Assembly: GCA_039819165.1 (NCBI GenBank) | Contig: JBCBSM010000001.1 | Coordinates: 310,001 to 374,000, forward strand | DNA from: Planctomycetota bacterium | GTDB taxonomy: Bacteria > Planctomycetota > Phycisphaerae > Phycisphaerales > UBA1924 | Length of the DNA: 64,000 nucleotides | Reading direction: 5' to 3' | Shown here: in pieces, positions 1 through 64,000 of the stretch | Numbering within the stretch: the first letter of the stretch is position 1 | How the letters are laid out: the number at the start of each line of letters is the position of its first letter | Made by a program: the position numbers and the translations under genes | The notes under the pieces: generated by a model | What the model was told of the DNA's origin: nothing | Seen by the model: the letters and a program-made list of their open reading frames with translations, nothing else | Databases searched by the model: none

Positions 1-2
1 AT

Positions 3-476
3 TCCCGGCGCGGCGGCTACGTGGTCGTGGGCGGCGTATCGCAGTTCCTAACGTCCTCGCTGCAGTCGGCTTTCGTCGAGCCCAATCTCCGCGTCGTCGG
101 CTTCGCCGAACCCACCGACATCCGCACGGTGCAGGTCGACGTCGGCCGCGATTCGCCGCTCGCGCTCAACGGCCGGGTCTTCCAGGAGGTCTCGGGTGAT
201 GCCGCCCCGGTGCTGGTCGACGACCGGGGCCAGGTCTATCCGCCCGTGGGCTATACCTGCCAGGAGGACCAGTACACCTACATCGGCTTCACGCCAGGCC
301 AGCCGATCGCCCGGCTAGGGGCGCTGCCCTTCAACGTGAGCACGAGCAAGGCGACGCAGGACGTCCGCCTGGTCTATCGCGTGAGCACCCGGGTCAACGT
401 GGTGGCGATGGTGGCGGGCGATAAGCTCGTGGCCACCTGGGAGCCGGGCATCGAGATCACCAGCCGGCGGCGCTAG
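3..476 (+). CDS. Hypothetical protein, C-terminal part only
   Basis: This frame is open from the window edge to a TAG at 474-476, so only about 157 C-terminal residues are seen and the start lies upstream. GTG codons near base 21 are internal to the frame and I do not take them as starts. The visible part is rich in Val, Thr and Arg, contains a single Cys, and alternates polar and hydrophobic residues as a beta-rich domain would. There is no transmembrane segment and no motif I recognise. A hairpin at 494-527 follows the stop, before the convergent rplI gene. The product is unknown; only its existence as a coding region is reasonably supported. Confidence 0.6.
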   Translation, partial: SRRGGYVVVGGVSQFLTSSLQSAFVEPNLRVVGFAEPTDIRTVQVDVGRDSPLALNGRVFQEVSGDAAPVLVDDRGQVYPPVGYTCQEDQYTYIGFTPGQPIARLGALPFNVSTSKATQDVRLVYRVSTRVNVVAMVAGDKLVATWEPGIEITSRRR

Positions 477-493
477 GCGACGACCAACGAAAC

Positions 494-527
494 GCGTGTC
501 CACCGGCTGTCTTGCTGGTGGACACGC
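494..527. terminator. Perfect hairpin between convergent genes
   Basis: An 11-bp inverted repeat (GCGTGTCCACC and GGTGGACACGC) closes a loop of about 12 bases, 18 bases after one stop and 46 bases before the rplI stop on the other strand. It has no clear U-tract. The position suggests a bidirectional transcription end. Confidence 0.5.
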
Positions 528-573
528 ATCCTTGAGTCAACGGTCGTCTGAATGGGCTGGGCGTTCGCTGGCC

Positions 574-1173
574 TTACTTGGCCGCGGGCGTAGGCGTTTC
601 GCCCGCCGCCTGCCCTTCGGCAGCCGCGGCGGGCGGCTCGGGCTTGGCTTCGGTCTTCTCGATGAGGTTGCCCTCGTTGTCGAACTCCATCTCCTCGCGC
701 TCGTCGTCGTCGATGGTGCGATCGGGCTCGACGAACACGCGGATATGGCTCTCCAGGTCGCTGGCGAACTTGAGCAGCACGTCGTAGTTGTCGATCCGCT
801 TCATCGCGAAGGGCAGCCGCACCTCGCGGGGCTTCACGTCGAACCCGAGGGTCTGGAGGGCGCTGGCGATGTCCTGCTGCGTGACCGCGCCATAGAGCAC
901 GCCCTGGTCGTTGCAGGCGCGGACCATCGTGATCTCCTGGCCGTCCAGCTTGCCGGCCATCTCCTCACGCTGCGATCGGAGCTGGGCGACCTCCTTCTCG
1001 GCCACCTTCCGCTTCTCGGCCAGGTCGGCGATGAGCTTCTCGTCCGGCTCGGTGGCCAGCCCGCGGGGCAGCAGGAAGTTGCGGGCGTAGCCCGCCCGCA
1101 CCTTGACCACGTCCCCGACGATGCCGAGGTTGTCGACGTTCTCGACCAGCAGCAGATTGAGATCGCGTGCCAT
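574..1173 (-). CDS. rplI: 50S ribosomal protein L9
   Basis: This encodes large-subunit ribosomal protein L9, 199 residues. The N-terminus MARDLNLLLVENVDNLG, followed by a Gly-Asp-Val-Val-x-Val-x-x-Gly-Tyr-Ala-Arg-Asn-x-Leu-Leu-Pro stretch, is the L9 N-domain signature. A long charged helix comes next and then the C-domain. The start at 1173 is supported by AGGAAGGA just upstream; the frame is open further upstream, but that extension looks non-coding. The protein is about 50 residues longer than usual L9 because of an acidic, Pro/Ala/Glu-rich tail that is probably disordered. In many bacteria rplI closes an rpsF-ssb-rpsR-rplI operon; here it is separated from ssb by an opposite-strand gene and rpsR is absent. 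Confidence 0.95.
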   Translation of the reverse strand: MARDLNLLLVENVDNLGIVGDVVKVRAGYARNFLLPRGLATEPDEKLIADLAEKRKVAEKEVAQLRSQREEMAGKLDGQEITMVRACNDQGVLYGAVTQQDIASALQTLGFDVKPREVRLPFAMKRIDNYDVLLKFASDLESHIRVFVEPDRTIDDDEREEMEFDNEGNLIEKTEAKPEPPAAAAEGQAAGETPTPAAK

Positions 1174-1199
1174 GTCGCTGTCCTTCCTGGCCCTACTTC

Positions 1200-1256
1200 G
1201 GGGCCAACTGGCCCCTGGCGAGGAGCCGAAGTTGAGGAGCCCCGGACAAGACCGGG
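1200..1256 (-). promoter_or_regulatory. Two hairpins in the rplI leader
   Basis: Two short perfect hairpins lie 27 to 83 bases upstream of the rplI start: a 6-bp GGGGCC/GGCCCC stem with a 4-base loop at 1200-1215, and a 5-bp CCCGG/CCGGG stem with a 6-base loop at 1241-1256. They could form a leader structure. In GC-rich DNA such stems also arise by chance, so the role is a guess. Confidence 0.3.
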
Positions 1257-1334
1257 ACCCCAGCGTCTGGGTTCGGATGTGAGCCGGAAGGATAGGCGGC
1301 AGATGGCCACTAGATCCAGGGGTGCCATGGCGGC

Positions 1335-1349
1335 CGATGTCTGACATCG
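1335..1349. promoter_or_regulatory. 15-bp palindrome in a divergent intergenic region
   Basis: CGATGTC-T-GACATCG is a perfect 7-1-7 inverted repeat between rplI (minus) and the lipoprotein gene (plus). The DNA on the lipoprotein side of it (about 1350-1440) is AT-richer than its surroundings, as a promoter would be. The spacing suits a dimeric regulator, but none is encoded nearby. Confidence 0.35.
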
Positions 1350-1461
1350 CATGAAGTAACAACGAGAGTTTCCAGTATCGCACTGTCAGCGACAATCGCT
1401 ACCGTCGACTCATGTTAGACTGGAGCTAGATTAGGTCGGTCCTTGTGGGAGGTAGGCGGGT

Positions 1462-2550
1462 ATGTCGCGGAGGTCTTCATCAAGTGTTGCGTGCGGGTGG
1501 GTCGCCCTGCTGGCGATTGGGGTCGTGGTGTCCGGTTGTGGTCCGGCACGCAGATCGCTCGGGTTCATCCCCGTAATGGGGGCCTTTGGTCCGGCGGCCA
1601 TCGGCAAGCAGGGTGAGCCTCTCGATCCGGATCTGTTCATCGTTTTGGACTCGGGCGGCACTGGCAACGAACAAGGCGGTTCCGAAGAGCAGCAACCGGG
1701 TGCCGACGAGCCGCAAACCGACGCCGGCGGAACGCAAGAGCCCGCCGACCGGCGGCAAGACGGGGCGGACGACCGAAGAGGCCAGCGGAGCCCGCTGGTT
1801 CGCATCGGCTACCGGGAGGCCGGCGTTCGCGGTGCGCTGACGGAGGACTTCCTCAATGAACGCGACGAGGGTGGCGACTGGTCGAAGCGTGAAGTCTACA
1901 TGGTCATCGATGTATACAACCTGTTGCGGTATCCGAGCCTCGGCGTGCGGTCCGACGCACCACCCGATGACCAGACACGCGACTTCCGGAGGAAGCTCCG
2001 CAAGATTGCGGCCCTTCTCCTGACCGCCGCCGATTGGAACGGCGAAGTGTATTGGAGGCGGCTGGTTGCGTTCCTGGAGTTCTACCGTTCCTCGAACGAT
2101 GCTGCCGGCGCGCTCGTCGGCGCCGGCATCGGCACGTCGTTCGTGTCGCCGCCCCTCGGTGCCGCCATAGCCGGGTCGGGACTAGCGATCGACACGTTTG
2201 TGACTGGCGCCACCGATCAACTCGACGTTGACGAGTACGCCGCGCTCCGCCGGGCGTCGGCGGTGTACCGCCGCAAGCTTGCCGAGCAGATCGATCAGGA
2301 GATCGACAAGGCAGAACCCGGCGGCCTGGCCGTCCAATTGGTGCTCCGGCTCGCCAACGAGTACGCGTTCTCGTACTCCATCAAGGGCTCGATCGACGCC
2401 GTGACACAGGTGGGCGAGCAGCTGGAGAACGTGCTCGAAGGCGGAGAGTCGGCCTGGCAAAAGTACTTCGAGAGGCCTCCAACCGGCGAGGTCACGACGA
2501 CCGAAGACGACCCGACGACCGAAGACGACCAGACGGGGCCAGGCAACTGA
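1462..2550 (+). CDS. Predicted lipoprotein, function unknown
   Basis: A 362-residue protein with an N-terminal lipoprotein signal: a Ser/Arg-rich start, a hydrophobic core and a lipobox ending VVSGC at residue 26 or so. Residues about 60-110 are a low-complexity linker rich in Glu, Gln, Gly and Asp. The rest looks alpha-helical and charged, apart from a Gly/Ala-rich hydrophobic stretch near residues 215-245 that might insert into a membrane. The C-terminus carries a short TTEDDPTTEDDQ duplication. A GGGAGG ribosome-binding site precedes the ATG. It sits in the opposite direction between ssb and rplI, as if inserted into an ancestral ribosomal-protein operon. I do not recognise a family. Confidence 0.8.
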   Translation: MSRRSSSSVACGWVALLAIGVVVSGCGPARRSLGFIPVMGAFGPAAIGKQGEPLDPDLFIVLDSGGTGNEQGGSEEQQPGADEPQTDAGGTQEPADRRQDGADDRRGQRSPLVRIGYREAGVRGALTEDFLNERDEGGDWSKREVYMVIDVYNLLRYPSLGVRSDAPPDDQTRDFRRKLRKIAALLLTAADWNGEVYWRRLVAFLEFYRSSNDAAGALVGAGIGTSFVSPPLGAAIAGSGLAIDTFVTGATDQLDVDEYAALRRASAVYRRKLAEQIDQEIDKAEPGGLAVQLVLRLANEYAFSYSIKGSIDAVTQVGEQLENVLEGGESAWQKYFERPPTGEVTTTEDDPTTEDDQTGPGN

Positions 2551-2577
2551 CAACACGATCGCGGGCGTTTGTGGTCT

Positions 2578-3024
2578 CTAGAACGGAATGTCGTCGTCGG
2601 GCGGCACGGGCTGGGCGTCGTAGTTGCCCTGCTGGCCGCCGCCACTCGAGGCGCTCGAGTAGTCACCCCCGCCTCCACCGCCCCCGCCCTCGCGGCTGTC
2701 GACGAACTGGAAGTTCTCGATCACGACCTTCAGCTTGCTGCGGTTGTTGCCCTGCTGGTCCTGCCACTGGTCGAGCTTGAGGCGGCCCTCGACGAACACC
2801 GGCCGGCCCTTCTTGAGGTACTGGGCCATCACCTCGGCGCTGCGGCCCCAGGCCTCGCAGTCCACGAAGGTCGTCTCCTCGCGGTTCTCGCCCGACTGGG
2901 TGCGGTAGCGGCGGTTGACCGCAAGCCCGATGTTGGCGACCGCGGTGTTCTGCGGCGTGTGCCGGACTTCGGGGTCCCGCGTCAGGTTGCCCATGAGGAA
3001 GACTCGGTTGAAGCTGCCGGCCAT
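2578..3024 (-). CDS. ssb: Single-stranded DNA-binding protein
   Basis: This encodes SSB, 148 residues, which coats single-stranded DNA in replication, recombination and repair. The OB-fold runs from about residue 3 to 107: it opens with NRVFLMGNLTRDPEVR and includes TFVDCEAWGR and the KKGRPVFVEGRL strand. A Gly-rich linker follows, and the C-terminus PPDDDIPF is the acidic tip that recruits partner proteins. The start at 3024 is chosen because GGAGG lies 6 bases upstream; an in-frame upstream codon (3036) would place that ribosome-binding site inside the gene. It faces the lipoprotein gene convergently with a 27-base gap. Confidence 0.95.
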   Translation of the reverse strand: MAGSFNRVFLMGNLTRDPEVRHTPQNTAVANIGLAVNRRYRTQSGENREETTFVDCEAWGRSAEVMAQYLKKGRPVFVEGRLKLDQWQDQQGNNRSKLKVVIENFQFVDSREGGGGGGGGDYSSASSGGGQQGNYDAQPVPPDDDIPF

Positions 3025-3124
3025 GAGAGCCTCCAATATCCCCGTGCGTCCGGGGCGTGCGTGGCGTGTTCCGCGGGCAGGCTAGGGCGCGGGATGTTCT
3101 AGGGCCCGCCTCGTACCCTTGCCC

Positions 3125-3442
3125 ATGGCCCTCGATTGGCGGGTGCAGCTGCTCTGCGTCCTGGGCACGTGCGTGCTGGCGGTCCTGGTGGGCGCCCTTC
3201 TGGACAATCTGCTGGGCGGCGGATCGCGTTTCACGCTGCTTGTGGGGTTCTGCGGCGCGACCGCGGTCGCCGCGGGCTTCGTCTTCGGCCAGGACGCACC
3301 GCTACCGCCGCCGGGCGCGTGTTCCGGCTGCGGCTACCCCACGGAGGGGCTGCTCCGCGGGGTGTGCCCCGAGTGCGGCGGCGCGGTGGCGCCCCCGGAG
3401 GACGCACGCCGCTGGACGACGAGACCCAAGACTCGGCTTTAG
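3125..3442 (+). CDS. Small membrane protein with a C-terminal zinc ribbon
   Basis: A 105-residue protein with two predicted membrane helices (about residues 8-26 and 36-52), then a Pro-rich linker and a CSGCGYPTEGL...CPECGG zinc ribbon with two CxxC pairs. Similar C-x-x-C-G-Y/F zinc ribbons are common in planctomycete membrane proteins of unknown role. The ATG at 3125 is preferred over the TTG two codons earlier. The gene lies opposite to and between ssb and rpsF, and its stop overlaps the rpsF stop by four bases on the other strand. Confidence 0.7.
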   Translation: MALDWRVQLLCVLGTCVLAVLVGALLDNLLGGGSRFTLLVGFCGATAVAAGFVFGQDAPLPPPGACSGCGYPTEGLLRGVCPECGGAVAPPEDARRWTTRPKTRL

Positions 3443-3999
3443 GCCTGGGCGGGCTCGGCCGGGGTCTGGGTCTCGGCGGCAGCGCTTCCTTCGCTCTTGG
3501 CCTCGCCCTTGGCCTCGCCGCCCTCGGTCGCGTCGGCGGGCTTCTCGGCGGGCTTCTCGGCGGGCTTGTCCTCGACGGGTCGGCCGAGGCGGACCGAGGT
3601 GTCCTGGGCCTTTTCTTCCTCGCCGGCCTTCTCGGCGCGGAGCTTGGCCTCGCTCAGCAGCGCATCGCGGCCGTCCTTGGACTGGATCTCCTCGGCCGTC
3701 AGATGGTCGGCGCGGGTGAACATCACGCGCATGATGGTCTCGGAGAGCTGGCACTCGCGGTCGAGCTGGGCGATGTTCTGCGCCGGCGCCTCGAAGTAGG
3801 CCAGGATGTACAGGCCGCGCTTCTGCTTGTCGATCTCGTAGGCGAGCCGCCGCTCGTCCCACTTGGCCATCGAGATGAGCGTGGCGCCGGCGCGGGCCAG
3901 CAGGTCATCGATGTGCGAGACGACGCCGCCGAGGTCGGCCGCGGTCGCCTGGCCGACGAGGAACATGGCCTCGTACGTGTTGGTGCGCTCTGGGGGCAT
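3439..3999 (-). CDS. rpsF: 30S ribosomal protein S6
   Basis: Small-subunit protein S6, 186 residues. The first 105 or so residues form the family domain (TNTYEAMFLVGQ near the start, AYEIDKQKRGLYILAYFEA in the middle). The remaining 80 residues are a Lys/Glu/Ala/Pro-rich tail with a repeated KPAEKPAE element, an unusually long extension. The start codon overlaps the stop of pth (TAATG), which suggests translational coupling. It belongs to the minus-strand run glmU-prs-ctc-pth-rpsF. Confidence 0.94.
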   Translation of the reverse strand: MPPERTNTYEAMFLVGQATAADLGGVVSHIDDLLARAGATLISMAKWDERRLAYEIDKQKRGLYILAYFEAPAQNIAQLDRECQLSETIMRVMFTRADHLTAEEIQSKDGRDALLSEAKLRAEKAGEEEKAQDTSVRLGRPVEDKPAEKPAEKPADATEGGEAKGEAKSEGSAAAETQTPAEPAQA

Positions 4000-4784
4000 T
4001 AGCTGTCCTTCGCCGGGTGTTCCGGCTGTGGGTGACCGGCGAGTGCACGCGAACCCGGCTGGGTGCCGCCGTCGCCATGGGATTGATCACCGGGGCCGGC
4101 CGCCCCGCTCGCCGAGCGAGGGGTCGGATCCTCCGGACTGGATTCGTGGTTCTTGGGATCTCTATTCGCGTGGCGATTCGCGTCGCCCGCGGCCTTCCTG
4201 GGCTGCTTGGGTTCGGGTGGTGCGTTGAAGGCGTTCATGGCGGCGTCGATGCCCTCGGCCGCCCAGCGTTCGGCGGCGTCGGCGGCCTTCTCGATGCCCG
4301 GGCGAATGGCCTCGAGTTGCTCGACCGTGAATCGGCCCAGCACGTAGCCGACCTGGCTGGAGCCGGCGGGCTTGTTGTCCACGCCCACGCGGAGGCGGGC
4401 GTAGTGGGGGCCGCCGACGGCCCGCTCGACGTCGGCCAAGCCGTTGTGGCCGCCGCCGCCGCCCCTAGCCCGCAGCCGGATCGCGCCCAGGGGTAGCGCG
4501 ATGTCGTCCACAACGATGAGCAGGTCGTCGGCCGGCTGGAGCTTGAAGAACCGAACGGCCTCGCCCACGGTCAGGCCCGAGCGATTCATGAAGGTCGTCG
4601 GCTTGGCGAGCAGCACCTTCTCGCCGGCCATGCGGGCCTCGAGCACGGCGGCGTGGAACTTGCCCTGGGCGCGCTCGCCCGGCGCATGCCGCCTCGCGAG
4701 CTCGTCGAGCACCATGTATCCCGCGTTGTGGCGGGTGTTGTGGTAGTCGCTGCCCGGGTTGCCAAGACCGACGATGAGCTTCAT
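3999..4784 (-). CDS. pth: Peptidyl-tRNA hydrolase
   Basis: Pth cleaves the ester bond of peptidyl-tRNAs released from stalled ribosomes. The 261-residue product has the GLGNPG start, the catalytic His in TRHNAGY, KPTTFMNRSG, the Asp in VVDDIALP and the GGGGGHNGL loop. The domain ends near residue 190. About 70 further residues, rich in Pro, Ser, Gly, Asn and Asp, form a tail most Pth proteins lack. It lies 25 bases downstream of the L25 gene and overlaps rpsF by one base, so these genes are surely co-transcribed. Confidence 0.94.
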   Translation of the reverse strand: MKLIVGLGNPGSDYHNTRHNAGYMVLDELARRHAPGERAQGKFHAAVLEARMAGEKVLLAKPTTFMNRSGLTVGEAVRFFKLQPADDLLIVVDDIALPLGAIRLRARGGGGGHNGLADVERAVGGPHYARLRVGVDNKPAGSSQVGYVLGRFTVEQLEAIRPGIEKAADAAERWAAEGIDAAMNAFNAPPEPKQPRKAAGDANRHANRDPKNHESSPEDPTPRSASGAAGPGDQSHGDGGTQPGSRALAGHPQPEHPAKDS

Positions 4785-4809
4785 GGGTGGAGCGGGGCCC
4801 GCAGGGGGG

Positions 4810-5466
4810 CTATTCGTCGCCCTCCTCCTTCTTCTTCTCGGTGAGCACCTCGGGCTGGGTCGACGCCTCGACGGTCTCGCCCTCGGCGGAGCCCTCGTCC
4901 TCGGTCTCGGCCTTCACGGTGATGAGCGCGATCGTCGTCTCGGGCGGCGTCCGCAGCTTCATGGTCTCCTTGGGCAGCGTGACCTCGCCCGCGGTAAGGT
5001 GGTCGCCCACGTCCAGGTGCGAGACGTCGACCTCGATCACCTCGGGCAGGTTGGTCACCGCGCACTCGAGCTCGATGTCGTTGACCGGGTGCACCAGGAT
5101 CGCGCCGGCGGTCTTGAGGCCCTTGGCGTTGCCGACGAACTCCAGCGGCACAGTCACGTCGACCCGCTCGGAGAGGTCCACGCGGCGGAAGTCGGCGTGC
5201 ACGACCTCCGTGCCCAGGTAGTCGAACTGGAGGTCCTGCAGCAGGATGAGCCCGCCCTCGGCACCCTCCACGGCGATGCTGAACACGCGCTCGCCCTTGT
5301 CGAAGTGCAGCCGGGCCTCGTGGGCGTCCAGCTCGATGGCGACGGGCTCCTCGCCGTGGCCGTAGACGATCGCGGGCAGCCCGCCGCGCTGGCGGACCCG
5401 CTGGGCGTACCGGCTGCCGACGCGGTCGCGCTTCTTGGCGGTTAGGGTGGGGGCGTCTTCGTGCAT
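4810..5466 (-). CDS. rplY: 50S ribosomal protein L25 / general stress protein Ctc
   Basis: A 5S-rRNA-binding L25 protein of the long TL5/Ctc type, 218 residues. The N-terminal part has GSRYAQRVRQRGGLPAIVYG, typical of the L25 domain. The C-terminal beta domain spans about residues 95-180 (HADFRRVDLSERVDVTVPLE). The last 30 residues are acidic and Lys-rich. The start at 5466 has GAGGAG upstream; longer in-frame extensions overlap prs and are rejected. The prs-ctc-pth order is widely conserved. Confidence 0.93.
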   Translation of the reverse strand: MHEDAPTLTAKKRDRVGSRYAQRVRQRGGLPAIVYGHGEEPVAIELDAHEARLHFDKGERVFSIAVEGAEGGLILLQDLQFDYLGTEVVHADFRRVDLSERVDVTVPLEFVGNAKGLKTAGAILVHPVNDIELECAVTNLPEVIEVDVSHLDVGDHLTAGEVTLPKETMKLRTPPETTIALITVKAETEDEGSAEGETVEASTQPEVLTEKKKEEGDE

Positions 5467-5501
5467 CGCGGGACTCCTCGTCCGGGGCGCAGCCCGGGGT
5501 G

Positions 5502-6482
5502 TTACCTCTTGGCGCCGGCCGCGTCGCGCAGCAGGGCGCTGACGGACTGGTCGTGGTGGATGTTGTGGATCGCGTCGCCCAGCAGCGGGCCGAGGTTCAG
5601 CTCGACCAGGCGATCGCCCAGCCGCAGGGCTTCGGGCGTTAGCGGGATGGTGTTGGTCACGATGACCTTGGAGATCGGCGACTCCATGAGCCGCCCGATC
5701 GCGGGGCCGACCAGGATCGGGTGCGTGGCGGCGACCAGCACATCGGTGGCGCCCTGCTCCTTCACGAAGCGGGCGGCCTCGCACACCGTGCCGGCGGTCG
5801 AGATCATGTCATCGAACATCAGCACGTTCTTGCCGTCGACCGAGCCGATGAGCGTGTCGGTCACGACCTCGCTGCCGCCCAGGCGCCGCTTGTTGATGAT
5901 CGCAAGATCGGCGTTGAGCAGATTCTGGAGCGCCTCGGCCACCTTGACGTTGCCGACGTCTGGGCTCACCAGGCACAGGTCGCCCAGCTGGTCGCGATGG
6001 TCGCGGAAGTAGTCCAGGAAGACCGGCGTGGCCGACAGGTGGTCCATCGGCAGGTCGAAGAAGCCCTGGATCTGCGCGGCGTGCAGGTCGACGGCCAGCA
6101 CGCGGTCCGCGCCCGCGGCGTCGATCAGGTTGGCCACCAGCTTGGCGGTGATGGGCACGCGACCCTCGTCCTTGCGGTCCTGGCGGCCGTAGCCGTAATA
6201 AGGAATCACGAGCGTGATCCGCTTGGCCGACGCGCGGCGGAGGCAGTCGATGAAGATGAACAGCTCCATCATGTTGTCGTTGACCGGCTGCCCGGTCGAC
6301 AGGATCACGAAGCAGTCGCGGCCGCGGACGTCCTCGTCGAGCTTTACGAACAGCTCACCGTCTGGGAAGATGCTCGTGCGGGCCTCGCCCAGCGGCAGAT
6401 CAAGGTGGGCGCACACGTGCTCGGCCAGCGCGATGCTGTTGCGGCCCGCGAAGATCTTCATCGAGTCGGCGTCGCCCTTCAT
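5502..6482 (-). CDS. prs: Ribose-phosphate pyrophosphokinase (PRPP synthase)
   Basis: Makes PRPP from ribose 5-phosphate and ATP for nucleotide, His and Trp synthesis. The 326-residue product shows TSIFPDGELFVKL, the VIPYYGYGRQDRK flexible-loop region, the DLHAAQIQGFF metal and ATP site and the PRPP loop FDDMISTAGT. The ATG at 6482 overlaps the stop of the glmU-like gene (ATGA), which supports this start; a second Met seven codons later would give the more usual N-terminus MKIFAGRNS. Coupling of prs to the nucleotide-sugar enzyme upstream is common in bacteria. Confidence 0.95.
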   Translation of the reverse strand: MKGDADSMKIFAGRNSIALAEHVCAHLDLPLGEARTSIFPDGELFVKLDEDVRGRDCFVILSTGQPVNDNMMELFIFIDCLRRASAKRITLVIPYYGYGRQDRKDEGRVPITAKLVANLIDAAGADRVLAVDLHAAQIQGFFDLPMDHLSATPVFLDYFRDHRDQLGDLCLVSPDVGNVKVAEALQNLLNADLAIINKRRLGGSEVVTDTLIGSVDGKNVLMFDDMISTAGTVCEAARFVKEQGATDVLVAATHPILVGPAIGRLMESPISKVIVTNTIPLTPEALRLGDRLVELNLGPLLGDAIHNIHHDQSVSALLRDAAGAKR

Positions 6483-7261
6483 GTCGGTGCTCCTTGGCGG
6501 GTGCGGGCGCGATAGATGCGATCCACCGCGGCGAGCTGCTCGGGCGTGTTGATGCTCAGCACGTCCTCGGGCGGCACGGCATCGACGACCTCGACCGCCA
6601 GGCCGTCCCCCTGCAGCAGCGCGGGCACGTCGGTCAGGTAGTACTCGCCGGTCTTTGGGTTCCGCTCGATGCGGCGGAGCGCGTCCAGCAACGCTCCCAG
6701 CTTGAAGCAGTAGTAGCTGGGGTTGATCTCCCGGATGTCCAGCTCGTCGGCGGTTGCGTTCTTCTGCTCGACGATCCGCTCGAAGCGGCCGCTCGGGCCC
6801 CGGACGATCCGGCCGTAGCCGTCGGGGTCATCGACCGTGGAGGTTGCCAGCGTGGCGGCCGCGGCGTGCTCGCGATGGGTCGCCAGCAGCGTGCGGAGCG
6901 TCTGGTCGCGGATGAGCGGCCCGTCGCCGCACAGCACCAGCACGTCCCGGTCGTGGTCGATGCCGGCCAGCTCCGCTTCGGCCGCCAGCACCGCGTGTCC
7001 CGTGCCCAGCTGCTCGGCCTGGAGCGCGAAGTGGGCGGGCGGATCCAGGCCCTCGAGCGCCGACTCGACGTGCTCTCGACCATGGCCCACGACGGCGATG
7101 ACTGGCTCGCAACCGACGGCGACGCACGCCTCGGCAACGATGCGGACCATCGGCTGGTCGCCCACGGGGTGGACCACCTTGGGCAGGTCGGAGTTCATCC
7201 GCGTGCCCTTGCCGGCGGCGAGGATGATGGCGCAGGGCCGTGAGTCAGCCGACGCTGGCAT
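6479..7261 (-). CDS. GlmU-like nucleotidyltransferase, uridylyltransferase domain only
   Basis: A 260-residue sugar-1-phosphate nucleotidyltransferase resembling the N-terminal half of GlmU. It has the LAAGKGTRMNSDLPK signature, AEQLGTGHAV, LCGDGPLI, GYGRIVR and the EINPSYYCF loop. The left-handed beta-helix acetyltransferase domain of full GlmU is missing, so if it makes UDP-GlcNAc the acetylation of GlcN-1-P must be done by another protein. It heads the minus-strand housekeeping run, 51 bases after a tRNA-Gln on the same strand, with which it could be co-transcribed. Confidence 0.85.
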   Translation of the reverse strand: MPASADSRPCAIILAAGKGTRMNSDLPKVVHPVGDQPMVRIVAEACVAVGCEPVIAVVGHGREHVESALEGLDPPAHFALQAEQLGTGHAVLAAEAELAGIDHDRDVLVLCGDGPLIRDQTLRTLLATHREHAAAATLATSTVDDPDGYGRIVRGPSGRFERIVEQKNATADELDIREINPSYYCFKLGALLDALRRIERNPKTGEYYLTDVPALLQGDGLAVEVVDAVPPEDVLSINTPEQLAAVDRIYRARTRQGAPT

Positions 7262-7312
7262 GCCGCCTCCGGGGTGCTCGGAGCGGGTCCACCGTGCGAA
7301 CGAGGGGCGAAG

Positions 7313-7383
7313 CTACCCGACCAGGACTCGAACCTGGACTCTCAGTACCAAAAACTGATGTGCTGCCATTACACCATCGGGCA
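7313..7383 (-). tRNA. tRNA-Gln (anticodon UUG)
   Basis: A 71-base cloverleaf: acceptor TGCCCGA/TCGGGTA with discriminator G, T-arm CCAGG-TTCGAGT-CCTGG, and anticodon stem TCAGT/ACTGA around the loop TTTTGGT, giving UUG. A U1-A72 pair with G73 is typical of bacterial tRNA-Gln. CCA is not encoded. Confidence 0.95.
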
Positions 7384-7777
7384 GTGTGGCCGATCTGGCC
7401 GGTGCCGGATCTGGCCGGTGCTGGTGGTCGCCTCGTGTCGCCGGTGTGCTCCCGCTCAAATCCGCTCGTCCCCCGCCGGACCGTCCGGCGGATGCTCTGC
7501 GGTGGCACGGGGCAACGCATGGCGCACGCGGGCGATGGTGCCGCGTGGCGTTCGGAGCTGGATCCCCGGTCGGCGATGGCTCGCATCCCCGCCGGCAACC
7601 CCTGCCTGCGCCTCGGCTTCGGTGCAGAGTCCCCTGGACCCGCTCCCGGAGCGTCATCGCAGCCGGCTCCCGTCCTGCCGCTTGGACCAAATAGTAGACC
7701 GAGGCATGCGTCCAGGATCGCCGACGGCCGGCCGGTAGTTGCCCCGCCCCGGACCATCGAGCCGATACGCTCGGGCC
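7384..7777. other. Intergenic region, no gene seen
   Basis: About 390 bases between tRNA-Gln and the divergent exported-protein gene. A short direct repeat (GATCTGGCCGGTGC, twice) lies just after the tRNA. The small open frames here have no start signals or family features. It must hold the promoters of both transcription units, but I cannot place them. Confidence 0.5.
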
Positions 7778-9022
7778 ATGGAACGCCACCGCTCGCCGGA
7801 CTGGTCCACGCTCGCGTCGGTCACCCTCGCCCTGGCGGTGCTTGCGTCCGTGGCTACGGCCCGGCAGCCCGGGGACGGCGAGGTCGCGCTGCGCGTGGCG
7901 ACGTTCAACGTCGAGGACGTGCGTACGACCGATCTGCTCTCGGGCGACCAGCCGCGGGTGCGGCGGCTGGCCGAGGTGCTCCAGCGGCTGCGGCCGACGA
8001 TCGTGCTGATCAACGAGATCGCGTACGACGCTTCGGGCGTTCCGGGCACGCCGGCGGACGAATCGCCCGGCGGCAACGGCGGGCGATTCGCTCGGCGGTA
8101 TCTCGGGGTGCCGCAGGCCGAGGGCCTGGCGCCGCTGCGCTACCGGGCGATCATGCTGCCGACCAACACCGGCATGGCCAGCGGCCTGGACCTCGACAAG
8201 AGCGGCGAAGCGGTGACGAGCTACCCGCCGCCCCGCGAGGCCGGTTCGAGCGGTGCGGTCGTCGGGCAGACCGAGGCCGGCCGTGCGTACGGCAACGATG
8301 CCTGGGGTTTTGGGACCTTTCCGGGCCAGTACGGCATGGCGTTGCTGGTCGATGAGCGGCTCGAGGTGCTCGAGGACCAGATCCGCACGTTCCGCTTGCT
8401 GCCCTGGAGCGCGATGCCCGACGCCCGGCGTCCGCACGAGGACGGAGCACCCTGGCACGACGACGCCGTCTGGGACGCGATGCGGCTGAGTTCCAAGAGT
8501 CATTGGGACGTGCCGGTGCGGCTGCCCAACGGGTCGGTCGTGCACCTGCTGTGCAGCCATCCGACGCCGCCGGCCTTCGACGGGCCCGAGGGCCGCAACA
8601 GGGCGCGCAACCACGACGAGATCCGCTTCTGGGAGGACTATCTCGACCATCGCTCGTGGATCGCCGACGATCGCGGCCGCACCGGCGGGCTGGAGCCCGG
8701 GCGGCATTTCGTCATGCTGGGCGACCTGAACGCCGACCCCGATGAAGGGGCCGCCGTCGGCGGGGCGATCGAGCGGCTGCTGGCCCATCCGCGGGTGGCG
8801 GCGGCCGCCGCTCCCCGTATGGACTCGGCGATCGAGGGCCTGGACGCCGACGACACGGCGCGGTTCGGCCTCCGCGTGGACTACGTGCTGCCGAGCCAGG
8901 GGCTCGAGTTGCTGCGGTCGGGGGTGTGGACCAACATGCCGCCAGCCCGGGGTGGCAGCACGGGATTCCCGAGCGATCATTTCCCTGTCTGGGTTGACGT
9001 CGCGGTGCCCGGGGGTCGCTAG
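7778..9022 (+). CDS. Secreted endonuclease/exonuclease/phosphatase family protein
   Basis: A 414-residue protein of the EEP (DNase I-like) fold. A signal peptide (about residues 5-28) is followed by the first core strand RVATFNVEDVR, then INEIAYD (catalytic Glu), the HLLCSHPTPP strand, MLGDLNADP (Asp and Asn of the active site) and FPSDHFPVWVDV (the final Asp-His). All catalytic positions are present, so it should be an active metal-dependent phosphodiesterase or phosphatase acting outside the cytoplasm; the substrate cannot be read from sequence. The ATG at 7778 is chosen because the signal peptide begins there. It stands alone ahead of the ctaB operon. Confidence 0.85.
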   Translation: MERHRSPDWSTLASVTLALAVLASVATARQPGDGEVALRVATFNVEDVRTTDLLSGDQPRVRRLAEVLQRLRPTIVLINEIAYDASGVPGTPADESPGGNGGRFARRYLGVPQAEGLAPLRYRAIMLPTNTGMASGLDLDKSGEAVTSYPPPREAGSSGAVVGQTEAGRAYGNDAWGFGTFPGQYGMALLVDERLEVLEDQIRTFRLLPWSAMPDARRPHEDGAPWHDDAVWDAMRLSSKSHWDVPVRLPNGSVVHLLCSHPTPPAFDGPEGRNRARNHDEIRFWEDYLDHRSWIADDRGRTGGLEPGRHFVMLGDLNADPDEGAAVGGAIERLLAHPRVAAAAAPRMDSAIEGLDADDTARFGLRVDYVLPSQGLELLRSGVWTNMPPARGGSTGFPSDHFPVWVDVAVPGGR

Positions 9023-9146
9023 CTGGTTAGCATTGTCCTGTGCGGCGAGAACGATTCTCGTCTGCCAGAAGTCTTGTGCGACAGGGGCCCGTGCTTCCAG
9101 GGTTCCTATGTTCGGAGAGCACGTCGGCGTGTCAGGTTCATACGGC

Positions 9147-10091
9147 ATGGCGAGCACGGTGGCCCGGGACTCGGTGTCCGGGTCGATCGCGGCGGGGGCG
9201 CTCTACGAGGCGACCAAGCCTGGCATTACGCGGCTGGTGACCATCACGAGCGCACTCGGGTTCGGTCTGGCGGCGCTAGCGCTCCCGATGGATGCCCGCC
9301 GGCTGGTGCTCGGCGCGCTCGCCGCGACGGTGGGCACGGGGCTGGCGGCGGCGGGTGCGAATGCGCTCAACCAGTGGATGGAGCATGTGCGTGATGCGCG
9401 GATGCCGCGGACGGCCCGACGGCCGCTGCCGTCGGGCCGTGCGACGCCGCCGCAGGTGGCCGCGATGGGCTGCGTGCTTTCGGTGCTGGGCGTCGGCTGC
9501 GCCGCGGTCGCGTGCGGCGTCGTGCCGGCGGCCCTGATCGCCTTTACCATCCTGAGCTACTTGCTGCTCTATACGCCGAGCAAGCCGATGACCTGGACGA
9601 GCACGTGGATCGGCGCCGTCCCGGGCGCCATGCCTCCGGTCATCGGCTGGGCGTGCGCGGACCCGCACTGGAGTGGCCTGGCCAACCCGGTGCCGTGGAC
9701 GCTCTTCGCGATCATGTTCGTCTGGCAGATCCCGCACTTCCTGGCCATCGCGTGGATGTACCGCGCGGACTACGCGGCGGGTGGCTACCGCGTGCTGCCC
9801 GTGCTGGATCCCTCGGGCCGATTCACGTCGGCGGCGATGCTCGCGTTCGCGGGGTTGCTCATCCCGGTGTCGGTCTCCCCGGCGTTCTTCTCGGCGGAGA
9901 TGGTCGGCTGGGTGAGCGTGCCGGTGGCGCTCGGCACGAGCGCGGTGTTCGCGGCGATGGCGATCGGGCTGGCCCGCACGCGGACGACCGCGAGTGCGCG
10001 TCGGCTATTCTTTGCGTCGATCATCCACCTGCCGGTGCTGCTGGCCGCCGTCGTGCTCGATGCCGGCGTCGCCGCCCTGCTGGGTGGTTAG
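9147..10091 (+). CDS. ctaB: Protoheme IX farnesyltransferase
   Basis: A UbiA-family membrane prenyltransferase that farnesylates heme b to heme o for haem-copper oxidases. The product has several hydrophobic helices, the N-x-x-x-E-H-V-R-D-A-R-M-P-R-T Asp-rich motif near residues 75-90, and the second polar loop YTPSKPMTWTSTWIG. Start choice is uncertain: 9147 gives 314 residues beginning MASTVARD, while an ATG at 9108 would add 13; neither has a strong ribosome-binding site. The next gene begins four bases after the stop. Together with the two ABC genes and Sco it forms an oxidase-assembly operon. Confidence 0.88.
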   Translation: MASTVARDSVSGSIAAGALYEATKPGITRLVTITSALGFGLAALALPMDARRLVLGALAATVGTGLAAAGANALNQWMEHVRDARMPRTARRPLPSGRATPPQVAAMGCVLSVLGVGCAAVACGVVPAALIAFTILSYLLLYTPSKPMTWTSTWIGAVPGAMPPVIGWACADPHWSGLANPVPWTLFAIMFVWQIPHFLAIAWMYRADYAAGGYRVLPVLDPSGRFTSAAMLAFAGLLIPVSVSPAFFSAEMVGWVSVPVALGTSAVFAAMAIGLARTRTTASARRLFFASIIHLPVLLAAVVLDAGVAALLGG

Positions 10092-10094
10092 CGC

Positions 10095-10997
10095 GTGGCC
10101 CTGATCCAGATTCGTGGCGCCACCGTGACACTGGGCGGTCGCCGCCGGTCGATCCGCGCCCTCGATGGCCTGGACCTGGACGTCGACGCGGGCGAGCACG
10201 TCGCGCTGCTCGGGGCCAACGGATCGGGCAAGACCACGTTGCTGCGGGCGCTCGCGGGCACGCAGCCGCTGGATGCCGGAACCATCGAGCGGCCGGCCAA
10301 CCTGCGGCTTGGCGTCGTCTTCCAGCGGCCCGCGCTCGACCCGCTGCTGACGGTCCGCGAGAACTTGCGGCTGCAAGCGGTGCTGTTCGGCCTGGGCTCG
10401 GCGCGCGATCGCATCGAGTCCGCGTGCGGGGCGCACGGGCTGGCCGATCGCATCGATGATCGGGTGTCGTCGCTCTCGGGCGGCCTGGCGCGGCGCGTCG
10501 AGTTCGTGCGGGCGACGCTGTGCGAGCCGGATCTGCTGTTGCTCGACGAGCCCACGGTTGGGCTCGATCTGCCCGCGCGGCGGGCGCTCCACGAGGCCCT
10601 CGATCGCATGCGGGAGGATCGCCCTCGGACGGCGGTGCTGATGACGACCCACCTGATGACCGATGCCGAGCGGCTGGATCGCGTCGCGATGATCGCGGCC
10701 GGCCGGGTGGTCGCGTCGGGCACGCCCGATGAGCTGACGCGCTCGGTGTCGGGCGGCGCGTTGGTGCGTGTGCCGGCCGAGGCGGATTGGACTCCCGACG
10801 AGCGATTCCGCGAGCGAGCGGACGGCTCGTGGGTGGCGCAGGTCGACGGCGACGAGGCGTTGGCCGAGATCGCCCGGGAGCTTGCCGGCGACGCGGTGCC
10901 GTTCTTCGTCGGTCGGCCGACGCTCGCGGATGCGTACCTGGCAATGGCGCAGGGCCGCCTGGATGCGGTCGCTCCCGCGGGGGCAACGCATGGGTAA
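10095..10997 (+). CDS. ABC transporter ATP-binding protein
   Basis: A 300-residue ABC ATPase with Walker A GANGSGKTT (residues 40-48), signature LSGG (127-130), Walker B LLLLDEP (147-153) and the H-loop MTTHL. The C-terminal 90 residues form an extra accessory domain, as in CcmA/NodI/DrrA-like export ATPases. It starts with GTG four bases after ctaB and overlaps the permease gene by eight bases. The likely role is to energise the neighbouring permease in cytochrome oxidase biogenesis, perhaps copper or haem handling. That role is inferred from ctaB and Sco on either side. Confidence 0.9.
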   Translation: MALIQIRGATVTLGGRRRSIRALDGLDLDVDAGEHVALLGANGSGKTTLLRALAGTQPLDAGTIERPANLRLGVVFQRPALDPLLTVRENLRLQAVLFGLGSARDRIESACGAHGLADRIDDRVSSLSGGLARRVEFVRATLCEPDLLLLDEPTVGLDLPARRALHEALDRMREDRPRTAVLMTTHLMTDAERLDRVAMIAAGRVVASGTPDELTRSVSGGALVRVPAEADWTPDERFRERADGSWVAQVDGDEALAEIARELAGDAVPFFVGRPTLADAYLAMAQGRLDAVAPAGATHG

Positions 10998-11739
10998 GGG
11001 CCTCCATGCGACGCGGGCGTTGGCGATGCGCGAGCTGCTCCGTGTGGTTCGCCAGCCGCTGCGGATCGCGGTTGCGATCGCGACGCCGGTGATGGTGTGG
11101 TTGCTGTTCGCAGGTGGCTTCGCCAATGGCCTGCGGAGCGACGCGGTTCCGGGTGAGTCGTTCGCGCTGTACTTGCTTCCCGGGATGGCGTCGCTCGTCG
11201 TGCTGTTCAATGCGGTCTTCGCGTCGATCTCGCTCATCGAGGACCGCCACTCGGGGCTGCTGCAGGCCGTCCTCGCGAGCCCGGCGCCGCGGTGGTCCGT
11301 GGTGTGGGGCAAGCTGCTGGGCGGCGGCGCGACGGGCTTTGCGCAGGCGGTGGTGCTGCTCGCCGGCGCACCGCTTCTGGGCGCCGACCTGTCGGCGGTG
11401 GGGGTGCTCTCGATCGCTACCGGCCTTGCGTTCCTGTCGTTCGGCATCACCGGGCTGGGGCTGGCGGCGGCGTGGTTCGTGGATTCGACGGCGGGATTCC
11501 ACGGCATCATGAATCTCGTGTTCATGCCCATGTGGCTGCTGAGCGGATCGGTCTTCCCGGTGGACGGCTCCAGCGCCTGGATGCGTATCGTGGCGGGCGC
11601 GAATCCGATCGCGTGGTGCCAGCGGGCCACGCGGACGGGCCTCGACGGCGGAGTTGATGGCGGCGCCCTGCTCGCGTCGCTGGCGTTTGCAGCAGTGGCC
11701 GTGCTGCTGGCGGCCCTGGTGATGCGGCGGAGGAGCTAG
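10990..11739 (+). CDS. ABC-2 type transporter permease
   Basis: A 249-residue integral membrane protein with about six helices, the size and layout of an ABC-2 permease. It includes the AVFASISLIEDRHSGLLQ loop that matches the conserved cytoplasmic segment before the core helices, and MPMWLLSGSVFPVD, the family's usual late motif. Its ATG lies within the end of the ATPase gene in another frame, so the two are translationally coupled. It should form the membrane half of the exporter and act in the same process as ctaB and Sco. Confidence 0.88.
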   Translation: MGKGLHATRALAMRELLRVVRQPLRIAVAIATPVMVWLLFAGGFANGLRSDAVPGESFALYLLPGMASLVVLFNAVFASISLIEDRHSGLLQAVLASPAPRWSVVWGKLLGGGATGFAQAVVLLAGAPLLGADLSAVGVLSIATGLAFLSFGITGLGLAAAWFVDSTAGFHGIMNLVFMPMWLLSGSVFPVDGSSAWMRIVAGANPIAWCQRATRTGLDGGVDGGALLASLAFAAVAVLLAALVMRRRS

Positions 11740-11741
11740 GC

Positions 11742-12404
11742 GTGCAGAAGGTTCTCTTGATCGCGATCGCGCTCGTCGCGGTCGTCCTTGTGGCCCTCAT
11801 CGCGATGCTGGTGACCTGGCCGGCATCGGGCCCGGCTGCGGCGCCGGTGGCCGAACTCGGACCGCTCGAGCCCGAGGTGCCGGGCTACGTTGTGCCCGAG
11901 TTCGCCATGGTGGACCAGGACGGGCAGCCGACCGACCAATCGGTCCTGGAGGGCGAGGTGACGGTGCTGGCGTTCATCTTCACGAACTGCCCGTTCGCGT
12001 GCCCGGGCATGACCGGCCAGATGATCGGTCTGCAGCAGCGGCTCGACGGCACGGGCGTGCGGCTGCTGAGCATCAGCGTGGATCCAGCAAACGACACGCC
12101 CGAGGTGCTCCGCGCCTACGCCGATCGCGTCGGTGCGGATCGAGCCAACTGGCGATTCCTGACGGGTGACTTCGAGGTCGTCCAGGGCGTCGTCAGGGAC
12201 GGGCTGGACTTCGAGATCGGCCTCGACGAGACGCGGATGATCAGCCTGCCAAGCGGCGGCCAGATCGCCAACGTCCGCCACCCCGAGCACCTGATCCTGG
12301 TGGGGCCCGATCGGGAGGTGCTGGGCATCTACCACTACACCGACGCCGAGCGGATGCGGGTGCTGGCGAGCCGAGCCCGGCGTGCGGCGGACGAGGTGTA
12401 CTAG
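11742..12404 (+). CDS. SCO1/SenC family copper chaperone
   Basis: A 220-residue thioredoxin-fold protein anchored by one N-terminal helix (residues 3-25). The copper site is present: Cys83 and Cys87 in FTNCPFACPGMT, and a distal His in the RHPEHLIL segment (180-183). Sco proteins insert copper into the CuA site of cytochrome oxidase subunit II. The GTG start has GGAGGAG upstream and lies three bases after the permease stop. The oxidase structural genes are not in this window. Confidence 0.9.
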   Translation: MQKVLLIAIALVAVVLVALIAMLVTWPASGPAAAPVAELGPLEPEVPGYVVPEFAMVDQDGQPTDQSVLEGEVTVLAFIFTNCPFACPGMTGQMIGLQQRLDGTGVRLLSISVDPANDTPEVLRAYADRVGADRANWRFLTGDFEVVQGVVRDGLDFEIGLDETRMISLPSGGQIANVRHPEHLILVGPDREVLGIYHYTDAERMRVLASRARRAADEVY

Positions 12405-12517
12405 GGGACGCCGTTCTCGAGCGCGGGAACGCGGGCCTGCGGGCTTCCCTAGGTAGTCTCTGCAGATGTCCCGATGCCGGGCGACCGCGGCCGGCGGCGA
12501 CCAGCGGGGTGTTATTG

Positions 12518-12529
12518 TTGTTTAAACAA
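12518..12529. promoter_or_regulatory. 12-bp palindromic operator candidate
   Basis: TTGTTTAAACAA is a perfect AT-rich palindrome in otherwise GC-rich DNA, 79 bases upstream of the NAD(P)-binding protein gene. Its composition and spacing suit a MarR-, TetR- or HxlR-type repressor site. No regulator gene is adjacent. Confidence 0.45.
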
Positions 12530-12608
12530 GTAGTATGAGCCCGGCTCACGGACCGGGCATCGAATCAAGCCTCGCTATGACAAGCCTGGCCATGAAAGGA
12601 ACACGGAC

Positions 12609-13256
12609 ATGCTGGCAGAACAAGGATCTCCGGTGGTGGTCTTCGGAGCGACGGGCCGCACCGGCCTCGCCTTCCTCGAACGGGCTCGTCTGGCGGGCAC
12701 GCCGGTGCGGGCCGTCGTCCGAGACGCCGCCCGGCTCGGCCGCTTCGCCGATGATCCGCTCGTCGAGTCGTCTCGGGCCGCCATCGACGATCCAAACGCG
12801 ATCGCCTCCGTGCTCGCCGGGGCGTCGGCGGTCGTGTCGTGCCTTGGTCCGAAGGGCACCGATCCCCAGGGGTTGTACACGCGAGCCTTTGCGGCCATCG
12901 CCGAGGGAATGAAGATGGCCGGGCTCCGCCGGCTGCTGGTGGTGACGTCATCGGGTCACGAGACAGATCCGACGTTTCCGCTCTTCTTCCGCGCCTTCGT
13001 GAAGCCGATTATCCTCAAGAAGCTGTATGCCAACATGGCGGATGCAGAGAAGGTCATCGAGGCGTGCGATCTGGATTGGACGATCGTCCGCCCATCGATG
13101 TTCGTCGCGCATCGGATCGGCGAGCCCTATCGGGTGCGTGAGGGCTTGAATCCGGAGGGGGGCTGGAAGATCTCGCGGGAGCACGCCGCGGAGTTCATGC
13201 TGCGCGAACTGGGGGAGAATGCCTGGGTGGGCGGACATCCGGCGCTGGCCTATTGA
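12609..13256 (+). CDS. NAD(P)-binding (atypical SDR / NmrA-like) protein
   Basis: A 215-residue Rossmann-fold protein. GATGRTG near residue 13 is the dinucleotide-binding loop, VVSCLGPKG the third strand, and VVTSSGHE the position of the catalytic or structural Ser in atypical short-chain dehydrogenases. There is no YxxxK, which fits the NmrA-like branch: these act as flavin or quinone reductases or as redox sensors. AAAGGAAC precedes the ATG, and a palindromic operator candidate lies upstream. It is monocistronic, with tRNA-Leu next on the same strand. Confidence 0.82.
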   Translation: MLAEQGSPVVVFGATGRTGLAFLERARLAGTPVRAVVRDAARLGRFADDPLVESSRAAIDDPNAIASVLAGASAVVSCLGPKGTDPQGLYTRAFAAIAEGMKMAGLRRLLVVTSSGHETDPTFPLFFRAFVKPIILKKLYANMADAEKVIEACDLDWTIVRPSMFVAHRIGEPYRVREGLNPEGGWKISREHAAEFMLRELGENAWVGGHPALAY

Positions 13257-13359
13257 ATCCCACGACCCGGCGAGGCCTCTCGCGTTCGTCCCGCAGGAGA
13301 CGCGGGCGACCAATGCTACTAGTCTCTACCCGAGGTCTCTACGCGAGATCTCGGCATCT

Positions 13360-13445
13360 GGGCCCGTGGCGGAACTGGCAGACGCGGCGGACTTAAAATC
13401 CGCTTCCCGGAAACGGGAGTGAGGGTTCGAGTCCCTCCGGGCCCA
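13360..13445 (+). tRNA. tRNA-Leu (anticodon UAA)
   Basis: An 86-base class II tRNA: acceptor GGGCCCG/CGGGCCC, discriminator A, anticodon stem GCGGA/TCCGC with loop CTTAAAA giving UAA, a long variable arm, and T-arm GAGGG-TTCGAGT-CCCTC. CCA is not encoded. Confidence 0.96.
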
Positions 13446-13782
13446 TTCTTCTTTGGTGCTGAATCCCACTCGACCGGGGAAGCCCGAGCCGGTATTACGT
13501 GTCGATAGGCATCGCCGCGGCAGGATTTTTCTGCAGTATCTGTTTTTAGAACGGACCGATATTGGTTGTCGGAGTGCGTGCTCCGGCGATCGCCGCTTTC
13601 TGGCTAGCAGCCATTATGCACGGGGGTGGCCGACCCTGCATCTGGCGGATGCAGGACTTGCAGGTAGAGCATTCGTCGACGGATCCCGTGCTCGGTTTAC
13701 GGCTTCTCCTTGGGCGCAAATGCCGTGTCGTGCTGCGCACGTGAGTCGTCAATAAGATGCGGTCGGGCTTCAGGGAAAGAAG
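13446..13782. other. AT-richer intergenic stretch after tRNA-Leu
   Basis: About 340 bases with lower GC than the flanks, including runs of T. No credible gene is visible; the short open frames lack start signals. I saw no copy of the tRNA 3' end here, so there is no direct sign of an attachment site, though foreign origin is possible. Confidence 0.4.
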
Positions 13783-15951
13783 GTGTTGCCTTGGTCATCG
13801 GCGGCGTTGCATGCATCTTATGTATTGCGTGTGCGGCACTTGCACGGCAGGGTCAGGGCGAACTGGACTTGCGCGTGCCGGTGCTGCAGCCGCATCACGA
13901 GCCGCTTGTTGGGGATGTGTCAAAGGAGTGGCCGACGATCTCGCACTCAACGGAGTGCAATACGTGTACGCCGACGCGAGCGATCTGTTCCGTGAGAACA
14001 TCGAGGTGTTCCCCAGCGGGTTTACGGGCAAGACCTGGTCGGAGCGGAGGCTGCGGACGGATCGATCACGCCGAGGTTCGTGGCGGCGGTCACGCGGATT
14101 CGGTCTCATGAGGACGGATCGTGCGGCGAGCCGCCGGTCGAGAACGCGAGCGCGTACGCCTGTCGCTGCGCGCTGCACGCGACGGTGCTGGCGGCGAGTG
14201 CAAGCCCGACTACATCGGCTCGGCCATGCAATCACTGTACTTTGCGGAGATCGTCGACCACATCGGGGTTGTCGCGGGAGCGTCTACCGATGCCAACGCG
14301 GTCCTCGACGGCGCCGGCGTACCCGGCGACTTCGAGCCCATCGGCGGCGTCGTGCCGTCGCGGCATCCCACGGATGCGGTAGACTTCTACCCGCTGCCGG
14401 CCGGCGATCTCCGTCGGCTGGCCGAGACGATCTACAACGCGGGGCGAGGTCGAGGAGGTCCGCGAGTACGACCTCGACCAGCCAGGCGTCGTGGGCTCCC
14501 TGGCGACGCGGATGTTTTGCGACCACGAGGGCCAGCAGCTCGGGTCGGATGCGCCGGGTGGTGGCACGGCACGGACGATCTACGAGGCGTTCGCGAATCC
14601 GGCCGTTCGCTCGCCGGCCTGGAACTCGCCTCCGAGCGAACCACCTGCGAAGCTCGAGAACGCCGCCTGGCAATTCGCACCCTCGGCCTCGACCGACTAC
14701 GCCCACGCCCCGATCACGGCGTACGCCTACGACGAGGCCGGCAACCAGGAATACGTGCTCCACCCCGATCGCACCGTGACGCGGTCTCGCTACGACGGCT
14801 GGGGCAACGTGGTTCTCGCGCAGGAGGGCGTCACCCTGGACGTCAGCGGTGGGATGTAGGACGCCGAGCGTGCCCCGTTCTGCGAATACGAGGCGGTCCG
14901 CCTTCGCCTCGTGGGCCTGCTGCAGGCGTCGCACGCCGCGACGCGGAACGCATACTCGGAGGACGAGTTCACCACACTCGATGGCTACCAGGTCACCGAG
15001 GTCATCTACGGGGCCGACATTGTCAAGCCGGACTTTGCTTCGGCGACGCCCGTGCTCGATGTGATGAGCGGGAACAACCAGTGGATCCGCGAGATCCGCT
15101 TCCCAGGTGACGAGGATCCCACGGATCTGGCGAGCTACTGAGTACTCGTACTACTTCGATGATTCGCTGGCGGGCCGCAGGGATGCCCGCGGCGTGCAGT
15201 TCATCCACCGCTACGACGACCAAGGAAGGTGGATCGAGACCTAGGTGATCTGCGGCGACGAGGGTTCGTCGGCGCCGATGCCGCCGCCGTTCGACGGCGG
15301 AGCTGTGCGGCCGGCCGATCGCGTGGCCTACGCGTACAGCGACGCGACGGGCGATCTGCTCCAGCCACCATTGGCGGGACGGATCGGGGACGACGCAGTA
15401 CCACTCGTCGCGCACGCTGGATGCGGTGGGCAACTGGACGGGCGACGATGCGTCGCCGGGATTGTCGATCACGGGTGCCGGCGCGCGACATCACGCACAC
15501 GGCGGGCGCGTTCAACAAGATCTCGACGCGGACGGTGGACGGCTCGTCGACGGCTTGGTGTACGACGCGTCGGGCAATCTCGTATTCGACGGGGACTGCT
15601 GGTACCGCTACGAGGCGTGGCAGCGTTTGGTGCAGGGAGTCGAGGAGGACCCGGCGTCGCCGTTCGTGTTCGACGCCGACGGCGAGATGGAGGGCGTGGG
15701 CCCGTTGTTCGGCGACGTCGTGGCGGTATTCGCCTACGACGCGCTGGGGTGGCTGATTGGTTGGCAGTCACCGTACCCGGGGACGGCGATGAGTGGCGGA
15801 CCGAAACCCAGTATTATGATGGCTCGCGTCGGATCGCCGAGCGGTGGCGGGATCCGATTATCACGCAAGACGGCGGGGGCAGCAACGGCAACCAGCAGCA
15901 GCAGGTGGGGCAACGCACCTGGTGTGGACGCAGCTGATCTTGGATCGGTAG
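13783..15951 (+). pseudogene. Decayed RHS/YD-repeat protein gene
   Basis: Recognisable RHS pieces appear in changing frames. A hydrophobic export-like segment (VIGGVACILCIACAALA) lies near 13791. YD-type repeats include AYDEAGNQEYVLHPD and RYDGWGNVVLAQEG (14720-14820), YDASGNLVFDGDCWYRYEAWQ (15560-15620) and QYYDGSRRIAERW (15810), and the end LVWTQLILDR precedes TAG at 15949. Following the sense frame needs about nine shifts (near 13922, 14040, 14185, 14445, 15140, 15400, 15485, 15550 and 15780, with one more near 15905). It also meets in-frame stops at 14857 (TAG), about 15139 (TGA) and 15242 (TAG). RHS proteins are usually surface or toxin-delivery proteins; this copy cannot be made whole. 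It follows tRNA-Leu and an AT-rich stretch, which fits an old acquisition. Confidence 0.85.
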
Positions 15952-15956
15952 AAACA

Positions 15957-15986
15957 GCCCGGGGCGCTGTGTCCAGCGCCCCGGGC
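15957..15986. terminator. 13-bp perfect hairpin between convergent genes
   Basis: GCCCGGGGCGCTG pairs perfectly with CAGCGCCCCGGGC across a four-base loop (TGTC). It lies 5 bases after the pseudogene stop and 41 bases past the end of the convergent dockerin gene. No U-tract is visible, yet its strength and place suggest a bidirectional terminator. Confidence 0.65.
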
Positions 15987-16026
15987 CACTCAGAGACGGG
16001 CTATACGGATCGCCGCTCGAATCTGG

Positions 16027-17829
16027 TTACGGGCATCCCAGTGCGAACTCGTTCTGGAACGCCAGGAAGTCGAAGAGGGTGAGCATGCCGTCGCCGTCGA
16101 AGTCGGCGCAGAGGTCGCCGGAGGCGAAGAGGTTCTGGTACCCAAGGAAGTCGAAGATGGTGAGCACGCCGTCGCCGTCGATGTCGGCGCGGCAGTCGCC
16201 GAAGCCGCAGGGATCGCCGCCATCGCACACCTTGCGGATCATGTTGCCCCACAGGCGGACCGCCTCGGGACGCACGGGCCACTCGTCGATGAGGAACGAG
16301 CCGATCGTGCGGCGGGCGTTGGAGATCCACATGACCGGGCGGCCGGCGCCGCCGAGCTGGGCGAGGCCCTCGGAGCCCACCGCGAGGGTTGCGCGGCAGC
16401 CGTCGCTGCCCCACGGCCCGACGAACCCGCCCGCGGGCAGCGGGATGCCGGCGAACACCTGGTCGGCGCAGGGCGTCCGGGTCGAGGTGACATCGGGCGT
16501 GGCCTGGTGCGAGAAGCTCTCGCCGCTCGAGGCGCCCAGTGGCGCGAGCAGGCTCTGCCATCCACCGAAGCCGTCATCGCCCCAGGTCGATACGACGGCG
16601 GCGCCGCCCTCGTCGACGTAGTTGATGAAGGGGCCAAAGTCGGTCAGCAGTGTGCTGGGCATGTCGAGCAGGACGACATCCCACACACCGCTCAGCAGGG
16701 CCGCATTGAAGCCCGACTCGCCGACGACGGTCGCCGCGCCCAGGAAGTCGGCCGCCTCGGCCGCGTACCCGTTCACGGTGTTCTCGTCGTAGACCAGGAT
16801 GCGCTTGTCGCCATCCCCCTCGCACAAGCGGTAGCCGGCGCCACCGCTGCCGAAGGGCGATGCGGTCACGCGGACCTCGACGCGGTAGGAGCCCGGGGCA
16901 AGCAGCACAGATCCACTGGACCAGCGCAGGTCGCCGAAGGCCTCGTCGAAGTCGCCCGTGGAGTCGCCGACGACAGTGGGATCGCTGCACGAGAACTGCG
17001 CCACGGTTGAGCCGCCCTGCGAGATCCGGACGTCGAAGCGATCGCCCGAGAGGAAGCTGTCGGTGATCTTGAAGATCTGGCAGCCCTCGGACACGTCGAG
17101 CGGGAACGTGACGACGTCGCCGACATCACCGAATGAGAAGTTGGTCCAGTCCAGGCAGGGCGAACTGCACAGCCAGCGGAGCTGCGAGGTCACCAGCTCG
17201 ACGACCTGGGGCTCGACGAGGCTGTCGTAGTCGAAGCCGTTGGCCAGCGTGCGGTCGCCGTTGGCGACAACCGTGGCGCCCGGACCGACCGGGCTGTCGT
17301 GCGTGGATACGACGGTGGCGCCGCCTCCGGGCGTGAGCTCGTCGCCGTTGTCGGCCCAGAAGCCGTCGCTATCAACCATCACGGGGCTGGCGGCCCCCGC
17401 CCACGATGGGTGGCCGGCGTTGTCGTGCACCTCGCGGGGGGCGAAGAAGTCGACGGTTGCCGAGATGCCCATCGCGGCCTGGATAGCCGGGTCGGCGTCG
17501 GTGTTCCAGAAGGTCTGGTGGACCTTGGCGCCGTCGTCGATGCGATCCTGGAGGGCGGCGGCGTAGCCCGCACCGAAGAAGCAGCAGTTGTTGTCGATGA
17601 TGAGTGCCGTGGTCGTCGGGTCGGCCGCGGCCGCATCGAGGGCGACGAAGTCGTCCAGGATGAATGTGTCAACGACGACGCCGGCGGCGGCGGCGGCGTC
17701 CTGGAGCACGGTGCGGCCCGAGGTCGCCGACGAGGAATCGAACAGCACGGTGCCCTGACCGAATGCCGTGCCCGCAGCGGCGAGCATCGCCAGAACGGAG
17801 AGTCGTTTCTCGATCTTCTCTAGTTGCAT
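16027..17829 (-). CDS. Secreted GC-type dockerin protein with duplicated ThuA/GATase-like regions
   Basis: A 600-residue exported protein: signal peptide about residues 8-25, then a domain with VLFDSSSATSG and ALIIDNNCCFFG, and a later region (about 330-520) with RILVYDENTVNGY and VVLLDMPSTLLTDFGPFINYVDEGG. The two halves share the layout of strand, 'event' turn and G-G-A-x-V-V-S-T strand, as in flavodoxin-like GATase/ThuA folds; that reading is tentative. A beta-sandwich-like segment (about 215-325) lies between. The C-terminus holds two EF-like loops (DIDGDGVLT and DFDGDGMLT), each followed by (I/L)FDFL, ending LGCP. It faces the pseudogene convergently. Function beyond export and dockerin-type attachment is unknown. 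Confidence 0.82.
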   Translation of the reverse strand: MQLEKIEKRLSVLAMLAAAGTAFGQGTVLFDSSSATSGRTVLQDAAAAAGVVVDTFILDDFVALDAAAADPTTTALIIDNNCCFFGAGYAAALQDRIDDGAKVHQTFWNTDADPAIQAAMGISATVDFFAPREVHDNAGHPSWAGAASPVMVDSDGFWADNGDELTPGGGATVVSTHDSPVGPGATVVANGDRTLANGFDYDSLVEPQVVELVTSQLRWLCSSPCLDWTNFSFGDVGDVVTFPLDVSEGCQIFKITDSFLSGDRFDVRISQGGSTVAQFSCSDPTVVGDSTGDFDEAFGDLRWSSGSVLLAPGSYRVEVRVTASPFGSGGAGYRLCEGDGDKRILVYDENTVNGYAAEAADFLGAATVVGESGFNAALLSGVWDVVLLDMPSTLLTDFGPFINYVDEGGAAVVSTWGDDGFGGWQSLLAPLGASSGESFSHQATPDVTSTRTPCADQVFAGIPLPAGGFVGPWGSDGCRATLAVGSEGLAQLGGAGRPVMWISNARRTIGSFLIDEWPVRPEAVRLWGNMIRKVCDGGDPCGFGDCRADIDGDGVLTIFDFLGYQNLFASGDLCADFDGDGMLTLFDFLAFQNEFALGCP

Positions 17830-18243
17830 CTCAATATTCTCCAGTGATGTGGATGCGACACGGCGCAGCGACCTGCGTCGCGCGTCGGTGCGAAGGATCC
17901 CCGCTTCGGCGGGGCGAAACCGTCGATGTACGACAGGCAGAAGCCACGCCGGAACTGGCGTACAGCCGAGGTGTGCAAGGCGCGAGTTGGCTTCGTGTTG
18001 GGTGCATGGCCTCCCCGAGACGGAGGGAACTCATGCACTCCTCGCAGGGAATAGCCTACCCGCAAAGGTCGGGCGTGCGCGTCAAAAACGCCGCGAGCCT
18101 CGAGAAAAGCCGCGTGGTATCGGAGCTAGCAATCCAATCGCAAAACACCGCGACGAGCGCGGCGTTCGAGGTGGATCCGTATGTCTGCATGTTGCAACGA
18201 CTAAAGCATGCGCTGCAAATCGGGAGTCATCACGCAGTCGCGA
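17830..18243. other. Intergenic region between two dockerin genes
   Basis: About 410 bases with no credible gene. It carries the promoter of the downstream minus-strand dockerin gene; GGAGAA precedes that gene's ATG. The middle part (18070-18180) is AT-richer. I see no clear terminator for the 18244 gene. Confidence 0.4.
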
Positions 18244-19059
18244 TTAGCAGCCGATCTGGAAGGCGTTCTGGAATGCGAGAAAATCGAAGATCGTGAACTC
18301 GCCATCGCCGTCGAAGTCGGCCATGGGGTCTCGGGCGTCGAAGTCGTTGAGGAACTCGAGGAAGTCGAAGATCGTCAGGAGGCCGTCGCCGCCATAATCG
18401 GCCGGGCAACGGGTCGAGGTCCGCGTGAGCACGAAGCGGCCGAGTGCCGGCGTGCCGGTGAACGGGAATTCGCTGGCAATCAAGCGGATCGGCTCGGGCG
18501 GCACCGTGTCCATGTTGGGGCTGGTGTAGCTGGGGCCCGAATCGGTGCCGGAGTCGTAGGGCCGCAGGTCGAACTCGAGCGTCTCGACCCAGGTCCCGAG
18601 CTGACGCAGCGAGAGGCTCCGGGTGCCCACGAACCAGTCGGGGCTCGGGGCGATCATCGAGACGACGGTGACCAGCGGAAAGTCCTGCCGGACCTCGAAC
18701 TCGACCGTCACCGAGCCGGGCGAGAGCGGGATGCCGCCACCGGAGATCACCGACAGCGCGTCGCCCGCGTCGATCAGGTCGTTGACCTCGCCGATCAGCA
18801 GCGTCTTGCTGCCGGTCTCGGCCATCGACTCCATGCCGTCGCTCGCCAGCGCGCCGGCTTCCCACAGCACGCCGTCCTCGTTATGGACCGCGCCGACGAG
18901 ACCCGAGAAGTGCGGCCGGGGCGGGAAGGCCGTCGGGTGCGTGGCGGCCGACCAGTCGGCCTGGAACTCGAGGCGGTAGGTCGCCGAGCCGAGCCACGGC
19001 TGGGCCGAGGCGGCGGCGGCGAGTCCGAGGATGGCGGCGGTTGCGGTCGCGGCGTGCAT
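18244..19059 (-). CDS. Spondin-domain protein with GC-type dockerin
   Basis: A 271-residue exported protein: signal peptide (about 1-18), then a spondin N-like domain (residues 24-210) with the Y-R-L-x-F-x-A-x-W-S-x-A-T-H-P start, PHFSGLVGAVHN, and PDWFVGTRSLSL. The tail has two EF-like loops. The first reads DYGGDGLLT, with Gly where the third loop position is normally Asp, so calcium binding there may be weakened; the second, DFDGDGEFT, is intact. It ends QIGC. GGAGA lies upstream of the ATG at 19059. It is a clear paralogue of the next gene upstream (19334-20143), likely from tandem duplication. Spondin domains in bacteria are of unknown role, perhaps adhesion. Confidence 0.85.
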   Translation of the reverse strand: MHAATATAAILGLAAAASAQPWLGSATYRLEFQADWSAATHPTAFPPRPHFSGLVGAVHNEDGVLWEAGALASDGMESMAETGSKTLLIGEVNDLIDAGDALSVISGGGIPLSPGSVTVEFEVRQDFPLVTVVSMIAPSPDWFVGTRSLSLRQLGTWVETLEFDLRPYDSGTDSGPSYTSPNMDTVPPEPIRLIASEFPFTGTPALGRFVLTRTSTRCPADYGGDGLLTIFDFLEFLNDFDARDPMADFDGDGEFTIFDFLAFQNAFQIGC

Positions 19060-19333
19060 GGATGGAGTCTCCGGTGGTGCTGCGTGCGGTCGATCACGAG
19101 TCCGGCCCGCATCTCTGCCTCGGAGGACGGGGTTCGCCGCGAACGCGATTGGTTCGCGCGATTGGCCGGGCCTTGCACCAAGCCTACCGCACGAGCCGGA
19201 GAAATCCATGGCCAGAATTGCGTAAACTCATACCTCTGAAAGGTTTAGAGTTTGTTCAAAGATCCATCCAAAGACTGAACTTGGCTGATGCCTCGCGGGC
19301 TAGCTTCGCCCGCGGCTTCGTGTCTCGCCGCGT

Positions 19334-20143
19334 TCAGCAGCCGGCGTCGAAGGCGTTCTGGAACGCCAGGAAATCGAACAGCGTGAGCGCCCCGTCGCCG
19401 TCGAAGTCGGCGGCGATATCGCCCGCATCGAAGGCGTTCTGGAACATCAGGAAGTCGAAGATGGTCAGCGTGCCGTCGCTATCCATGTCGGCGGCACACT
19501 CCACGGAGAGCAGCTCGAGCGTGTAGGTGCCGATCCTCGGCGCATCGGTGAACGGGAACTCGCCCACGAGACGGCGGATGGGCTCGGGCGGGACCGTGTC
19601 GACATCCCTCGAGCGGTAGCTCGCACCCGAGTCGGTGCCCGAGTCGTACGGCCACAGATCGAAGATGATCTCGTCGATCCACCCGGCGCCGTCACGGAGC
19701 GACAGGCTCTGGGTCCCCACGAACCAGTCGGGACTCGGGGCGATCATGGTCACCACGCTGAGCAGCGGGAAGTCGCTGGAGGTCTCGAAGGTGACCGACA
19801 CGCTCCCGGGCGAGAGGGGAATGCCGCCCCCGGAGATCAGCGTCTGGGCCGTGCCATCGGCGATGTAGCCGTTGACCTCGGTCACCAGCCGAACCTTGCT
19901 GCCGGTCTCGGCCATGAGTTCGATGCCGGGGGTGGCGAGCTGGCCGGCCTCCCAGAGCTGCACGCCATCGTTGTGGGTGCCCCCGATCAGCCCGGAGAAG
20001 TGGGGGTCGGGGGGGAAGGCGCTGGGGTGGGTCGCACTTGACCACTCGGCGTCGAAGGTCAGGCGGTAGGTGGCGGTGCTGCCCTGGGCCGACGCGGTGG
20101 CGGCGGCGGCGAGGAGCGACAAGCAGGCGGCGGTGCGGAGCAT
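19334..20143 (-). CDS. Spondin-domain protein with GC-type dockerin (paralogue)
   Basis: A 269-residue exported protein, sister of the 18244-19059 product: signal peptide (1-19), spondin N-like domain starting TYRLTFDAEWSSATHPSAFP, conserved ISGGGIPLSPGSV and APSPDWFVGTQSLSLR, then two full EF-like loops (DMDSDGTLT and DFDGDGALT) and the end DAGC. GAAGGAAGA precedes the ATG at 20143. The gap to its paralogue (274 bases) contains an AT-rich imperfect hairpin at 19224-19253 (AAACTC/GAGTTT outer stem) that may be a terminator. A GAATCCTGCA element 190 bases upstream recurs before two other dockerin genes. Confidence 0.86.
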   Translation of the reverse strand: MLRTAACLSLLAAAATASAQGSTATYRLTFDAEWSSATHPSAFPPDPHFSGLIGGTHNDGVQLWEAGQLATPGIELMAETGSKVRLVTEVNGYIADGTAQTLISGGGIPLSPGSVSVTFETSSDFPLLSVVTMIAPSPDWFVGTQSLSLRDGAGWIDEIIFDLWPYDSGTDSGASYRSRDVDTVPPEPIRRLVGEFPFTDAPRIGTYTLELLSVECAADMDSDGTLTIFDFLMFQNAFDAGDIAADFDGDGALTLFDFLAFQNAFDAGC

Positions 20144-20406
20144 CTGTCTTCCTTCTGGCTGGACCATGCCTGGCTGAGCCAGGCCTAGCTGAATCATGCG
20201 TGGCTGAATCCTGGGTGGCTTGGCCGATTCGGTCGGTGCCACGCCCTCCATCGTGGTTACGGACTTGGTCGGGTCTCCCCTCGGGGTAGCCCTCCATTGT
20301 GTCGGGGGCGTCCAGCATTCCTTGCATCCGAGAATCCTGCAAACCTCCAGCAAGGGACCGCGGCGCCCCATGCTGAAGACGCCCGGCCGGGCGGCTAGCG
20401 TTTCGC

Positions 20407-21861
20407 GTGACGCTCATACAAGACCAGATCCAGACCCGGAACCTCATCGATGGCCAGTGGACGGATGCCGACGGCGGTGCGACGTTCGCGGTCACCAATC
20501 CCGCCACCGATTCCCACATCGCCGACGTACCCGATGGTGGCGAGGATGATGCCCGCCGAGCGATCGATGCGGCCCACGGCGCGTTCGAACCCTGGGCGGG
20601 CCTGGCCGCGTCCGATCGGTGCGAGAAGATCGCTCGGCTGGCCGAGTTGATGCACCGGGATGCCGACCGCCTCGCGACGCTGATGACCACCGAGCAGGGC
20701 AAGCCGCTGGGCGAGTCCCGCGGCGAGATCGCCTACGCCGCCAGCTTCCTCGAGTGGGCCGCGGGCGAGGGCCGCCGGCTCTACGGCGACATCGTGCCCG
20801 CGTCCGCTGCCGACAAGCGGATCCTCGTGCTCAGGCAGCCCGTGGGCGTGGCGGCGATCATCACGCCCTGGAACTTCCCCGCCGCGATGATCACCCGCAA
20901 GCTGGGCCCCGCGCTCGCCTGCGGCTGCACCACGGTCATCAAGCCCGCCGAGGACACCCCGCTGAGCGCCCTGGCCATCGGCGAGCTGGCGCTCGAGGCC
21001 GGCATCCCGCCCGGCGTGGTCAACATCCTGACGGGCGACCCCAGGAAGATCGGCAAGGCGATCTTCTCCGACAGCCGCGTTCGCAAGCTGAGCTTCACGG
21101 GCTCCACCGAGGTCGGCCGCACGCTGATGGAGCAGTCGGCCGAGAACCTGCTGCGGCTGTCGATGGAGCTGGGTGGGCACGCGCCCTTCCTGGTGTTCGA
21201 TGACGCCGACGTGGACAAGGCCGTCAGTGCCGCGGTGGCCTGCAAGTTCCGCAACGCGGGGCAGACCTGCATCTGCGCTAACCGCTTCTACGTGCAGAAC
21301 GGCGTCTACGACGCCTTTATGAAGGGCTTCGCCGAGGCCATCGAGTCCCTCGAGGTCGGCGAGGGTCTGCAGGACGGCGTCAACATCGGCCCGCTCATCA
21401 ACGACGGCGCCGTCGAGAAGGTGGAGACGCACGTGGCCGACGCCAACGACAAGGGTGCCACCGTCCGCGTGGGGGGGCACAAGGTCCGCGTCGACGGCCT
21501 CGCCGATCGCTTCTATGCGCCCACCCTGCTGGACGGCATGACCAGCGAGATGCTGTGCGCCACCGAGGAGACCTTCGGCCCCGTTGCGCCGGTAGCCCGC
21601 TTCGCCAAGGAGGACGAGGCCATCGCCGCCGCCAACGACTCGCCCTTCGGCCTGGCGGCCTACTTCTTCACGGGCAACGCCTCGCGGCTTATCCGCGTGG
21701 CCGAGGCGCTCGAGTACGGCATCGTGGGGGCCAACGATGCCGCACCCTCGACCGCGCAGGCGCCCTTCGGCGGCGTCAAGCACTCGGGCTTCGGCCGCGA
21801 GGGCGGCAGGTACGTGATGGACGAATACACGAACACGAAGTACGTGAGCTGGGGACTCTGA
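20407..21861 (+). CDS. gabD: NAD(P)-dependent succinate-semialdehyde dehydrogenase
   Basis: A 484-residue aldehyde dehydrogenase that oxidises succinate semialdehyde to succinate. VITPWNFPAAMITRK (as IITPWNFPAAMITRK) marks the cofactor site, FTGSTEVGR the Rossmann loop, Glu254 (SMELGGHAPF) the general base and Cys288 (AGQTCICANR) the nucleophile; the CIC pattern and the C-terminal GGVKHSGFGREGG are typical of the GabD group. The GTG start is just inside the divergent gap from the spondin gene. A class III aminotransferase gene lies 0.8 kb downstream, so the pair could run the GABA shunt: GABA to succinate semialdehyde to succinate. Confidence 0.93.
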   Translation: MTLIQDQIQTRNLIDGQWTDADGGATFAVTNPATDSHIADVPDGGEDDARRAIDAAHGAFEPWAGLAASDRCEKIARLAELMHRDADRLATLMTTEQGKPLGESRGEIAYAASFLEWAAGEGRRLYGDIVPASAADKRILVLRQPVGVAAIITPWNFPAAMITRKLGPALACGCTTVIKPAEDTPLSALAIGELALEAGIPPGVVNILTGDPRKIGKAIFSDSRVRKLSFTGSTEVGRTLMEQSAENLLRLSMELGGHAPFLVFDDADVDKAVSAAVACKFRNAGQTCICANRFYVQNGVYDAFMKGFAEAIESLEVGEGLQDGVNIGPLINDGAVEKVETHVADANDKGATVRVGGHKVRVDGLADRFYAPTLLDGMTSEMLCATEETFGPVAPVARFAKEDEAIAAANDSPFGLAAYFFTGNASRLIRVAEALEYGIVGANDAAPSTAQAPFGGVKHSGFGREGGRYVMDEYTNTKYVSWGL

Positions 21862-21863
21862 CC

Positions 21864-22382
21864 ATGCCGACGACATTCCGCGTGATTGCCGCTGCCGCCG
21901 TGGCCGCATCGGCCGCCGTCCTGCTGGCGGGCTGCAGTTCGGGGCCCTCGGTGCGGGCCGAGACGCTCGACGCCGATGCGCTGCGATCCGCCCGCACGCT
22001 GGGAGCGGCGGAAGCCGGCGTGGCCGCGCCGCCCGGCGTGCCCGCCGAGGTCAGCGAGTGGGTCGTCGCCGCCGTCACCCGAGAGCTGGGCGACCGCGGC
22101 TACCGCACCGGGCCCGAGCCCGACCTGCTGGGCCGTGCCTTCGTCGCCGTCGACGACCAGGTGGTCGAGTTCGTCAACTGGGACCGCTTCAACTGGGGCG
22201 AGGGCAGCTACGTCTACGCCTACCAGGAGGGCGAGCTGGTCATCGAGTTCGTCGACGCCCGCACGGGCGACCTGGTGTGGCGGGGCATGGCCGAGGGCGT
22301 GGTGAACGCCGACGCGGTCAAGGCCGACATCGACGACGCAGTGGCGGCGATGTTCGAGCGGTGGCCGACGCTGAAGGGCTAG
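21864..22382 (+). CDS. Predicted lipoprotein, DUF4136-like
   Basis: A 172-residue lipoprotein: hydrophobic signal with lipobox LLAGC at about residue 27, then a single compact domain. The V-x-x-A-V-T-R-E-L-G-D-R-G-Y pattern followed by strands VVEFVNWDRFNWGEGSYVYAY (split around a W-x-x-F-x-W core) and an E-F-V-D-A-R-T-G-D-L-V-W-R-G-x-A turn fits the DUF4136 family. It begins two bases after gabD and is probably co-transcribed with it, although no functional link is apparent. Confidence 0.82.
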   Translation: MPTTFRVIAAAAVAASAAVLLAGCSSGPSVRAETLDADALRSARTLGAAEAGVAAPPGVPAEVSEWVVAAVTRELGDRGYRTGPEPDLLGRAFVAVDDQVVEFVNWDRFNWGEGSYVYAYQEGELVIEFVDARTGDLVWRGMAEGVVNADAVKADIDDAVAAMFERWPTLKG

Positions 22383-22543
22383 CGGGACCGCGCGACGGCT
22401 TACCCCCCGATCGCGCAATGGCCAAACGCGACCAAGGCGCCCGGTCCGCCGGGCGGCTCGGTCGCGTTCGATCATCGGGCGGCGGTCGGCCTCTGCCGCG
22501 TGCCGAACCCCGGGTGCCGCCTCCCTGACTTTCTCCCCCTCCG

Positions 22544-22585
22544 CCCCATTGCCCACTCCCCATTGCCCACTCCCCATTGCCCGCT
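22544..22585. repeat. Three 14-bp tandem repeats, G-rich on the minus strand
   Basis: CCCCATTGCCCACT occurs three times in a row (the last copy with one change) in the 322-base gap between the lipoprotein gene and the aminotransferase gene, ending 119 bases before that start. Read on the minus strand it gives five runs of three to four G separated by three or four bases, which could fold as a G-quadruplex. The rest of the gap (22383-22704) holds no gene. Confidence 0.8.
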
Positions 22586-22704
22586 CCGCACTCCCATTGT
22601 CCGGGCGTGGGTCCGCGTGCTCACGCACGCGGCTCGGTTGAGGCCGGCCCGTCGGGTGCCGAGGCCCGCCCTTCTACAATCTTCCACGCATCACGGAGGA
22701 AGCC

Positions 22705-24054
22705 ATGCCCACCAACTCGGAGTCGCTCGTCGCCCGCCGCCAGGCCGTGGTGTGTCCCGGCGTGGGCATGCTCAGCCCGATGACCGCCGCCTCGGCCGCC
22801 GGGGCGATCATCACCGACGCCGACGGCCGCGAGTTCATCGACCTGGCCAGCGGCATCGGCGTGATGAACGTCGGCCATAGCGACCCGGCCGTCGTCGAGG
22901 CCATCCGGGCCCAGGCCGGCGCGCTGCAGCACGCCTGCATCCACGTGGCGACCTACGAGCCCTACGTCGCCCTCTGCGAGAAGCTCGTCGAGCTGTTCCC
23001 GCACCACGAGCAGCCGGGCGACTCGACCAAGGCCATGCTCGTCAACACCGGGGCCGAGGCGGTCGAGAACTCGATCAAGATCGCGCGGCAGGCGACCGGC
23101 CGGCAGGCGGTCATCTGCTACACCGGCGCCTTCCACGGGCGGACGCTGCTGGCCGCCACGCTGACGAGCAAGGTCGGCCTCAAGCAGCACTGCGGGCCGT
23201 ACGCGCCGGAGGTCTACCGGCTGCCCTTCCCCGCGCCGCTGCCGGGCGAGGATCTCTTGGAGGATGCCGTCGCCGAGCGGGAGCTGCGGCGGCTGCGGCG
23301 GTCCTTCCAGGACACGATCCACGCCGACCAAGTGGCGGCGATCATCATCGAGGTGGTGCAGGGCGAGGGCGGCTTCCGCGTCGCGCCGGCGGCCTACCTG
23401 CACGAGCTGCGGCAGATCTGCGACGAGCACGGCATCGTGCTGATCCTCGACGAGGTGCAGGCGGGCTTCTGCCGCACCGGGAGGTGGGCGGGCTACGACC
23501 ACTTCGGCGTCAAGCCCGACCTCTCGCCCTGGGCCAAGGCCATGGGCGGAGGCATGCCCATCTCGTGCGTCATCGGCAAGGCCAGCGTGATGGACCGCGT
23601 CGCTCCGGGCACGCTGGGGGGCACCTACGGCGGCAACCCGGTCGCCTGCGCCGCGGCGCTCGCGACGATCCGCCGGATGGAGGAGCTGGATCTCAACGCC
23701 CGCTCGACGGCCATCGGCCACCAGATCCGCGACGCCTTCGAGGGCCTCCGCGACCGATTCGACGAGGTGACCGACGTGCGGGGCCTGGGCTCGATGATGG
23801 CCGTCGAGTTCCATGAGGGCGGCGATCCGCACCGGCCGGCCGGGCGGCTGGTCAAGTCGATCATCGACCGTTGCCGGGCCGAGGGGGTGCTGGTCATCGC
23901 CGCCGGCGTGGACGGCAACTGCATCCGCGTGCTCGCGCCGCTGGTGATCACCGACGAGCAGCTCGGCCGGGCGCTGGGCGTGCTGGTCGGAGCGGCGGAG
24001 TCGTGCATCGCCGCATCCCGCGAGTCGGGCCGGCCGGCGGCCGCAAGCGCTTAA
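22705..24054 (+). CDS. gabT: Class III aminotransferase, 4-aminobutyrate transaminase type
   Basis: A 449-residue PLP-dependent omega-aminotransferase. It shows NTGAEAVENSIKIAR, FHGRTLL, ILDEVQAGFCRTGR (PLP-ring Asp) and the Schiff-base Lys278 in PWAKAMGGGMPIS. The family matches GABA or related omega-amino donors; substrate is not fixed by sequence, and putrescine-type diamines or diaminobutyrate are possible. GGAGGA precedes the ATG. It opens a five-gene run with gabD upstream. Given the amino-acid decarboxylase three genes on, it may deaminate an amine made within the cluster. Confidence 0.88.
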   Translation: MPTNSESLVARRQAVVCPGVGMLSPMTAASAAGAIITDADGREFIDLASGIGVMNVGHSDPAVVEAIRAQAGALQHACIHVATYEPYVALCEKLVELFPHHEQPGDSTKAMLVNTGAEAVENSIKIARQATGRQAVICYTGAFHGRTLLAATLTSKVGLKQHCGPYAPEVYRLPFPAPLPGEDLLEDAVAERELRRLRRSFQDTIHADQVAAIIIEVVQGEGGFRVAPAAYLHELRQICDEHGIVLILDEVQAGFCRTGRWAGYDHFGVKPDLSPWAKAMGGGMPISCVIGKASVMDRVAPGTLGGTYGGNPVACAAALATIRRMEELDLNARSTAIGHQIRDAFEGLRDRFDEVTDVRGLGSMMAVEFHEGGDPHRPAGRLVKSIIDRCRAEGVLVIAAGVDGNCIRVLAPLVITDEQLGRALGVLVGAAESCIAASRESGRPAAASA

Positions 24055-24126
24055 GATGCCCGGGCTCGCCGGCCGATGCCGGTAGCCGTGCTTCTTGGGC
24101 CTCGGAATCTCCCTCGGAAGGAACGC

Positions 24127-25203
24127 ATGCGTCCGTTCGCCATCGCCGGGTTGCAGCTGGAAGTCTCGGGCCGTCGCTCGAACCTCGCGCACATCACCGA
24201 TCGCATCGAGATGGTCATGCACCTGTACCCGTGGGTGCAGATGGTGCTGGTCAGCGAGCTGGCGACCTTCGGCGGCTGGACCGGCCACGCCATGCCGCTA
24301 CCCAGCGAGGTCGAGGATGCGTACCGCCGGCTCGCCGCTCGGCACGAGGTCTGGCTCGTGCCCGGCTCGCTCTACGAGCAGACCGACGCGGGCATCTACA
24401 ACACGGCGCCGGTGATCAACCCCGCCGGCGAGGTCGTGGCACGGTACCGCAAGATGTTCCCCTTCCTGCCCTACGAGGCGGGCGTGCAATCGGGCACCGA
24501 GTTCTGCGTGTTCGACGTGCCCGAGATCGGCCGCTTCGGCCTGAGCATCTGCTACGACATGTGGTTCCCCGAGACCAGCCGCACGCTGGCGGCGATGGGG
24601 GCCGAGGTCATCCTGCACCCCACGCTGACGCCGACGATCGACCGCGACGTGGAGCTGTCGATCGTGCGGGCGACGGCGGCCATGAACCAGTGCTTCGTCG
24701 TGGACATCAACGGCGTGGGCGACGGCGGCAACGGCCGATCGATCCTGTGCGCGCCCTCGGGCGACGTGCTCTACCAGGCCGGCAGCCACGAGGAACTGCT
24801 GCCCATCGAGATCGACCTGGATCGCGTGCGTCGCAGCCGCGAGGTGGGGCTCAAGGGGCTGGGCCAGCCGCTCAAGAGCTTCCGCGATCGGCATGTGGAG
24901 TTCGGCGTCTATCAGAAGGACTGGCGGGACGGCGGCTACCTCGACACGCTCGGCTCGCTGGAGATGATGGCCCGCGGCAGCCGCGCGGGCATCGCCTTCG
25001 GCCAGAACCATCCGCACGCCGACGCCAGCGTACCTCCGCCCGCGGAGGATCCCGGCGTCCAGGCCATGGGCGACACCACCCGCCCGCCCGGCACGGGCAA
25101 GGAGGCCACCGCGCTCGAGCCGCCGGTCCACGCCGACGCGGCTCCGTCCCACGGCGTCGGCCCCGCCGCGACCCCGACACCCGGCGGCGCGGTGACGCCG
25201 TGA
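24127..25203 (+). CDS. Carbon-nitrogen hydrolase (nitrilase superfamily)
   Basis: A 358-residue nitrilase-fold amidase. The catalytic triad is clear: Glu44 (LVSELATFGG), Lys109 (YRKMFPF) and Cys142 (SICYDMWFPE). The hydrolase domain ends near residue 280; the last 70 residues are Pro, Ala and Gly-rich and look disordered. GGAAGGAACGC places the start at 24127. Relatives cleave N-carbamoylputrescine, omega-amides and other linear amides. Its stop overlaps the start of the decarboxylase (GTGA), implying linked expression. In this setting I infer it releases an amine or acid from an amide intermediate; the substrate is unknown. Confidence 0.88.
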   Translation: MRPFAIAGLQLEVSGRRSNLAHITDRIEMVMHLYPWVQMVLVSELATFGGWTGHAMPLPSEVEDAYRRLAARHEVWLVPGSLYEQTDAGIYNTAPVINPAGEVVARYRKMFPFLPYEAGVQSGTEFCVFDVPEIGRFGLSICYDMWFPETSRTLAAMGAEVILHPTLTPTIDRDVELSIVRATAAMNQCFVVDINGVGDGGNGRSILCAPSGDVLYQAGSHEELLPIEIDLDRVRRSREVGLKGLGQPLKSFRDRHVEFGVYQKDWRDGGYLDTLGSLEMMARGSRAGIAFGQNHPHADASVPPPAEDPGVQAMGDTTRPPGTGKEATALEPPVHADAAPSHGVGPAATPTPGGAVTP

Positions 25204-27965
25204 GCATCGCTACGGGCCGCCAGTACAGCGCCTTCCAGCTGCGGAGCGACACCTGGAATGAGCTGCAGGTCGCCTGCACGCGACTGCTCGATGGCACGCT
25301 CGATCCCGAGCACGAGCAGGTCGTCGCCACCGTCGCCCAGCGGCTGGACGTGCTGGCGCATCTGGAGCCCTACTGGGCCTTCCCGGGCCCGTCGTACATG
25401 GCGCGGCTGTCGCAGCTGTTCGCCACCCGCTCCTTCGGGGAGCTGGCGAGCACGGTCGCCTCGCTCAGCCGACAACTCATCGGCGACACCTACCGGGCCC
25501 GGGGCGGATCAACGCAGGATGATCCCTCCGAGGCGTTCGGCCGCTACGCCCACGCCGCCCACGCGTCTCGCTGGTCGTCGCCGGACGGCCGGCACGTGGC
25601 CCGCGACTCCCGCGGCGGGCCGGCGGACATGCTGTACTTCGAGGTGCTCATCGTCGACGGCATCGATGCCTACGACCATGACGAGCTCCGCGACGGCCTG
25701 CTGGCCTGCCGGCGGGAGAGCGACCCCTTCGTCTACGACGTCGTCACCGTGCCGAGCTTCGAGGACGCGGTGATCGCCGCCCTCTTCAACCCGACCATCC
25801 AGGTCGCGTTCCTTCGGTACAACTACGCGATGCAGACCCAGAACCACCACCCCGCGCTCAAACGCTACCTGGACCGCTTGGCGGCCGAGGGCGTACCGGT
25901 GTGCCACGGCGTGCAGCGGAGCGTGCAGCTGGCCAGGGTGCTCAAGACGCTCCGCCCCGAGCTCGACCTGTACCTCGTCACCGACACGCCGCTGGAGGAC
26001 GTCGCCGGCAGCCTCGGGGCCAACTTCCGGCGGACGTTCTACCGCCTGGAGAACTACATGGAGCAGCACCTCAGCGTGCTGCGGGGCGTGCAGGAGCGTT
26101 ACGGCACGCCGTTCTTCGATGCGCTGCGGAAGTACAGCGCCAAGCCCACCGGCGTGTTCCACGCGCTGCCCATCGCACGCGGCAAGTCGATGGCCAATTC
26201 GCACTGGGCCAAGGACTTCTACGAGTTCTACGGGCAGAACCTGTTCCTGGCCGAGACCAGCGCGACCAGCGGCGGGCTCGATTCGCTGCTGCAGCCCCGC
26301 GGGCCCATCAAGCGTGCCCAGGACATGGCGGCGCGGGCCTTTGGCGCCCGGCAGACCTTCTTCGTGACCAACGGCACGTCGACGGCCAACAAGATCGTGC
26401 TGCAGGCGCTGATCAATCCCGGCGACATCGTGCTGGTCGACCGCGATTGCCACAAGAGCCACCACTACGCCTTCGTGCTCAACGGCGCGATGCCCGTCTA
26501 CCTCGATTCCTATCCGCTGCAGCGGTACAGCATGTACGGTGCGGTGCCGCTCGAGGAGATCGAGCAGCGGCTGATCCAGCTGCGGGATGCGGGCAAGCTC
26601 GATCGCGTCAAGATGCTGCTGCTCACCAATTGCACCTTCGACGGGCTGACTTACGACCCCGAGCGAGTGATGCGCCGGGTGCTGGCGATCAAGCCCGACA
26701 TGGTGTTCCTGTGGGACGAGGCCTGGTTCGCCTACGCCCGGTTCAGCGACACCCTCCGTGGCCGCACCGCGATGGCCGGCGCCCGCACGCTGCGGCGGGA
26801 ATTCCGCAGCGACGAGTACGCCGAGGCCTACCGCCGTGCGAGCGCATCGGGCGATCCCATCGACGCAAACGGTGAGCCGATGCCCGACCCGGATCGCGTT
26901 CGGGTGCGGGTCTACGCCACCCAGTCGACGCACAAGACGCTGACCTCGCTGCGGCAGGGCTCGATGATCCACGTCTACGACGAGGACTTCGAGCAGCGTG
27001 TCGGCGAGTCGTTCCACGAGGCGTTCATGACGCACACGTCGACGTCGCCTAACTACCAGATCATCGCCTCACTCGACGTCGGCCGCCGCCAGGTCGAGAT
27101 GGAGGGCTACGAGCTCGTCGAGCGGACGGTCGACCTGGCCATGACGCTCCGCAAGCGCGTCAGCGAGCATCCCGACATCCAGCGGTTCTTCCGCGTGCTG
27201 CGGCCGGCCGACATGATCCCCGCCGACCGCCGGCCCTCGGGGCTGGAGTTCTACTTCGACCCCGAGCAGGGGTGGGGGCGGATGGACCGGGCGTGGCGGA
27301 TGGACGAGTTCACGCTCGATCCGACGCGGGTGACCCTCGATGTATCGGCGACCGGGGTCGACGGGGACACCATGCGGCACCTGCTCATGGATCGCTTCGA
27401 CATCCAGATCAACAAGACCTCCCGCAACACCGCGCTGTTCATGCCCAACATCGGAACAACGAGGGGCGACATCGCCTATCTCGTCGAGACGCTGGCGGCG
27501 CTCTCGCGGGAGTTCGAGGATCGGCTGTCGACCGAGAGCGCCGCGGGCCTGAGCATCCACAGTGCGCGGGTCGATTCGCTGTGCCAGGGGCCCGCGCTGC
27601 CCAACTTCAGCCGGTTCCACGAGGCCTTCGGCTCGCCCGATTCGCCCGAGGGCGACCTGCGGCGGGCATACTTCCTGGCCAGCGATGGCGCCAACATCCA
27701 GTGGACGCCGCTCGACCGGGCGCTCTGGAGCCGCATCGGCTCGGGTGAGGAGCTGGTCTCGGCAGCATTCGTCACGCCCTATCCGCCGGGCTTTCCGATC
27801 CTGGTCCCCGGGCAGGTGCTCAGCGCGGAGATCGTGGAGTACCTGCTGGCGCTGGACGTCAAGGAGATCCACGGCTACCACCCAACGTACGGCCTGCGCG
27901 TATTCGTGGAGGATGCGCTGGACCGCGCCCGCGAGCGGGAGGCCCCGATCGCGCAGGGTGCCTAG
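25200..27965 (+). CDS. Orn/Lys/Arg decarboxylase family PLP enzyme, very large
   Basis: A 921-residue fold-I PLP enzyme. Residues about 140-260 (MLYFEVLIVDGID... FEDAVIAALFNP) resemble the response-regulator-like wing domain of inducible lysine, ornithine and arginine decarboxylases. The core has the PLP phosphate loop GTSTANKIV (about 391), DRDCHKSHHYA (about 417), Asp506 in FLWDEAWFAYARF and Schiff-base Lys579 in QSTHKTLTSLRQGS. The C-terminal domain ends with PYPPGFPILVPGQ and GYHPTYGLRVF. It starts with GTG overlapping the previous stop. About 120 N-terminal residues have no counterpart that I recognise. The likely reaction is decarboxylation of Arg, Lys or Orn to agmatine, cadaverine or putrescine; which one is not evident. 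It is longer than the usual 710-760 residues. Confidence 0.88.
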   Translation: MSIATGRQYSAFQLRSDTWNELQVACTRLLDGTLDPEHEQVVATVAQRLDVLAHLEPYWAFPGPSYMARLSQLFATRSFGELASTVASLSRQLIGDTYRARGGSTQDDPSEAFGRYAHAAHASRWSSPDGRHVARDSRGGPADMLYFEVLIVDGIDAYDHDELRDGLLACRRESDPFVYDVVTVPSFEDAVIAALFNPTIQVAFLRYNYAMQTQNHHPALKRYLDRLAAEGVPVCHGVQRSVQLARVLKTLRPELDLYLVTDTPLEDVAGSLGANFRRTFYRLENYMEQHLSVLRGVQERYGTPFFDALRKYSAKPTGVFHALPIARGKSMANSHWAKDFYEFYGQNLFLAETSATSGGLDSLLQPRGPIKRAQDMAARAFGARQTFFVTNGTSTANKIVLQALINPGDIVLVDRDCHKSHHYAFVLNGAMPVYLDSYPLQRYSMYGAVPLEEIEQRLIQLRDAGKLDRVKMLLLTNCTFDGLTYDPERVMRRVLAIKPDMVFLWDEAWFAYARFSDTLRGRTAMAGARTLRREFRSDEYAEAYRRASASGDPIDANGEPMPDPDRVRVRVYATQSTHKTLTSLRQGSMIHVYDEDFEQRVGESFHEAFMTHTSTSPNYQIIASLDVGRRQVEMEGYELVERTVDLAMTLRKRVSEHPDIQRFFRVLRPADMIPADRRPSGLEFYFDPEQGWGRMDRAWRMDEFTLDPTRVTLDVSATGVDGDTMRHLLMDRFDIQINKTSRNTALFMPNIGTTRGDIAYLVETLAALSREFEDRLSTESAAGLSIHSARVDSLCQGPALPNFSRFHEAFGSPDSPEGDLRRAYFLASDGANIQWTPLDRALWSRIGSGEELVSAAFVTPYPPGFPILVPGQVLSAEIVEYLLALDVKEIHGYHPTYGLRVFVEDALDRAREREAPIAQGA

Positions 27966-27983
27966 CCGAAAGGACCGTCCGCC

Positions 27984-29549
27984 ATGAGCCAGACGAGCAC
28001 GATCGACGCACCGACCGACGCCGCGTCGACCGAGGAGCGCCACGCCGCGGTGGCCAAGGCCAAGCCGCTGCGGTCCAACCGGGCGACGCGGCGGAAGCCC
28101 AAGACGCTGCGTGGCATCTCGGAGATCCGCCGCTTCTTCCACCGCAACGACGAGCCGATCTACTTCATCAGCGCGACCAACTTCAACCTGCTCGGCATGG
28201 ACGAATGGATCCGCAACTTTACCTTCATCTGCTACATCGATTGCTTCGACGGGCAGCATCCCAACGTCTTCGTGCCGCCCGAGCGGCCGCACGAACCCTT
28301 CGAGTCCATCGAGGACATCAACAACTACCTGCTGCGGCACCCGGCCGTCAAGAAACTGATCCGTGATCGAGGTAGCGAATCCAAGAGCAACGGCAAGGCC
28401 GTGTTCCTGATGTTCGACGAGACGACCGAGAAGCTCTGCGCAGAGCTCGGTGTCGAGGTGTGCTTCCCGTCCGCATCGCTGCGGAACGCCGTCGACGACA
28501 AGATGGAGACCACCCGCATCGGCAACAAGGCCCGCGTGTACAGCGTGCCCAACAAGCTCGCGAAGGTCCGCAGCTACGAGCATCTTCGCAAGGCTGCCGG
28601 GCGGCTGGGCGACGATCTCGTGATCCAGACCGCCTACGGCGACTCGGGGCACACGACCTTCTTCGTGTCCAGCGAGAAGGACTTCGCGAAGCACGAGGCC
28701 GACATCGTCTCGGCCCCCGAGGTCAAGATCATGAAGCGGATCCGCTGCCGCGGCAGCGCCCTCGAGGCGTGCGTCACACGGCACGGTACCATCGTGGGCC
28801 CGCTGATGACCGAGCTCGTCGGCTTCTCTGAGCTGACGCCCTACAAGGGTGGCTGGTGCGGCAACGAGGTGTTCGCGGATGCCTTTGACCGCCGCATCCG
28901 CCGCAACGCGAGGCGGGCGGCGGCGGCCTTCGGCGACCAGCTCCGCGAGATGGGTTATCGCGGCTACTTCGAGCTGGACTTCCTGACCGACCTCGACACG
29001 GGCCGCGTCTACCTGGGCGAGTGCAACCCGCGGATCACAGGCGCCAGCAGCATGACCAACCTGGCGGCCTTTGCGCACGCCGACGCGCCGCTGTTCCTCT
29101 TCCACCTGCTCGAGTGGATGGGCATCGACTACGAGCTGGACGTCGAGGAGCTGAACGAACGCTGGGCCGATCCGGACAACATCGATAGCTGGAGCCAGCT
29201 GGTGCTCAAGAGCACCGACGACACGGTCGACCAGATCACCCAGGCCCCGCCCTCGGGCATCTACGAGCTCGACGGTCGCGGCCAGATGCGGTACGTCCGC
29301 ATGCAGACGCACCGCCGCACTGTGCAGTACGAGAACCGGGCGTTCTACCTGCGGATTGCCGGCGTGGGCGACTACCGCTACGAGGGCGCGGACCTGGGCA
29401 TCCTCGTCAGCCCGGGCCGCTTCATGGACGACGACTTCAAGCTCACCCGCCGCGCCCGCCAGTGGATCGCCGGCCTGCGGGGCATGTACGGCGGCGAGGG
29501 CGTCGCCCCCGCCGAGCAGCCCGAGCCCACGGGCTTCAAGCTCCTGTGA
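27984..29549 (+). CDS. ATP-grasp ligase (biotin-carboxylase-like), substrate unknown
   Basis: A 521-residue ATP-grasp enzyme. The first 45 residues are charged and probably disordered. A pre-ATP-grasp domain follows (FISATNFNLLGMDEWIRN), then a lid region with LVIQTAYGDSGHTTFFV and the metal-binding Glu346/Asn348 in YLGECNPRITGASSM. Such enzymes activate a carboxylate as acyl phosphate and join it to an amine or other nucleophile. No biotin-carrier or carboxyltransferase genes are nearby, so acetyl-CoA-type carboxylation is unlikely despite the family name. AAAGGACC precedes the ATG, 18 bases after the decarboxylase. I infer amide formation on an amine made by the neighbouring decarboxylase. 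Confidence 0.85.
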   Translation: MSQTSTIDAPTDAASTEERHAAVAKAKPLRSNRATRRKPKTLRGISEIRRFFHRNDEPIYFISATNFNLLGMDEWIRNFTFICYIDCFDGQHPNVFVPPERPHEPFESIEDINNYLLRHPAVKKLIRDRGSESKSNGKAVFLMFDETTEKLCAELGVEVCFPSASLRNAVDDKMETTRIGNKARVYSVPNKLAKVRSYEHLRKAAGRLGDDLVIQTAYGDSGHTTFFVSSEKDFAKHEADIVSAPEVKIMKRIRCRGSALEACVTRHGTIVGPLMTELVGFSELTPYKGGWCGNEVFADAFDRRIRRNARRAAAAFGDQLREMGYRGYFELDFLTDLDTGRVYLGECNPRITGASSMTNLAAFAHADAPLFLFHLLEWMGIDYELDVEELNERWADPDNIDSWSQLVLKSTDDTVDQITQAPPSGIYELDGRGQMRYVRMQTHRRTVQYENRAFYLRIAGVGDYRYEGADLGILVSPGRFMDDDFKLTRRARQWIAGLRGMYGGEGVAPAEQPEPTGFKLL

Positions 29550-30538
29550 ACCCGCCGGCCGACACGCGGCCCCGCTTGCTCTTCCGCGCGCTCGATGAGG
29601 CCGAGCACCGCGACGAGGTGCGCGACGTGTTCTATGCGTACTGGCCGTCCTACCGCTCGTGGATCGCTCGCAGCGGCCGCACGCCGTCGGCCCGCCGATC
29701 GCGCGAGGCCTACCTCGGCTGCATGCCCGAGATGGAACCCGTGCTGGAGCACCAGCGCGACGCCTTCGGCACAGAGGCCGAGGTCCTGCGGCTCCTGACG
29801 CTCTATGCGCCGCCGCCGATGGTCCGGGGCTGCTCGCAGGCGGTCTGGATCGGCGATGGGGACGCGGCGCTCGTCCGCAACTACGACCACGCGCCGCAGC
29901 TCTCCGATGGCCTCGTGCTCCGCGCCAACTGGGGCGGCACACGCACGCTCGCCATGACCGATTGCCTCGTGGGCGCCCTCGACGGCATCAACGAGCACGG
30001 CGTGGCGATCGCGCTGGCCTTCGGCGGCCGACCGGCGCACGGCGATGGATTCGCCGCCTCCATGCTCGTGCGTTACGCCCTCCAGGTCGCATCCACAACC
30101 GATGAGGCGGTCGACGCGATGCGGCGGGTGCCGTGTGCGATGACCTATACGTTCCTCATCATCGATGCCCAAGCGCACCACGCGACGGTGTACGCCGCCC
30201 CGGACCGCCTACCGAAGATCGACCACCTGCCCGCCTCGACCAACCACCAGGGCAGGATTGAGTGGCCCCGCTACGCGGCGTTCTCGAAGACGGCCGAGCG
30301 GCTCGCGCACCTGCGGGCGTGCCTGGATGCGAACCCGTCGCTGCACGAGCTGCAGCGGGCCCTGCTCGAGCCGCCGCTGCACCGCACCGGCTACGAACGC
30401 GGCTCGGGCACCCTCTACACGGCGACCTACCGCACCGCCGACCGCTGCCTGGAATTGCACTGGCCCGATGCTCGCATGGCCATCGGCCTCGAGGGCGATA
30501 TGCCCGAGCCGCACCTGGCGGTGTATGACACTTCGTAG
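29546..30538 (+). CDS. C45-type Ntn hydrolase (acyl-CoA:6-APA acyltransferase-like)
   Basis: A 330-residue protein of the C45 (penicillin N-acyltransferase-like) Ntn-hydrolase family. The conserved G-C-(S/T) processing site is RGCSQAVW, with Cys96 as predicted nucleophile after self-cleavage; later motifs ALVRNYDHAP, LDGINEHGVAIAL and MTYTFLIIDA match the family. Members hydrolyse or transfer acyl groups on small amides. The GTG start overlaps the ATP-grasp stop (GTGA), so the ligase and this amidase/acyltransferase are made together, like a protect-and-deprotect pair. Last gene of the run; a convergent tRNA-Gly follows. Confidence 0.87.
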   Translation: MNPPADTRPRLLFRALDEAEHRDEVRDVFYAYWPSYRSWIARSGRTPSARRSREAYLGCMPEMEPVLEHQRDAFGTEAEVLRLLTLYAPPPMVRGCSQAVWIGDGDAALVRNYDHAPQLSDGLVLRANWGGTRTLAMTDCLVGALDGINEHGVAIALAFGGRPAHGDGFAASMLVRYALQVASTTDEAVDAMRRVPCAMTYTFLIIDAQAHHATVYAAPDRLPKIDHLPASTNHQGRIEWPRYAAFSKTAERLAHLRACLDANPSLHELQRALLEPPLHRTGYERGSGTLYTATYRTADRCLELHWPDARMAIGLEGDMPEPHLAVYDTS

Positions 30539-30583
30539 CGTCGTACCAGGCTCAGCGTGCACGGTCATGCGGGGTGGGACGAA

Positions 30584-30655
30584 AGCGGGCGACGCGACTC
30601 GAACGCGCAACATTCAGCTTGGAAGGCTGACGCTCTACCATTGAGCTACGCCCGC
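30584..30655 (-). tRNA. tRNA-Gly (anticodon UCC)
   Basis: A 72-base cloverleaf: acceptor GCGGGCG/CGCCCGC, discriminator T (U), anticodon loop CTTCCAA giving UCC, T-arm GCGCG-TTCGAGT-CGCGT with one G-U pair. It lies 19 bases downstream of tRNA-Glu on the same strand. Confidence 0.94.
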
Positions 30656-30674
30656 GGAAGCGTTCAAAGGCAAG

Positions 30675-30747
30675 TGACCCCGACGGGATTCGAACCCGTG
30701 TTGCCGCCGTGAAAGGGCGGAGTCCTAAACCACTAGACGACGGGGCC
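30675..30747 (-). tRNA. tRNA-Glu (anticodon UUC)
   Basis: A 73-base cloverleaf: acceptor GGCCCCG/CGGGGTC, discriminator A, anticodon stem CCGCC/GGCGG with loop CTTTCAC giving UUC, T-arm ACGGG-TTCGAAT-CCCGT. It starts 63 bases after the ureohydrolase stop and is probably transcribed together with tRNA-Gly. Confidence 0.95.
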
Positions 30748-30810
30748 ACAGCGATCGATCTGCAGGCAAGGAGGATAGCAAGGCCGACCCGGAACGTCCC
30801 GAGGAATTGG

Positions 30811-31788
30811 CTACTCCGCGGGACCGCGCTGCGCCGCATCGAGGCACAGGATCTCGAAGGCCACGTGGGCCGCCAGCAGCGCCGTGTAGCCACCGGGGTC
30901 GCGCTCGGGCAGGACCTCGACGATGTCGGCCCCGACGATCGATGCCCCCCGCATCCGCCGCAGCAGCGCGAATGCCTCGCGCGGCGTGAGTCCGCCCGGG
31001 CAGGGCGTCCCCGTGCCCGGTGCGTAGGCGGGATCGATGCAATCCACATCGAAGGTGGCGTACGTCGCCGAGCCCGCGGTGCGATCCAGGAAGCCGCGGA
31101 TGGCCGCCTCGCCCTCGCCCGCATCGAGGTCGTCCTGGCTCACGATCGTGATGCCGTGGTCGCGGGCGTAGGCCAGGTCGTCCTTGCTGTTCAGCGGCCC
31201 CTTGATGCCGATCGAGATCATCCGCTTCGGATCGATCAACCCATCCTCGATCGCCCGGACGAACGGCGAGGCGTGCCCCCATCGCTCGCCCCAGACCGCG
31301 TCGACCGTGTCGAGGTGGGTATCGAAGTGGACGGCCGCTAGCGCCTCGCCCCCGCGCCGCTCGAAGGTCGCCCGCATGTTGGCGTAGGCGATGGAGTGAT
31401 CCCCGCCGATGGCCAGCAGCTTCGTATGCGTCGGGTCGGGCAAGGCGCGTGCAAACCCGGCCACGGCATCGAGGGTGCCCCTGCAGTCGTAGGGCTCGAC
31501 GGGCGCATCGCCGGCGTCCGCGAGCGACAGCACCTCCGGCACGTCCACGTCGTGCGGCATCGAGTAGTGCTTGAGGTACTGCGACTCCGCCCGGATCGCC
31601 CGAGGGCCGAAGCGAGTGCCCGGCCGGTAGGTCACGCCCGAGTCGTACGGCACGCCGTAGACCAGCCAGTCGATCGGCCGAGCCTCGGACTCGACGTCCT
31701 CGAGCCTGGGATACCGACCGAACGTGCAGATGCCGCCGAAGCGGGGTTGCAGCCGCGGGTTGGGGAGCTGGGTGCGTCGCTCGTTCAT
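30811..31788 (-). CDS. speB: Agmatinase-type ureohydrolase
   Basis: A 325-residue binuclear-manganese hydrolase of the arginase/agmatinase family, which removes urea from agmatine or a related guanidino compound. Metal-ligand motifs are present: GGDHS, FDTHLD (where most members read DAH) and FDVDCIDPAYAPGTGTP. The N-terminal GVPYDSGVTYRPGTRFGPRAIR fits agmatinases and guanidinobutyrases better than arginases. The ATG at 31788 has GAGGGAGG upstream; a TTG one codon earlier is possible. It follows the fumarylacetoacetase gene by 10 bases. It could link to the decarboxylase cluster converging from the other side if that enzyme makes agmatine; this is inference. Confidence 0.87.
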   Translation of the reverse strand: MNERRTQLPNPRLQPRFGGICTFGRYPRLEDVESEARPIDWLVYGVPYDSGVTYRPGTRFGPRAIRAESQYLKHYSMPHDVDVPEVLSLADAGDAPVEPYDCRGTLDAVAGFARALPDPTHTKLLAIGGDHSIAYANMRATFERRGGEALAAVHFDTHLDTVDAVWGERWGHASPFVRAIEDGLIDPKRMISIGIKGPLNSKDDLAYARDHGITIVSQDDLDAGEGEAAIRGFLDRTAGSATYATFDVDCIDPAYAPGTGTPCPGGLTPREAFALLRRMRGASIVGADIVEVLPERDPGGYTALLAAHVAFEILCLDAAQRGPAE

Positions 31789-31798
31789 CAAGCCTCCC

Positions 31799-33196
31799 TC
31801 ACAGGCTCCGCGCCGGCGTGATCACGCCGCGGCACTCGCCGAAACCGATGCGGCGGAAGCCCTCTCGCTGGCAGTAGCCCTTGATGATGACCTCGTCGCC
31901 GTCGGCCAGGAACTTGCGTTCTTCGCCGGTGGGCAGGGTGATGGGCGTGCGATCGGTACCGGGGACGAGCTTCGGCGGATCGGCGAACGCGTCGCCGTTC
32001 CAGGTCAGCTCGAGCAGGCAGCCGCGGCTGTCGCGCGTCTTGCCCGAGACGGTGCCGCTGGCCAGCAGGTCGCCGGGCTGCATGTTGCAGCCGTTGGAGC
32101 TGTGGTGGGCGAGCATCTGGGCGAGGGTCCAGTACATGTCGCGGAAGTTGCCCGTGCTCAGCTTGACGGGATCCATCTTCTTCTGCCGCATCTGCTCGGA
32201 GGCGAGGTACACCTCCAGCGTGATGTCGAAGCCGCCGGCCGACGTGTTTGCCTCGCTGGTGAGGTAGGGCAGCGGCTGCGGATCGCCAGCCTGTCTGGAG
32301 AAGGCCGGCGTGCGGAAGGGCGCGAGCGCTTCCATCGTCACGATGTACGGGCTCACGCTGGTCGCGAAGCTCTTGGCCAAGAAGGGGCCCAGCGGCTGGT
32401 ACTCCCACTTCTGCAGGTCGCGCGCGGACCAATCGTTGACCAAGCACAGCCCGAGCATGTGCTCCTCGGCCTGTTCGATCGAGATGGCCTCGCCCAGCGC
32501 GTTGCCGCGGCCGACGACCACGCCCATCTCCAGCTCGTAGTCCAGCAGCTTGCAGGGGCCGAAGGCGGGAGACCCGCCGTCCTCGGCCGGCGCCTGCTGG
32601 CCGACGGGCCGGCGCACGTCGGTGCCGCTGGCGATGATGCTCGACGCCCGGCCGTGGTAGCCGATGGGGATGTGCTTGTAGTTGGGCAGCAGCGGGTTGT
32701 CGGGGCGGAACATGCTGCCGACGCTTGTTGCGTGGTAGAGGGAGGCGTAGAAGTCGGTGTAGTTCGGCACCGTGGTGAACGTCGAGTACATCTGCACCGA
32801 CTCCGCGGCCCACACATGTGGTTCGACTGCCGCGTGGTCCGGCGATCCGGCACGAAGCCAGCGCACCATAGCGTTACGAAGCGCTCGTCGAGCGACTGGG
32901 GAAGCCTCGGCTAGTCCGTGCAGATCGACCGAGTTGAATACGTCGAATCCGTCGATGTCGTGCTCGTGCTCCCATTCCTTGGTCAATCCAGCGAGATGAC
33001 AGCCGGTGAGCGACAGAAAATGGTCGCCGATGGGTACTCCGACGTGCACACCCACGGAACCATCGTCTTCTCGAAGATCCGGTGAGAACGCGCACAGCGG
33101 CAGATTCTGGATCGGAAAGTCCGTCCCCGGGTCATTCGCGCTCTCGACCCAGCTCTCCAGGCTCGGGTCGTGGGTCTCGTCGATGGCGTAGGGCAT
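31799..33196 (-). CDS. fahA: Fumarylacetoacetase
   Basis: A 465-residue protein of the FAH family that cleaves fumarylacetoacetate to fumarate and acetoacetate, the last step of Tyr and Phe breakdown. It has the small N-terminal domain (residues 1-115) and then the beta-roll hydrolase domain with DFYASLYHATSVGSMFR (metal and catalytic His), GYHGRASSI, DYELEMGVVVG (Glu metal ligands), NDWSARDLQ and GTVSGKTRDSRG. Length and both domains match full-length eukaryote-like FAH. The start at 33196 is fixed by the domain's beginning. It is co-directional with the ureohydrolase. Other tyrosine-pathway genes are not in the window. Confidence 0.93.
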   Translation of the reverse strand: MPYAIDETHDPSLESWVESANDPGTDFPIQNLPLCAFSPDLREDDGSVGVHVGVPIGDHFLSLTGCHLAGLTKEWEHEHDIDGFDVFNSVDLHGLAEASPVARRALRNAMVRWLRAGSPDHAAVEPHVWAAESVQMYSTFTTVPNYTDFYASLYHATSVGSMFRPDNPLLPNYKHIPIGYHGRASSIIASGTDVRRPVGQQAPAEDGGSPAFGPCKLLDYELEMGVVVGRGNALGEAISIEQAEEHMLGLCLVNDWSARDLQKWEYQPLGPFLAKSFATSVSPYIVTMEALAPFRTPAFSRQAGDPQPLPYLTSEANTSAGGFDITLEVYLASEQMRQKKMDPVKLSTGNFRDMYWTLAQMLAHHSSNGCNMQPGDLLASGTVSGKTRDSRGCLLELTWNGDAFADPPKLVPGTDRTPITLPTGEERKFLADGDEVIIKGYCQREGFRRIGFGECRGVITPARSL

Positions 33197-33307
33197 GCGT
33201 TCTCCGTCTCTGGGCGAGCCGCAGTGTACGGGCCGTCGGCGCCGACGCGGAGCACGCCGGCTTGCGCAGCGAAGCGGACGGAACCTCTGGCTATCCTGCC
33301 GATCCCG

Positions 33308-35146
33308 ATGCGTCGCCGCTACGCCCAGATCGCCGGCTCCATCGCCACGCGGCTCCGCCTGCGGCGGGACTGGTACATGGTCGCCTTGGGCGCCGCCGTC
33401 GGCACGCTGACGGGCTTCGGCACGCTGGGCTTCGCCGAGGCGCTGCACCTGGCCGAGCACTGGGTGCACGAGGCCCAGGTCGCCCTGCCGCTGGGGCTGC
33501 TCTGGCTCATGCCCTTGATCGGGATGACCATCACCGGCGTGCTGGTGCGGGCCTTCGCGGCCGAGGCCAAGGGCCACGGCGTGCCGCAGGTCATCCGCGC
33601 CCTGATCGAGAAGGGCGGCCGCATCCCCGCCCGCGTCGGGCTCACCAAGGTGGCCGCCAGCATCGCAACGGTCGCCAGCGGCGGGTCGGCGGGCACCGAG
33701 GGGCCCATCGTGCAGATCGGGGCGACCGCGGGCTCGGTCGTGGGGGGCTGGCTGCGGCTCAATAAGGAGCAGATGGGCACGCTGCTGGGCTGCGGGGCGG
33801 CCGCGGGCATCGCGGGCATCTTCAACGCGCCCATCGCCGGCGTCTTCTTCGCCCTCGAGATCCTGCTGCGGGACTTCTCGCTGCGGACCTTCACGCCCAT
33901 CATCGTCGCCGCGGTGTTCAGCGCCGCGGTGACGCACGCCTTCACGGGCGAGAACGAGGCCATCTTCAGCGTGGCCGAGCTGCAATCCCGCGACGTCCAG
34001 TTCACCGCGTTCGAGATCCCCAGCTACATCCTGCTCGGCGTCCTCTGCGGCATGGTGGCGGTGGGCTTCAACCGCATGCTGCACGCCTGCGAGGCCATCT
34101 ACGACCGCCTGCCGATCCACTGGCTGCTCAAGCCCATGTCCGGCGCCATGCTGCTGGGCGGGCTGGGCATCGCGTGGGTGCTGATGTCCCGGGCCGGCGG
34201 CACGCCGATGGAGGTGCCCAGCTTCTTCGGCAACGGCTACGAGACGATCCGCAGCCTGCTGGACCCGGGGTGCTACGACGGCTCGCTCGCGCCGGGCGAG
34301 GGACCCTCTCGGGCCTTCTGGCTCATCGCGCTGCTGGTGCTCTTCAAGGCGATGGCGACCAGCCTGACGCTCTCGAGCGGTGGCTCGGGCGGCGTGTTCG
34401 CGCCCAGCCTGTTCCTCGGGGCGGCCACCGGCGCGGCGCTGGGCACGGCGCTCTTCCACGTCGGCCTGCTGCCCGAGAACAGCAGCCCCGCGGCCTACGC
34501 CCTGGTGGGCATGGCGGCGGTCGTCGCGGGCTCCACGCACGGCCCGCTGACGGCCATCCTGATCCTCTTCGAGCTGACCCGCGACGTCTACGTGCTGCTG
34601 CCGATCATGCTGGCGGCCGTCATCGCCACCCTGATCGCGCAGGCCTTCGACCGCGACAGCATCTACACCTATCCGCTCCGAAAGGCGGGGCTGCGGGTCG
34701 GCCGCACGGGCGATCTGGCGATCCTCCGCAAGATCTCCGTCGCCAGCGTGCCGGTTGCCGCTCTGCCCGGCGAGCCGGTGTACGCCAGCGATCCGCTCAG
34801 CAAGCTCATCACCATGCACGCCCAGCAGCGGGTGCCCGACTTCATTGTCGTGGGCCAGGATGGCGGCTACATCGGCATGGTCACGGGCCACGACATGCGG
34901 ACCGCGTTGATCGACCGCGAGGCCATCCCGCTGCTGCTCGTCGCCGAGCTGATGCGCGACGACTTGCCGGTCATCCACATCGGCGACACGCTCGACGTCG
35001 TGCTCGATCGCTTCGCCGCCGACGACGTGTCAAGCCTCGCGCTCGTCGGGCCTCCAGACGTCGCGGGCAATCGCCGGCCGCTGGGCCTGATCACCCGGGC
35101 CGCCGTGCTCGAGCGGTACAGGCAGGCCCTCGAGGACATCGCCTGA
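33308..35146 (+). CDS. ClC family chloride channel/transporter with CBS domains
   Basis: A 612-residue ClC protein: about ten or more membrane helices in residues 20-460, then paired CBS domains (about 480-610) that usually bind adenine nucleotides. Selectivity-filter motifs are visible: GSAGTEGPIVQIG (the usual G-K/R-E-G-P with Thr replacing the basic residue) and GSGGVFAPSLFLG. Whether it works as channel or H+/Cl- exchanger cannot be read with certainty. The ATG at 33308 is chosen because the sequence before it is not conserved in character. It is divergent from fahA by 111 bases. Confidence 0.92.
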   Translation: MRRRYAQIAGSIATRLRLRRDWYMVALGAAVGTLTGFGTLGFAEALHLAEHWVHEAQVALPLGLLWLMPLIGMTITGVLVRAFAAEAKGHGVPQVIRALIEKGGRIPARVGLTKVAASIATVASGGSAGTEGPIVQIGATAGSVVGGWLRLNKEQMGTLLGCGAAAGIAGIFNAPIAGVFFALEILLRDFSLRTFTPIIVAAVFSAAVTHAFTGENEAIFSVAELQSRDVQFTAFEIPSYILLGVLCGMVAVGFNRMLHACEAIYDRLPIHWLLKPMSGAMLLGGLGIAWVLMSRAGGTPMEVPSFFGNGYETIRSLLDPGCYDGSLAPGEGPSRAFWLIALLVLFKAMATSLTLSSGGSGGVFAPSLFLGAATGAALGTALFHVGLLPENSSPAAYALVGMAAVVAGSTHGPLTAILILFELTRDVYVLLPIMLAAVIATLIAQAFDRDSIYTYPLRKAGLRVGRTGDLAILRKISVASVPVAALPGEPVYASDPLSKLITMHAQQRVPDFIVVGQDGGYIGMVTGHDMRTALIDREAIPLLLVAELMRDDLPVIHIGDTLDVVLDRFAADDVSSLALVGPPDVAGNRRPLGLITRAAVLERYRQALEDIA

Positions 35147-35541
35147 AGGGCCCTCCTCGCGCATGGGAACCGGCCGAAGGGCGCCGCGTGTGCGGGCACC
35201 GATCGGCCGGCCCAACTCGCCGCGCCGCGGCCCGGCGTGCGAGCACCGGGCGTTGGTCCGCCGAAGATCGGCGGTCGACGGGCGGGCGAGGCATCGGCGG
35301 GGCTCTCCCTCAGTCCACCGCCACCACCGCGAGCGCCGCCGCCCGGTGCGGCTCACGCCGATGGCGAGATTTCTTTGTCGTGCTTGCTGCCGCCGGCACC
35401 CGCAGAGAACCAAAACCCCTGGGCTCAACGAAAAGAGCCGCCCGCAGGCGGCCCGAAGCATCGCTCTTCCTCGACATTCGTGCTACGCCTCGGCGTTGCG
35501 TCCCGTATCACGGGGCCGCTTCTAGAGCCACTCGGCGTGAA
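35147..35541. other. Intergenic region between ClC gene and tRNA-Gly
   Basis: About 395 bases without a credible gene. The segment 35431-35454 holds the terminator of the tRNA-Gly that converges on the ClC gene; nothing else is evident. Confidence 0.5.
35431..35454 (-). terminator. Intrinsic terminator of tRNA-Gly(GCC)
   Basis: On the minus strand GCCGCC-TGCG-GGCGGC forms a 6-bp perfect stem followed at once by TCTTTT. It sits about 90 bases downstream of the tRNA-Gly gene, the best rho-independent terminator I see in the window. Confidence 0.7.
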
Positions 35542-35613
35542 AGCGGGTGAGCGGATTCGAACCGCCGACATTCACGTTGGCAACGTGACGCTCTACCACT
35601 GAGCTACACCCGC
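35542..35613 (-). tRNA. tRNA-Gly (anticodon GCC)
   Basis: A 72-base cloverleaf: acceptor GCGGGTG/CACCCGC, discriminator T (U), anticodon stem TCACG/CGTGA with loop TTGCCAA giving GCC, T-arm GGCGG-TTCGAAT-CCGCT with a terminal G-U pair. Confidence 0.94.
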
Positions 35614-35751
35614 GAGCGGCCGAGACGATACCCATCGGGGTGCCATGCGTCAACGCAGCGGCCGGATTCGTGCTCCCGTTTTCGCATTTGGTTTGGCATG
35701 CACGCCTTGACGTAAATCGGGTATCATGAGGATCTTGGGAGGCAAGACCGC

Positions 35752-35997
35752 ATGATGCGCATCTACGCCGGCAACCTGCCGCGGAGCGTCGACGACGATG
35801 CCCTTGCGAACCTGTTCTCGCCCTTCGGCGACGTCGCCTCCGCGGGCGTGGTGCTCGATCGCGAGACCGGCCAGAGCCGCTGCTTCGGCTTCGTCGAGAT
35901 GGGTGAGGACGCGGCCCGGGCGGCGATCGGCGGCCTCAATGGCTCGGAGTTCGCCGGCCAGCGGCTCATCATCAACGAGGCGCGCCCCCGCACCTGA
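35752..35997 (+). CDS. RRM-type RNA-binding protein
   Basis: An 81-residue protein that is a single RNA-recognition motif. RNP2 is RIYAGNLP (residues 3-10) and RNP1 is CFGFVEM, with the aromatic residues that stack on RNA present; the DETGQSR-like turn between (DRETGQSRCFG) is typical. Such short RRM proteins occur in cyanobacteria and planctomycetes and often respond to cold or bind mRNA; no specific role is shown here. GGGAGGC precedes tandem ATG codons at 35752. The upstream stretch is AT-richer and likely holds its promoter. Its gene converges with the antiporter gene, nine bases apart. Confidence 0.9.
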   Translation: MMRIYAGNLPRSVDDDALANLFSPFGDVASAGVVLDRETGQSRCFGFVEMGEDAARAAIGGLNGSEFAGQRLIINEARPRT

Positions 35998-36006
35998 CCC
36001 GGGGGC

Positions 36007-37875
36007 CTAGCTGCCCTCGTCGGAATCCGCGTTCCTCTTGGCGGGCTTGGGCGGGGGGCCGATCACCACGCCGACGAATCGCGTGCCCTCGGGCGGGTCG
36101 CCGTCGAAGGCCGACGCGGCATCGCCCCCGTCGATGAGCCGGATGTCCCCGCCGGGCAGCAGGGCGGCCGCGGCCACGGCCCCGGTGCTCGGCGGATCCT
36201 CGGCGCTCCACGTCGTGCACCGCGCCAGGTCGGAATCCATCTGGAAGAGCAGGTGCCGCAGCGGGCGGCCCCATTGCAATGCGGTGCCGGGCCGATCGCC
36301 GTCGCCCAGCTTGGAGGGGTCGTCTCGTCGCCACACCAGCACGCGGCCCGCTCCGAATCGAGCGGCAGCCCACCGCGTCACCACGCCGTCGACGTCGTCG
36401 TTATCGGTGAGGGCGATGAGGCGGCCAAATTCGGGCGTCGCGACCTCTTCCTCCATCCAGCGGGCGTCGGTCGCATTGCCGAGGGCCGTCGGCACGCCCC
36501 AGGAGGTCGCCCGCGCGATGTTCGCGGCGTTCGTGTCTACGAGCTTCACGGGCACCCTCTGGGCGATCAGTTCCCGCGCCAGTTCGCGGCCCAGCCGGTG
36601 CCCGCCCACGACGAGCACGCCGTTGGGCTCGCCCGCCCGCACGCCCAGGATGGAGGCCAGCGGTCCCGCCACCGCGCCCGCCAGGGCCACCGTCGCAACG
36701 ATGACGAGCAGCACCAGCGACTCGATGCGCTGGGCGTTCTCGGCCAGATCGGGGCGGCCCTGGACCTCGGCCGCCAGGGCCGTCAGTTCGATGGCCACGA
36801 TGGAGCCAAGCGAGGCCGCCACGATGCCCCGCGGCGCGATCACCGACGCGAACAGCTTCTCGCGGAAGCCCAGCATCGTCCGCACCGTTGCGGCGAACAC
36901 CGCGATCGGCCGCACGACCACGATCAGCAGCAGCACGAAGAGCCCGTCGGACCACTGCAGCGACCGGACCCGTTCCAGTTCGACGCGGGAGGCCAGCAGG
37001 ATGAACAGCGCGCCCACCAGGATGACCGAGGTGGTCTCCTTGAACCGGCGCATCTCCTCCGCGCTCGCCGACGCGGCGTTGGCCAGCAGCATGCCGCACA
37101 CGGTGGCGGCCACGAGCCCGGCCTCCTTGGCGACGACTTCCGCGGCGCCGAACGAGATCATGCAGGCCGCCAGGCCCATGAGCACGAGTGTCTGGTCCTT
37201 GAGCTGCTGCGTCCGCCGTGCGCGGCGGAGCCACCACGCCGCGGCTGCCCCCGCGAGCGCGCCGAAGCCCAGCCCGGCGATCGCTGGCACGCCGTACTGC
37301 TCCAGCAGCATGAGCGGCCCCGTCGCTCCGGGCCGCGAGATGCTCAGCCGGACGATCTCCAGCGTCGAGACGGCGGCCACGACGCCGATGGGGTCGATCA
37401 GGATGCCCTCGGCCGTGAGCGCCGAGTGCAGGCCGGGCCGCAGCGGCGTCCGCCGCAGGATCGGCTGGATCACCGTTGGCCCGGTGACCACCAGCATGCT
37501 GCCCAGCAGGATCGACAGGTCCCACGGCAGGCCGATGACGTAGCGGCCAAGCACAGCCGTGAGCGCCCAGCTGACGATGATGCCCACGGTCAGCAGGCCG
37601 CGCACGGCGCCTGGCGCGCGCGCGAGCGTCCGCCGATCGAGCCCGAGCCCGCCCTCGAAGACCAGCAGCCCCACCGAGACCGACACGACGGCCAGCAGGC
37701 CGGAGGTGCCCATGGCGTCGCCGTTGATCAGGCCCAGGCCGCTAGCCCCGAATGCGAAGCCCGCCACCAGCAGGAACAGGATGGGCGGCTGCTTGAGGCG
37801 ATCACCCAGCAGGGTGATCGCGGCTCCCACGCCGAACGCCAACGCCAGACTCTGGACCGCACCTCCGCTCGCCAT
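36007..37875 (-). CDS. Monovalent cation:proton antiporter with RCK/TrkA-N domain
   Basis: A 622-residue transporter with about 12 membrane helices (residues 5-400), then a nucleotide-binding RCK domain starting NGVLVVGGHRLGRELARELI (near 412), and a further C-terminal region rich in Pro, Gly and Asp. GLLVFEGGLGLD and AEGILIDPIGVVAAV (Asp of the ion site) place it with NhaP/CPA1-like Na+/H+ or K+/H+ exchangers. The Gly-rich VVGGHRLG loop suggests regulation by NAD(H). Which cation it moves is not clear. The ATG at 37875 follows directly on the first helix. Confidence 0.88.
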   Translation of the reverse strand: MASGGAVQSLALAFGVGAAITLLGDRLKQPPILFLLVAGFAFGASGLGLINGDAMGTSGLLAVVSVSVGLLVFEGGLGLDRRTLARAPGAVRGLLTVGIIVSWALTAVLGRYVIGLPWDLSILLGSMLVVTGPTVIQPILRRTPLRPGLHSALTAEGILIDPIGVVAAVSTLEIVRLSISRPGATGPLMLLEQYGVPAIAGLGFGALAGAAAAWWLRRARRTQQLKDQTLVLMGLAACMISFGAAEVVAKEAGLVAATVCGMLLANAASASAEEMRRFKETTSVILVGALFILLASRVELERVRSLQWSDGLFVLLLIVVVRPIAVFAATVRTMLGFREKLFASVIAPRGIVAASLGSIVAIELTALAAEVQGRPDLAENAQRIESLVLLVIVATVALAGAVAGPLASILGVRAGEPNGVLVVGGHRLGRELARELIAQRVPVKLVDTNAANIARATSWGVPTALGNATDARWMEEEVATPEFGRLIALTDNDDVDGVVTRWAAARFGAGRVLVWRRDDPSKLGDGDRPGTALQWGRPLRHLLFQMDSDLARCTTWSAEDPPSTGAVAAAALLPGGDIRLIDGGDAASAFDGDPPEGTRFVGVVIGPPPKPAKRNADSDEGS

Positions 37876-37905
37876 CGGCCCGGAGTGTACCGAGGCCGTG
37901 GGCGG

Positions 37906-38340
37906 TCATCCCGCCGCCGCGGGCGACCCACGACGCGGCGCGAACCAGGCCCGGCGGTCGCCCGGCCGCCTATGCAGCGGTGGGCCCGTGCTCACCCGGT
38001 GGATATCGCCCAGCCACGCGAGCGTTGCAAAGCGGGCCCGCCGGGCGACCTCCCAGTAGGCGTCGTCTCCGCCGATCGCCGCCCGGTGGTTCGCTTCGAT
38101 GTCGGCGACCGCGGCCGCGTCCAGTCCCTCATAGCTTGCCACGTCGACCACCGAGGCGCGGAGCACGTAGCCGCCGCCGGTGACCCGGAAGTAGACCTGC
38201 TCGCCGATCTCCAGGCAGCCGAAGGGCTCCCGCCTGGTGCGGCTGAAGCGGCTCTCGATGGTCTTCGAGCCGCCGAGGATCGCGTCGGCGACCCATGGTC
38301 GCACGATGGCGACGTGGCCGCGGGGCGGTCGAGCTGTCAC
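37906..38340 (-). CDS. ASCH/PUA-like domain protein
   Basis: A 144-residue protein with an ASCH-type N-terminus: HVAIVRPWVADAILGGSKTIESRF has the P-x-x-x-x-I-L-x-G-x-K-x-x-E-x-R pattern, followed by beta strands (EIGEQVYFRV, VLRASVVDV). ASCH domains are PUA-like and thought to bind RNA or modified nucleotides. The last 30 residues are Arg-rich and may be disordered. Its GTG start overlaps the hldE stop (GTGA), which fixes the start and puts it at the end of the maf-lpxK-hldE operon. A direct tie to lipopolysaccharide synthesis is not evident. Confidence 0.78.
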   Translation of the reverse strand: MTARPPRGHVAIVRPWVADAILGGSKTIESRFSRTRREPFGCLEIGEQVYFRVTGGGYVLRASVVDVASYEGLDAAAVADIEANHRAAIGGDDAYWEVARRARFATLAWLGDIHRVSTGPPLHRRPGDRRAWFAPRRGSPAAAG

Positions 38341-39821
38341 GGGCCGGTCCCGGCGGACATCCGCCGCAGCGCGCTGGTGGTGCTCAGGCCCTCGACCAGG
38401 TCGAGCAGCTCGACCCGGCCGCCGGCGGCCTCCACGATGGACTGTCCGGCCACCTCCCGGCCCCGGTAGTCCGCGCCCTTGACGAGCACGTCGGGCACAA
38501 GGTCTCCGATGAGCCGCTCGGGCGTGTCCTCCGAGAACAGCACCACCGCGTCGACCGATTCGAGCGCGCCCAGCACCCGGCCCCGGTCGTCGGCGCCGTG
38601 CACGGGCCGGCCCTCGCCCTTGAGCCGCCGCACCGATTCGTCGTCGTTGAGCCCGACGACCAGATAGTCGCCGAGCGTCGCGGCCCGCTCGAGCAGCGAC
38701 ACGTGGCCGGCGTGCAGCACGTCGAAGCAGCCGTTGGTGAACACGACGGTGCCGCCGCGGCGGTGGACGGCCGCCAGATCGCCCCGCAGTTCCTCCACCG
38801 TGCGGACCTTGCCCGACAGCCGGCCCGCCTGCCGGAGCAGCTCGCGGTGCACGTCGGCCAGCGGGATGGGCTTGACCCCGAAGACCTGCACCTCCAGCCC
38901 CGCCGCGGCGTTGGCGAATCGGACGGCGTCGGGCCAGTCCACACCGTTGGCCCGCGCCGCGGCCAGCCCGGCCAGCATCATGTCGCCCGCGCCGGTGACG
39001 TCGTAGACCTCGCGTGCGACGGTGGGGATGGTGATCGGCTCGCCGCCCCGCTCCAGCAGCAGCGCCCCGTCTCGGTCGAGCGTGAGCACCAGCGCGTCGC
39101 AGTTCAGCCGCTCCGAGAGCGTCCGGGCCAGCGCCTCTCGCTGCTCGGCTGCCTCGGTGCTCGGCACCCCCGCGGCCCGCTCGGCCTCGCTGCGGTTGGG
39201 CGTGATCGACGTGCAGCCGGCGTACCGCGAGAAGTCGTCGCGGGCGGCGGGATCCACCAGCACCGGCACGCCGTGCCGACCGGCCAGCGCGATCACGTCG
39301 CGGCACATCTGCGCGTCGCACACGCCCTTGTCGTAGTCCTCGAGGCACAGCACGTCGGTCGCAGGAAGTGCCCGCTCCAGATCGGCGAGCAGCCGCGCCC
39401 GGGCCTCGTCCCCCAGCGGCTCGCGGGACTCGAAGTCCACGCGGAACATCTTCTGCGGGTGGCGGTGCTGCGCGAGACCGATGAGGTTGCGCTTGACCGT
39501 GGTCGGTCGCGATGCGTCGGCAACCAGCCCCGCGACGTCGACCCCCCGGGCCCGCAGGCTGTCGCAGAGCTGCGCGCCCTCGTCGTCCTCGCCGCGGACA
39601 CCGAAGGCCCGCACCGTGCCGCCCAGCGCCACCAGGTCCTCGGCCAGGTTGCCCGCGCCGCCCGGCATCGATTCGCTGCGGCGGACGCGGAGCACCGGGA
39701 CGGGCGCATCGGCGCTGAGCCGCTCGGCGTCGCCGTACAACTGCTGGTCGAGCATGTAATCGCCCACGACGGCGGCCGAAAAGGGCTTCCAGCTCTCGAT
39801 CGCGCGCAGCAGCGGATCCAT
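38337..39821 (-). CDS. hldE: Bifunctional heptose kinase / ADP-heptose adenylyltransferase
   Basis: A 494-residue fusion enzyme of the ADP-heptose pathway. Residues 1-330 form a ribokinase-like kinase (MPGGAGNLAEDLVALGG, DYDKGVCD, TPNRSEAERAAG, and DVTGAGDMML with the catalytic Asp) that makes heptose 1,7-bisphosphate. Residues about 355-490 form the cytidylyltransferase-fold domain with TNGCFDVLHAGHVSLL, which adenylates heptose 1-phosphate. Both parts look intact. It begins eight bases after lpxK and is followed by the overlapping ASCH gene. Its presence implies a heptose-containing lipopolysaccharide. Confidence 0.93.
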   Translation of the reverse strand: MDPLLRAIESWKPFSAAVVGDYMLDQQLYGDAERLSADAPVPVLRVRRSESMPGGAGNLAEDLVALGGTVRAFGVRGEDDEGAQLCDSLRARGVDVAGLVADASRPTTVKRNLIGLAQHRHPQKMFRVDFESREPLGDEARARLLADLERALPATDVLCLEDYDKGVCDAQMCRDVIALAGRHGVPVLVDPAARDDFSRYAGCTSITPNRSEAERAAGVPSTEAAEQREALARTLSERLNCDALVLTLDRDGALLLERGGEPITIPTVAREVYDVTGAGDMMLAGLAAARANGVDWPDAVRFANAAAGLEVQVFGVKPIPLADVHRELLRQAGRLSGKVRTVEELRGDLAAVHRRGGTVVFTNGCFDVLHAGHVSLLERAATLGDYLVVGLNDDESVRRLKGEGRPVHGADDRGRVLGALESVDAVVLFSEDTPERLIGDLVPDVLVKGADYRGREVAGQSIVEAAGGRVELLDLVEGLSTTSALRRMSAGTGP

Positions 39822-39829
39822 GGCGGAGT

Positions 39830-40921
39830 CTATCGACCGTCGCTCGGGCCGTCGTCCAGCGGATCCTGCCACAGCGCCGCCTCGAGCGCCAGGGCCTGCA
39901 GCGCCTCGCCGCCCGAATCCAGGGACAGCTCCAGCCGGGGTCGCGCCACCGGGCACGGCCAGGCCGCCGGGTCGATGCGACGCAGCTTGGCCCAGTCCTT
40001 CTGGGTCACCAGCAGCGCGTCGGCGTCGGCCGCCCGCGCAAGCAGCCGCCGCATCGTCGCCGGCGCGTACGGATCGTGGTCCCGCAGCACCTCGGCGTGC
40101 ATCGGCGGGCCGAAGCGGCGGGTGGCCTCGGCGATGAACGCATCGGGATTGCCAATGGCGCACGCGATGGCGTACCGCTTGCCACGGAGCCATCGATCCT
40201 CGCGGGCGTGGTCGCCGGTCGCATCCAGCACGTCGAGCGCCGCCCAGCCGTGGCGGGCGGACACGCAGATGGCGTGCGGCGCGGCGTCGAGCAGCCGGCG
40301 ACGCAGGTCGGCCAGCGCGGACGGCTGCACCGCCTCGGCGTGCGTCAGCACGATGGCGTCCGCCCGGGCGAGCGCGTCCACTGGCTCGCGGAGCCACCCC
40401 GCGGGCAGCATCCGATCGGCGAACGGGTCGCGCGTGGCATCGATCAGGACGACGTCCAGCTGCCGTGCCAGACGCCGGTGCTGGAATCCATCGTCGAGTA
40501 CGACGACGTCGACGTCCGCGCCGTGGTCCTCGGCGAAGAGCTCGATCAGGCCCGCGATGCGATCGCCCCGGACGGCGAGCGGGACGTCGGGCAGCACCTC
40601 GCGGTGCACGGCTGCCTCGTCCGACAGCCCATCGCGGGCGGCGTAGCCCCGCATGGCGATCGCGGGGCGGTGCCCGGCCTCAACGAGCCATCGGCAGATG
40701 AGCTGGACGGCCGGCGTCTTGCCGGTGCCCCCGACGCTCAGGTTGCCCACCGAGATCACGGGGCGGTCCATCGTGACCACGCCGCGGCCGGAATCGTACT
40801 TGGCGTTGCGGCGCGCGATGATCGAGCCGTACGGCCAGCGCGCCAGCAGCGCGAGCGGCAGCAGCACGCCGGGCAGTGGTCCGCGCAGCGGCCCGGGCAT
40901 GGGCCCCGGATCACCCCTCAC
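39830..40921 (-). CDS. lpxK: Tetraacyldisaccharide 4'-kinase
   Basis: LpxK phosphorylates the lipid A precursor at the 4' position at the inner membrane. The 363-residue product has an N-terminal hydrophobic helix, the P-loop SVGGTGKTP (residues 62-70), MRGYAARDG, VVVLDDGFQHRRL with the catalytic Asp pair, and LVTQKDWAKL near the C-terminus. The GTG start at 40921 overlaps the upstream gene by 11 bases; an ATG at 40900 is an alternative. It lies in a tight minus-strand operon with a small membrane protein and hldE, consistent with lipopolysaccharide synthesis. Confidence 0.92.
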   Translation of the reverse strand: MRGDPGPMPGPLRGPLPGVLLPLALLARWPYGSIIARRNAKYDSGRGVVTMDRPVISVGNLSVGGTGKTPAVQLICRWLVEAGHRPAIAMRGYAARDGLSDEAAVHREVLPDVPLAVRGDRIAGLIELFAEDHGADVDVVVLDDGFQHRRLARQLDVVLIDATRDPFADRMLPAGWLREPVDALARADAIVLTHAEAVQPSALADLRRRLLDAAPHAICVSARHGWAALDVLDATGDHAREDRWLRGKRYAIACAIGNPDAFIAEATRRFGPPMHAEVLRDHDPYAPATMRRLLARAADADALLVTQKDWAKLRRIDPAAWPCPVARPRLELSLDSGGEALQALALEAALWQDPLDDGPSDGR

Positions 40922-41291
40922 GGCCGTTCCCCGGCATCAGCGTGCGCCGCAGCGACTCGTGGACCTCGCGGCGCATCTCTTCGCGCTTCTGCCGCGCGAT
41001 GCGGACGTTGTTGGCCATGTCGACGAAGGCTAGCGCGATGACGAGGCACAGCAGCGCCGTGGCGATCAACCAGACCATCGCGAACGACCGCGGCTGCGCC
41101 GTCGACACCACGCCGAAGGCGACCGCGAGCGTCGGCACCGCGATGAGCATCACCCAGCCGTTGGCGGTGCGGATCCGCCGCCGGCTCTCGGGCATGTGCG
41201 CCGTGCGCAGCACGATGAGGTGCCCGGCGACCACCACCAGCGTGAACATCGCCATGGGCACCACAAGCCAGATCGGCAGCAGCCCGCTCAC
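40911..41291 (-). CDS. Small integral membrane protein, unknown
   Basis: A 126-residue protein with three strongly hydrophobic helices (about residues 4-27, 42-62 and 70-92) and a basic C-terminal tail (RIARQKREEMRREVHESLRR). There are no conserved catalytic motifs. Its GTG start overlaps the maf stop (GTGA) and its end overlaps the lpxK start, so it is embedded in the maf-lpxK-hldE operon. A role in envelope assembly is a guess from position only. Confidence 0.75.
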   Translation of the reverse strand: MSGLLPIWLVVPMAMFTLVVVAGHLIVLRTAHMPESRRRIRTANGWVMLIAVPTLAVAFGVVSTAQPRSFAMVWLIATALLCLVIALAFVDMANNVRIARQKREEMRREVHESLRRTLMPGNGREG

Positions 41292-41884
41292 GCCGCGCAC
41301 TCCGGGCCGGCGGTCGCCGCGGCGATCATCCGCTGCAGCACACGGATCGGCAGACCCACGACCGCCTCGGGGTCGCCCTCGACGGCGATGGGCCAGCCGT
41401 CCGCCAGCCGTTCGGTCAGGTTGTAGCCGCCGGCCTTGCCCCGCCAGGAGCCCGACTCGATGTACGCGTCGAGGGTACGAGGCTCGATCGGCCCGAAGGC
41501 CACGGTGGCAACTTCCGCGGCCAGCACCCGGCCGCCGCCCGGCGTGAGCAGCGCGAGCCCCGTCACAACACGCTGTGCGCCGCCGACCATCCGCTCGAGC
41601 ATCCGGCGGGCCGCTCCGGCGTCTCTCGGCTTGCCCACGATCTCGCCGCCGACCTCGCACACGGTATCGGCACCCAGGACCCAGCCCAGACCGCGACACT
41701 CGCGATCCACGGCCCACGCCTTCAGGTAGGCGAGCGCCACGGTCCACGCCGCCGCGGGCGTGCCGGGCGGGGGGCGGAGATGGCCGTCGTCAAGGGCCGC
41801 CGGCCGCTGCTCGAAGGGGATGCCCGCGCCGCGGAGTATCTCGGCGCGGCGGACACTCCCGCTGGCGAGCACCAGCGGCGGCAT
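41288..41884 (-). CDS. maf: Maf-like nucleoside triphosphate pyrophosphatase
   Basis: A 198-residue Maf/Ham1-fold enzyme that hydrolyses non-canonical nucleoside triphosphates (dTTP/UTP or modified forms), limiting their misincorporation. The signature LASGSVRRAEILRGAG is at the N-terminus; VLGADTVCEVGGEIVGKPRD carries the catalytic Asp, and GKAGGYNL and VVGLPIRVL complete the family pattern. The start at 41884 is fixed by the MPPLVLASGS beginning. It is the first gene of the minus-strand operon and is divergent from the omega-amidase gene with a 42-base gap. Confidence 0.93.
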   Translation of the reverse strand: MPPLVLASGSVRRAEILRGAGIPFEQRPAALDDGHLRPPPGTPAAAWTVALAYLKAWAVDRECRGLGWVLGADTVCEVGGEIVGKPRDAGAARRMLERMVGGAQRVVTGLALLTPGGGRVLAAEVATVAFGPIEPRTLDAYIESGSWRGKAGGYNLTERLADGWPIAVEGDPEAVVGLPIRVLQRMIAAATAGPECAA

Positions 41885-41926
41885 TCCGACCGCCGGCGTC
41901 GCCAGAAGCGGATCTACAGTCCCCGG

Positions 41927-42787
41927 ATGCGAGCGCACATCGTCCAACCCGACATCATATGGGAAGATCGGGAGGCCAACTTCCGCAAGGTCGAGGCCCT
42001 GCTGGAGTCCACCGACGTTGCCCGGGGCGATCTCGTCCTGCTGCCCGAGATGTTCGACAGCGGCTTCTCGCTGCACGCCGACGACACCGCCGACGAGGAC
42101 GGACGGACCCGGGCCTTCCTCGAGCGGCTGGCCGAGGACTATGACGCCACCGTGCAGGCCGGCCGGACGATGCACGCCTGCCCCGGCGGCCGGTGCGACA
42201 AGGCCCGCAACAACGCGCTGGCGATCGCACCCGACGACCGCGGCGACGCCCGCGTCTTGGCCGACTACGACAAGATCCATCCCTTCAGCTTCGGCCGCGA
42301 GCACGAGGTGTTCGCCGGCGGCCGCGACGTGGCGGTCTACCGCTGGGCCTCGGACGCCGACGCTCTCGTGGTCTGTCCGGCCATCTGCTACGACCTGCGA
42401 TTCCCCGAGCTGTTCCGCCGCGGCCTGCAACGCGGGGCGGAGCTCTTCGCGGTGATCGCGAACTGGCCCGCCGCCCGGCAGCACCACTGGCGGACGCTGC
42501 TGCTCGCCCGCGCCATCGAGAACCAGGCCTTCGTGCTGGCTTCGAACCGGACGGGCCGCGACCCGCACCTGGAGTACGCGGGCGGCTCCATCGCCGTCGA
42601 TCCACGGGGCGAGGTGCTCGGCGAGCTGGGCGACGAGGAAGCCGTGCTGACCGTCGGCGTGGATCCCGAGGCACTCCGGCAGTGGCGTTCGGCCTTCCCG
42701 GCGTGGCGGGACGCCCGGCTGCCAGGAGCACCGGCCGCCACCCCGTCCGGTGATTCCCCGGCCCGGAGCACCCATAGATCCGGTTGA
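41927..42787 (+). CDS. Carbon-nitrogen hydrolase, omega-amidase-like
   Basis: A 286-residue nitrilase-superfamily amidase. The triad is complete: Glu in LLPEMFDSGF, Lys in ADYDKIHPFSF and Cys in PAICYDLRFPEL. The D-K-I-H-P-F and C-Y-D-L-R-F-P-E motifs are those of omega-amidase/YafV-type enzymes that hydrolyse 2-oxoglutaramate or 2-oxosuccinamate, a metabolite-repair role. The ATG at 41927 begins the compact domain; the upstream open frame overlaps maf and is rejected. It is separate in sequence from the amidase at 24127-25203. Confidence 0.87.
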   Translation: MRAHIVQPDIIWEDREANFRKVEALLESTDVARGDLVLLPEMFDSGFSLHADDTADEDGRTRAFLERLAEDYDATVQAGRTMHACPGGRCDKARNNALAIAPDDRGDARVLADYDKIHPFSFGREHEVFAGGRDVAVYRWASDADALVVCPAICYDLRFPELFRRGLQRGAELFAVIANWPAARQHHWRTLLLARAIENQAFVLASNRTGRDPHLEYAGGSIAVDPRGEVLGELGDEEAVLTVGVDPEALRQWRSAFPAWRDARLPGAPAATPSGDSPARSTHRSG

Positions 42788-42934
42788 CTACCTTGTTTGG
42801 GGATTCTCACGCGCGCATCGCAGCTGCGAGATTGCTCGGGATGGGGTCCTTGGTTCGCGGGTGCCGCTTTGTGAGGTTGGAGCCGGACACCCGGGGCCCA
42901 GGGACGACGTACAGATGCGAAAGGCGGCACGCCC

Positions 42935-44203
42935 GTGATCTCGCCGGCGACCCCGACCAACGAGGCCGAGCGGCTGGCAGAACTGCGGGCGTTGCAGCTG
43001 CTGGATACGCCCCCCGAGGAGCGGTTCGATCGCATCGTGCGGCTGGCGTCGCGGATGTTCGATCTGCCGATCGCCTACGTCGCCCTGGTCGACGCCGACC
43101 GCCAGTGGTTCAAGGCGACCTGCGGCCTTGAGACGACATCGACCGAGCGGAGCATCTCGTTCTGCGGACACACGATCCTGCAGCGCACGCCCCTGGTCAT
43201 CGCCGATACGCTGGATGATGCCCGCTTCTTCGACAGCCCGCTGGTCACCGAGCAACCGGGTGTCCGCTTCTACGCGGGCCATCCGCTCCGCGGCCCGGGC
43301 GGCCACAACGTGGGCACGCTCTGCGTCGCGGACCATGTGCCCCGGCCCGCCGCTAGCGTGCCGCTCGATAGCTTCGGCGACCTCGCCGGGATCGCCGAGC
43401 ACGAGCTGGGCATGCTCGACGTCATCGAGGCCCAGCGGGAACTGTTAGACGCGAAGCGGCAGCTGCTCGTCGCCACCCGCCGGCTCGAGCACGAGATCCG
43501 CAACGCAGCGGACTACATCCAGTCCCTGCTCCCCGAAGACATCGAGCGGCCCTGCCTCCGCATCACGTCGCGGTTCGAACCGTCGTCCGAATTGGGCGGT
43601 GACTTCATCGGCTGCGTGCCGCTGGACGAGGCCCGCGTGGCCGTGTTCCTGCTGGATGTTGCCGGGCACGGTGTGGCGGCGTCGCTGCTGGCGGTCTCCA
43701 TCGGGCAGGCCATCCGCGAGCATCTCGGCGATCCGGACCTGGCCGCCGATCCCGGTGCGCTGATGTCCCGCGTGAACGCGTCCTTCCCGATGGAGCGGCA
43801 CGGCAACCGCTTCGCGACGGCGTGGCTCGGGATCGTCGACGAGGTCGAGGCCACCGTTCGCTACGCCTGCGGTGGGCATCACCCCGCGCTGGTGATCGGC
43901 CAGCACGGCACGCGGCATCTCGCCGCCTCCGATCTACCGCTCGGCGTGCTCGACGGCACCGAGTACGAAACCGCCCAGGCCTCGCTCGCCCCGGGCGATC
44001 GGCTGTACTTGTTCTCCGACGGCGTGTTCGAGGTCGAACTGCCCGGCGGCTCCCAGATGGGCCTTGGATCCTTCGAGGCCCTCGCGGAGCGCACCGTGCG
44101 GGGCGGCGGCCGCATCGGCGACCTCATCGAGGCCGTCCGTTCGCGTGGGGGCTCCGAGGACTTCGCGGACGATGTCACCGTCATCGAGGTCGCCCTCCGC
44201 TAG
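42935..44203 (+). CDS. GAF domain plus SpoIIE/PP2C-type Ser/Thr phosphatase
   Basis: A 422-residue regulator. Residues about 10-155 are a GAF domain (NEAERLAELRALQLLDTPPE is a common entry to such domains), followed by a helical linker (155-190) likely to be coiled coil. The PP2C/SpoIIE domain (195-420) has SSELGGDFIGC, LLDVAGHGVAASLLA and SEDFADDVTVIEV, which supply the metal-binding Asp residues. This is the architecture of RsbU-like phosphatases that act on anti-sigma-factor antagonists. No partner anti-sigma or antagonist gene is adjacent. It starts with GTG. Confidence 0.87.
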   Translation: MISPATPTNEAERLAELRALQLLDTPPEERFDRIVRLASRMFDLPIAYVALVDADRQWFKATCGLETTSTERSISFCGHTILQRTPLVIADTLDDARFFDSPLVTEQPGVRFYAGHPLRGPGGHNVGTLCVADHVPRPAASVPLDSFGDLAGIAEHELGMLDVIEAQRELLDAKRQLLVATRRLEHEIRNAADYIQSLLPEDIERPCLRITSRFEPSSELGGDFIGCVPLDEARVAVFLLDVAGHGVAASLLAVSIGQAIREHLGDPDLAADPGALMSRVNASFPMERHGNRFATAWLGIVDEVEATVRYACGGHHPALVIGQHGTRHLAASDLPLGVLDGTEYETAQASLAPGDRLYLFSDGVFEVELPGGSQMGLGSFEALAERTVRGGGRIGDLIEAVRSRGGSEDFADDVTVIEVALR

Positions 44204-44270
44204 ACGACCGCGAGGCCCCGCGCGGGCTAGGACATCACGCCCGCCACCGGGGGCCGCCGTACGCTGCGCG

Positions 44271-45368
44271 ATGATGCCGCCCAAGCCACTGCTGAGGCCG
44301 ACCGATCGTGGTCTCGCCTGCGCCGTCGGCGGCTTGCTCGTCGATCCGTGGCAGCCAGCGCCCGTCGCGGTCGTCACGCACGCGCACGCCGACCACGCGT
44401 GCCGCGGCTGCGGCCGCTACTACTGCGCCGCCGCCGGCGCTGGCGTGCTCCGCACCCGCATGGGGGCCGACGCCGAGATCCACGCCATCGAATACGGCAC
44501 GCGCTTCACGCTGGCCGACGAGTCGGGCGAGGCCGAACTGTCCTTCCATCCGGCGGGCCACGTGCTCGGCTCGGCTCAGGTCCGCATACGGGCGATGCGT
44601 GGTGCCCAGGACGACCGCGTCTGGGTCGCAAGCGGAGACTACGCCACGCTGCCCAACCCAACCTGCGACGCCTTCGAGCCCGTCGCGTGCGACGTGTTCC
44701 TCACCGAGAGCACCTTCGGGCTGCCGATCTATCGGTGGAGGCCGCCCGCCGAGGTGCACGCCCGCATCAACGACTGGTGGCGGGAGAACGCCGGGGCAGG
44801 CCGCACCAGCGTCGTGTTCGCCTACGGGCTGGGCAAGGCGCAGCGGGTGCTCGCGGGCCTGGACGCGTCGATCGGCCCCATCGGTGTGCACGGCGCCGTC
44901 GATGGCTTGCTGGGCGACTACGCCGATGCTGGCGTCGCGCTGCCCGAGACGGTGCGGGCCGTCGGCGAGCACAAGGCGGCGCTCAAGGGCCGGGGCATGA
45001 TCGTCGCGCCGCCCTCGACTATGGGCACGCCTTGGCTGCGTTCGCTCGCCGGCGGCCGCAGGGAGGGCGGAGGCATGCGGACGGCGATGGCCAGCGGCTG
45101 GATGGCCGTCCGCGGTCGGCGCCGCTGGCGATCGGTCGACGCCGGCTTCGTGCTCAGCGACCACGCCGACTGGCCCGGCCTGCTCGATGCCATCGAGCGG
45201 ACCGGCGCCCGCAGCATCGGCGTGACCCACGGTAGCAGCGAGGCGCTCGCCCGCTACGTCCGCGAGGTCCGGGGCCTGGACGCCTTCGTCGTGCCGACGC
45301 GATACACCGCCGAGGACGACGCGAACGCGGAATCCGACGACACCCCCGACGACGGCGGAGGAGCGTGA
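44271..45368 (+). CDS. Ligase-associated DNA exonuclease (metallo-beta-lactamase fold)
   Basis: A 365-residue metallo-beta-lactamase/beta-CASP protein. It has the THAHADHA metal motif (H-x-H-x-D-H), HPAGHVLGSAQV and SGDYATLPNPTCDAF, and a late VLSDHADWPGL, as in the exonucleases usually encoded beside ATP-dependent DNA ligases. It is followed after three bases by such a ligase, so the two almost surely act together in DNA end processing and repair. The Lhr-like helicase and phosphoesterase that often complete this set are not seen. Tandem ATG codons start at 44271. Confidence 0.87.
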   Translation: MMPPKPLLRPTDRGLACAVGGLLVDPWQPAPVAVVTHAHADHACRGCGRYYCAAAGAGVLRTRMGADAEIHAIEYGTRFTLADESGEAELSFHPAGHVLGSAQVRIRAMRGAQDDRVWVASGDYATLPNPTCDAFEPVACDVFLTESTFGLPIYRWRPPAEVHARINDWWRENAGAGRTSVVFAYGLGKAQRVLAGLDASIGPIGVHGAVDGLLGDYADAGVALPETVRAVGEHKAALKGRGMIVAPPSTMGTPWLRSLAGGRREGGGMRTAMASGWMAVRGRRRWRSVDAGFVLSDHADWPGLLDAIERTGARSIGVTHGSSEALARYVREVRGLDAFVVPTRYTAEDDANAESDDTPDDGGGA

Positions 45369-45371
45369 CCC

Positions 45372-47006
45372 GTGCGGCGCTTCACGCAGCTCTACGACGA
45401 GCTCGACTCGACCACCGCGACGAGTGGCAAGGTGGCCGCAATCGCGGCGTACTTCGGTGAAGTCCCATCCGCCGACGCCGCCGTAGCGCTGTACTTCCTG
45501 TGCGGCGAGCGGGTCAAGCGGGCCATCCCAAGCGCGCTGCTGCGCGACCTGGCCATCGAGGCGACCGGCTATCCGCCTTGGCTGGTGGGCGCGTGCTATG
45601 AGCAGGTCGGCGACCTGTCGGAGACCGTCGCGCTGCTGCTGCCCGAGGCCGAATCGCCCGGCGAACCCATCCCGCTGCACGAGATCTACGGGCGGTCCAT
45701 CGAGCCGTTCGGCGGGGCCAGCGACGCCGAGCGGGCGGACAGCATCCGCCAGGCCTGGGCCCGGCTGCACGCCCGCGAGCGGCTGGTGTTCCACAAGCTC
45801 ATCCGCGGTGGATTCCGCGTCGGCGTCCAGAAGAAGCTGGTCGTGCGGGCGCTAGCCGAGGCGACCGGCCTGGACGCCGCGATACTCGCACAGCGGCTAA
45901 CCGGCCGGCTCGAGCCGACGCCGGAGTTCTACGCCTCGGTGGTCGCGCCCGCGGGCCACGCCGCCGACGCCGTGCGGCCCCTGCCCTTCTACCTCGCCCA
46001 CCAGCTCGACGGCTCGCCCGCCGATACGCTCGGCGAGGCCACGGACTGGATCGCCGAGTGGAAGTACGACGGCATCCGCGCGCAGCTCGTGCGCGATCGC
46101 GAGCCGCTGCTGTGGTCCCGCGGCGAGGAGATCGTGTCCGAGCAGTTCCCGGAGATCGTCGCCGCGGCGCGCGGCCTGCCCGAGGGACTCATCCTGGACG
46201 GCGAGGTTCTCGGCTTCGACGGCGACCAGCCGGCGCCCTTCGCTTACCTGCAGACCAGGCTCAACCGGCTGCCCAGGTCCGCGAGCCAGATGGGGCTGTT
46301 CGATCGGCGGCGGATCGCGTTCGTCGCGTTCGACGTCCTGCGGGCGGGCGAAGGCGACCTGCGCGATACGCCGTTCGAAGTACGCCGCAATCGACTCGAC
46401 GTCGTGCTGCCGCACGGGGACGAGGCACTCCGCCGCAGTGCGCCGATCGCCTTCGAGTCATGGAATGAGCTCGCCGAGCTGCGTCAGCAATCCAGGCAGC
46501 GGGGCGTCGAGGGCGTGATGCTCAAGCACCGCCGCGGCGTCTACGGCCTCGGCAGGACCAAGCCGGGCGACGGCACGGGCTGGTGGAAGTGGAAGGTGGA
46601 TCCCTATTCGCTCGACGCGGTGCTCGTTATGGCGCAGATCGGCAGCGGCCGCCGCGCCGGGCTGTTCACCGACTACACCTTTGCGCTGTGGGATCGGGCG
46701 GACGGCGTACGGCAGCTCGTGCCGTTCGCCAAGGCGTACAGCGGCCTGACGCAGCAGGAAATCGAGCGCGTCGACGCATTCGTGCGCGGCAACACGATCA
46801 AACGCATGGGCCCCGTCCGCGAGGTCAGGCCCACGCTGGTGTTCGAGCTGGGATTCGAGGGCGTCCAGATCAGCCAGCGGCACCGCTCGGGGCTTGCCGT
46901 CCGCTTCCCGCGGATGCTCCGCTGGCGGCACGACAAGAAACCCGACGAGGCCGACACGCTCGATGCGCTGCGGGCCATGCTGCCGCCCGGGGACCGGCCG
47001 AGCTAG
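45372..47006 (+). CDS. ATP-dependent DNA ligase
   Basis: A 544-residue ligase that seals nicks by way of a lysyl-AMP intermediate. The N-terminal helical DNA-binding domain covers residues 1-200. The adenylation domain has AEWKYDGIRAQ (active Lys near residue 230), ILDGEVLGFDG, FVAFDVLRAG and EGVMLKHRRGVYGLGR, and the OB-fold carries KWKVDPYSLDAVLV and FELGFEGVQISQRH. It begins with GTG three bases after the exonuclease gene. It resembles LIG1/LigB-type enzymes of bacterial repair islands and would exist alongside the NAD-dependent replicative ligase. Confidence 0.93.
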   Translation: MRRFTQLYDELDSTTATSGKVAAIAAYFGEVPSADAAVALYFLCGERVKRAIPSALLRDLAIEATGYPPWLVGACYEQVGDLSETVALLLPEAESPGEPIPLHEIYGRSIEPFGGASDAERADSIRQAWARLHARERLVFHKLIRGGFRVGVQKKLVVRALAEATGLDAAILAQRLTGRLEPTPEFYASVVAPAGHAADAVRPLPFYLAHQLDGSPADTLGEATDWIAEWKYDGIRAQLVRDREPLLWSRGEEIVSEQFPEIVAAARGLPEGLILDGEVLGFDGDQPAPFAYLQTRLNRLPRSASQMGLFDRRRIAFVAFDVLRAGEGDLRDTPFEVRRNRLDVVLPHGDEALRRSAPIAFESWNELAELRQQSRQRGVEGVMLKHRRGVYGLGRTKPGDGTGWWKWKVDPYSLDAVLVMAQIGSGRRAGLFTDYTFALWDRADGVRQLVPFAKAYSGLTQQEIERVDAFVRGNTIKRMGPVREVRPTLVFELGFEGVQISQRHRSGLAVRFPRMLRWRHDKKPDEADTLDALRAMLPPGDRPS

Positions 47007-47021
47007 CACAGCGCGTAGCCC

Positions 47022-48038
47022 TCAGGTTCCGAGCAGCCGCTCGGCCGCGTCGATGCCGCTGAGGTAGGCACCCTCGATCCGCCCGCCGCGGCACCAGTCG
47101 CCCGCGAGCGCGAGCCCGTCGCCGTGCAGCGGAGCCTCGAGAGCATCGCCGCCGGCCAGCGCGTATCGCCAGCGATGGGCCGCTGCGTGGACGATCAAGG
47201 GACGCTCCACGTCGAGTGCCGACGCAAACGCATCGACGAGATCACCCGCGACATCCGCCGGTTCGCGGTCGATCGATGCCCGGGACCAGTCGCCCCCGGC
47301 GTGCAGCACCCACCGCTGGCCCGGGGCGCGTCCGGGCTTGCTGGCCTCGCGGCTGGCCCATGACAGCGGGTTGCCCTCGATGTTGACAAAGAGACCGTCG
47401 CCGGGCGCCGCGATCGGCTCGGCGGATTCGATCATCGCCGCCCAGCATGGTGCCATGTCGATCGAGGTCGCGACGCGTTGCAACGCCGGCATTGCGACGA
47501 GCAGCGCGGCGGCCTGCGGCGCGGGGACGGCCACGACGACCGCGTCGCACCGCAGCAGCGACTCGCCATCCTTACCGCTCAGCAGCCAGCCAACACCGTC
47601 GCGCTCGATGGCGGCCACGCGGACGCCGAACCGTACCGCGAGGTCCTTTGCGGTCCGCTTCACGATGGCGTTCATGCCGGGCGTGCCGACGTAGCGGGCG
47701 GGGCCGTCGGGCTTGGGCGTGGCTTCGCCGGGCGCGTCGATGGCGACGATCGTGCCGGTCCACTGCTGCGCGGCTCCGGCTTCGACCCACCGGTCGACTA
47801 CGGCGGCGAAGCGATCGTCTCGCACGGTGAAGTACTGCGCCCCGTGATCGAACGTCAGCGCGCGATCATCGGCATCGTGCCGCCGGGTCGAGGCGCGGCC
47901 GCCCGGGCCGCGGCCCTTGTCGAACACCCGAACCTCGACGCCGGCGGCCCGCAGCCGCTCGGCGGCGGCCAGCCCCGCCAGCCCGCCGCCGACGATGCCC
48001 ACGATGCCGGGCGAGCCGGCCGAACGATCATCGCTCAT
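47022..48038 (-). CDS. FAD-dependent amine-oxidase-like protein (renalase type)
   Basis: A 338-residue flavoprotein with an N-terminal Rossmann loop VGGGLAGLAAAERLRAAG and the second FAD motif KGRGPGGRASTRR, followed by LTFDHGAQYFTVRD, a pattern I associate with the bacterial renalase-like subgroup that oxidises wrongly reduced dihydronicotinamides. The C-terminal GDWCRGGRIEGAYLSGIDAAERLL closes the FAD site. The ATG at 48038 is used because the earlier in-frame start adds sequence without conserved features. It converges with the DNA ligase gene. Confidence 0.82.
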   Translation of the reverse strand: MSDDRSAGSPGIVGIVGGGLAGLAAAERLRAAGVEVRVFDKGRGPGGRASTRRHDADDRALTFDHGAQYFTVRDDRFAAVVDRWVEAGAAQQWTGTIVAIDAPGEATPKPDGPARYVGTPGMNAIVKRTAKDLAVRFGVRVAAIERDGVGWLLSGKDGESLLRCDAVVVAVPAPQAAALLVAMPALQRVATSIDMAPCWAAMIESAEPIAAPGDGLFVNIEGNPLSWASREASKPGRAPGQRWVLHAGGDWSRASIDREPADVAGDLVDAFASALDVERPLIVHAAAHRWRYALAGGDALEAPLHGDGLALAGDWCRGGRIEGAYLSGIDAAERLLGT

Positions 48039-48149
48039 GCGGCACGCTAGAGCGCGCGACGGCCGCAGCTCGTCGGGGCCCTCCCGGGCCGGGTATACCG
48101 CCAGCACGACGCGGAGCAGGAACGATGCAGGCTCGTGCGTTGGCCCTGA

Positions 48150-48956
48150 TTAGGGCCTCGGCCGTCGCCGAGCGAGCACCCGCATCTCGGCCGTCGCCTC
48201 GGGGTTCGATGCGTGCCCGCCGACGCGTTCCCGCACGATCTCCATCGCGTGGTCGACGAGCATCCGCGTCAGCCGCTCGGGCGTAAAGGGGTGGGGATGC
48301 AGGTCGTCGGGCTCGTCCCGCAGATCGACCAGCAGCCACGCGAAACCGCCATCGACGAGCAGCCGCGCGATCTCGGCGACGACCCGGCCCGGATCGGCGA
48401 CGTGGTCCAGGCAGTTGTCGCACGCGACGACGTCCGCGATCGCCGTCGGCAGCGGCACGACCTCACCCGGCGCCGCGATCGGCACGAATCCGAGCGGCGA
48501 CCGGGGGAACAGGTTGCACGCGCGATAGCCATCGCTCAGCGGATCGATGCTCGCCGCCCACCGCCAGCCGCCGAGCGCCGCGAATGGATGCGGTCCGCCG
48601 CCGATCTCGACCAGCATTCGCGACGCCGCCCAGTCGTCGAAGTCCGCGACGGCGATCTCGTCATTGAGCCACGCGGCGAGTTCGTCCCGCCGGCCCCGCT
48701 GCCAGCGCGCGAAGGCCTCGTGGAAGTCGCCGTCGATGGCCGGGTGCGAGCCGGGCACGCGGACGGTCCGCTCCCAGAAGGCCAGCTCGTCGCGGAGGCG
48801 GCGTTCGAGGTGGGCATCGCCCAGCGGCGCGACGAGCGAGCCATCCAACCCGCCCCGCCAGGCGTGCCATCCGCCAGCACCGGCGATGGCCGCCTCGATC
48901 GGGGCGAGCCCGGGCCGCATGATGCGTCGAACGAGCTGCTTCGCCAGCGATCGCAC
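48150..48956 (-). CDS. Predicted SAM-dependent methyltransferase
   Basis: A 268-residue protein. The N-terminal 110 residues are helical and charged. Residues about 110-250 fit a class I methyltransferase: LVEIGGGPHPF (SAM loop), ASIDPLSDG (acidic end of strand 2), VVACDNCLDHVADPGRVVAEIARLL (strand 4 and the following helix) and AWLLVDLRDEP. The substrate is not evident. It starts with GTG at 48956; a Met 12 codons later is an alternative. It is co-directional with the flavoprotein gene but 111 bases away. Confidence 0.75.
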   Translation of the reverse strand: MRSLAKQLVRRIMRPGLAPIEAAIAGAGGWHAWRGGLDGSLVAPLGDAHLERRLRDELAFWERTVRVPGSHPAIDGDFHEAFARWQRGRRDELAAWLNDEIAVADFDDWAASRMLVEIGGGPHPFAALGGWRWAASIDPLSDGYRACNLFPRSPLGFVPIAAPGEVVPLPTAIADVVACDNCLDHVADPGRVVAEIARLLVDGGFAWLLVDLRDEPDDLHPHPFTPERLTRMLVDHAMEIVRERVGGHASNPEATAEMRVLARRRPRP

Positions 48957-49047
48957 CGCCCAGCGTACGCCGCCGCGGGGGGCAACCCATGGTGGTGTCT
49001 ATACTGACCGATGGCGCCCGCCGCAGGCGCTTCGGAACGCGACCATC

Positions 49048-49731
49048 GTGAGCCTGGAACCAGCACCACGCAATCCCGATCGCCTCGATCTGCCCAAGCA
49101 GATCGTGGTGCTCAAGCGGCAACTGATCCACGAGGCGTCAGTGGCCGTCTCCATGATCGAGCAGTCGGTCGATGCCCTGCTGCGGCTCGACCGTCCGCAA
49201 GCCAAGGCCGTCCGCCAGCAGGACGAGATCGTCGATCGCCAGGAGATCGAGATCGAGCAGGCCTGCCTCAACCTGCTGCTCATGAACCAGCCCGTCGCGC
49301 GGGACTTTCGGGCCGTGCTGTTCGTCATGAAGGTCAATACCCAGATCGAGCGTGTGGGGGACCACGCGACCTCGATCGCCAAGGTCGCCAATCGCATCGC
49401 CAAGCTGGGCCTCGAGCCGCGCTGGCCCACGGCCCTCATCGATCTGGCCCATCGCGTGCCCGCCTGCTGCCACCGCACGCTGCGGGTGGTGCTGGACGAC
49501 GACGTCGACGCGGCCCGGTCCATCATCGCCGAGGACGAGATCATCGATGATCTCGAGAAGTCCCTGTTCGGCGAGACCATCGACCTCATCCGCGACGATC
49601 CCGACGGCGACATCGCCGGCCTCTACATCTATCGCGTCGGCCGCGAACTCGAACGCACCGCCGACGTGATGGCGGGCATCTGCCGGGACCTGATCTATCG
49701 GGATACCGGCGAGAATCTGCGGCATCGCTAG
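49048..49731 (+). CDS. phoU: PhoU-type phosphate signalling regulator
   Basis: A 227-residue all-helical protein of two PhoU three-helix bundles. Each bundle carries a metal-site motif: residues near DEIVDRQEIEIEQ with NTQIERVGDHATSIAK, and DEIIDDLEKSLF with GRELERTADVMAGI. PhoU links the Pst phosphate transporter to the PhoR kinase. Pst and Pho genes are not nearby, so here it stands apart from its usual operon. The GTG at 49048 is the first start in frame that keeps the helix intact. It runs into the SUI1 gene nine bases later. Confidence 0.9.
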   Translation: MSLEPAPRNPDRLDLPKQIVVLKRQLIHEASVAVSMIEQSVDALLRLDRPQAKAVRQQDEIVDRQEIEIEQACLNLLLMNQPVARDFRAVLFVMKVNTQIERVGDHATSIAKVANRIAKLGLEPRWPTALIDLAHRVPACCHRTLRVVLDDDVDAARSIIAEDEIIDDLEKSLFGETIDLIRDDPDGDIAGLYIYRVGRELERTADVMAGICRDLIYRDTGENLRHR

Positions 49732-49740
49732 GGTTCGCGC

Positions 49741-50097
49741 ATGCCCGGCTTCTTCGACGGTACCAGCTTAGAGCGTCCTGTGACCTGCGAGCGTTGCAGA
49801 CAGCCGCACGCGGCGTGTGCGTGCCCGCGCGATGCCAAAGGCAGGGTGGTCGACCCGAGCGCGCAGCATCCCCGCGTGCGTCGCGAGAAGCGGCGGGGCA
49901 AGTGGGCGACCATCGTTGCCGACCACGGGCTGCGGGAGGCCGACTCGAAGGCACTGCTCAAGGAGCTGCGCACGAGGCTCGGCACCGGGGGGGGCCTCGG
50001 CGACGATGGCGAACTCGTGCTGCAGGGCGACCACCGCGACGCCGTCGTCGCCCGGCTCGTCGAGATGGGCTACAGGGCGAAGGCGGCGGGCGGCTGA
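49741..50097 (+). CDS. SUI1/eIF1-like translation factor (YciH family)
   Basis: A 118-residue protein. The last 75 residues form the SUI1 fold: VRREKRRGKWATIVADHGL, an LLKELRTRLGTGGGLGDDGELVLQGDH core and a final VVARLVEMGYRAK helix. The N-terminal 30 residues hold a small Cys cluster (CERCRQPHAACAC) that may bind zinc, as seen in some YciH relatives. Bacterial SUI1 proteins are thought to monitor initiation on 30S subunits. Immediately downstream of phoU, convergent with gcvP. Confidence 0.9.
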   Translation: MPGFFDGTSLERPVTCERCRQPHAACACPRDAKGRVVDPSAQHPRVRREKRRGKWATIVADHGLREADSKALLKELRTRLGTGGGLGDDGELVLQGDHRDAVVARLVEMGYRAKAAGG

Positions 50098-50107
50098 GGT
50101 TGGTGGA

Positions 50108-53074
<2,967 letters not shown>

Positions 53075-53122
53075 GCTGGTCGTCAATGGGCGATCCTCGC
53101 GGGGCACGTGTGTTGCGATGCC

Positions 53123-53158
53123 GACGCGGCGGCGGAGCGTCCGGGCTCCGCCCGCGTC
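53123..53158. promoter_or_regulatory. Strong hairpin upstream of gcvP
   Basis: Two stems stacked with a small bulge (GACGCGG with CCGCGTC, and GCGGAGC with GCTCCGC) enclose a loop of about six bases. It is 49 bases upstream of the ATG. It does not resemble a glycine riboswitch. It could be a leader structure or a terminator for transcription reading from either side. Confidence 0.4.
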
Positions 53159-53273
53159 GCCTCAATGATAGGAAAGCGGCCGCCCGATTCCGACCGCAGG
53201 GGGGCGATCCGGGGCAGCCGCATGCCGGGCCGGGCAAACGCGAAGGTCCGAGTTCTCGCGCCGAGCGCTTGCC

Positions 53274-54737
53274 TCAGGGGCAGCCGACGGCGAAGGCGGT
53301 TTGGAACGCCAGGAAGTCGAAGACGGTGAGGCGTCCGTCGGCATCGAAGTCCGCGGCGAGGTCGCCCAGATCGAAGGCGCCCTGGAAGCCAAGGAAGTCG
53401 AAGATCGTCAGCTCGCCGTCGCCGTCGAAGTCGGCCCGGCACGGGCCGGCCTGCCCGCCGCCGAACTCGATGGCCCCGAGGTCGACGATCGGGGCCGTGC
53501 CGGCACCCGTGTCGGGCGTATCCGGATCGTCGAAGAACCGCACGCCGCCGAGCAGGTCGGCCGTGATGCCACCGGGCACGCCCGCGTTGTCGCCGGCGTC
53601 GATGGTCGGCGAGCCGGGAAGCGGGGCGAAGGCATCATCGAGCCGCGGATCGGCGAACACCACGCCATCACCGATGGTTGCCGACGCCGTGCCATCCACA
53701 ATCGAGAAGGCCACATCGGCGATGCCGGGCCCGCCGATCTCGATGCTGCGCGGATAGACCTCGTTGCCGCTGAACACGCTGTTGCGCACGATGGGCCTCG
53801 ACTCACGCTGGGCGAAGAGCCCCCAGTCCTCGTTGTCCACGATGGTCGAGTTCGCGATGATCGGGGCCGATGCGTTGGTATAGATTGCGCCCGTGCCGGT
53901 CAGGCTGTCGGCGATGAGGGTGTTGACGACCTCGAGCGTGCCGCCAGCGGCGATGTACAGGCCACCGCCAAACGCGGCCTTGCTAGCGATGATGCGCGCC
54001 GAATCGATGCGTCCGTTCACGTTGCTGGTGTAGATCGCCCCGCCACCGAACGTCCCAAAGACACGCGGTGGTACGCTGGCGGCGCCGCCGCTATCTCGAA
54101 TCTCGCCGTCGCCGTTGTCGATCATGTCCAAGCCGCGCGCGTCCAGAGTGGCGCTCCGGACCGCGATGGCGCCGCCCAGGCCGCGGCCCAGGTTGCCCCG
54201 GAAGCTCGTGCCGTCGATGGTCAGGCTCCCGCCGAGCACGTAGACGCCCGCGCCGCCGTTCGCGGCCAAGTTGTCCGTGAACGAGCCGCCGCGGACGGTG
54301 ACGTCGGTCGCCAGGGCGTCGATGCCACGATTGGTGTTGGCCACGAAGGCCGAGTCGATGACGACCAACGAGCCACCGTCGGCGTCGATGGCCCCGCCGA
54401 AGCCCGCACCGGTGAACGTGAAGCCCTCGACCGTCAGCGTGCCGACCGTGGTCAGGATGGGCGCGTCCAGGCCCGAGCCGTTCAGCGTCGTCGCGCCGGC
54501 ACCATCTTCGGAACGGAGCGTGACGGCCAACTCGCCAACCAGCAGCGCCTCGTTGTAGCTGCCGGCCGCCACCAGTACGGTGTCCCCGTCCACGGCCAGA
54601 TCGATGGCAGCCTGGATGGTCGCCGCGTCCGCGGGCACGCGGATCGTTGTCTGCGCCACGGCAGCGCCCGCGGCCAGCAGCACGGCCAGGGCACCTGCGG
54701 CGGTGGTCGTTCTTCTCTTCGCTTCGATCTTCATCAT
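53274..54737 (-). CDS. Secreted parallel beta-helix protein with GC-type dockerin
   Basis: A 487-residue exported protein: signal peptide (about 8-29), then TIRVPADAATIQAAIDLAVDGDTVLVAAGSY (split around a conserved I-x-A-A-I-D-x-A-x-x-G-D-T-V), the classic entry to a right-handed parallel beta-helix of the pectate-lyase type. Coils continue to about residue 340. A segment with FADPRLDDAFAPLPGSPTIDAGDN and VDLGAIEFGG matches the 'choice-of-anchor Q' region. The tail holds two EF-like loops (DFDGDGELT and DFDADGRLT) and ends AVGCP. GGGGAGA precedes tandem ATG codons. Polysaccharide binding or cleavage is plausible, but catalytic residues cannot be named. Confidence 0.86.
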   Translation of the reverse strand: MMKIEAKRRTTTAAGALAVLLAAGAAVAQTTIRVPADAATIQAAIDLAVDGDTVLVAAGSYNEALLVGELAVTLRSEDGAGATTLNGSGLDAPILTTVGTLTVEGFTFTGAGFGGAIDADGGSLVVIDSAFVANTNRGIDALATDVTVRGGSFTDNLAANGGAGVYVLGGSLTIDGTSFRGNLGRGLGGAIAVRSATLDARGLDMIDNGDGEIRDSGGAASVPPRVFGTFGGGAIYTSNVNGRIDSARIIASKAAFGGGLYIAAGGTLEVVNTLIADSLTGTGAIYTNASAPIIANSTIVDNEDWGLFAQRESRPIVRNSVFSGNEVYPRSIEIGGPGIADVAFSIVDGTASATIGDGVVFADPRLDDAFAPLPGSPTIDAGDNAGVPGGITADLLGGVRFFDDPDTPDTGAGTAPIVDLGAIEFGGGQAGPCRADFDGDGELTIFDFLGFQGAFDLGDLAADFDADGRLTVFDFLAFQTAFAVGCP

Positions 54738-54892
54738 GGTTGTTCTCCCCTGCGGCGGTGTTGCCGCCCTGCTGTCCTTCGATATCCATGCTGAACCGGA
54801 CGAATTCGCCCGACGCGGGCGGCCCGGCCGTACCGATCGCCCGAGATGAGCGTTCGATCGCTCCCTATGCGTGGAATCGTCGATGCGGGAAT

Positions 54893-54906
54893 CCTGGATG
54901 CATCCA
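54893..54906. promoter_or_regulatory. 14-bp palindrome upstream of the beta-helix gene
   Basis: CTGGATGCATCCAG is a perfect palindrome about 155 bases upstream of the beta-helix dockerin gene. It adjoins a GAATCCTGGA element (54888-54897) shared in near-identical form with two other dockerin genes. It may be an operator. Confidence 0.4.
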
Positions 54907-54970
54907 GCCGGAAGATTTAGCGCTCGAGTGCGCCCGCGAGGAATCGCAGTGTCAGCGGATTGCGGGACGG

Positions 54971-57031
54971 CTACGCGCACCCTGCATCGAAGGCGTTCTG
55001 GAACGCCAGGAAGTCGAACAGCGTGAGGTCGCCGTCGCCGTCGAAGTCCGCCGCCGGATCGCCCGCGTCGAAGAGGTTCTGGAAGGCGAAGAAGTCGAAG
55101 ATGGTTAGCTCGCCGTCGCCGTCGAGGTCGCCCGCGCAGGGCACCGGCGTGATCAGCAGCGCCCAGTCCTGGTCGGGCAACGAGGGTGGCTCGCCCAGCG
55201 GCACGCTCGACGCCGCCGGCGCCCGCCTCGGCTCGCCCGCGAAGGCGCCGAGCCTCGGATCGAACCACCGCAGCTCGGCCTCGAGATCGGCGTACGAATC
55301 GAGGTCGATCGAGCCCGAGGGGCTCGCATCGGGCAGGTACACCCCTATGGGCCCGGGCCCGCCGTCGGCCGGCGCGAGCACGACCGCGCCGCCCCAGAGC
55401 CCGTCCTCGCCGCTGACGAGCGAGGCGTCGGGCGCCATCGCCCAGAACGGCAGGTTGTCCTCGATGAACCGCCGCGCGATGGTCGTCTCCCGCCAGACCT
55501 GCTCGAACTCGCGGAAGTCCTCGAGCGACTGGTCGCGGTTGTTGATGAACCACTCGACGCCGCCGCCGGCCAGCAGCACGTCCCACGTCATCCGCCGCCG
55601 CACCTGGTCGAAGTCGTCGCCCGTGTCGCGGGTGATCGAGCCCGGCTCGTCGATGTGCACCACCAGCGGCCGGCCCTGCATGGTCGAGAACGTACGGTAG
55701 TCGGCCACCACGTCATCCCACCCGTCAAGCTGCCGGGCCCGCTGCAGGCTCGTCAGGTCGAAGTCGGCCTCGCCCACGAAGGGCGCCCACGGCCCGCTCG
55801 ATGGATCGAACGGGTTGCCCGCGTTGTGCACCGTTAGCGGATGGTCGTAGGGGTCGACCGCGGACAGGTACTCGGCGAACTCCTTTATCGCGGCGACGTC
55901 GAAGAGCGGCGAACCCAGGTTGTACTCCTCGCTCATGTTCCACGTCAGCGCGTTGTGGTAGCCGAAGCGGGCGACCAGCTCGCGGTAGAACAGCTTCCGT
56001 TCCACGCCCAGTGTGCCGTCGTCGAGCTCCTGCTTGTTGGGCTGCTCGGCCTCGTTGAGCACGAAGTGCAGCTTGATGCCCAGCCGCTGTGCGTGGCCAA
56101 ACACGATGTCCCACTGCGCCAGCTTGCTAATGTCGTGGCGCAGGTTGTCGTTGCCCGTCGCGCCCGCGGGGTTCACGGGACCAACGTACGGCCAGCTGTC
56201 CCGCGCATCGCCGCCGATGTTCATCGGCAGGAAGTAGATGCTGTTGATGCCCTGGCTCTCCAGGTAGTTGAGCGCGCCGATGATCGCCCGCCCGGCGTTG
56301 GCCATCGGCGGATCGGTGCGATCCCAGTCGGGGTCGCCGGCGTTCCAGTCGCCCGGATGGCCGCTGAACTCGTGCAGGCCCGACGGCGTCGACGGCCCGG
56401 CGCCGCCGTCGAAGGTGTTGTCGAAGCCGACGTAGCCCAGCCAGTTCTCGGGGCTGTCGGCGCCGCCCTTGATGTAGTACGAGCCGTCCGCGAATCGCAG
56501 GTAGTGCTCGCCCGTGTAATCCAAGCGTCCCTTCGCGAGGAACCCCGGCGCGTCGGCATCGGGCGCATCCACGGTGAAGGTGCCGGACGCGCTGTCAAAC
56601 GCCAGCGGCGCGCCCGCGTCCGGGTCCAGGTCGACGGCGACCTCGTCCCCGCCGCGGAAGCTGGCGACCCAGGTCCAGTCGCCCGTCGCATCGGGCGCGA
56701 AGCGGACCCGCCACGCGTCGCCCTCGAAGCTGGTGGCGGTGGGGCCCGTGCCGTCGCCGGCGAAGAAGCCCGGCACGTCGAACACCCGGCCATCGGGCGC
56801 GGTGAAGGCGACCTGCAGCCGCCGATCGAGGAACGGGCTGGGGTCGCTCAAGGTCTCGCTGAGCACCTCGCCCGAGGCGAAGTCGATCGCCAGCGGCTGG
56901 TAGGCGATGGGCTCTGGCGGGTCGAGCGTCTGTCCGTGGGTGGGGGTGATGAAGCAGGCCCCAGCCACCGCGGTGATGACGGCCAGGGGCAGCGGACGCG
57001 CGGACGACAACGGACTCTGGCGGCTCGCCAT
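54971..57031 (-). CDS. Glycoside-hydrolase-like protein (DUF5060 plus TIM barrel) with GC-type dockerin
   Basis: A 686-residue exported protein: signal peptide about 10-33, then a DUF5060-type beta-sandwich (about 45-150; FDVPGFFAGDG, WRVRFAPDATGDWTWVASF), and a TIM-barrel domain with HYLRFADGSYYIKGGADSPEN (split at YIKGG), NSIYFLPMNIGG and candidate acids in WNMSEEYNLGS and PLVVHIDEPGS. Two EF-like loops (DLDGDGELT and DFDGDGDLT) end DAGCA. AGGAGGAG sits before the ATG at 57031, which decides the start. It should act on a polysaccharide outside the cell; the family is near the DUF4038/DUF5060 glycosidases, substrate unknown. Its promoter overlaps an inverted repeat. Confidence 0.87.
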   Translation of the reverse strand: MASRQSPLSSARPLPLAVITAVAGACFITPTHGQTLDPPEPIAYQPLAIDFASGEVLSETLSDPSPFLDRRLQVAFTAPDGRVFDVPGFFAGDGTGPTATSFEGDAWRVRFAPDATGDWTWVASFRGGDEVAVDLDPDAGAPLAFDSASGTFTVDAPDADAPGFLAKGRLDYTGEHYLRFADGSYYIKGGADSPENWLGYVGFDNTFDGGAGPSTPSGLHEFSGHPGDWNAGDPDWDRTDPPMANAGRAIIGALNYLESQGINSIYFLPMNIGGDARDSWPYVGPVNPAGATGNDNLRHDISKLAQWDIVFGHAQRLGIKLHFVLNEAEQPNKQELDDGTLGVERKLFYRELVARFGYHNALTWNMSEEYNLGSPLFDVAAIKEFAEYLSAVDPYDHPLTVHNAGNPFDPSSGPWAPFVGEADFDLTSLQRARQLDGWDDVVADYRTFSTMQGRPLVVHIDEPGSITRDTGDDFDQVRRRMTWDVLLAGGGVEWFINNRDQSLEDFREFEQVWRETTIARRFIEDNLPFWAMAPDASLVSGEDGLWGGAVVLAPADGGPGPIGVYLPDASPSGSIDLDSYADLEAELRWFDPRLGAFAGEPRRAPAASSVPLGEPPSLPDQDWALLITPVPCAGDLDGDGELTIFDFFAFQNLFDAGDPAADFDGDGDLTLFDFLAFQNAFDAGCA

Positions 57032-57052
57032 GGCGGACTCCTCCTGCTTGCC

Positions 57053-57081
57053 AGAATCCTGCATATTGCCCAATATGTCAA
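57053..57081 (-). promoter_or_regulatory. Promoter of the glycoside-hydrolase gene with embedded operator
   Basis: On the minus strand TTGACA (57081-57076) and GATTCT (57058-57053) are spaced by exactly 17 bases, giving a short leader with the AGGAGGAG site directly downstream. The inverted repeat CATATTG-CC-CAATATG (57062-57077) fills the spacer and touches the -35 box, the place of a repressor operator. The -10 box is weak by standard consensus. Confidence 0.55.
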
Positions 57082-57326
57082 TAGATCCGGCCTTGTGCAC
57101 GGGGAAGCCCGATCCCGGCCGCGGCCATGTTCGGCGGCCGGCCGCCGGACAGGACCCGGCTCCGCTCCCGGTAGTCGCTGCGTCGGGCGACTCCACGCCC
57201 GGGGGTGCCTTGGGCGGAGGCTGCGCCGCGCGTGAGGCGGATGCGCGGTTGCCGCTCTGAGCACGGGTGCGCTCCGTGCGCCCATCGACGCCCCTCGCGG
57301 CCCTACATCCAGAGCAGGAGGCAGCC

Positions 57327-59390
57327 ATGCCGTTGCAGCTCCCGTCGTGCGCGTCCGCCCGCACCTCCGCGTGGAAGGAGGGCCGACGCGCATCGCGAAC
57401 GCACCGGGGTGCGCACCGCCGGGTAACCGGCGGACGCCGCGCTGTCGCGCTGCTGGTCACCGTTGCGGCCGTGCTCGCCGCCGGCGATGCCGCGCACGCC
57501 GACCAGATCACTTGGACGGGCCTGGGCACGCCGGGCGACTGGAGCGACCCGGCCAACTGGTCGCCCACGGGCCCGCCCGATGAGGACGACGACGTCGTCA
57601 TCCCCAACGTGGTGCCCTTTCCCGAGCTGCCCGAGATGGTGTGCGTCAACTCGATCACGGTCGCCGGCGGCGTCACGATGGAGGGACCGGATGGCGGCGC
57701 CAAGATCACCATCAAGGCCGCCGAGGCCGTCGTCATCGGCGAGTCGGACTCGCCCGCGGCCATCTGCGCGACCGATGGCACGCCGCGGAGCATCCACGGC
57801 GGCGGCGTGTGCATCGAGGGCTCGACGGTCGCGATCTGCGGCACGATCAAGGCGGGCGACGGCTTCGAGGCCCGCGGCGTGCCGCAGGGACGCGGCGGCT
57901 CGATCGACATCTGCGGCACCGGCGACGTCGCGATCAAGACCAACGGCGGCGGCACCGTCGCCGGGGGCAAGGGCGGCGGCGGCCAGCGCAACGGCGATGG
58001 CGGCGGCGGCGTCACCATCGCATCCAAGCAGGGCAGCGTCACCGTGTGCGGCGACGTCCGCGGCGGCGACGGCTACGACCGGCCGGCCGACTCGCGCGAT
58101 CCCGCGGGCGACGGCGGCGACGTGGCGATCTGCGCCCGGGGCGACGTCACCATCAAGCAGATCGCCGATGACGACCTCGTCAAGGGCGGCGACGGCGGCG
58201 ACGGCCAGGTGCCCGGCGCGGGCGGCGACGTCGAGGGCAAGACCGAGACCGACAGCGTCGTCGACACCGGAGAGGGCAAGGTCCGCGGCGGCGACGGCGG
58301 CAACCACGTCAAGCGCGACGCCAGCGACCCGACGAAGAAGGGCGGCGACGGCGGCGACGTGGCCCTCAAGGGCGACCAGGACGGCGAGAAGGTCGGCGTC
58401 ATCCGCCGCGGCGACGTCAAGGGCGGCCAGGGCGGCGCCGACGACCCCAACGATCCCGCCACGCCCGACAAGGACCGCGGGCCCGATGGCGACGAGGACA
58501 TCTGCGGCCGCAGGATCCTGGCCGAGGTGCCCGACGAGGACGACGGTACGCAATCCCGCTCCATCGACTGGCGGGCCGACGAGGCGATCGCGCTCGGCCA
58601 GTTCGCCGGCCGCCCGCTCCGCGCCGCCGAGACCATCGTGATGCTCGCCCCCGAGATCGACCTGACCGCCGACGTGCGGGGGCGCATCCTCGACCCCGGC
58701 GTCCAGGCCATCCTGGCGGGGCCGCTGGTGGTCGATCCCGGCACGCCGCTGGACGAGTTGGTCGGCGGCACGATCCTGCGGGACCCGCCGTGGATCGACG
58801 GCCTCGACCAGTCGATCGCCATCGAGCCCGAGCCCTGCCCCGACTCGCGCAACTCCGGCTGCGACGCCGCGGAGGCCGCGCTCGGCGGCGGCGTGTGGGG
58901 CTCGCCCATCGGCGGCGGCGTCTGGGCCCGCGGCGGAGACGCCGACGCCGACTGGTATCTACTCAGCGGCGGCGAGCCAGGCGCGACCGCCGAGGTCCGC
59001 TTCGACGCGCCCTTCGACGCGCTCGTGACGGCGCTCGACGGGCCGACCTGCGATGCGCCGGCCGTGCTCGAGGCCTTCGTGCCCCGGGGCGAGCCGCTCC
59101 GCGCCACCGTGGAGTTCCGGAGCGACGAGATCGTGCTGTCGGTGCGGCCGGTCGTGCTCGATCTGGACTGCGATCGCGGCAACCGCTACACCGCGGCCGT
59201 GGCGTTCGCGGTCCGGCCGCCGTGCTACGCCGACTTCGACGGCGACGGCGAGCTGACAGTGTTCGACTTCCTGGCCTTCCAGAACGCCTTCGGTGCCGGC
59301 GACGCCGCGGCCGACTGCGACGGCAGCGGGTCCCTCAACATCTTCGACTTCCTGTGCTTCCAGAACGCCTTCCTGGCCGGCTGCCCGTAG
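57327..59390 (+). CDS. Secreted Gly/Cys-rich repeat protein with GC-type dockerin
   Basis: A 687-residue exported protein. A long Arg-rich N-terminus leads to a hydrophobic signal (about 36-60). Residues 65-110 (TWTGLGTPGDWSDPANWSP) look like the start of an autotransporter-like or beta-helix repeat region. Then come many short beta-helix-like turns, each with a Cys (AICATD, VCIEGSTV, AICGTIK, DICGTGDVAIK, TVCGDVRGG, AICARGDVTIK), merging into a GGDGGDG-rich segment (about 270-390). A beta-sandwich-like domain (about 470-620) with paired Cys precedes two EF-like loops (DFDGDGELT and DCDGSGSLN), ending LAGCP. GGAGG precedes the ATG. It may be a surface matrix protein with disulfide ladders. 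Function unknown. Confidence 0.83.
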   Translation: MPLQLPSCASARTSAWKEGRRASRTHRGAHRRVTGGRRAVALLVTVAAVLAAGDAAHADQITWTGLGTPGDWSDPANWSPTGPPDEDDDVVIPNVVPFPELPEMVCVNSITVAGGVTMEGPDGGAKITIKAAEAVVIGESDSPAAICATDGTPRSIHGGGVCIEGSTVAICGTIKAGDGFEARGVPQGRGGSIDICGTGDVAIKTNGGGTVAGGKGGGGQRNGDGGGGVTIASKQGSVTVCGDVRGGDGYDRPADSRDPAGDGGDVAICARGDVTIKQIADDDLVKGGDGGDGQVPGAGGDVEGKTETDSVVDTGEGKVRGGDGGNHVKRDASDPTKKGGDGGDVALKGDQDGEKVGVIRRGDVKGGQGGADDPNDPATPDKDRGPDGDEDICGRRILAEVPDEDDGTQSRSIDWRADEAIALGQFAGRPLRAAETIVMLAPEIDLTADVRGRILDPGVQAILAGPLVVDPGTPLDELVGGTILRDPPWIDGLDQSIAIEPEPCPDSRNSGCDAAEAALGGGVWGSPIGGGVWARGGDADADWYLLSGGEPGATAEVRFDAPFDALVTALDGPTCDAPAVLEAFVPRGEPLRATVEFRSDEIVLSVRPVVLDLDCDRGNRYTAAVAFAVRPPCYADFDGDGELTVFDFLAFQNAFGAGDAAADCDGSGSLNIFDFLCFQNAFLAGCP

Positions 59391-59720
59391 GGCGGGCGCC
59401 GCGTCGGCGGGCCGCCGCCGGCCGTTCGCAGAAGAGGGCCACCCGGCGACCCCGGCCGGCCGAGGATCGCCGGGCGGCCGCCCCCGATCGCGGGGGCATT
59501 GCCCCTCTTCACCAGAGCACCGCTTTCGATCGACCGACCGCGGCCTCGGATCGCCGAAACGCGACCACCCGGGCGTCGCCCCGGATCGATCGGAGACGGC
59601 ATCCGAGGCGTGGGAAGCCGCTTTCGATGCGTAGCGATGATCCACATCGCTCGGGCGATCTTGGGTGCCCGATGTCCCGCAACTTGGTGTACACTCTGCA
59701 CACAGCAAAGGACATAACAC
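59391..59720. other. Intergenic region with hairpin
   Basis: 330 bases without a credible gene. A GCCCCCG-ATCG-CGGGGGC hairpin at 59480-59497, 90 bases after the upstream stop, may end transcription. The last 60 bases are AT-richer and hold the promoter and the AAAGGAC ribosome-binding site of the FG-GAP gene. Confidence 0.5.
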
Positions 59721-61970
59721 ATGCGTTACCTGATCTCGGCGGCCGTTTTCATGCTCGCGTGTTGTACCGGCACGACCGCGCAGCCGTGCCGCGGGCCGAT
59801 CTTCCACACGCAGGTCTACGGCCCGGGGGCGAGCGATATCGAACTCGCTGATGTGGATGGCGACGGCGACCTTGACAAGGTCGTCACGGGCGACCGCCGC
59901 ACCGCTGCGGTCGCCATCTGGCTCAACCGCGGCGATGGCGTGTTCGGATTCGACGGGGAGTACGGCACCTTCGACCACGCGGCCGACGCTGCCTGCTCGG
60001 ACATCGATCGCGACGGGGATGTAGACATCGTCGTTGCCCATCCGTTCGAGAAGGTCATCCGCGTGCTCATCAACGACGGCGAGGGGCGTTTCGCCAATGG
60101 CGGCGAGATCATGTTCTACTTCCAGGTGCTACGCGTCGAACTCGCCGACCTAAACGGTGACGGCCTCCCCGACGTGCTGGCGTGGAGGGACGGCCTCACC
60201 GTCGTGCACAACCTGGGCGGAGGCACGTTCGAGCCGCCGCCATACGAGTCGGTTGGCATCGATCTGGCGGATCTCGGCGATGTCGACGGTGATGGTGACA
60301 TCGACCTGCTCGGGCGCTCGACTCGGCCGCCGCGCCACGACGTGGCGCTCTTTCGCAACGACGGGAGCGGCCAATTCGAGGACGTCCCGCTGGCCGACAC
60401 TCCAAGGTCCCTGGCGGCGGCGGCCTTTGCGGACATAACCGGCGATGGCAGGCAGGATGTCGTATACTGGCCCGAGTACCAGATGGCCTCCGTCGTGCTT
60501 CAGCGGGCCGATGGCACGTTCGATCCCCCCATCCCGGACGCCGGACCGCTCGGTACCTCGTGGACAACGGTCACCGATTTGGATCTCGATGGCCTCGACG
60601 ATGTCGTGCTCGCCCACGGCGATGTTCGCCTGGTTCGTTCGTTGGGCGGAGGCCTGCTCGATGAGCCCGTGTCGATCGACGCCGGCCAGACCGCCTACTC
60701 GGTGGCCGTCGGCGACCTCAACGGCGACGGCTACCCGGATCTCGCGGCTGCAAGCGCCGCCGCGGTCGTGCTGAGCGATGGAGCCGGGGGCTACGGGCAG
60801 CGGCTGGCGTCGCCGAGCGGCGAACTGCTCGAGCGCATGACCACGGCGGACTTCAACGGCGACGGCATCCCGGATGTTGCGGGCATCCGCGAGTATCTCG
60901 GCGAGTGCTGGGTGCTCCTCGGGCTGGGGGACGGGCGGTTCGGCGAGCCGCGGCTCGTCGCGGAGAACCACGAGCCCATCGACGTGCTAGCCCACGACGT
61001 CAACGAGGACGGCGCGTCCGATCTGCTGATCACAAACACCCGGTGGCAGGTGGGCCTGCTGCTCAACGACGGGGCCGGCAACTTCGGCGCCGAGATGCAC
61101 CACGAATCGGGCGAACGAGTCGGGCGCATGGCTCTGGGCGACCTGGACGGCGATGCCCGCGAGGACCTCGTCGTCGTCAACCATGAAAGCAATAGCCTCG
61201 GCATGTTCTTCCTCGACGGCGGCGAATCGCTCGGCACGGTCTTCGAGATCGCCGTGCCGCTGCGACCGATCGACGTCGAGATCGTCGACCTAGACGGCGA
61301 CGGCGACAACGATCTGCTCGTCGGTCACCAGATCCTCTCCTCTCCGACGGTGCTGCTCAACGATGGCCCTCGGACGTACCGCCAGCTGCCGCCGATCGAC
61401 GTGCAGTACGACATGCTCTTCGTAGACTCGGCCGACTTCGATCGGGACGGCGACGCCGATGTCTTGGTGACCCACGACGGCGCCTTCCGACTGCTGTACA
61501 ACCGGGGCGACGCGACCTTCTCCGTTGGCGACCTGTTTAGCTGGGGGTCACGCATCGAAGAGGTGCACGTCGAGGACATCGACACCGACGGCTACCCCGA
61601 TATCGCCTACATCAACGACGACTACCCCTGCGTGCTCTGGAACACCGCGGGCTCGTTTACGTCTGAGAGCTGCTTCGATTCGGCGGGCTCCTACCCGGAC
61701 GGCCTGACGGTCGCGGACGCGAACCTGGACGGTCGGCCCGATCTGCTGGTGGGCGAGACGTGGGATAACGTGGTCACCACGCTGCTCAACCAGTGTTCGC
61801 GGGCCTGCGCCGCCGACATGGACGGCGACGGCGAGTTGACCCTCCTCGACTTCCTGGCATTCCGCGATCTCTTCGACGCGGGCGAACCCGCGGCCGACCT
61901 GGACCACGACGGCGAGCTGACGCTCGTCGACTTCCTGGCCTTCCAGAACCACTTCGCGGCGGGCTGCTGA
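59721..61970 (+). CDS. Secreted FG-GAP/VCBS-repeat beta-propeller protein with GC-type dockerin
   Basis: A 749-residue exported protein: signal peptide (about 1-20), then ten or more repeats of the form D-(V/L/I)-D-G-D-G-(D/L)-x-D-(L/I)-(V/A), with many calcium-loop motifs (DVDGDGDLDKV, DIDRDGDVDIV, DLNGDGLPDVL, DFNGDGIPDVA and so on). This is the FG-GAP/VCBS family that folds as a seven-bladed integrin-like propeller, sometimes in tandem. The last 60 residues have two EF-like loops (DMDGDGELT and DLDHDGELT) and end AAGC. AAAGGAC precedes the ATG. Such proteins usually bind ligands or surfaces; no enzyme domain is present. Confidence 0.88.
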   Translation: MRYLISAAVFMLACCTGTTAQPCRGPIFHTQVYGPGASDIELADVDGDGDLDKVVTGDRRTAAVAIWLNRGDGVFGFDGEYGTFDHAADAACSDIDRDGDVDIVVAHPFEKVIRVLINDGEGRFANGGEIMFYFQVLRVELADLNGDGLPDVLAWRDGLTVVHNLGGGTFEPPPYESVGIDLADLGDVDGDGDIDLLGRSTRPPRHDVALFRNDGSGQFEDVPLADTPRSLAAAAFADITGDGRQDVVYWPEYQMASVVLQRADGTFDPPIPDAGPLGTSWTTVTDLDLDGLDDVVLAHGDVRLVRSLGGGLLDEPVSIDAGQTAYSVAVGDLNGDGYPDLAAASAAAVVLSDGAGGYGQRLASPSGELLERMTTADFNGDGIPDVAGIREYLGECWVLLGLGDGRFGEPRLVAENHEPIDVLAHDVNEDGASDLLITNTRWQVGLLLNDGAGNFGAEMHHESGERVGRMALGDLDGDAREDLVVVNHESNSLGMFFLDGGESLGTVFEIAVPLRPIDVEIVDLDGDGDNDLLVGHQILSSPTVLLNDGPRTYRQLPPIDVQYDMLFVDSADFDRDGDADVLVTHDGAFRLLYNRGDATFSVGDLFSWGSRIEEVHVEDIDTDGYPDIAYINDDYPCVLWNTAGSFTSESCFDSAGSYPDGLTVADANLDGRPDLLVGETWDNVVTTLLNQCSRACAADMDGDGELTLLDFLAFRDLFDAGEPAADLDHDGELTLVDFLAFQNHFAAGC

Positions 61971-62504
61971 GGCCGTGGCGCCGCGGGCGGCGGCCGACGC
62001 TCGCTCCGTCGGATCGGGCGGTGGAAATGCCCAGTGCGGAGCCGCCGGTGCGGCGTCGCGGGTCCGATCGGTCTCACCGGGAGCCCAAGACGCGGCATGC
62101 AGAGCCCGTCAAGCGGCATTGAGACCGCAATGCGCAGCATCCGGAGCTCGGCGCGCGGCGTGCCGAACTCGCGATGTCACATACCGCGCGCTGAAGACGG
62201 CATATCCGGCGCGATTGGCCTCGGTTTGGGCCGCCAAGACCGCCCTGAGAGGCCCCCGGGGACGTGGCCTTGGGTCGCAGAATCGCTGTACAGACTGACG
62301 CTCCGCAGGCCGGGGCGGGCAATCACTCATTGCCAACTGGCGGTTAGCGGGCGTGCAACTCTCGATAAGCTGGCACAGCGGGACAGCAAGGGTCGAGCCC
62401 AGCGAGGTCGGCCCTATGCTCGCTTGCTCCCCCGACGCGCATGGGCATACGGTACTTGATCGGTGTGTTCGAACGCGCAGGAGCGTCGCGAGGGGAGCAC
62501 AGCC
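61971..62504. other. 534-bp intergenic region ahead of the methyltransferase
   Basis: No credible gene. GC-rich near the FG-GAP gene, then a run (62080-62230) with recurring GC-GGCATNNNGAGCC-like words but no exact repeats. GGCAAT-CACTC-ATTGCC (62318-62334) is a perfect 6-bp hairpin followed by AACTGGCGGTT, a possible control element for the methyltransferase gene. This is a likely junction between native and acquired DNA. Confidence 0.45.
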
Positions 62505-63692
62505 ATGGATGGCCGCCAACGCACACTCCCGTTCCGCCGGCCGCGTTCGGCAGCCGGCCCACGCTTCGCGGAGTTCTTCGCGGGCATTGGCTTGGTCCGC
62601 CTGGGACTGGAAGCCGCGGGCTGGTCGCTGGCATACGCCAACGACATCGACGCGGGCAAGCTGGCGATGTACGACGCTCACTTCGGCGATGCGGACGAGC
62701 ACTTCCATCTCGGAGACGTGCACGCTATCGACGGCTCGACGCTGCCGGACATCGAACTCGCTATGGCCTCGTTCCCGTGCACGGACCTGTCGCTGGCCGG
62801 TGGGCGGCTGGGCTTCGGCGGGCCGCAGTCCTCGGCGTTCTGGGGTTTCATCAACGCGCTCAAGGGCATGGGCGAGCGCCGGCCGCCGCTGGTGATGCTG
62901 GAGAACGTGGTCGGCTTCCTCACTTCGCACGGTGGCAACGACTTCGCCGAGGCCATCGCGGCGCTCAACGAGTTGGGATACTCGGCCGACGTGTTCACGC
63001 TGGACGCGAAGTGGTTCGTGCCGCAGAGCCGGCCACGATTGTTCGTCATCGGCTCGACCATCGACGATCCAACGGCCACAAGCACGCCCTCTGAGTCGCG
63101 CATACGCCCGAAGCTCGTCACCGACTTCGTCGAGTCGCACCCTGATTTACGATGGGGCTTCCGCGATCTGCCCGAGCCGCCGCTGCGATCCGAGAAGTCG
63201 CTCGCGGACATCTTGGAGAACCTTGACCCGCGCGACGCCCGGTGGTGGAGCGGCGAGCGAGCTGAGTACCTTTACAACCAGTTCTCCGATCGCCATCGCG
63301 AGATCGCCGACGCGATGATTCGCAAGCGAAAGTGGTCCTACGGCACGGTGTTCCGCCGCGTGCGCATGCAGCCCGACGGCGAGAAACGGTCGATGGGCGA
63401 GCTGCGCACCGACGGCGTAGCTGGTTGCCTGCGCACGCCCAAGGGCGGCAGCGGGCGCCAGATCCTCTTCAAGGCTGGCTACGGCCGCTACGCCGCGCGC
63501 CTGCTCAGCCCCCGCGAGTGCGCCCGCTTGATGGGCGCTGACGACTTTGTGATCGAGACCGGTGACAACCCGGCGTTCTTCGGCTTCGGCGACGCTGTGT
63601 GCGTGCCAGCGATCACGTGGATCGGGGAGCAGTATCTGAATCCGATACTGCCGGGGCGATCAGGGCGGCGGGCGAAGGCGGCGATGGCATGA
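62505..63692 (+). CDS. DNA (cytosine-5-)-methyltransferase
   Basis: A 395-residue C5 methyltransferase. Motif I is FFAGIGLVRLGLEAAG (residues 24 on), motif IV FPCTDLSLAG with nucleophile Cys92, motif VI MLENVVGF (Glu133), motif VIII VPQSRPRLFVIG, and motifs IX/X ARLLSPRECARLMG and FGDAVCVPA. The target-recognition region lies around residues 200-320; its site is not predictable. Motif IV reads PCTDLS rather than the more usual PCQ. AGGGGAGC precedes the ATG at 62505. It overlaps the next gene by four bases (ATGA). It is either an orphan or, more likely, the modification half of a restriction-modification system. Confidence 0.92.
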   Translation: MDGRQRTLPFRRPRSAAGPRFAEFFAGIGLVRLGLEAAGWSLAYANDIDAGKLAMYDAHFGDADEHFHLGDVHAIDGSTLPDIELAMASFPCTDLSLAGGRLGFGGPQSSAFWGFINALKGMGERRPPLVMLENVVGFLTSHGGNDFAEAIAALNELGYSADVFTLDAKWFVPQSRPRLFVIGSTIDDPTATSTPSESRIRPKLVTDFVESHPDLRWGFRDLPEPPLRSEKSLADILENLDPRDARWWSGERAEYLYNQFSDRHREIADAMIRKRKWSYGTVFRRVRMQPDGEKRSMGELRTDGVAGCLRTPKGGSGRQILFKAGYGRYAARLLSPRECARLMGADDFVIETGDNPAFFGFGDAVCVPAITWIGEQYLNPILPGRSGRRAKAAMA

Positions 63693-64000
63693 CCCAGACT
63701 GATTTGCGCGGCTTGCTCCTTCTCATTGACCAAAAGATGAAGCAGGCCGAACGTCTTGTACCGGCCCGTTTACAAGCAGCGTTGGCGCTTCTCGAACGCT
63801 TGCGTAGCGAGGCATCGCTTGATCTTGGCCGACATCTGACGAAGTCGGGGCATTCAATCAAATCGCAAGAGACGCTCGCTCAGAAAGCACTTGAGAGATT
63901 CGACTTGCCCTTGGTGAACAAGACTTCGGGGAGGCGCTCGTCAAACCTTCACGACTGGGCCCCGGACGTTTTAGCTTGGCTCGATAGCATTGGGTTCGAG
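63689..64000 (+). CDS. Unknown protein, N-terminal part; possible restriction partner
   Basis: An open frame starts with ATG overlapping the methyltransferase stop (ATGA) and runs to the window edge, giving at least 104 residues beginning MTQTDLRGLLLLIDQKMKQAERL. The visible part is helical and charged, with no motif I know. Codons such as TTG, CTT, ATT, GTA and TTA are frequent, unlike the GC-ending codons of its neighbours, which suggests recent transfer. Its position and coupling make it a candidate restriction endonuclease or accessory protein for the methyltransferase, but that rests on context alone. Confidence 0.7.
   Translation, partial: MTQTDLRGLLLLIDQKMKQAERLVPARLQAALALLERLRSEASLDLGRHLTKSGHSIKSQETLAQKALERFDLPLVNKTSGRRSSNLHDWAPDVLAWLDSIGFE

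Follow-up and report, generated by a model that had tools for sequence, protein, structure and literature searches.

Organization of the gene cluster

The DNA analysed here is a 64,000-nucleotide stretch from a Planctomycetota bacterium (the window), in which a cluster of five plus-strand genes at 22705–30538 had been predicted earlier from the sequence alone. All five open reading frames were found to be present, and together with two neighbouring genes they are as follows:

20407–21861, plus strand: aldehyde dehydrogenase (ALDH), nearest the succinate-semialdehyde dehydrogenase family (PF00171, 560.3 bits; TIGR01780, 637.7)
22705–24054, plus strand: class-III aminotransferase, nearest GABA transaminase, 449 aa (PF00202, 382.8 bits; TIGR00700, 459.4)
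24127–25203, plus strand: nitrilase-fold amidase (NIT), 358 aa (PF00795, 111.7 bits; Glu44-Lys109-Cys142)
25200–27965, plus strand: giant fold-type-I PLP decarboxylase (DC), Rv2531c-like, 921 aa, GTG start (PF01276, 278.1 bits)
27984–29549, plus strand: probable ATP-grasp ligase (GRASP), PRK06524 family, 521 aa (NF005096, 748.6 bits)
29546–30538, plus strand: C45-family autoproteolytic Ntn amidase/acyltransferase, 330 aa, GTG start (NF040521, 140.4 bits)
30811–31791, minus strand: agmatinase-family ureohydrolase, a convergent neighbour past two tRNA genes (TIGR01230, 184.8 bits)

The overlapping junctions of NIT with DC (25200–25203) and of GRASP with C45 (29546–29549) both read GTGA, and a gap of 18 bases separates DC from GRASP, as the original prediction had it. 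The protein features that it named were also recovered: the NIT triad of Glu, Lys and Cys is complete when numbered from ATG 24127, DC has a length of 921 residues, Glu346 and Asn348 of GRASP are present together with Arg350, and the C45 nucleophile Cys96 is in place. The aminotransferase, NIT, DC and C45 proteins scored over the Pfam cut-offs of PF00202, PF00795, PF01276 and PF03417, respectively, and a Pfam search of the GRASP protein gave no match. The ALDH and the agmatinase-family gene were absent from the cluster as first described.

Conservation of the gene set

GTDB contigs were scanned for relatives of GRASP (PRK06524), which gave 565 stretches, and the neighbours within 10 kb were analysed in the best 80 of these. 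Among these best 80 of 565 loci, DC was found within 10 kb of GRASP in 74, C45 in 70, NIT in 61, the class-III aminotransferase in 44 and ALDH in 41. At least 8.5 kb was available on both sides in 43 of the 80 (full-flank loci), where NIT was present in 39, the aminotransferase in 33 (missing in 10) and ALDH in 27 (missing in 16), and GRASP was accompanied by C45, NIT or both in all 43. Of the 13 loci L003–L015, 8 have the ALDH gene immediately ahead of the aminotransferase gene. The set spans at least Planctomycetota, Pseudomonadota, Bacteroidota, Gemmatimonadota, Acidobacteriota, Myxococcota and Deinococcota. When separate genome draws were compared, 37 of the 45 GRASP-bearing genomes had a giant DC (>500 bits) versus 1 of 78 lacking GRASP, and the two genes lay near each other on one contig in 35 of the 37 genomes having both. 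The DC and GRASP distances gave a rho of 0.79 for 65 loci and the window, against a permuted maximum of 0.17, in a comparison with no unlinked control gene.

The original prediction had staked itself on the five families recurring together in other genomes, and they do so in 26 of the 43 full-flank loci, from several phyla. The association of the five genes is thus conserved and no local accident. Their description as one unit needs revision, as the aminotransferase and NIT are optional, ALDH (20407–21861) belongs to the gene set and six loci are without the giant DC. No description of this gene set was found in the open-access literature searched.

GRASP is probably an amide ligase

The GRASP protein scored over the curated cut-off of NF005096/PRK06524, a family named “biotin carboxylase” (748.6 versus 684 bits). 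Its predicted model (pLDDT 86.3) matched the folds of biotin carboxylase, PurK and PylC (Z 21–23), and this fold, together with Glu346 and Asn348 that are invariant in 60 sequences, places it in the ATP-grasp superfamily. Biotin carboxylases carry the catalytic, bicarbonate-activating Glu in a Gln-Val-Glu site following the E-x-N-x-R motif. The NPRIQVEH of pyruvate carboxylase aligns with NPRITGAS of GRASP, in which the Gln-Val-Glu bicarbonate site is Thr-Gly-Ala. Position 354 is Ala in 59 of the 60 sequences, Val in one and Glu in none, and Gly353 and Ser355 are invariant. With the Gln-Val-Glu site and its catalytic Glu missing, GRASP lacks the signature of a biotin carboxylase enzyme, which makes unlikely the carboxylase with a biotin carrier partner that the original prediction had named as fatal to it. 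Because the biotin-carboxylase fold is kept without the bicarbonate-activating Glu, GRASP is probably an amide ligase, as judged from the alignment and the predicted model. The pyrrolysine ligase PylC (4ffl), an ATP-grasp amide ligase, shares the overall fold at 9% identity, with 323 residues superposed at rmsd 4.4 and Z 22.6, and biotin carboxylases and PurK fit GRASP equally well.

The closeness of the biotin carboxylase and PurK folds and the NCBIfam name of the family would also suit a biotin-free, PurK-like carboxylase of urea, guanidine or an amine, the product of which is hydrolysed by the amidases as in urea amidolyase. The missing Glu argues less against such an enzyme, since PurK also works without biotin; the replaced bicarbonate site still speaks against it, and Acinetobacter piscicola has the gene set, yet no ureohydrolase match. 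We regard this carboxylase as very improbable and keep to the amide ligase below.

The decarboxylase and the two amidases

The DC protein matched structures 9n0o and 9n0n over its full length (E 5e-232), the former being Mycobacterium tuberculosis Rv2531c, a structurally studied relative whose activity is given as unknown in PMC12910592. The PLP lysine of DC is Lys579, and His418, Asp506, His578 and Lys579 are invariant in 29 sequences, with His418, Asp506 and Lys579 aligning with those of an arginine decarboxylase. The PF01276 score and the Lys/His/Asp of the PLP site place DC in the Orn/Lys/Arg decarboxylase family. Against decarboxylase models, DC reached 219.3 and 190.3 bits for lysine, 179.5 for arginine and 170.2 for ornithine, with no clear favourite; only gene context speaks for L-arginine as the putative substrate.

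The conserved start of NIT is ATG 24127 and not ATG 24076. Its triad is invariant in 39 aligned sequences, as expected of the nitrilase superfamily (PF00795), and its C-terminal tail is Pro/Ala-rich. Assignment of NIT as the N-carbamoylputrescine amidase AguB was rejected (TIGR03381, 73.1 bits versus the cut-off of 410.25). The C45 protein belongs to the C45 proenzymes (NF040521, cut-off 85 bits) with a Gly-Cys nucleophile, and Cys96 is invariant in 42 sequences. Its predicted model (pLDDT 92.8) came closest in fold to isopenicillin N acyltransferase (2x1c), with 302 residues superposed at rmsd 3.3 and Z 29.3, and the second-best enzyme fold had Z 23.5. Isopenicillin N acyltransferase cuts an aminoadipoyl amide.

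GABA genes and ureohydrolases

GABA transaminase (TIGR00700) is the best NCBIfam match of the window aminotransferase, which remains under the cut-off of 506.65, and the window ALDH falls narrowly under the cut-off of 646.35 for succinate-semialdehyde dehydrogenase (TIGR01780). Both cut-offs are passed by neighbours of the set in A. piscicola (L073; 573.2 and 677.2, respectively). The agmatinase-family gene at 30811–31791 exceeds its cut-off of 174.3 bits and is a possible pathway partner, although its position is not conserved; a genome of the same genus (G002, L140) showed no ureohydrolase match in 19.5 kb around the cluster. A ureohydrolase adjoins the set in 4 of the best 80 of 565 loci, two of these being of the 2-ketoarginine type. 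A ureohydrolase or agmatine deiminase family was present in 33 of 33 genomes, which is a weak test.

Loci with a 2-ketoarginine route

Six loci (L122, L123 and L158–L161) have NIT-GRASP-C45 without an adjoining giant DC, which is missing from their genomes too. In Thiothrix and Thiofilum, where the giant DC is absent genome-wide, the order is NIT, GRASP, C45, permease, agmatinase family, 5-guanidino-2-oxopentanoate (2-ketoarginine) decarboxylase, ALDH, D-amino-acid dehydrogenase and racemase. The 2-ketoarginine decarboxylase of this set scored 754.9 versus the cut-off of 500. Annotations show similar sets on plasmids of Shinella and Roseateles, and one was found on a Sinorhizobium plasmid (L092). 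On a rhizobial plasmid, the gene set adjoins nitrogen-fixation genes.

The D-arginine/2-ketoarginine/4-guanidinobutyrate route (racemase, D-amino-acid dehydrogenase, AruI, ALDH and guanidinobutyrase) thus occurs with NIT-GRASP-C45 instead of DC, which points to arginine as the substrate of the gene set. Lysine or ornithine could replace arginine, with DC making cadaverine or putrescine and the set ending in glutarate or succinate. The even scoring of DC would allow this, and the Thiothrix racemase is nearest to ornithine racemase (389.7 bits, under the cut-off of 480); the alternative set, with its 2-ketoarginine decarboxylase over the cut-off and its agmatinase-family gene, speaks against it, and we consider it unlikely.

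As its enzymology is generally described, the 2-ketoarginine route is complete without ATP-grasp, C45 or NIT, and these three are unexplained additions at its loci. As GABA is reached there without putrescine, a ligase has no obvious place unless a parallel amine branch exists. In another reading, the ligase would activate the acid, 4-guanidinobutyrate or GABA, as an amide on which later enzymes would act before NIT or C45 finally released the acid. Guanidinobutyrate or GABA, and not putrescine, is indeed common to the 2-ketoarginine and decarboxylase routes, but masking the carboxylate of either answers no known need, and this too appears unlikely, if anything slightly more so than the use of lysine or ornithine.

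A putative pathway from arginine to GABA and succinate

The reading that we prefer, tentatively and at somewhat less than an even chance, is a catabolic module that takes arginine and derived amines to GABA and succinate through an ATP-made amide intermediate. The giant PLP enzyme would act first, on a basic amino acid; this is most likely arginine, which would be decarboxylated to agmatine. Putrescine would then be made by a ureohydrolase or an agmatine deiminase, with its gene either close by or elsewhere. GRASP would join the amine to a carboxylic acid, forming ADP without biotin, with glutamate as the obvious candidate. The class-III aminotransferase and ALDH would convert the free amine end to an acid, C45 or, in some lineages, NIT would cut the amide to give GABA, and GABA transaminase and succinate-semialdehyde dehydrogenase would carry GABA to succinate. 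We infer here all the substrates, the acyl donor, what the second amidase does, and the order of ligation, amine-end conversion and amide cleavage; the original prediction had decarboxylation, joining, transamination and release in that order, which is possible.

Several observations count against this arginine-to-GABA reading: two amidases are one more than it needs, the ligase has no obvious place at the 2-ketoarginine loci, six NIT-GRASP-C45 loci are without the giant DC, the solved relative of DC has no known activity, the window aminotransferase and ALDH are under their curated cut-offs (ALDH narrowly), and few loci have a ureohydrolase next to the set. Transporters also adjoin the set in a minority of loci only (a permease-like gene in 5, a TRAP-type family transporter in 5 and dipeptide-type ABC parts in 1 of the best 80 of 565).

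Some of the same facts would suit a ligase and hydrolase that build and break down a stable conjugate, such as an amide of a polyamine or agmatine with a glutamyl, beta-alanyl or GABA group, for protection, storage or signalling. Glutathionylspermidine synthetase/amidase works in this way, and the GABA genes would then be a separate adjoining pathway. Such a cycle requires a ligase and an amidase, and GRASP has an amidase beside it in every full-flank locus, including those where the aminotransferase or ALDH is missing; the six loci without DC keep NIT-GRASP-C45. Against it, several features look catabolic: GABA genes accompany most full-flank loci, L027, L034 and the three plasmid loci hold the arginine-to-GABA set, and importers occur in a minority of loci. 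We hold conjugate formation to be rather unlikely and continue with the catabolic module.

Comparison with known systems

In the gamma-glutamylated putrescine (Puu) pathway of E. coli, an amine and an acid are joined with ATP, the product is oxidised and the amide is hydrolysed to yield GABA. The preferred reading would share this logic, by analogy, with different enzymes: an ATP-grasp ligase versus the glutamine-synthetase-like PuuA, and a C45 Ntn hydrolase (or nitrilase) versus the class I glutamine amidotransferase PuuD. Unlike Puu, the gene set has a decarboxylase and no amine oxidase. Pfam detected neither a PuuA-like glutamine synthetase nor a PuuD-like glutamine amidotransferase in the seven proteins scanned from the cluster and its flanks. 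A cupin regulator gene occurs in 6 of the 80 loci and also in L085, where Pfam gave an XRE-cupin pairing, as in PuuR. Glutathionylspermidine synthetase/amidase, carnosine synthase and Ebony/Tan likewise apply an amide ligase and an amidase to an amine, Tan being of C45 type; by their general description, their ligase and hydrolase families differ from those of the gene set or are fused.

It is possible, though somewhat doubtful, that the set represents an undescribed, multi-phylum degradation of basic amino acids, in which a biotin-free ATP-grasp enzyme masks an arginine-derived amine and C45 unmasks it, an independently evolved second version of the mask-oxidise-unmask logic of Puu. A protein family annotated as “biotin carboxylase” in genomes, yet without the carboxylase residue, is tied here to the decarboxylases around Rv2531c, for which structural work exists but no activity is known, and the gene set offers each of the two families a testable reaction. 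If true, a widespread route for recovery of arginine or polyamine nitrogen would be added.

Organisation of the gene set in the window

The five plus-strand genes of the original prediction (22705-30538), which encode an aminotransferase, a nitrilase-fold amidase (NIT), a giant PLP decarboxylase similar to Rv2531c (DC), an ATP-grasp protein of the family PRK06524/NF005096 (GRASP) and a C45-family Ntn hydrolase (C45), were found as described, and the GTGA overlaps at 25200 and 29546 and the 18-base gap at 27966-27983 were all confirmed in the sequence. The NIT start at 24127, where the relatives begin, is better than that at 24076. The genome carrying the window is 3.14 Mb, and two other features of the region bear on the set.

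20407-21861: aldehyde dehydrogenase, a further gene outside the original five
30811-31791, minus strand: agmatinase-family gene, with tRNA-Gly and tRNA-Glu genes between it and the set

One promoter and one terminator were predicted, numbers that carry no information given the 0.7 and 2.5, respectively, expected from shuffled sequences. The NIT of the window has a Pro/Ala-rich C-terminal tail (25015-25203) and, at 358 aa, exceeds the median length of 83 relatives (312 aa). An open frame of 957 aa on the minus strand (27069-29942) is antisense to the DC and GRASP genes and is most likely a high-GC shadow; long frames opposite these genes recur in relatives. Separately, 18244-19209 and 19334-20371 (minus strand) encode adjacent similar proteins with C-terminal repeats of the form DGxLTIFDFLxFQNxFD.

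Co-occurrence and linkage of the set

GRASP relatives were found encoded in 565 stretches in a GTDB contig scan, and the best 80, with 57-83% identity in the best segment, were kept; those closest to the locus of the window were from Phycisphaerae. Because the loci are the best 80 of 565 matches, near relatives are over-represented, and in 37 of them at least one flank falls short of 8.5 kb. As scored by phmmer thresholds set in this analysis, DC was present in 74 and absent from 6 of these loci, C45 present in 70 and absent from 10, NIT in 61 and 19, a class-III aminotransferase in 44 and 36, and an aldehyde dehydrogenase in 41 and 39. Among the 43 of these best 80 loci whose flanks both measure 8.5 kb or more (full-flank loci), DC was found in 42, NIT in 39, C45 in 38, the aminotransferase in 33 and the dehydrogenase in 27. 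The co-occurrence of the five families, which had been proposed as a check of the cluster, was seen in 26 of these 43 loci, 20 of which also carried the aldehyde dehydrogenase. NIT was missing in four and C45 in five of the full-flank loci, and both were missing in none. By database names, the hosts include Phycisphaerae, other Planctomycetota, Alpha- and Gammaproteobacteria, Bacteroidetes, Gemmatimonadota, Myxococcales, Trueperaceae and others, and many are metagenome-assembled genomes (MAGs). We take Acanthopleuribacter to belong to Acidobacteriota, Myxococcales to Myxococcota and Trueperaceae to Deinococcota.

Genomes were also drawn independently. Planctomycetota had the GRASP family in 15 of 294 genomes (that of the window counted), the class of Marivibrio in 11 of 385, the genus of A. 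piscicola in 6 of 149, the class of Thiothrix in 10 of 369 and the order of a Burkholderiaceae MAG in 8 of 379. In two batches of these genomes, the giant DC (>500 bits) was found in 26 of 30 and 11 of 15 of those with GRASP (37/45 together), against 0 of 40 and 1 of 38 of those lacking it (1/78). The positives include the genome of the window and two genomes with divergent or fragmentary GRASP (G647 and G504), both of which lack the giant DC. The negatives, defined by no match at E 1e-60, are the first such entries of the draws with several small genomes skipped, and are not paired one-to-one with the positives. The sole giant DC among them (823 bits) lies at G872:C22:340801-343488. Five GRASP genomes used as search centres were tested in a separate set of 14 genomes; three of the five, and 12 of the 14 overall, carried the giant DC. 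DC was near GRASP on one contig in 35 of the 37 genomes having both; in the other two (G717 and G1093) GRASP is at a contig end and DC on another contig. A chance neighbourhood was rejected on the locus counts together with the difference in DC between GRASP-positive and GRASP-negative genomes.

Across 65 loci and the window, pairwise distances correlated most strongly for DC and GRASP (rho 0.79), followed by DC and C45 (0.59) and GRASP and C45 (0.56), and more weakly for NIT with DC (0.53), GRASP (0.42) and C45 (0.31), the permuted maxima being no higher than 0.20. These correlations fit joint inheritance, and part of each may come from shared host descent because no unlinked gene served as a control.

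Core of the set and variant loci

The constant element is the GRASP gene with at least one amidase, because some loci drop NIT and six drop DC. The divergent loci L157 and L162-L164 keep DC, GRASP and C45 with no NIT nearby. NIT, GRASP and C45 occur without DC at the locus in Acinetobacter (L122, L123) and in the order Burkholderiaceae belongs to (L158-L161), and the giant DC is absent genome-wide from all six hosts; the L158-L161 genomes have shorter DC relatives elsewhere (open frames of 664-680 and 768 residues, at most 200 bits).

Several arrangements were seen besides these. One genome (G1213) has two GRASP/C45 sets (L152 and L153), the first with two C45 genes close together and the second divergent with its own NIT. 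A TPR protein directly precedes DC in two divergent DC-GRASP-C45 sets (L157:1-651 and L163:5664-6305). At L131:8841-10448, a divergent GRASP relative (487 bits) adjoins a class-III aminotransferase, with no DC, C45 or NIT match in 17.5 kb. On rhizobial plasmids (L087, L088 and L089), the genes that come after DC, GRASP and C45 are those for a dipeptide-type ABC transporter, an amidase, an RpiR regulator and a serine hydrolase, and the set of L087 adjoins nifHDKEN.

Residues and predicted folds of the enzymes

The PLP lysine, site histidine and aspartate of DC are invariant and align with those of biodegradative arginine decarboxylase. Its closest solved relative is 9n0o, which is M. tuberculosis Rv2531c, a protein with no known activity according to PMC12910592.

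The best match of the C45 model (pLDDT 92.8) was isopenicillin N acyltransferase (Z 29.3, rmsd 3.3 over 302 residues), the next enzyme being at Z 23.5. The predicted nucleophile Cys96 proved invariant in the aligned relatives, and the catalytic triad reported for NIT is likewise intact. The best named families for NIT were AguB, archaeal nitrilase, formamidase and aliphatic amidase, all far under their cut-offs; an identity as AguB was rejected (73.1 bits against a cut-off of 410.25).

The GRASP model (pLDDT 86.3) has the biotin-carboxylase/PurK/PylC fold at Z 21-23 with no clear favourite. In biotin carboxylases, the glutamate of a Gln-Val-Glu motif activates bicarbonate. At this place, which follows the metal-binding E-x-N-P-R motif, GRASP has Thr-Gly-Ala; among 60 sequences, residue 354 is Ala in 59, Val in 1 and Glu in none, and the ligase-like motif with Gly replacing Val was found in 129 of 132 GRASP sequences, L162-L164 falling outside the search pattern. 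The residue test thus speaks against a true biotin carboxylase, the identity that the original prediction had named as counting against its pathway. An amide ligase such as PylC is the better functional model, and a PurK-like reaction is less well excluded by residue 354.

Substrate context and proposed pathway

In Thiothrix (L027) and Thiofilum (L034), NIT, GRASP and C45 precede genes for an amino-acid permease, an agmatinase-family protein, a 5-guanidino-2-oxopentanoate decarboxylase (the L027 member scores 754.9 bits, cut-off 500), an aldehyde dehydrogenase, a D-amino-acid dehydrogenase and a racemase. We take these genes to convert arginine to GABA by way of D-arginine, 2-ketoarginine and 4-guanidinobutyrate. 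The giant DC was not found in the Thiothrix or Thiofilum genomes, whereas the remaining 12 of the separate set of 14 genomes have it. On plasmid stretches, a similar 2-ketoarginine set is annotated in Shinella and Roseateles and was found in Sinorhizobium (L092). Arginine is the likeliest substrate of the set because DC and the 2-ketoarginine route replace each other between loci. An acid-side reading, in which GRASP would activate 4-guanidinobutyrate or GABA as an amide, seems improbable to us.

In A. piscicola, a GABA transaminase and a succinate-semialdehyde dehydrogenase, both above curated cut-offs, adjoin the set, and at L152 dehydrogenase, GABA-transaminase-like and agmatinase-family genes lie beside NIT, DC, GRASP and C45. 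The window's own aminotransferase (459.4 against 506.65) and aldehyde dehydrogenase (637.7 against 646.35) score below the respective cut-offs.

A ureohydrolase was beside the set in just 4 of the best 80 of 565 loci, and a genome of the same genus (G002, L140) has no ureohydrolase match there, so the agmatinase-family gene at 30811 was rejected as a fixed part. The ureohydrolase family was present in 31 of 33 genomes, the agmatine deiminase family in 12, including both ureohydrolase-negative ones, and one or the other in all 33; both families being broad, these counts speak neither for nor against ureohydrolase as an essential partner. Transporters and regulators accompany a minority of the best 80 of 565 loci: 5 have a permease-like gene, 1 has dipeptide-type ABC parts, 6 have a cupin regulator and 5 a TRAP-type family (L039, L051, L062, L068 and L075), of which the one member checked by Pfam (L062) is a TAXI-type TRAP transporter. 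Further importers and regulators were seen on plasmids. A universal stress protein gene lies near the set in L051.

Our tentative best reading is the catabolism of arginine, or of polyamines, through an ATP-made amide to GABA and succinate. The genes present, their conservation, their key residues and the predicted folds are what the analysis shows, and we infer the substrates and the step order. Arginine would be decarboxylated to agmatine, which a ureohydrolase or deiminase would convert to putrescine; GRASP would mask one amine as an amide, the aminotransferase and dehydrogenase would oxidise the free end, and C45 or NIT would release GABA for conversion to succinate. At loci of the 2-ketoarginine type, this lower branch would take care of amines in parallel. 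The main weakness of this reading is that those loci get to GABA without a masked amine and that the amidases are two. A ligase and a hydrolase could instead make and break a conjugate, as in glutathionylspermidine metabolism, which we regard as possible but rather less likely than catabolism to GABA and succinate.

The logic of such amine catabolism is like that of the gamma-glutamylated putrescine (Puu) pathway, but neither the ligase family nor the hydrolase family of Puu was found by Pfam in the cluster and flanking proteins. Among the matches listed in a search of open-access literature, with subscription papers and preprints outside its scope, no paper dealt with the PRK06524 family or the gene set. 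The set occurs widely, its genes are tightly linked, and it lends itself to direct testing.
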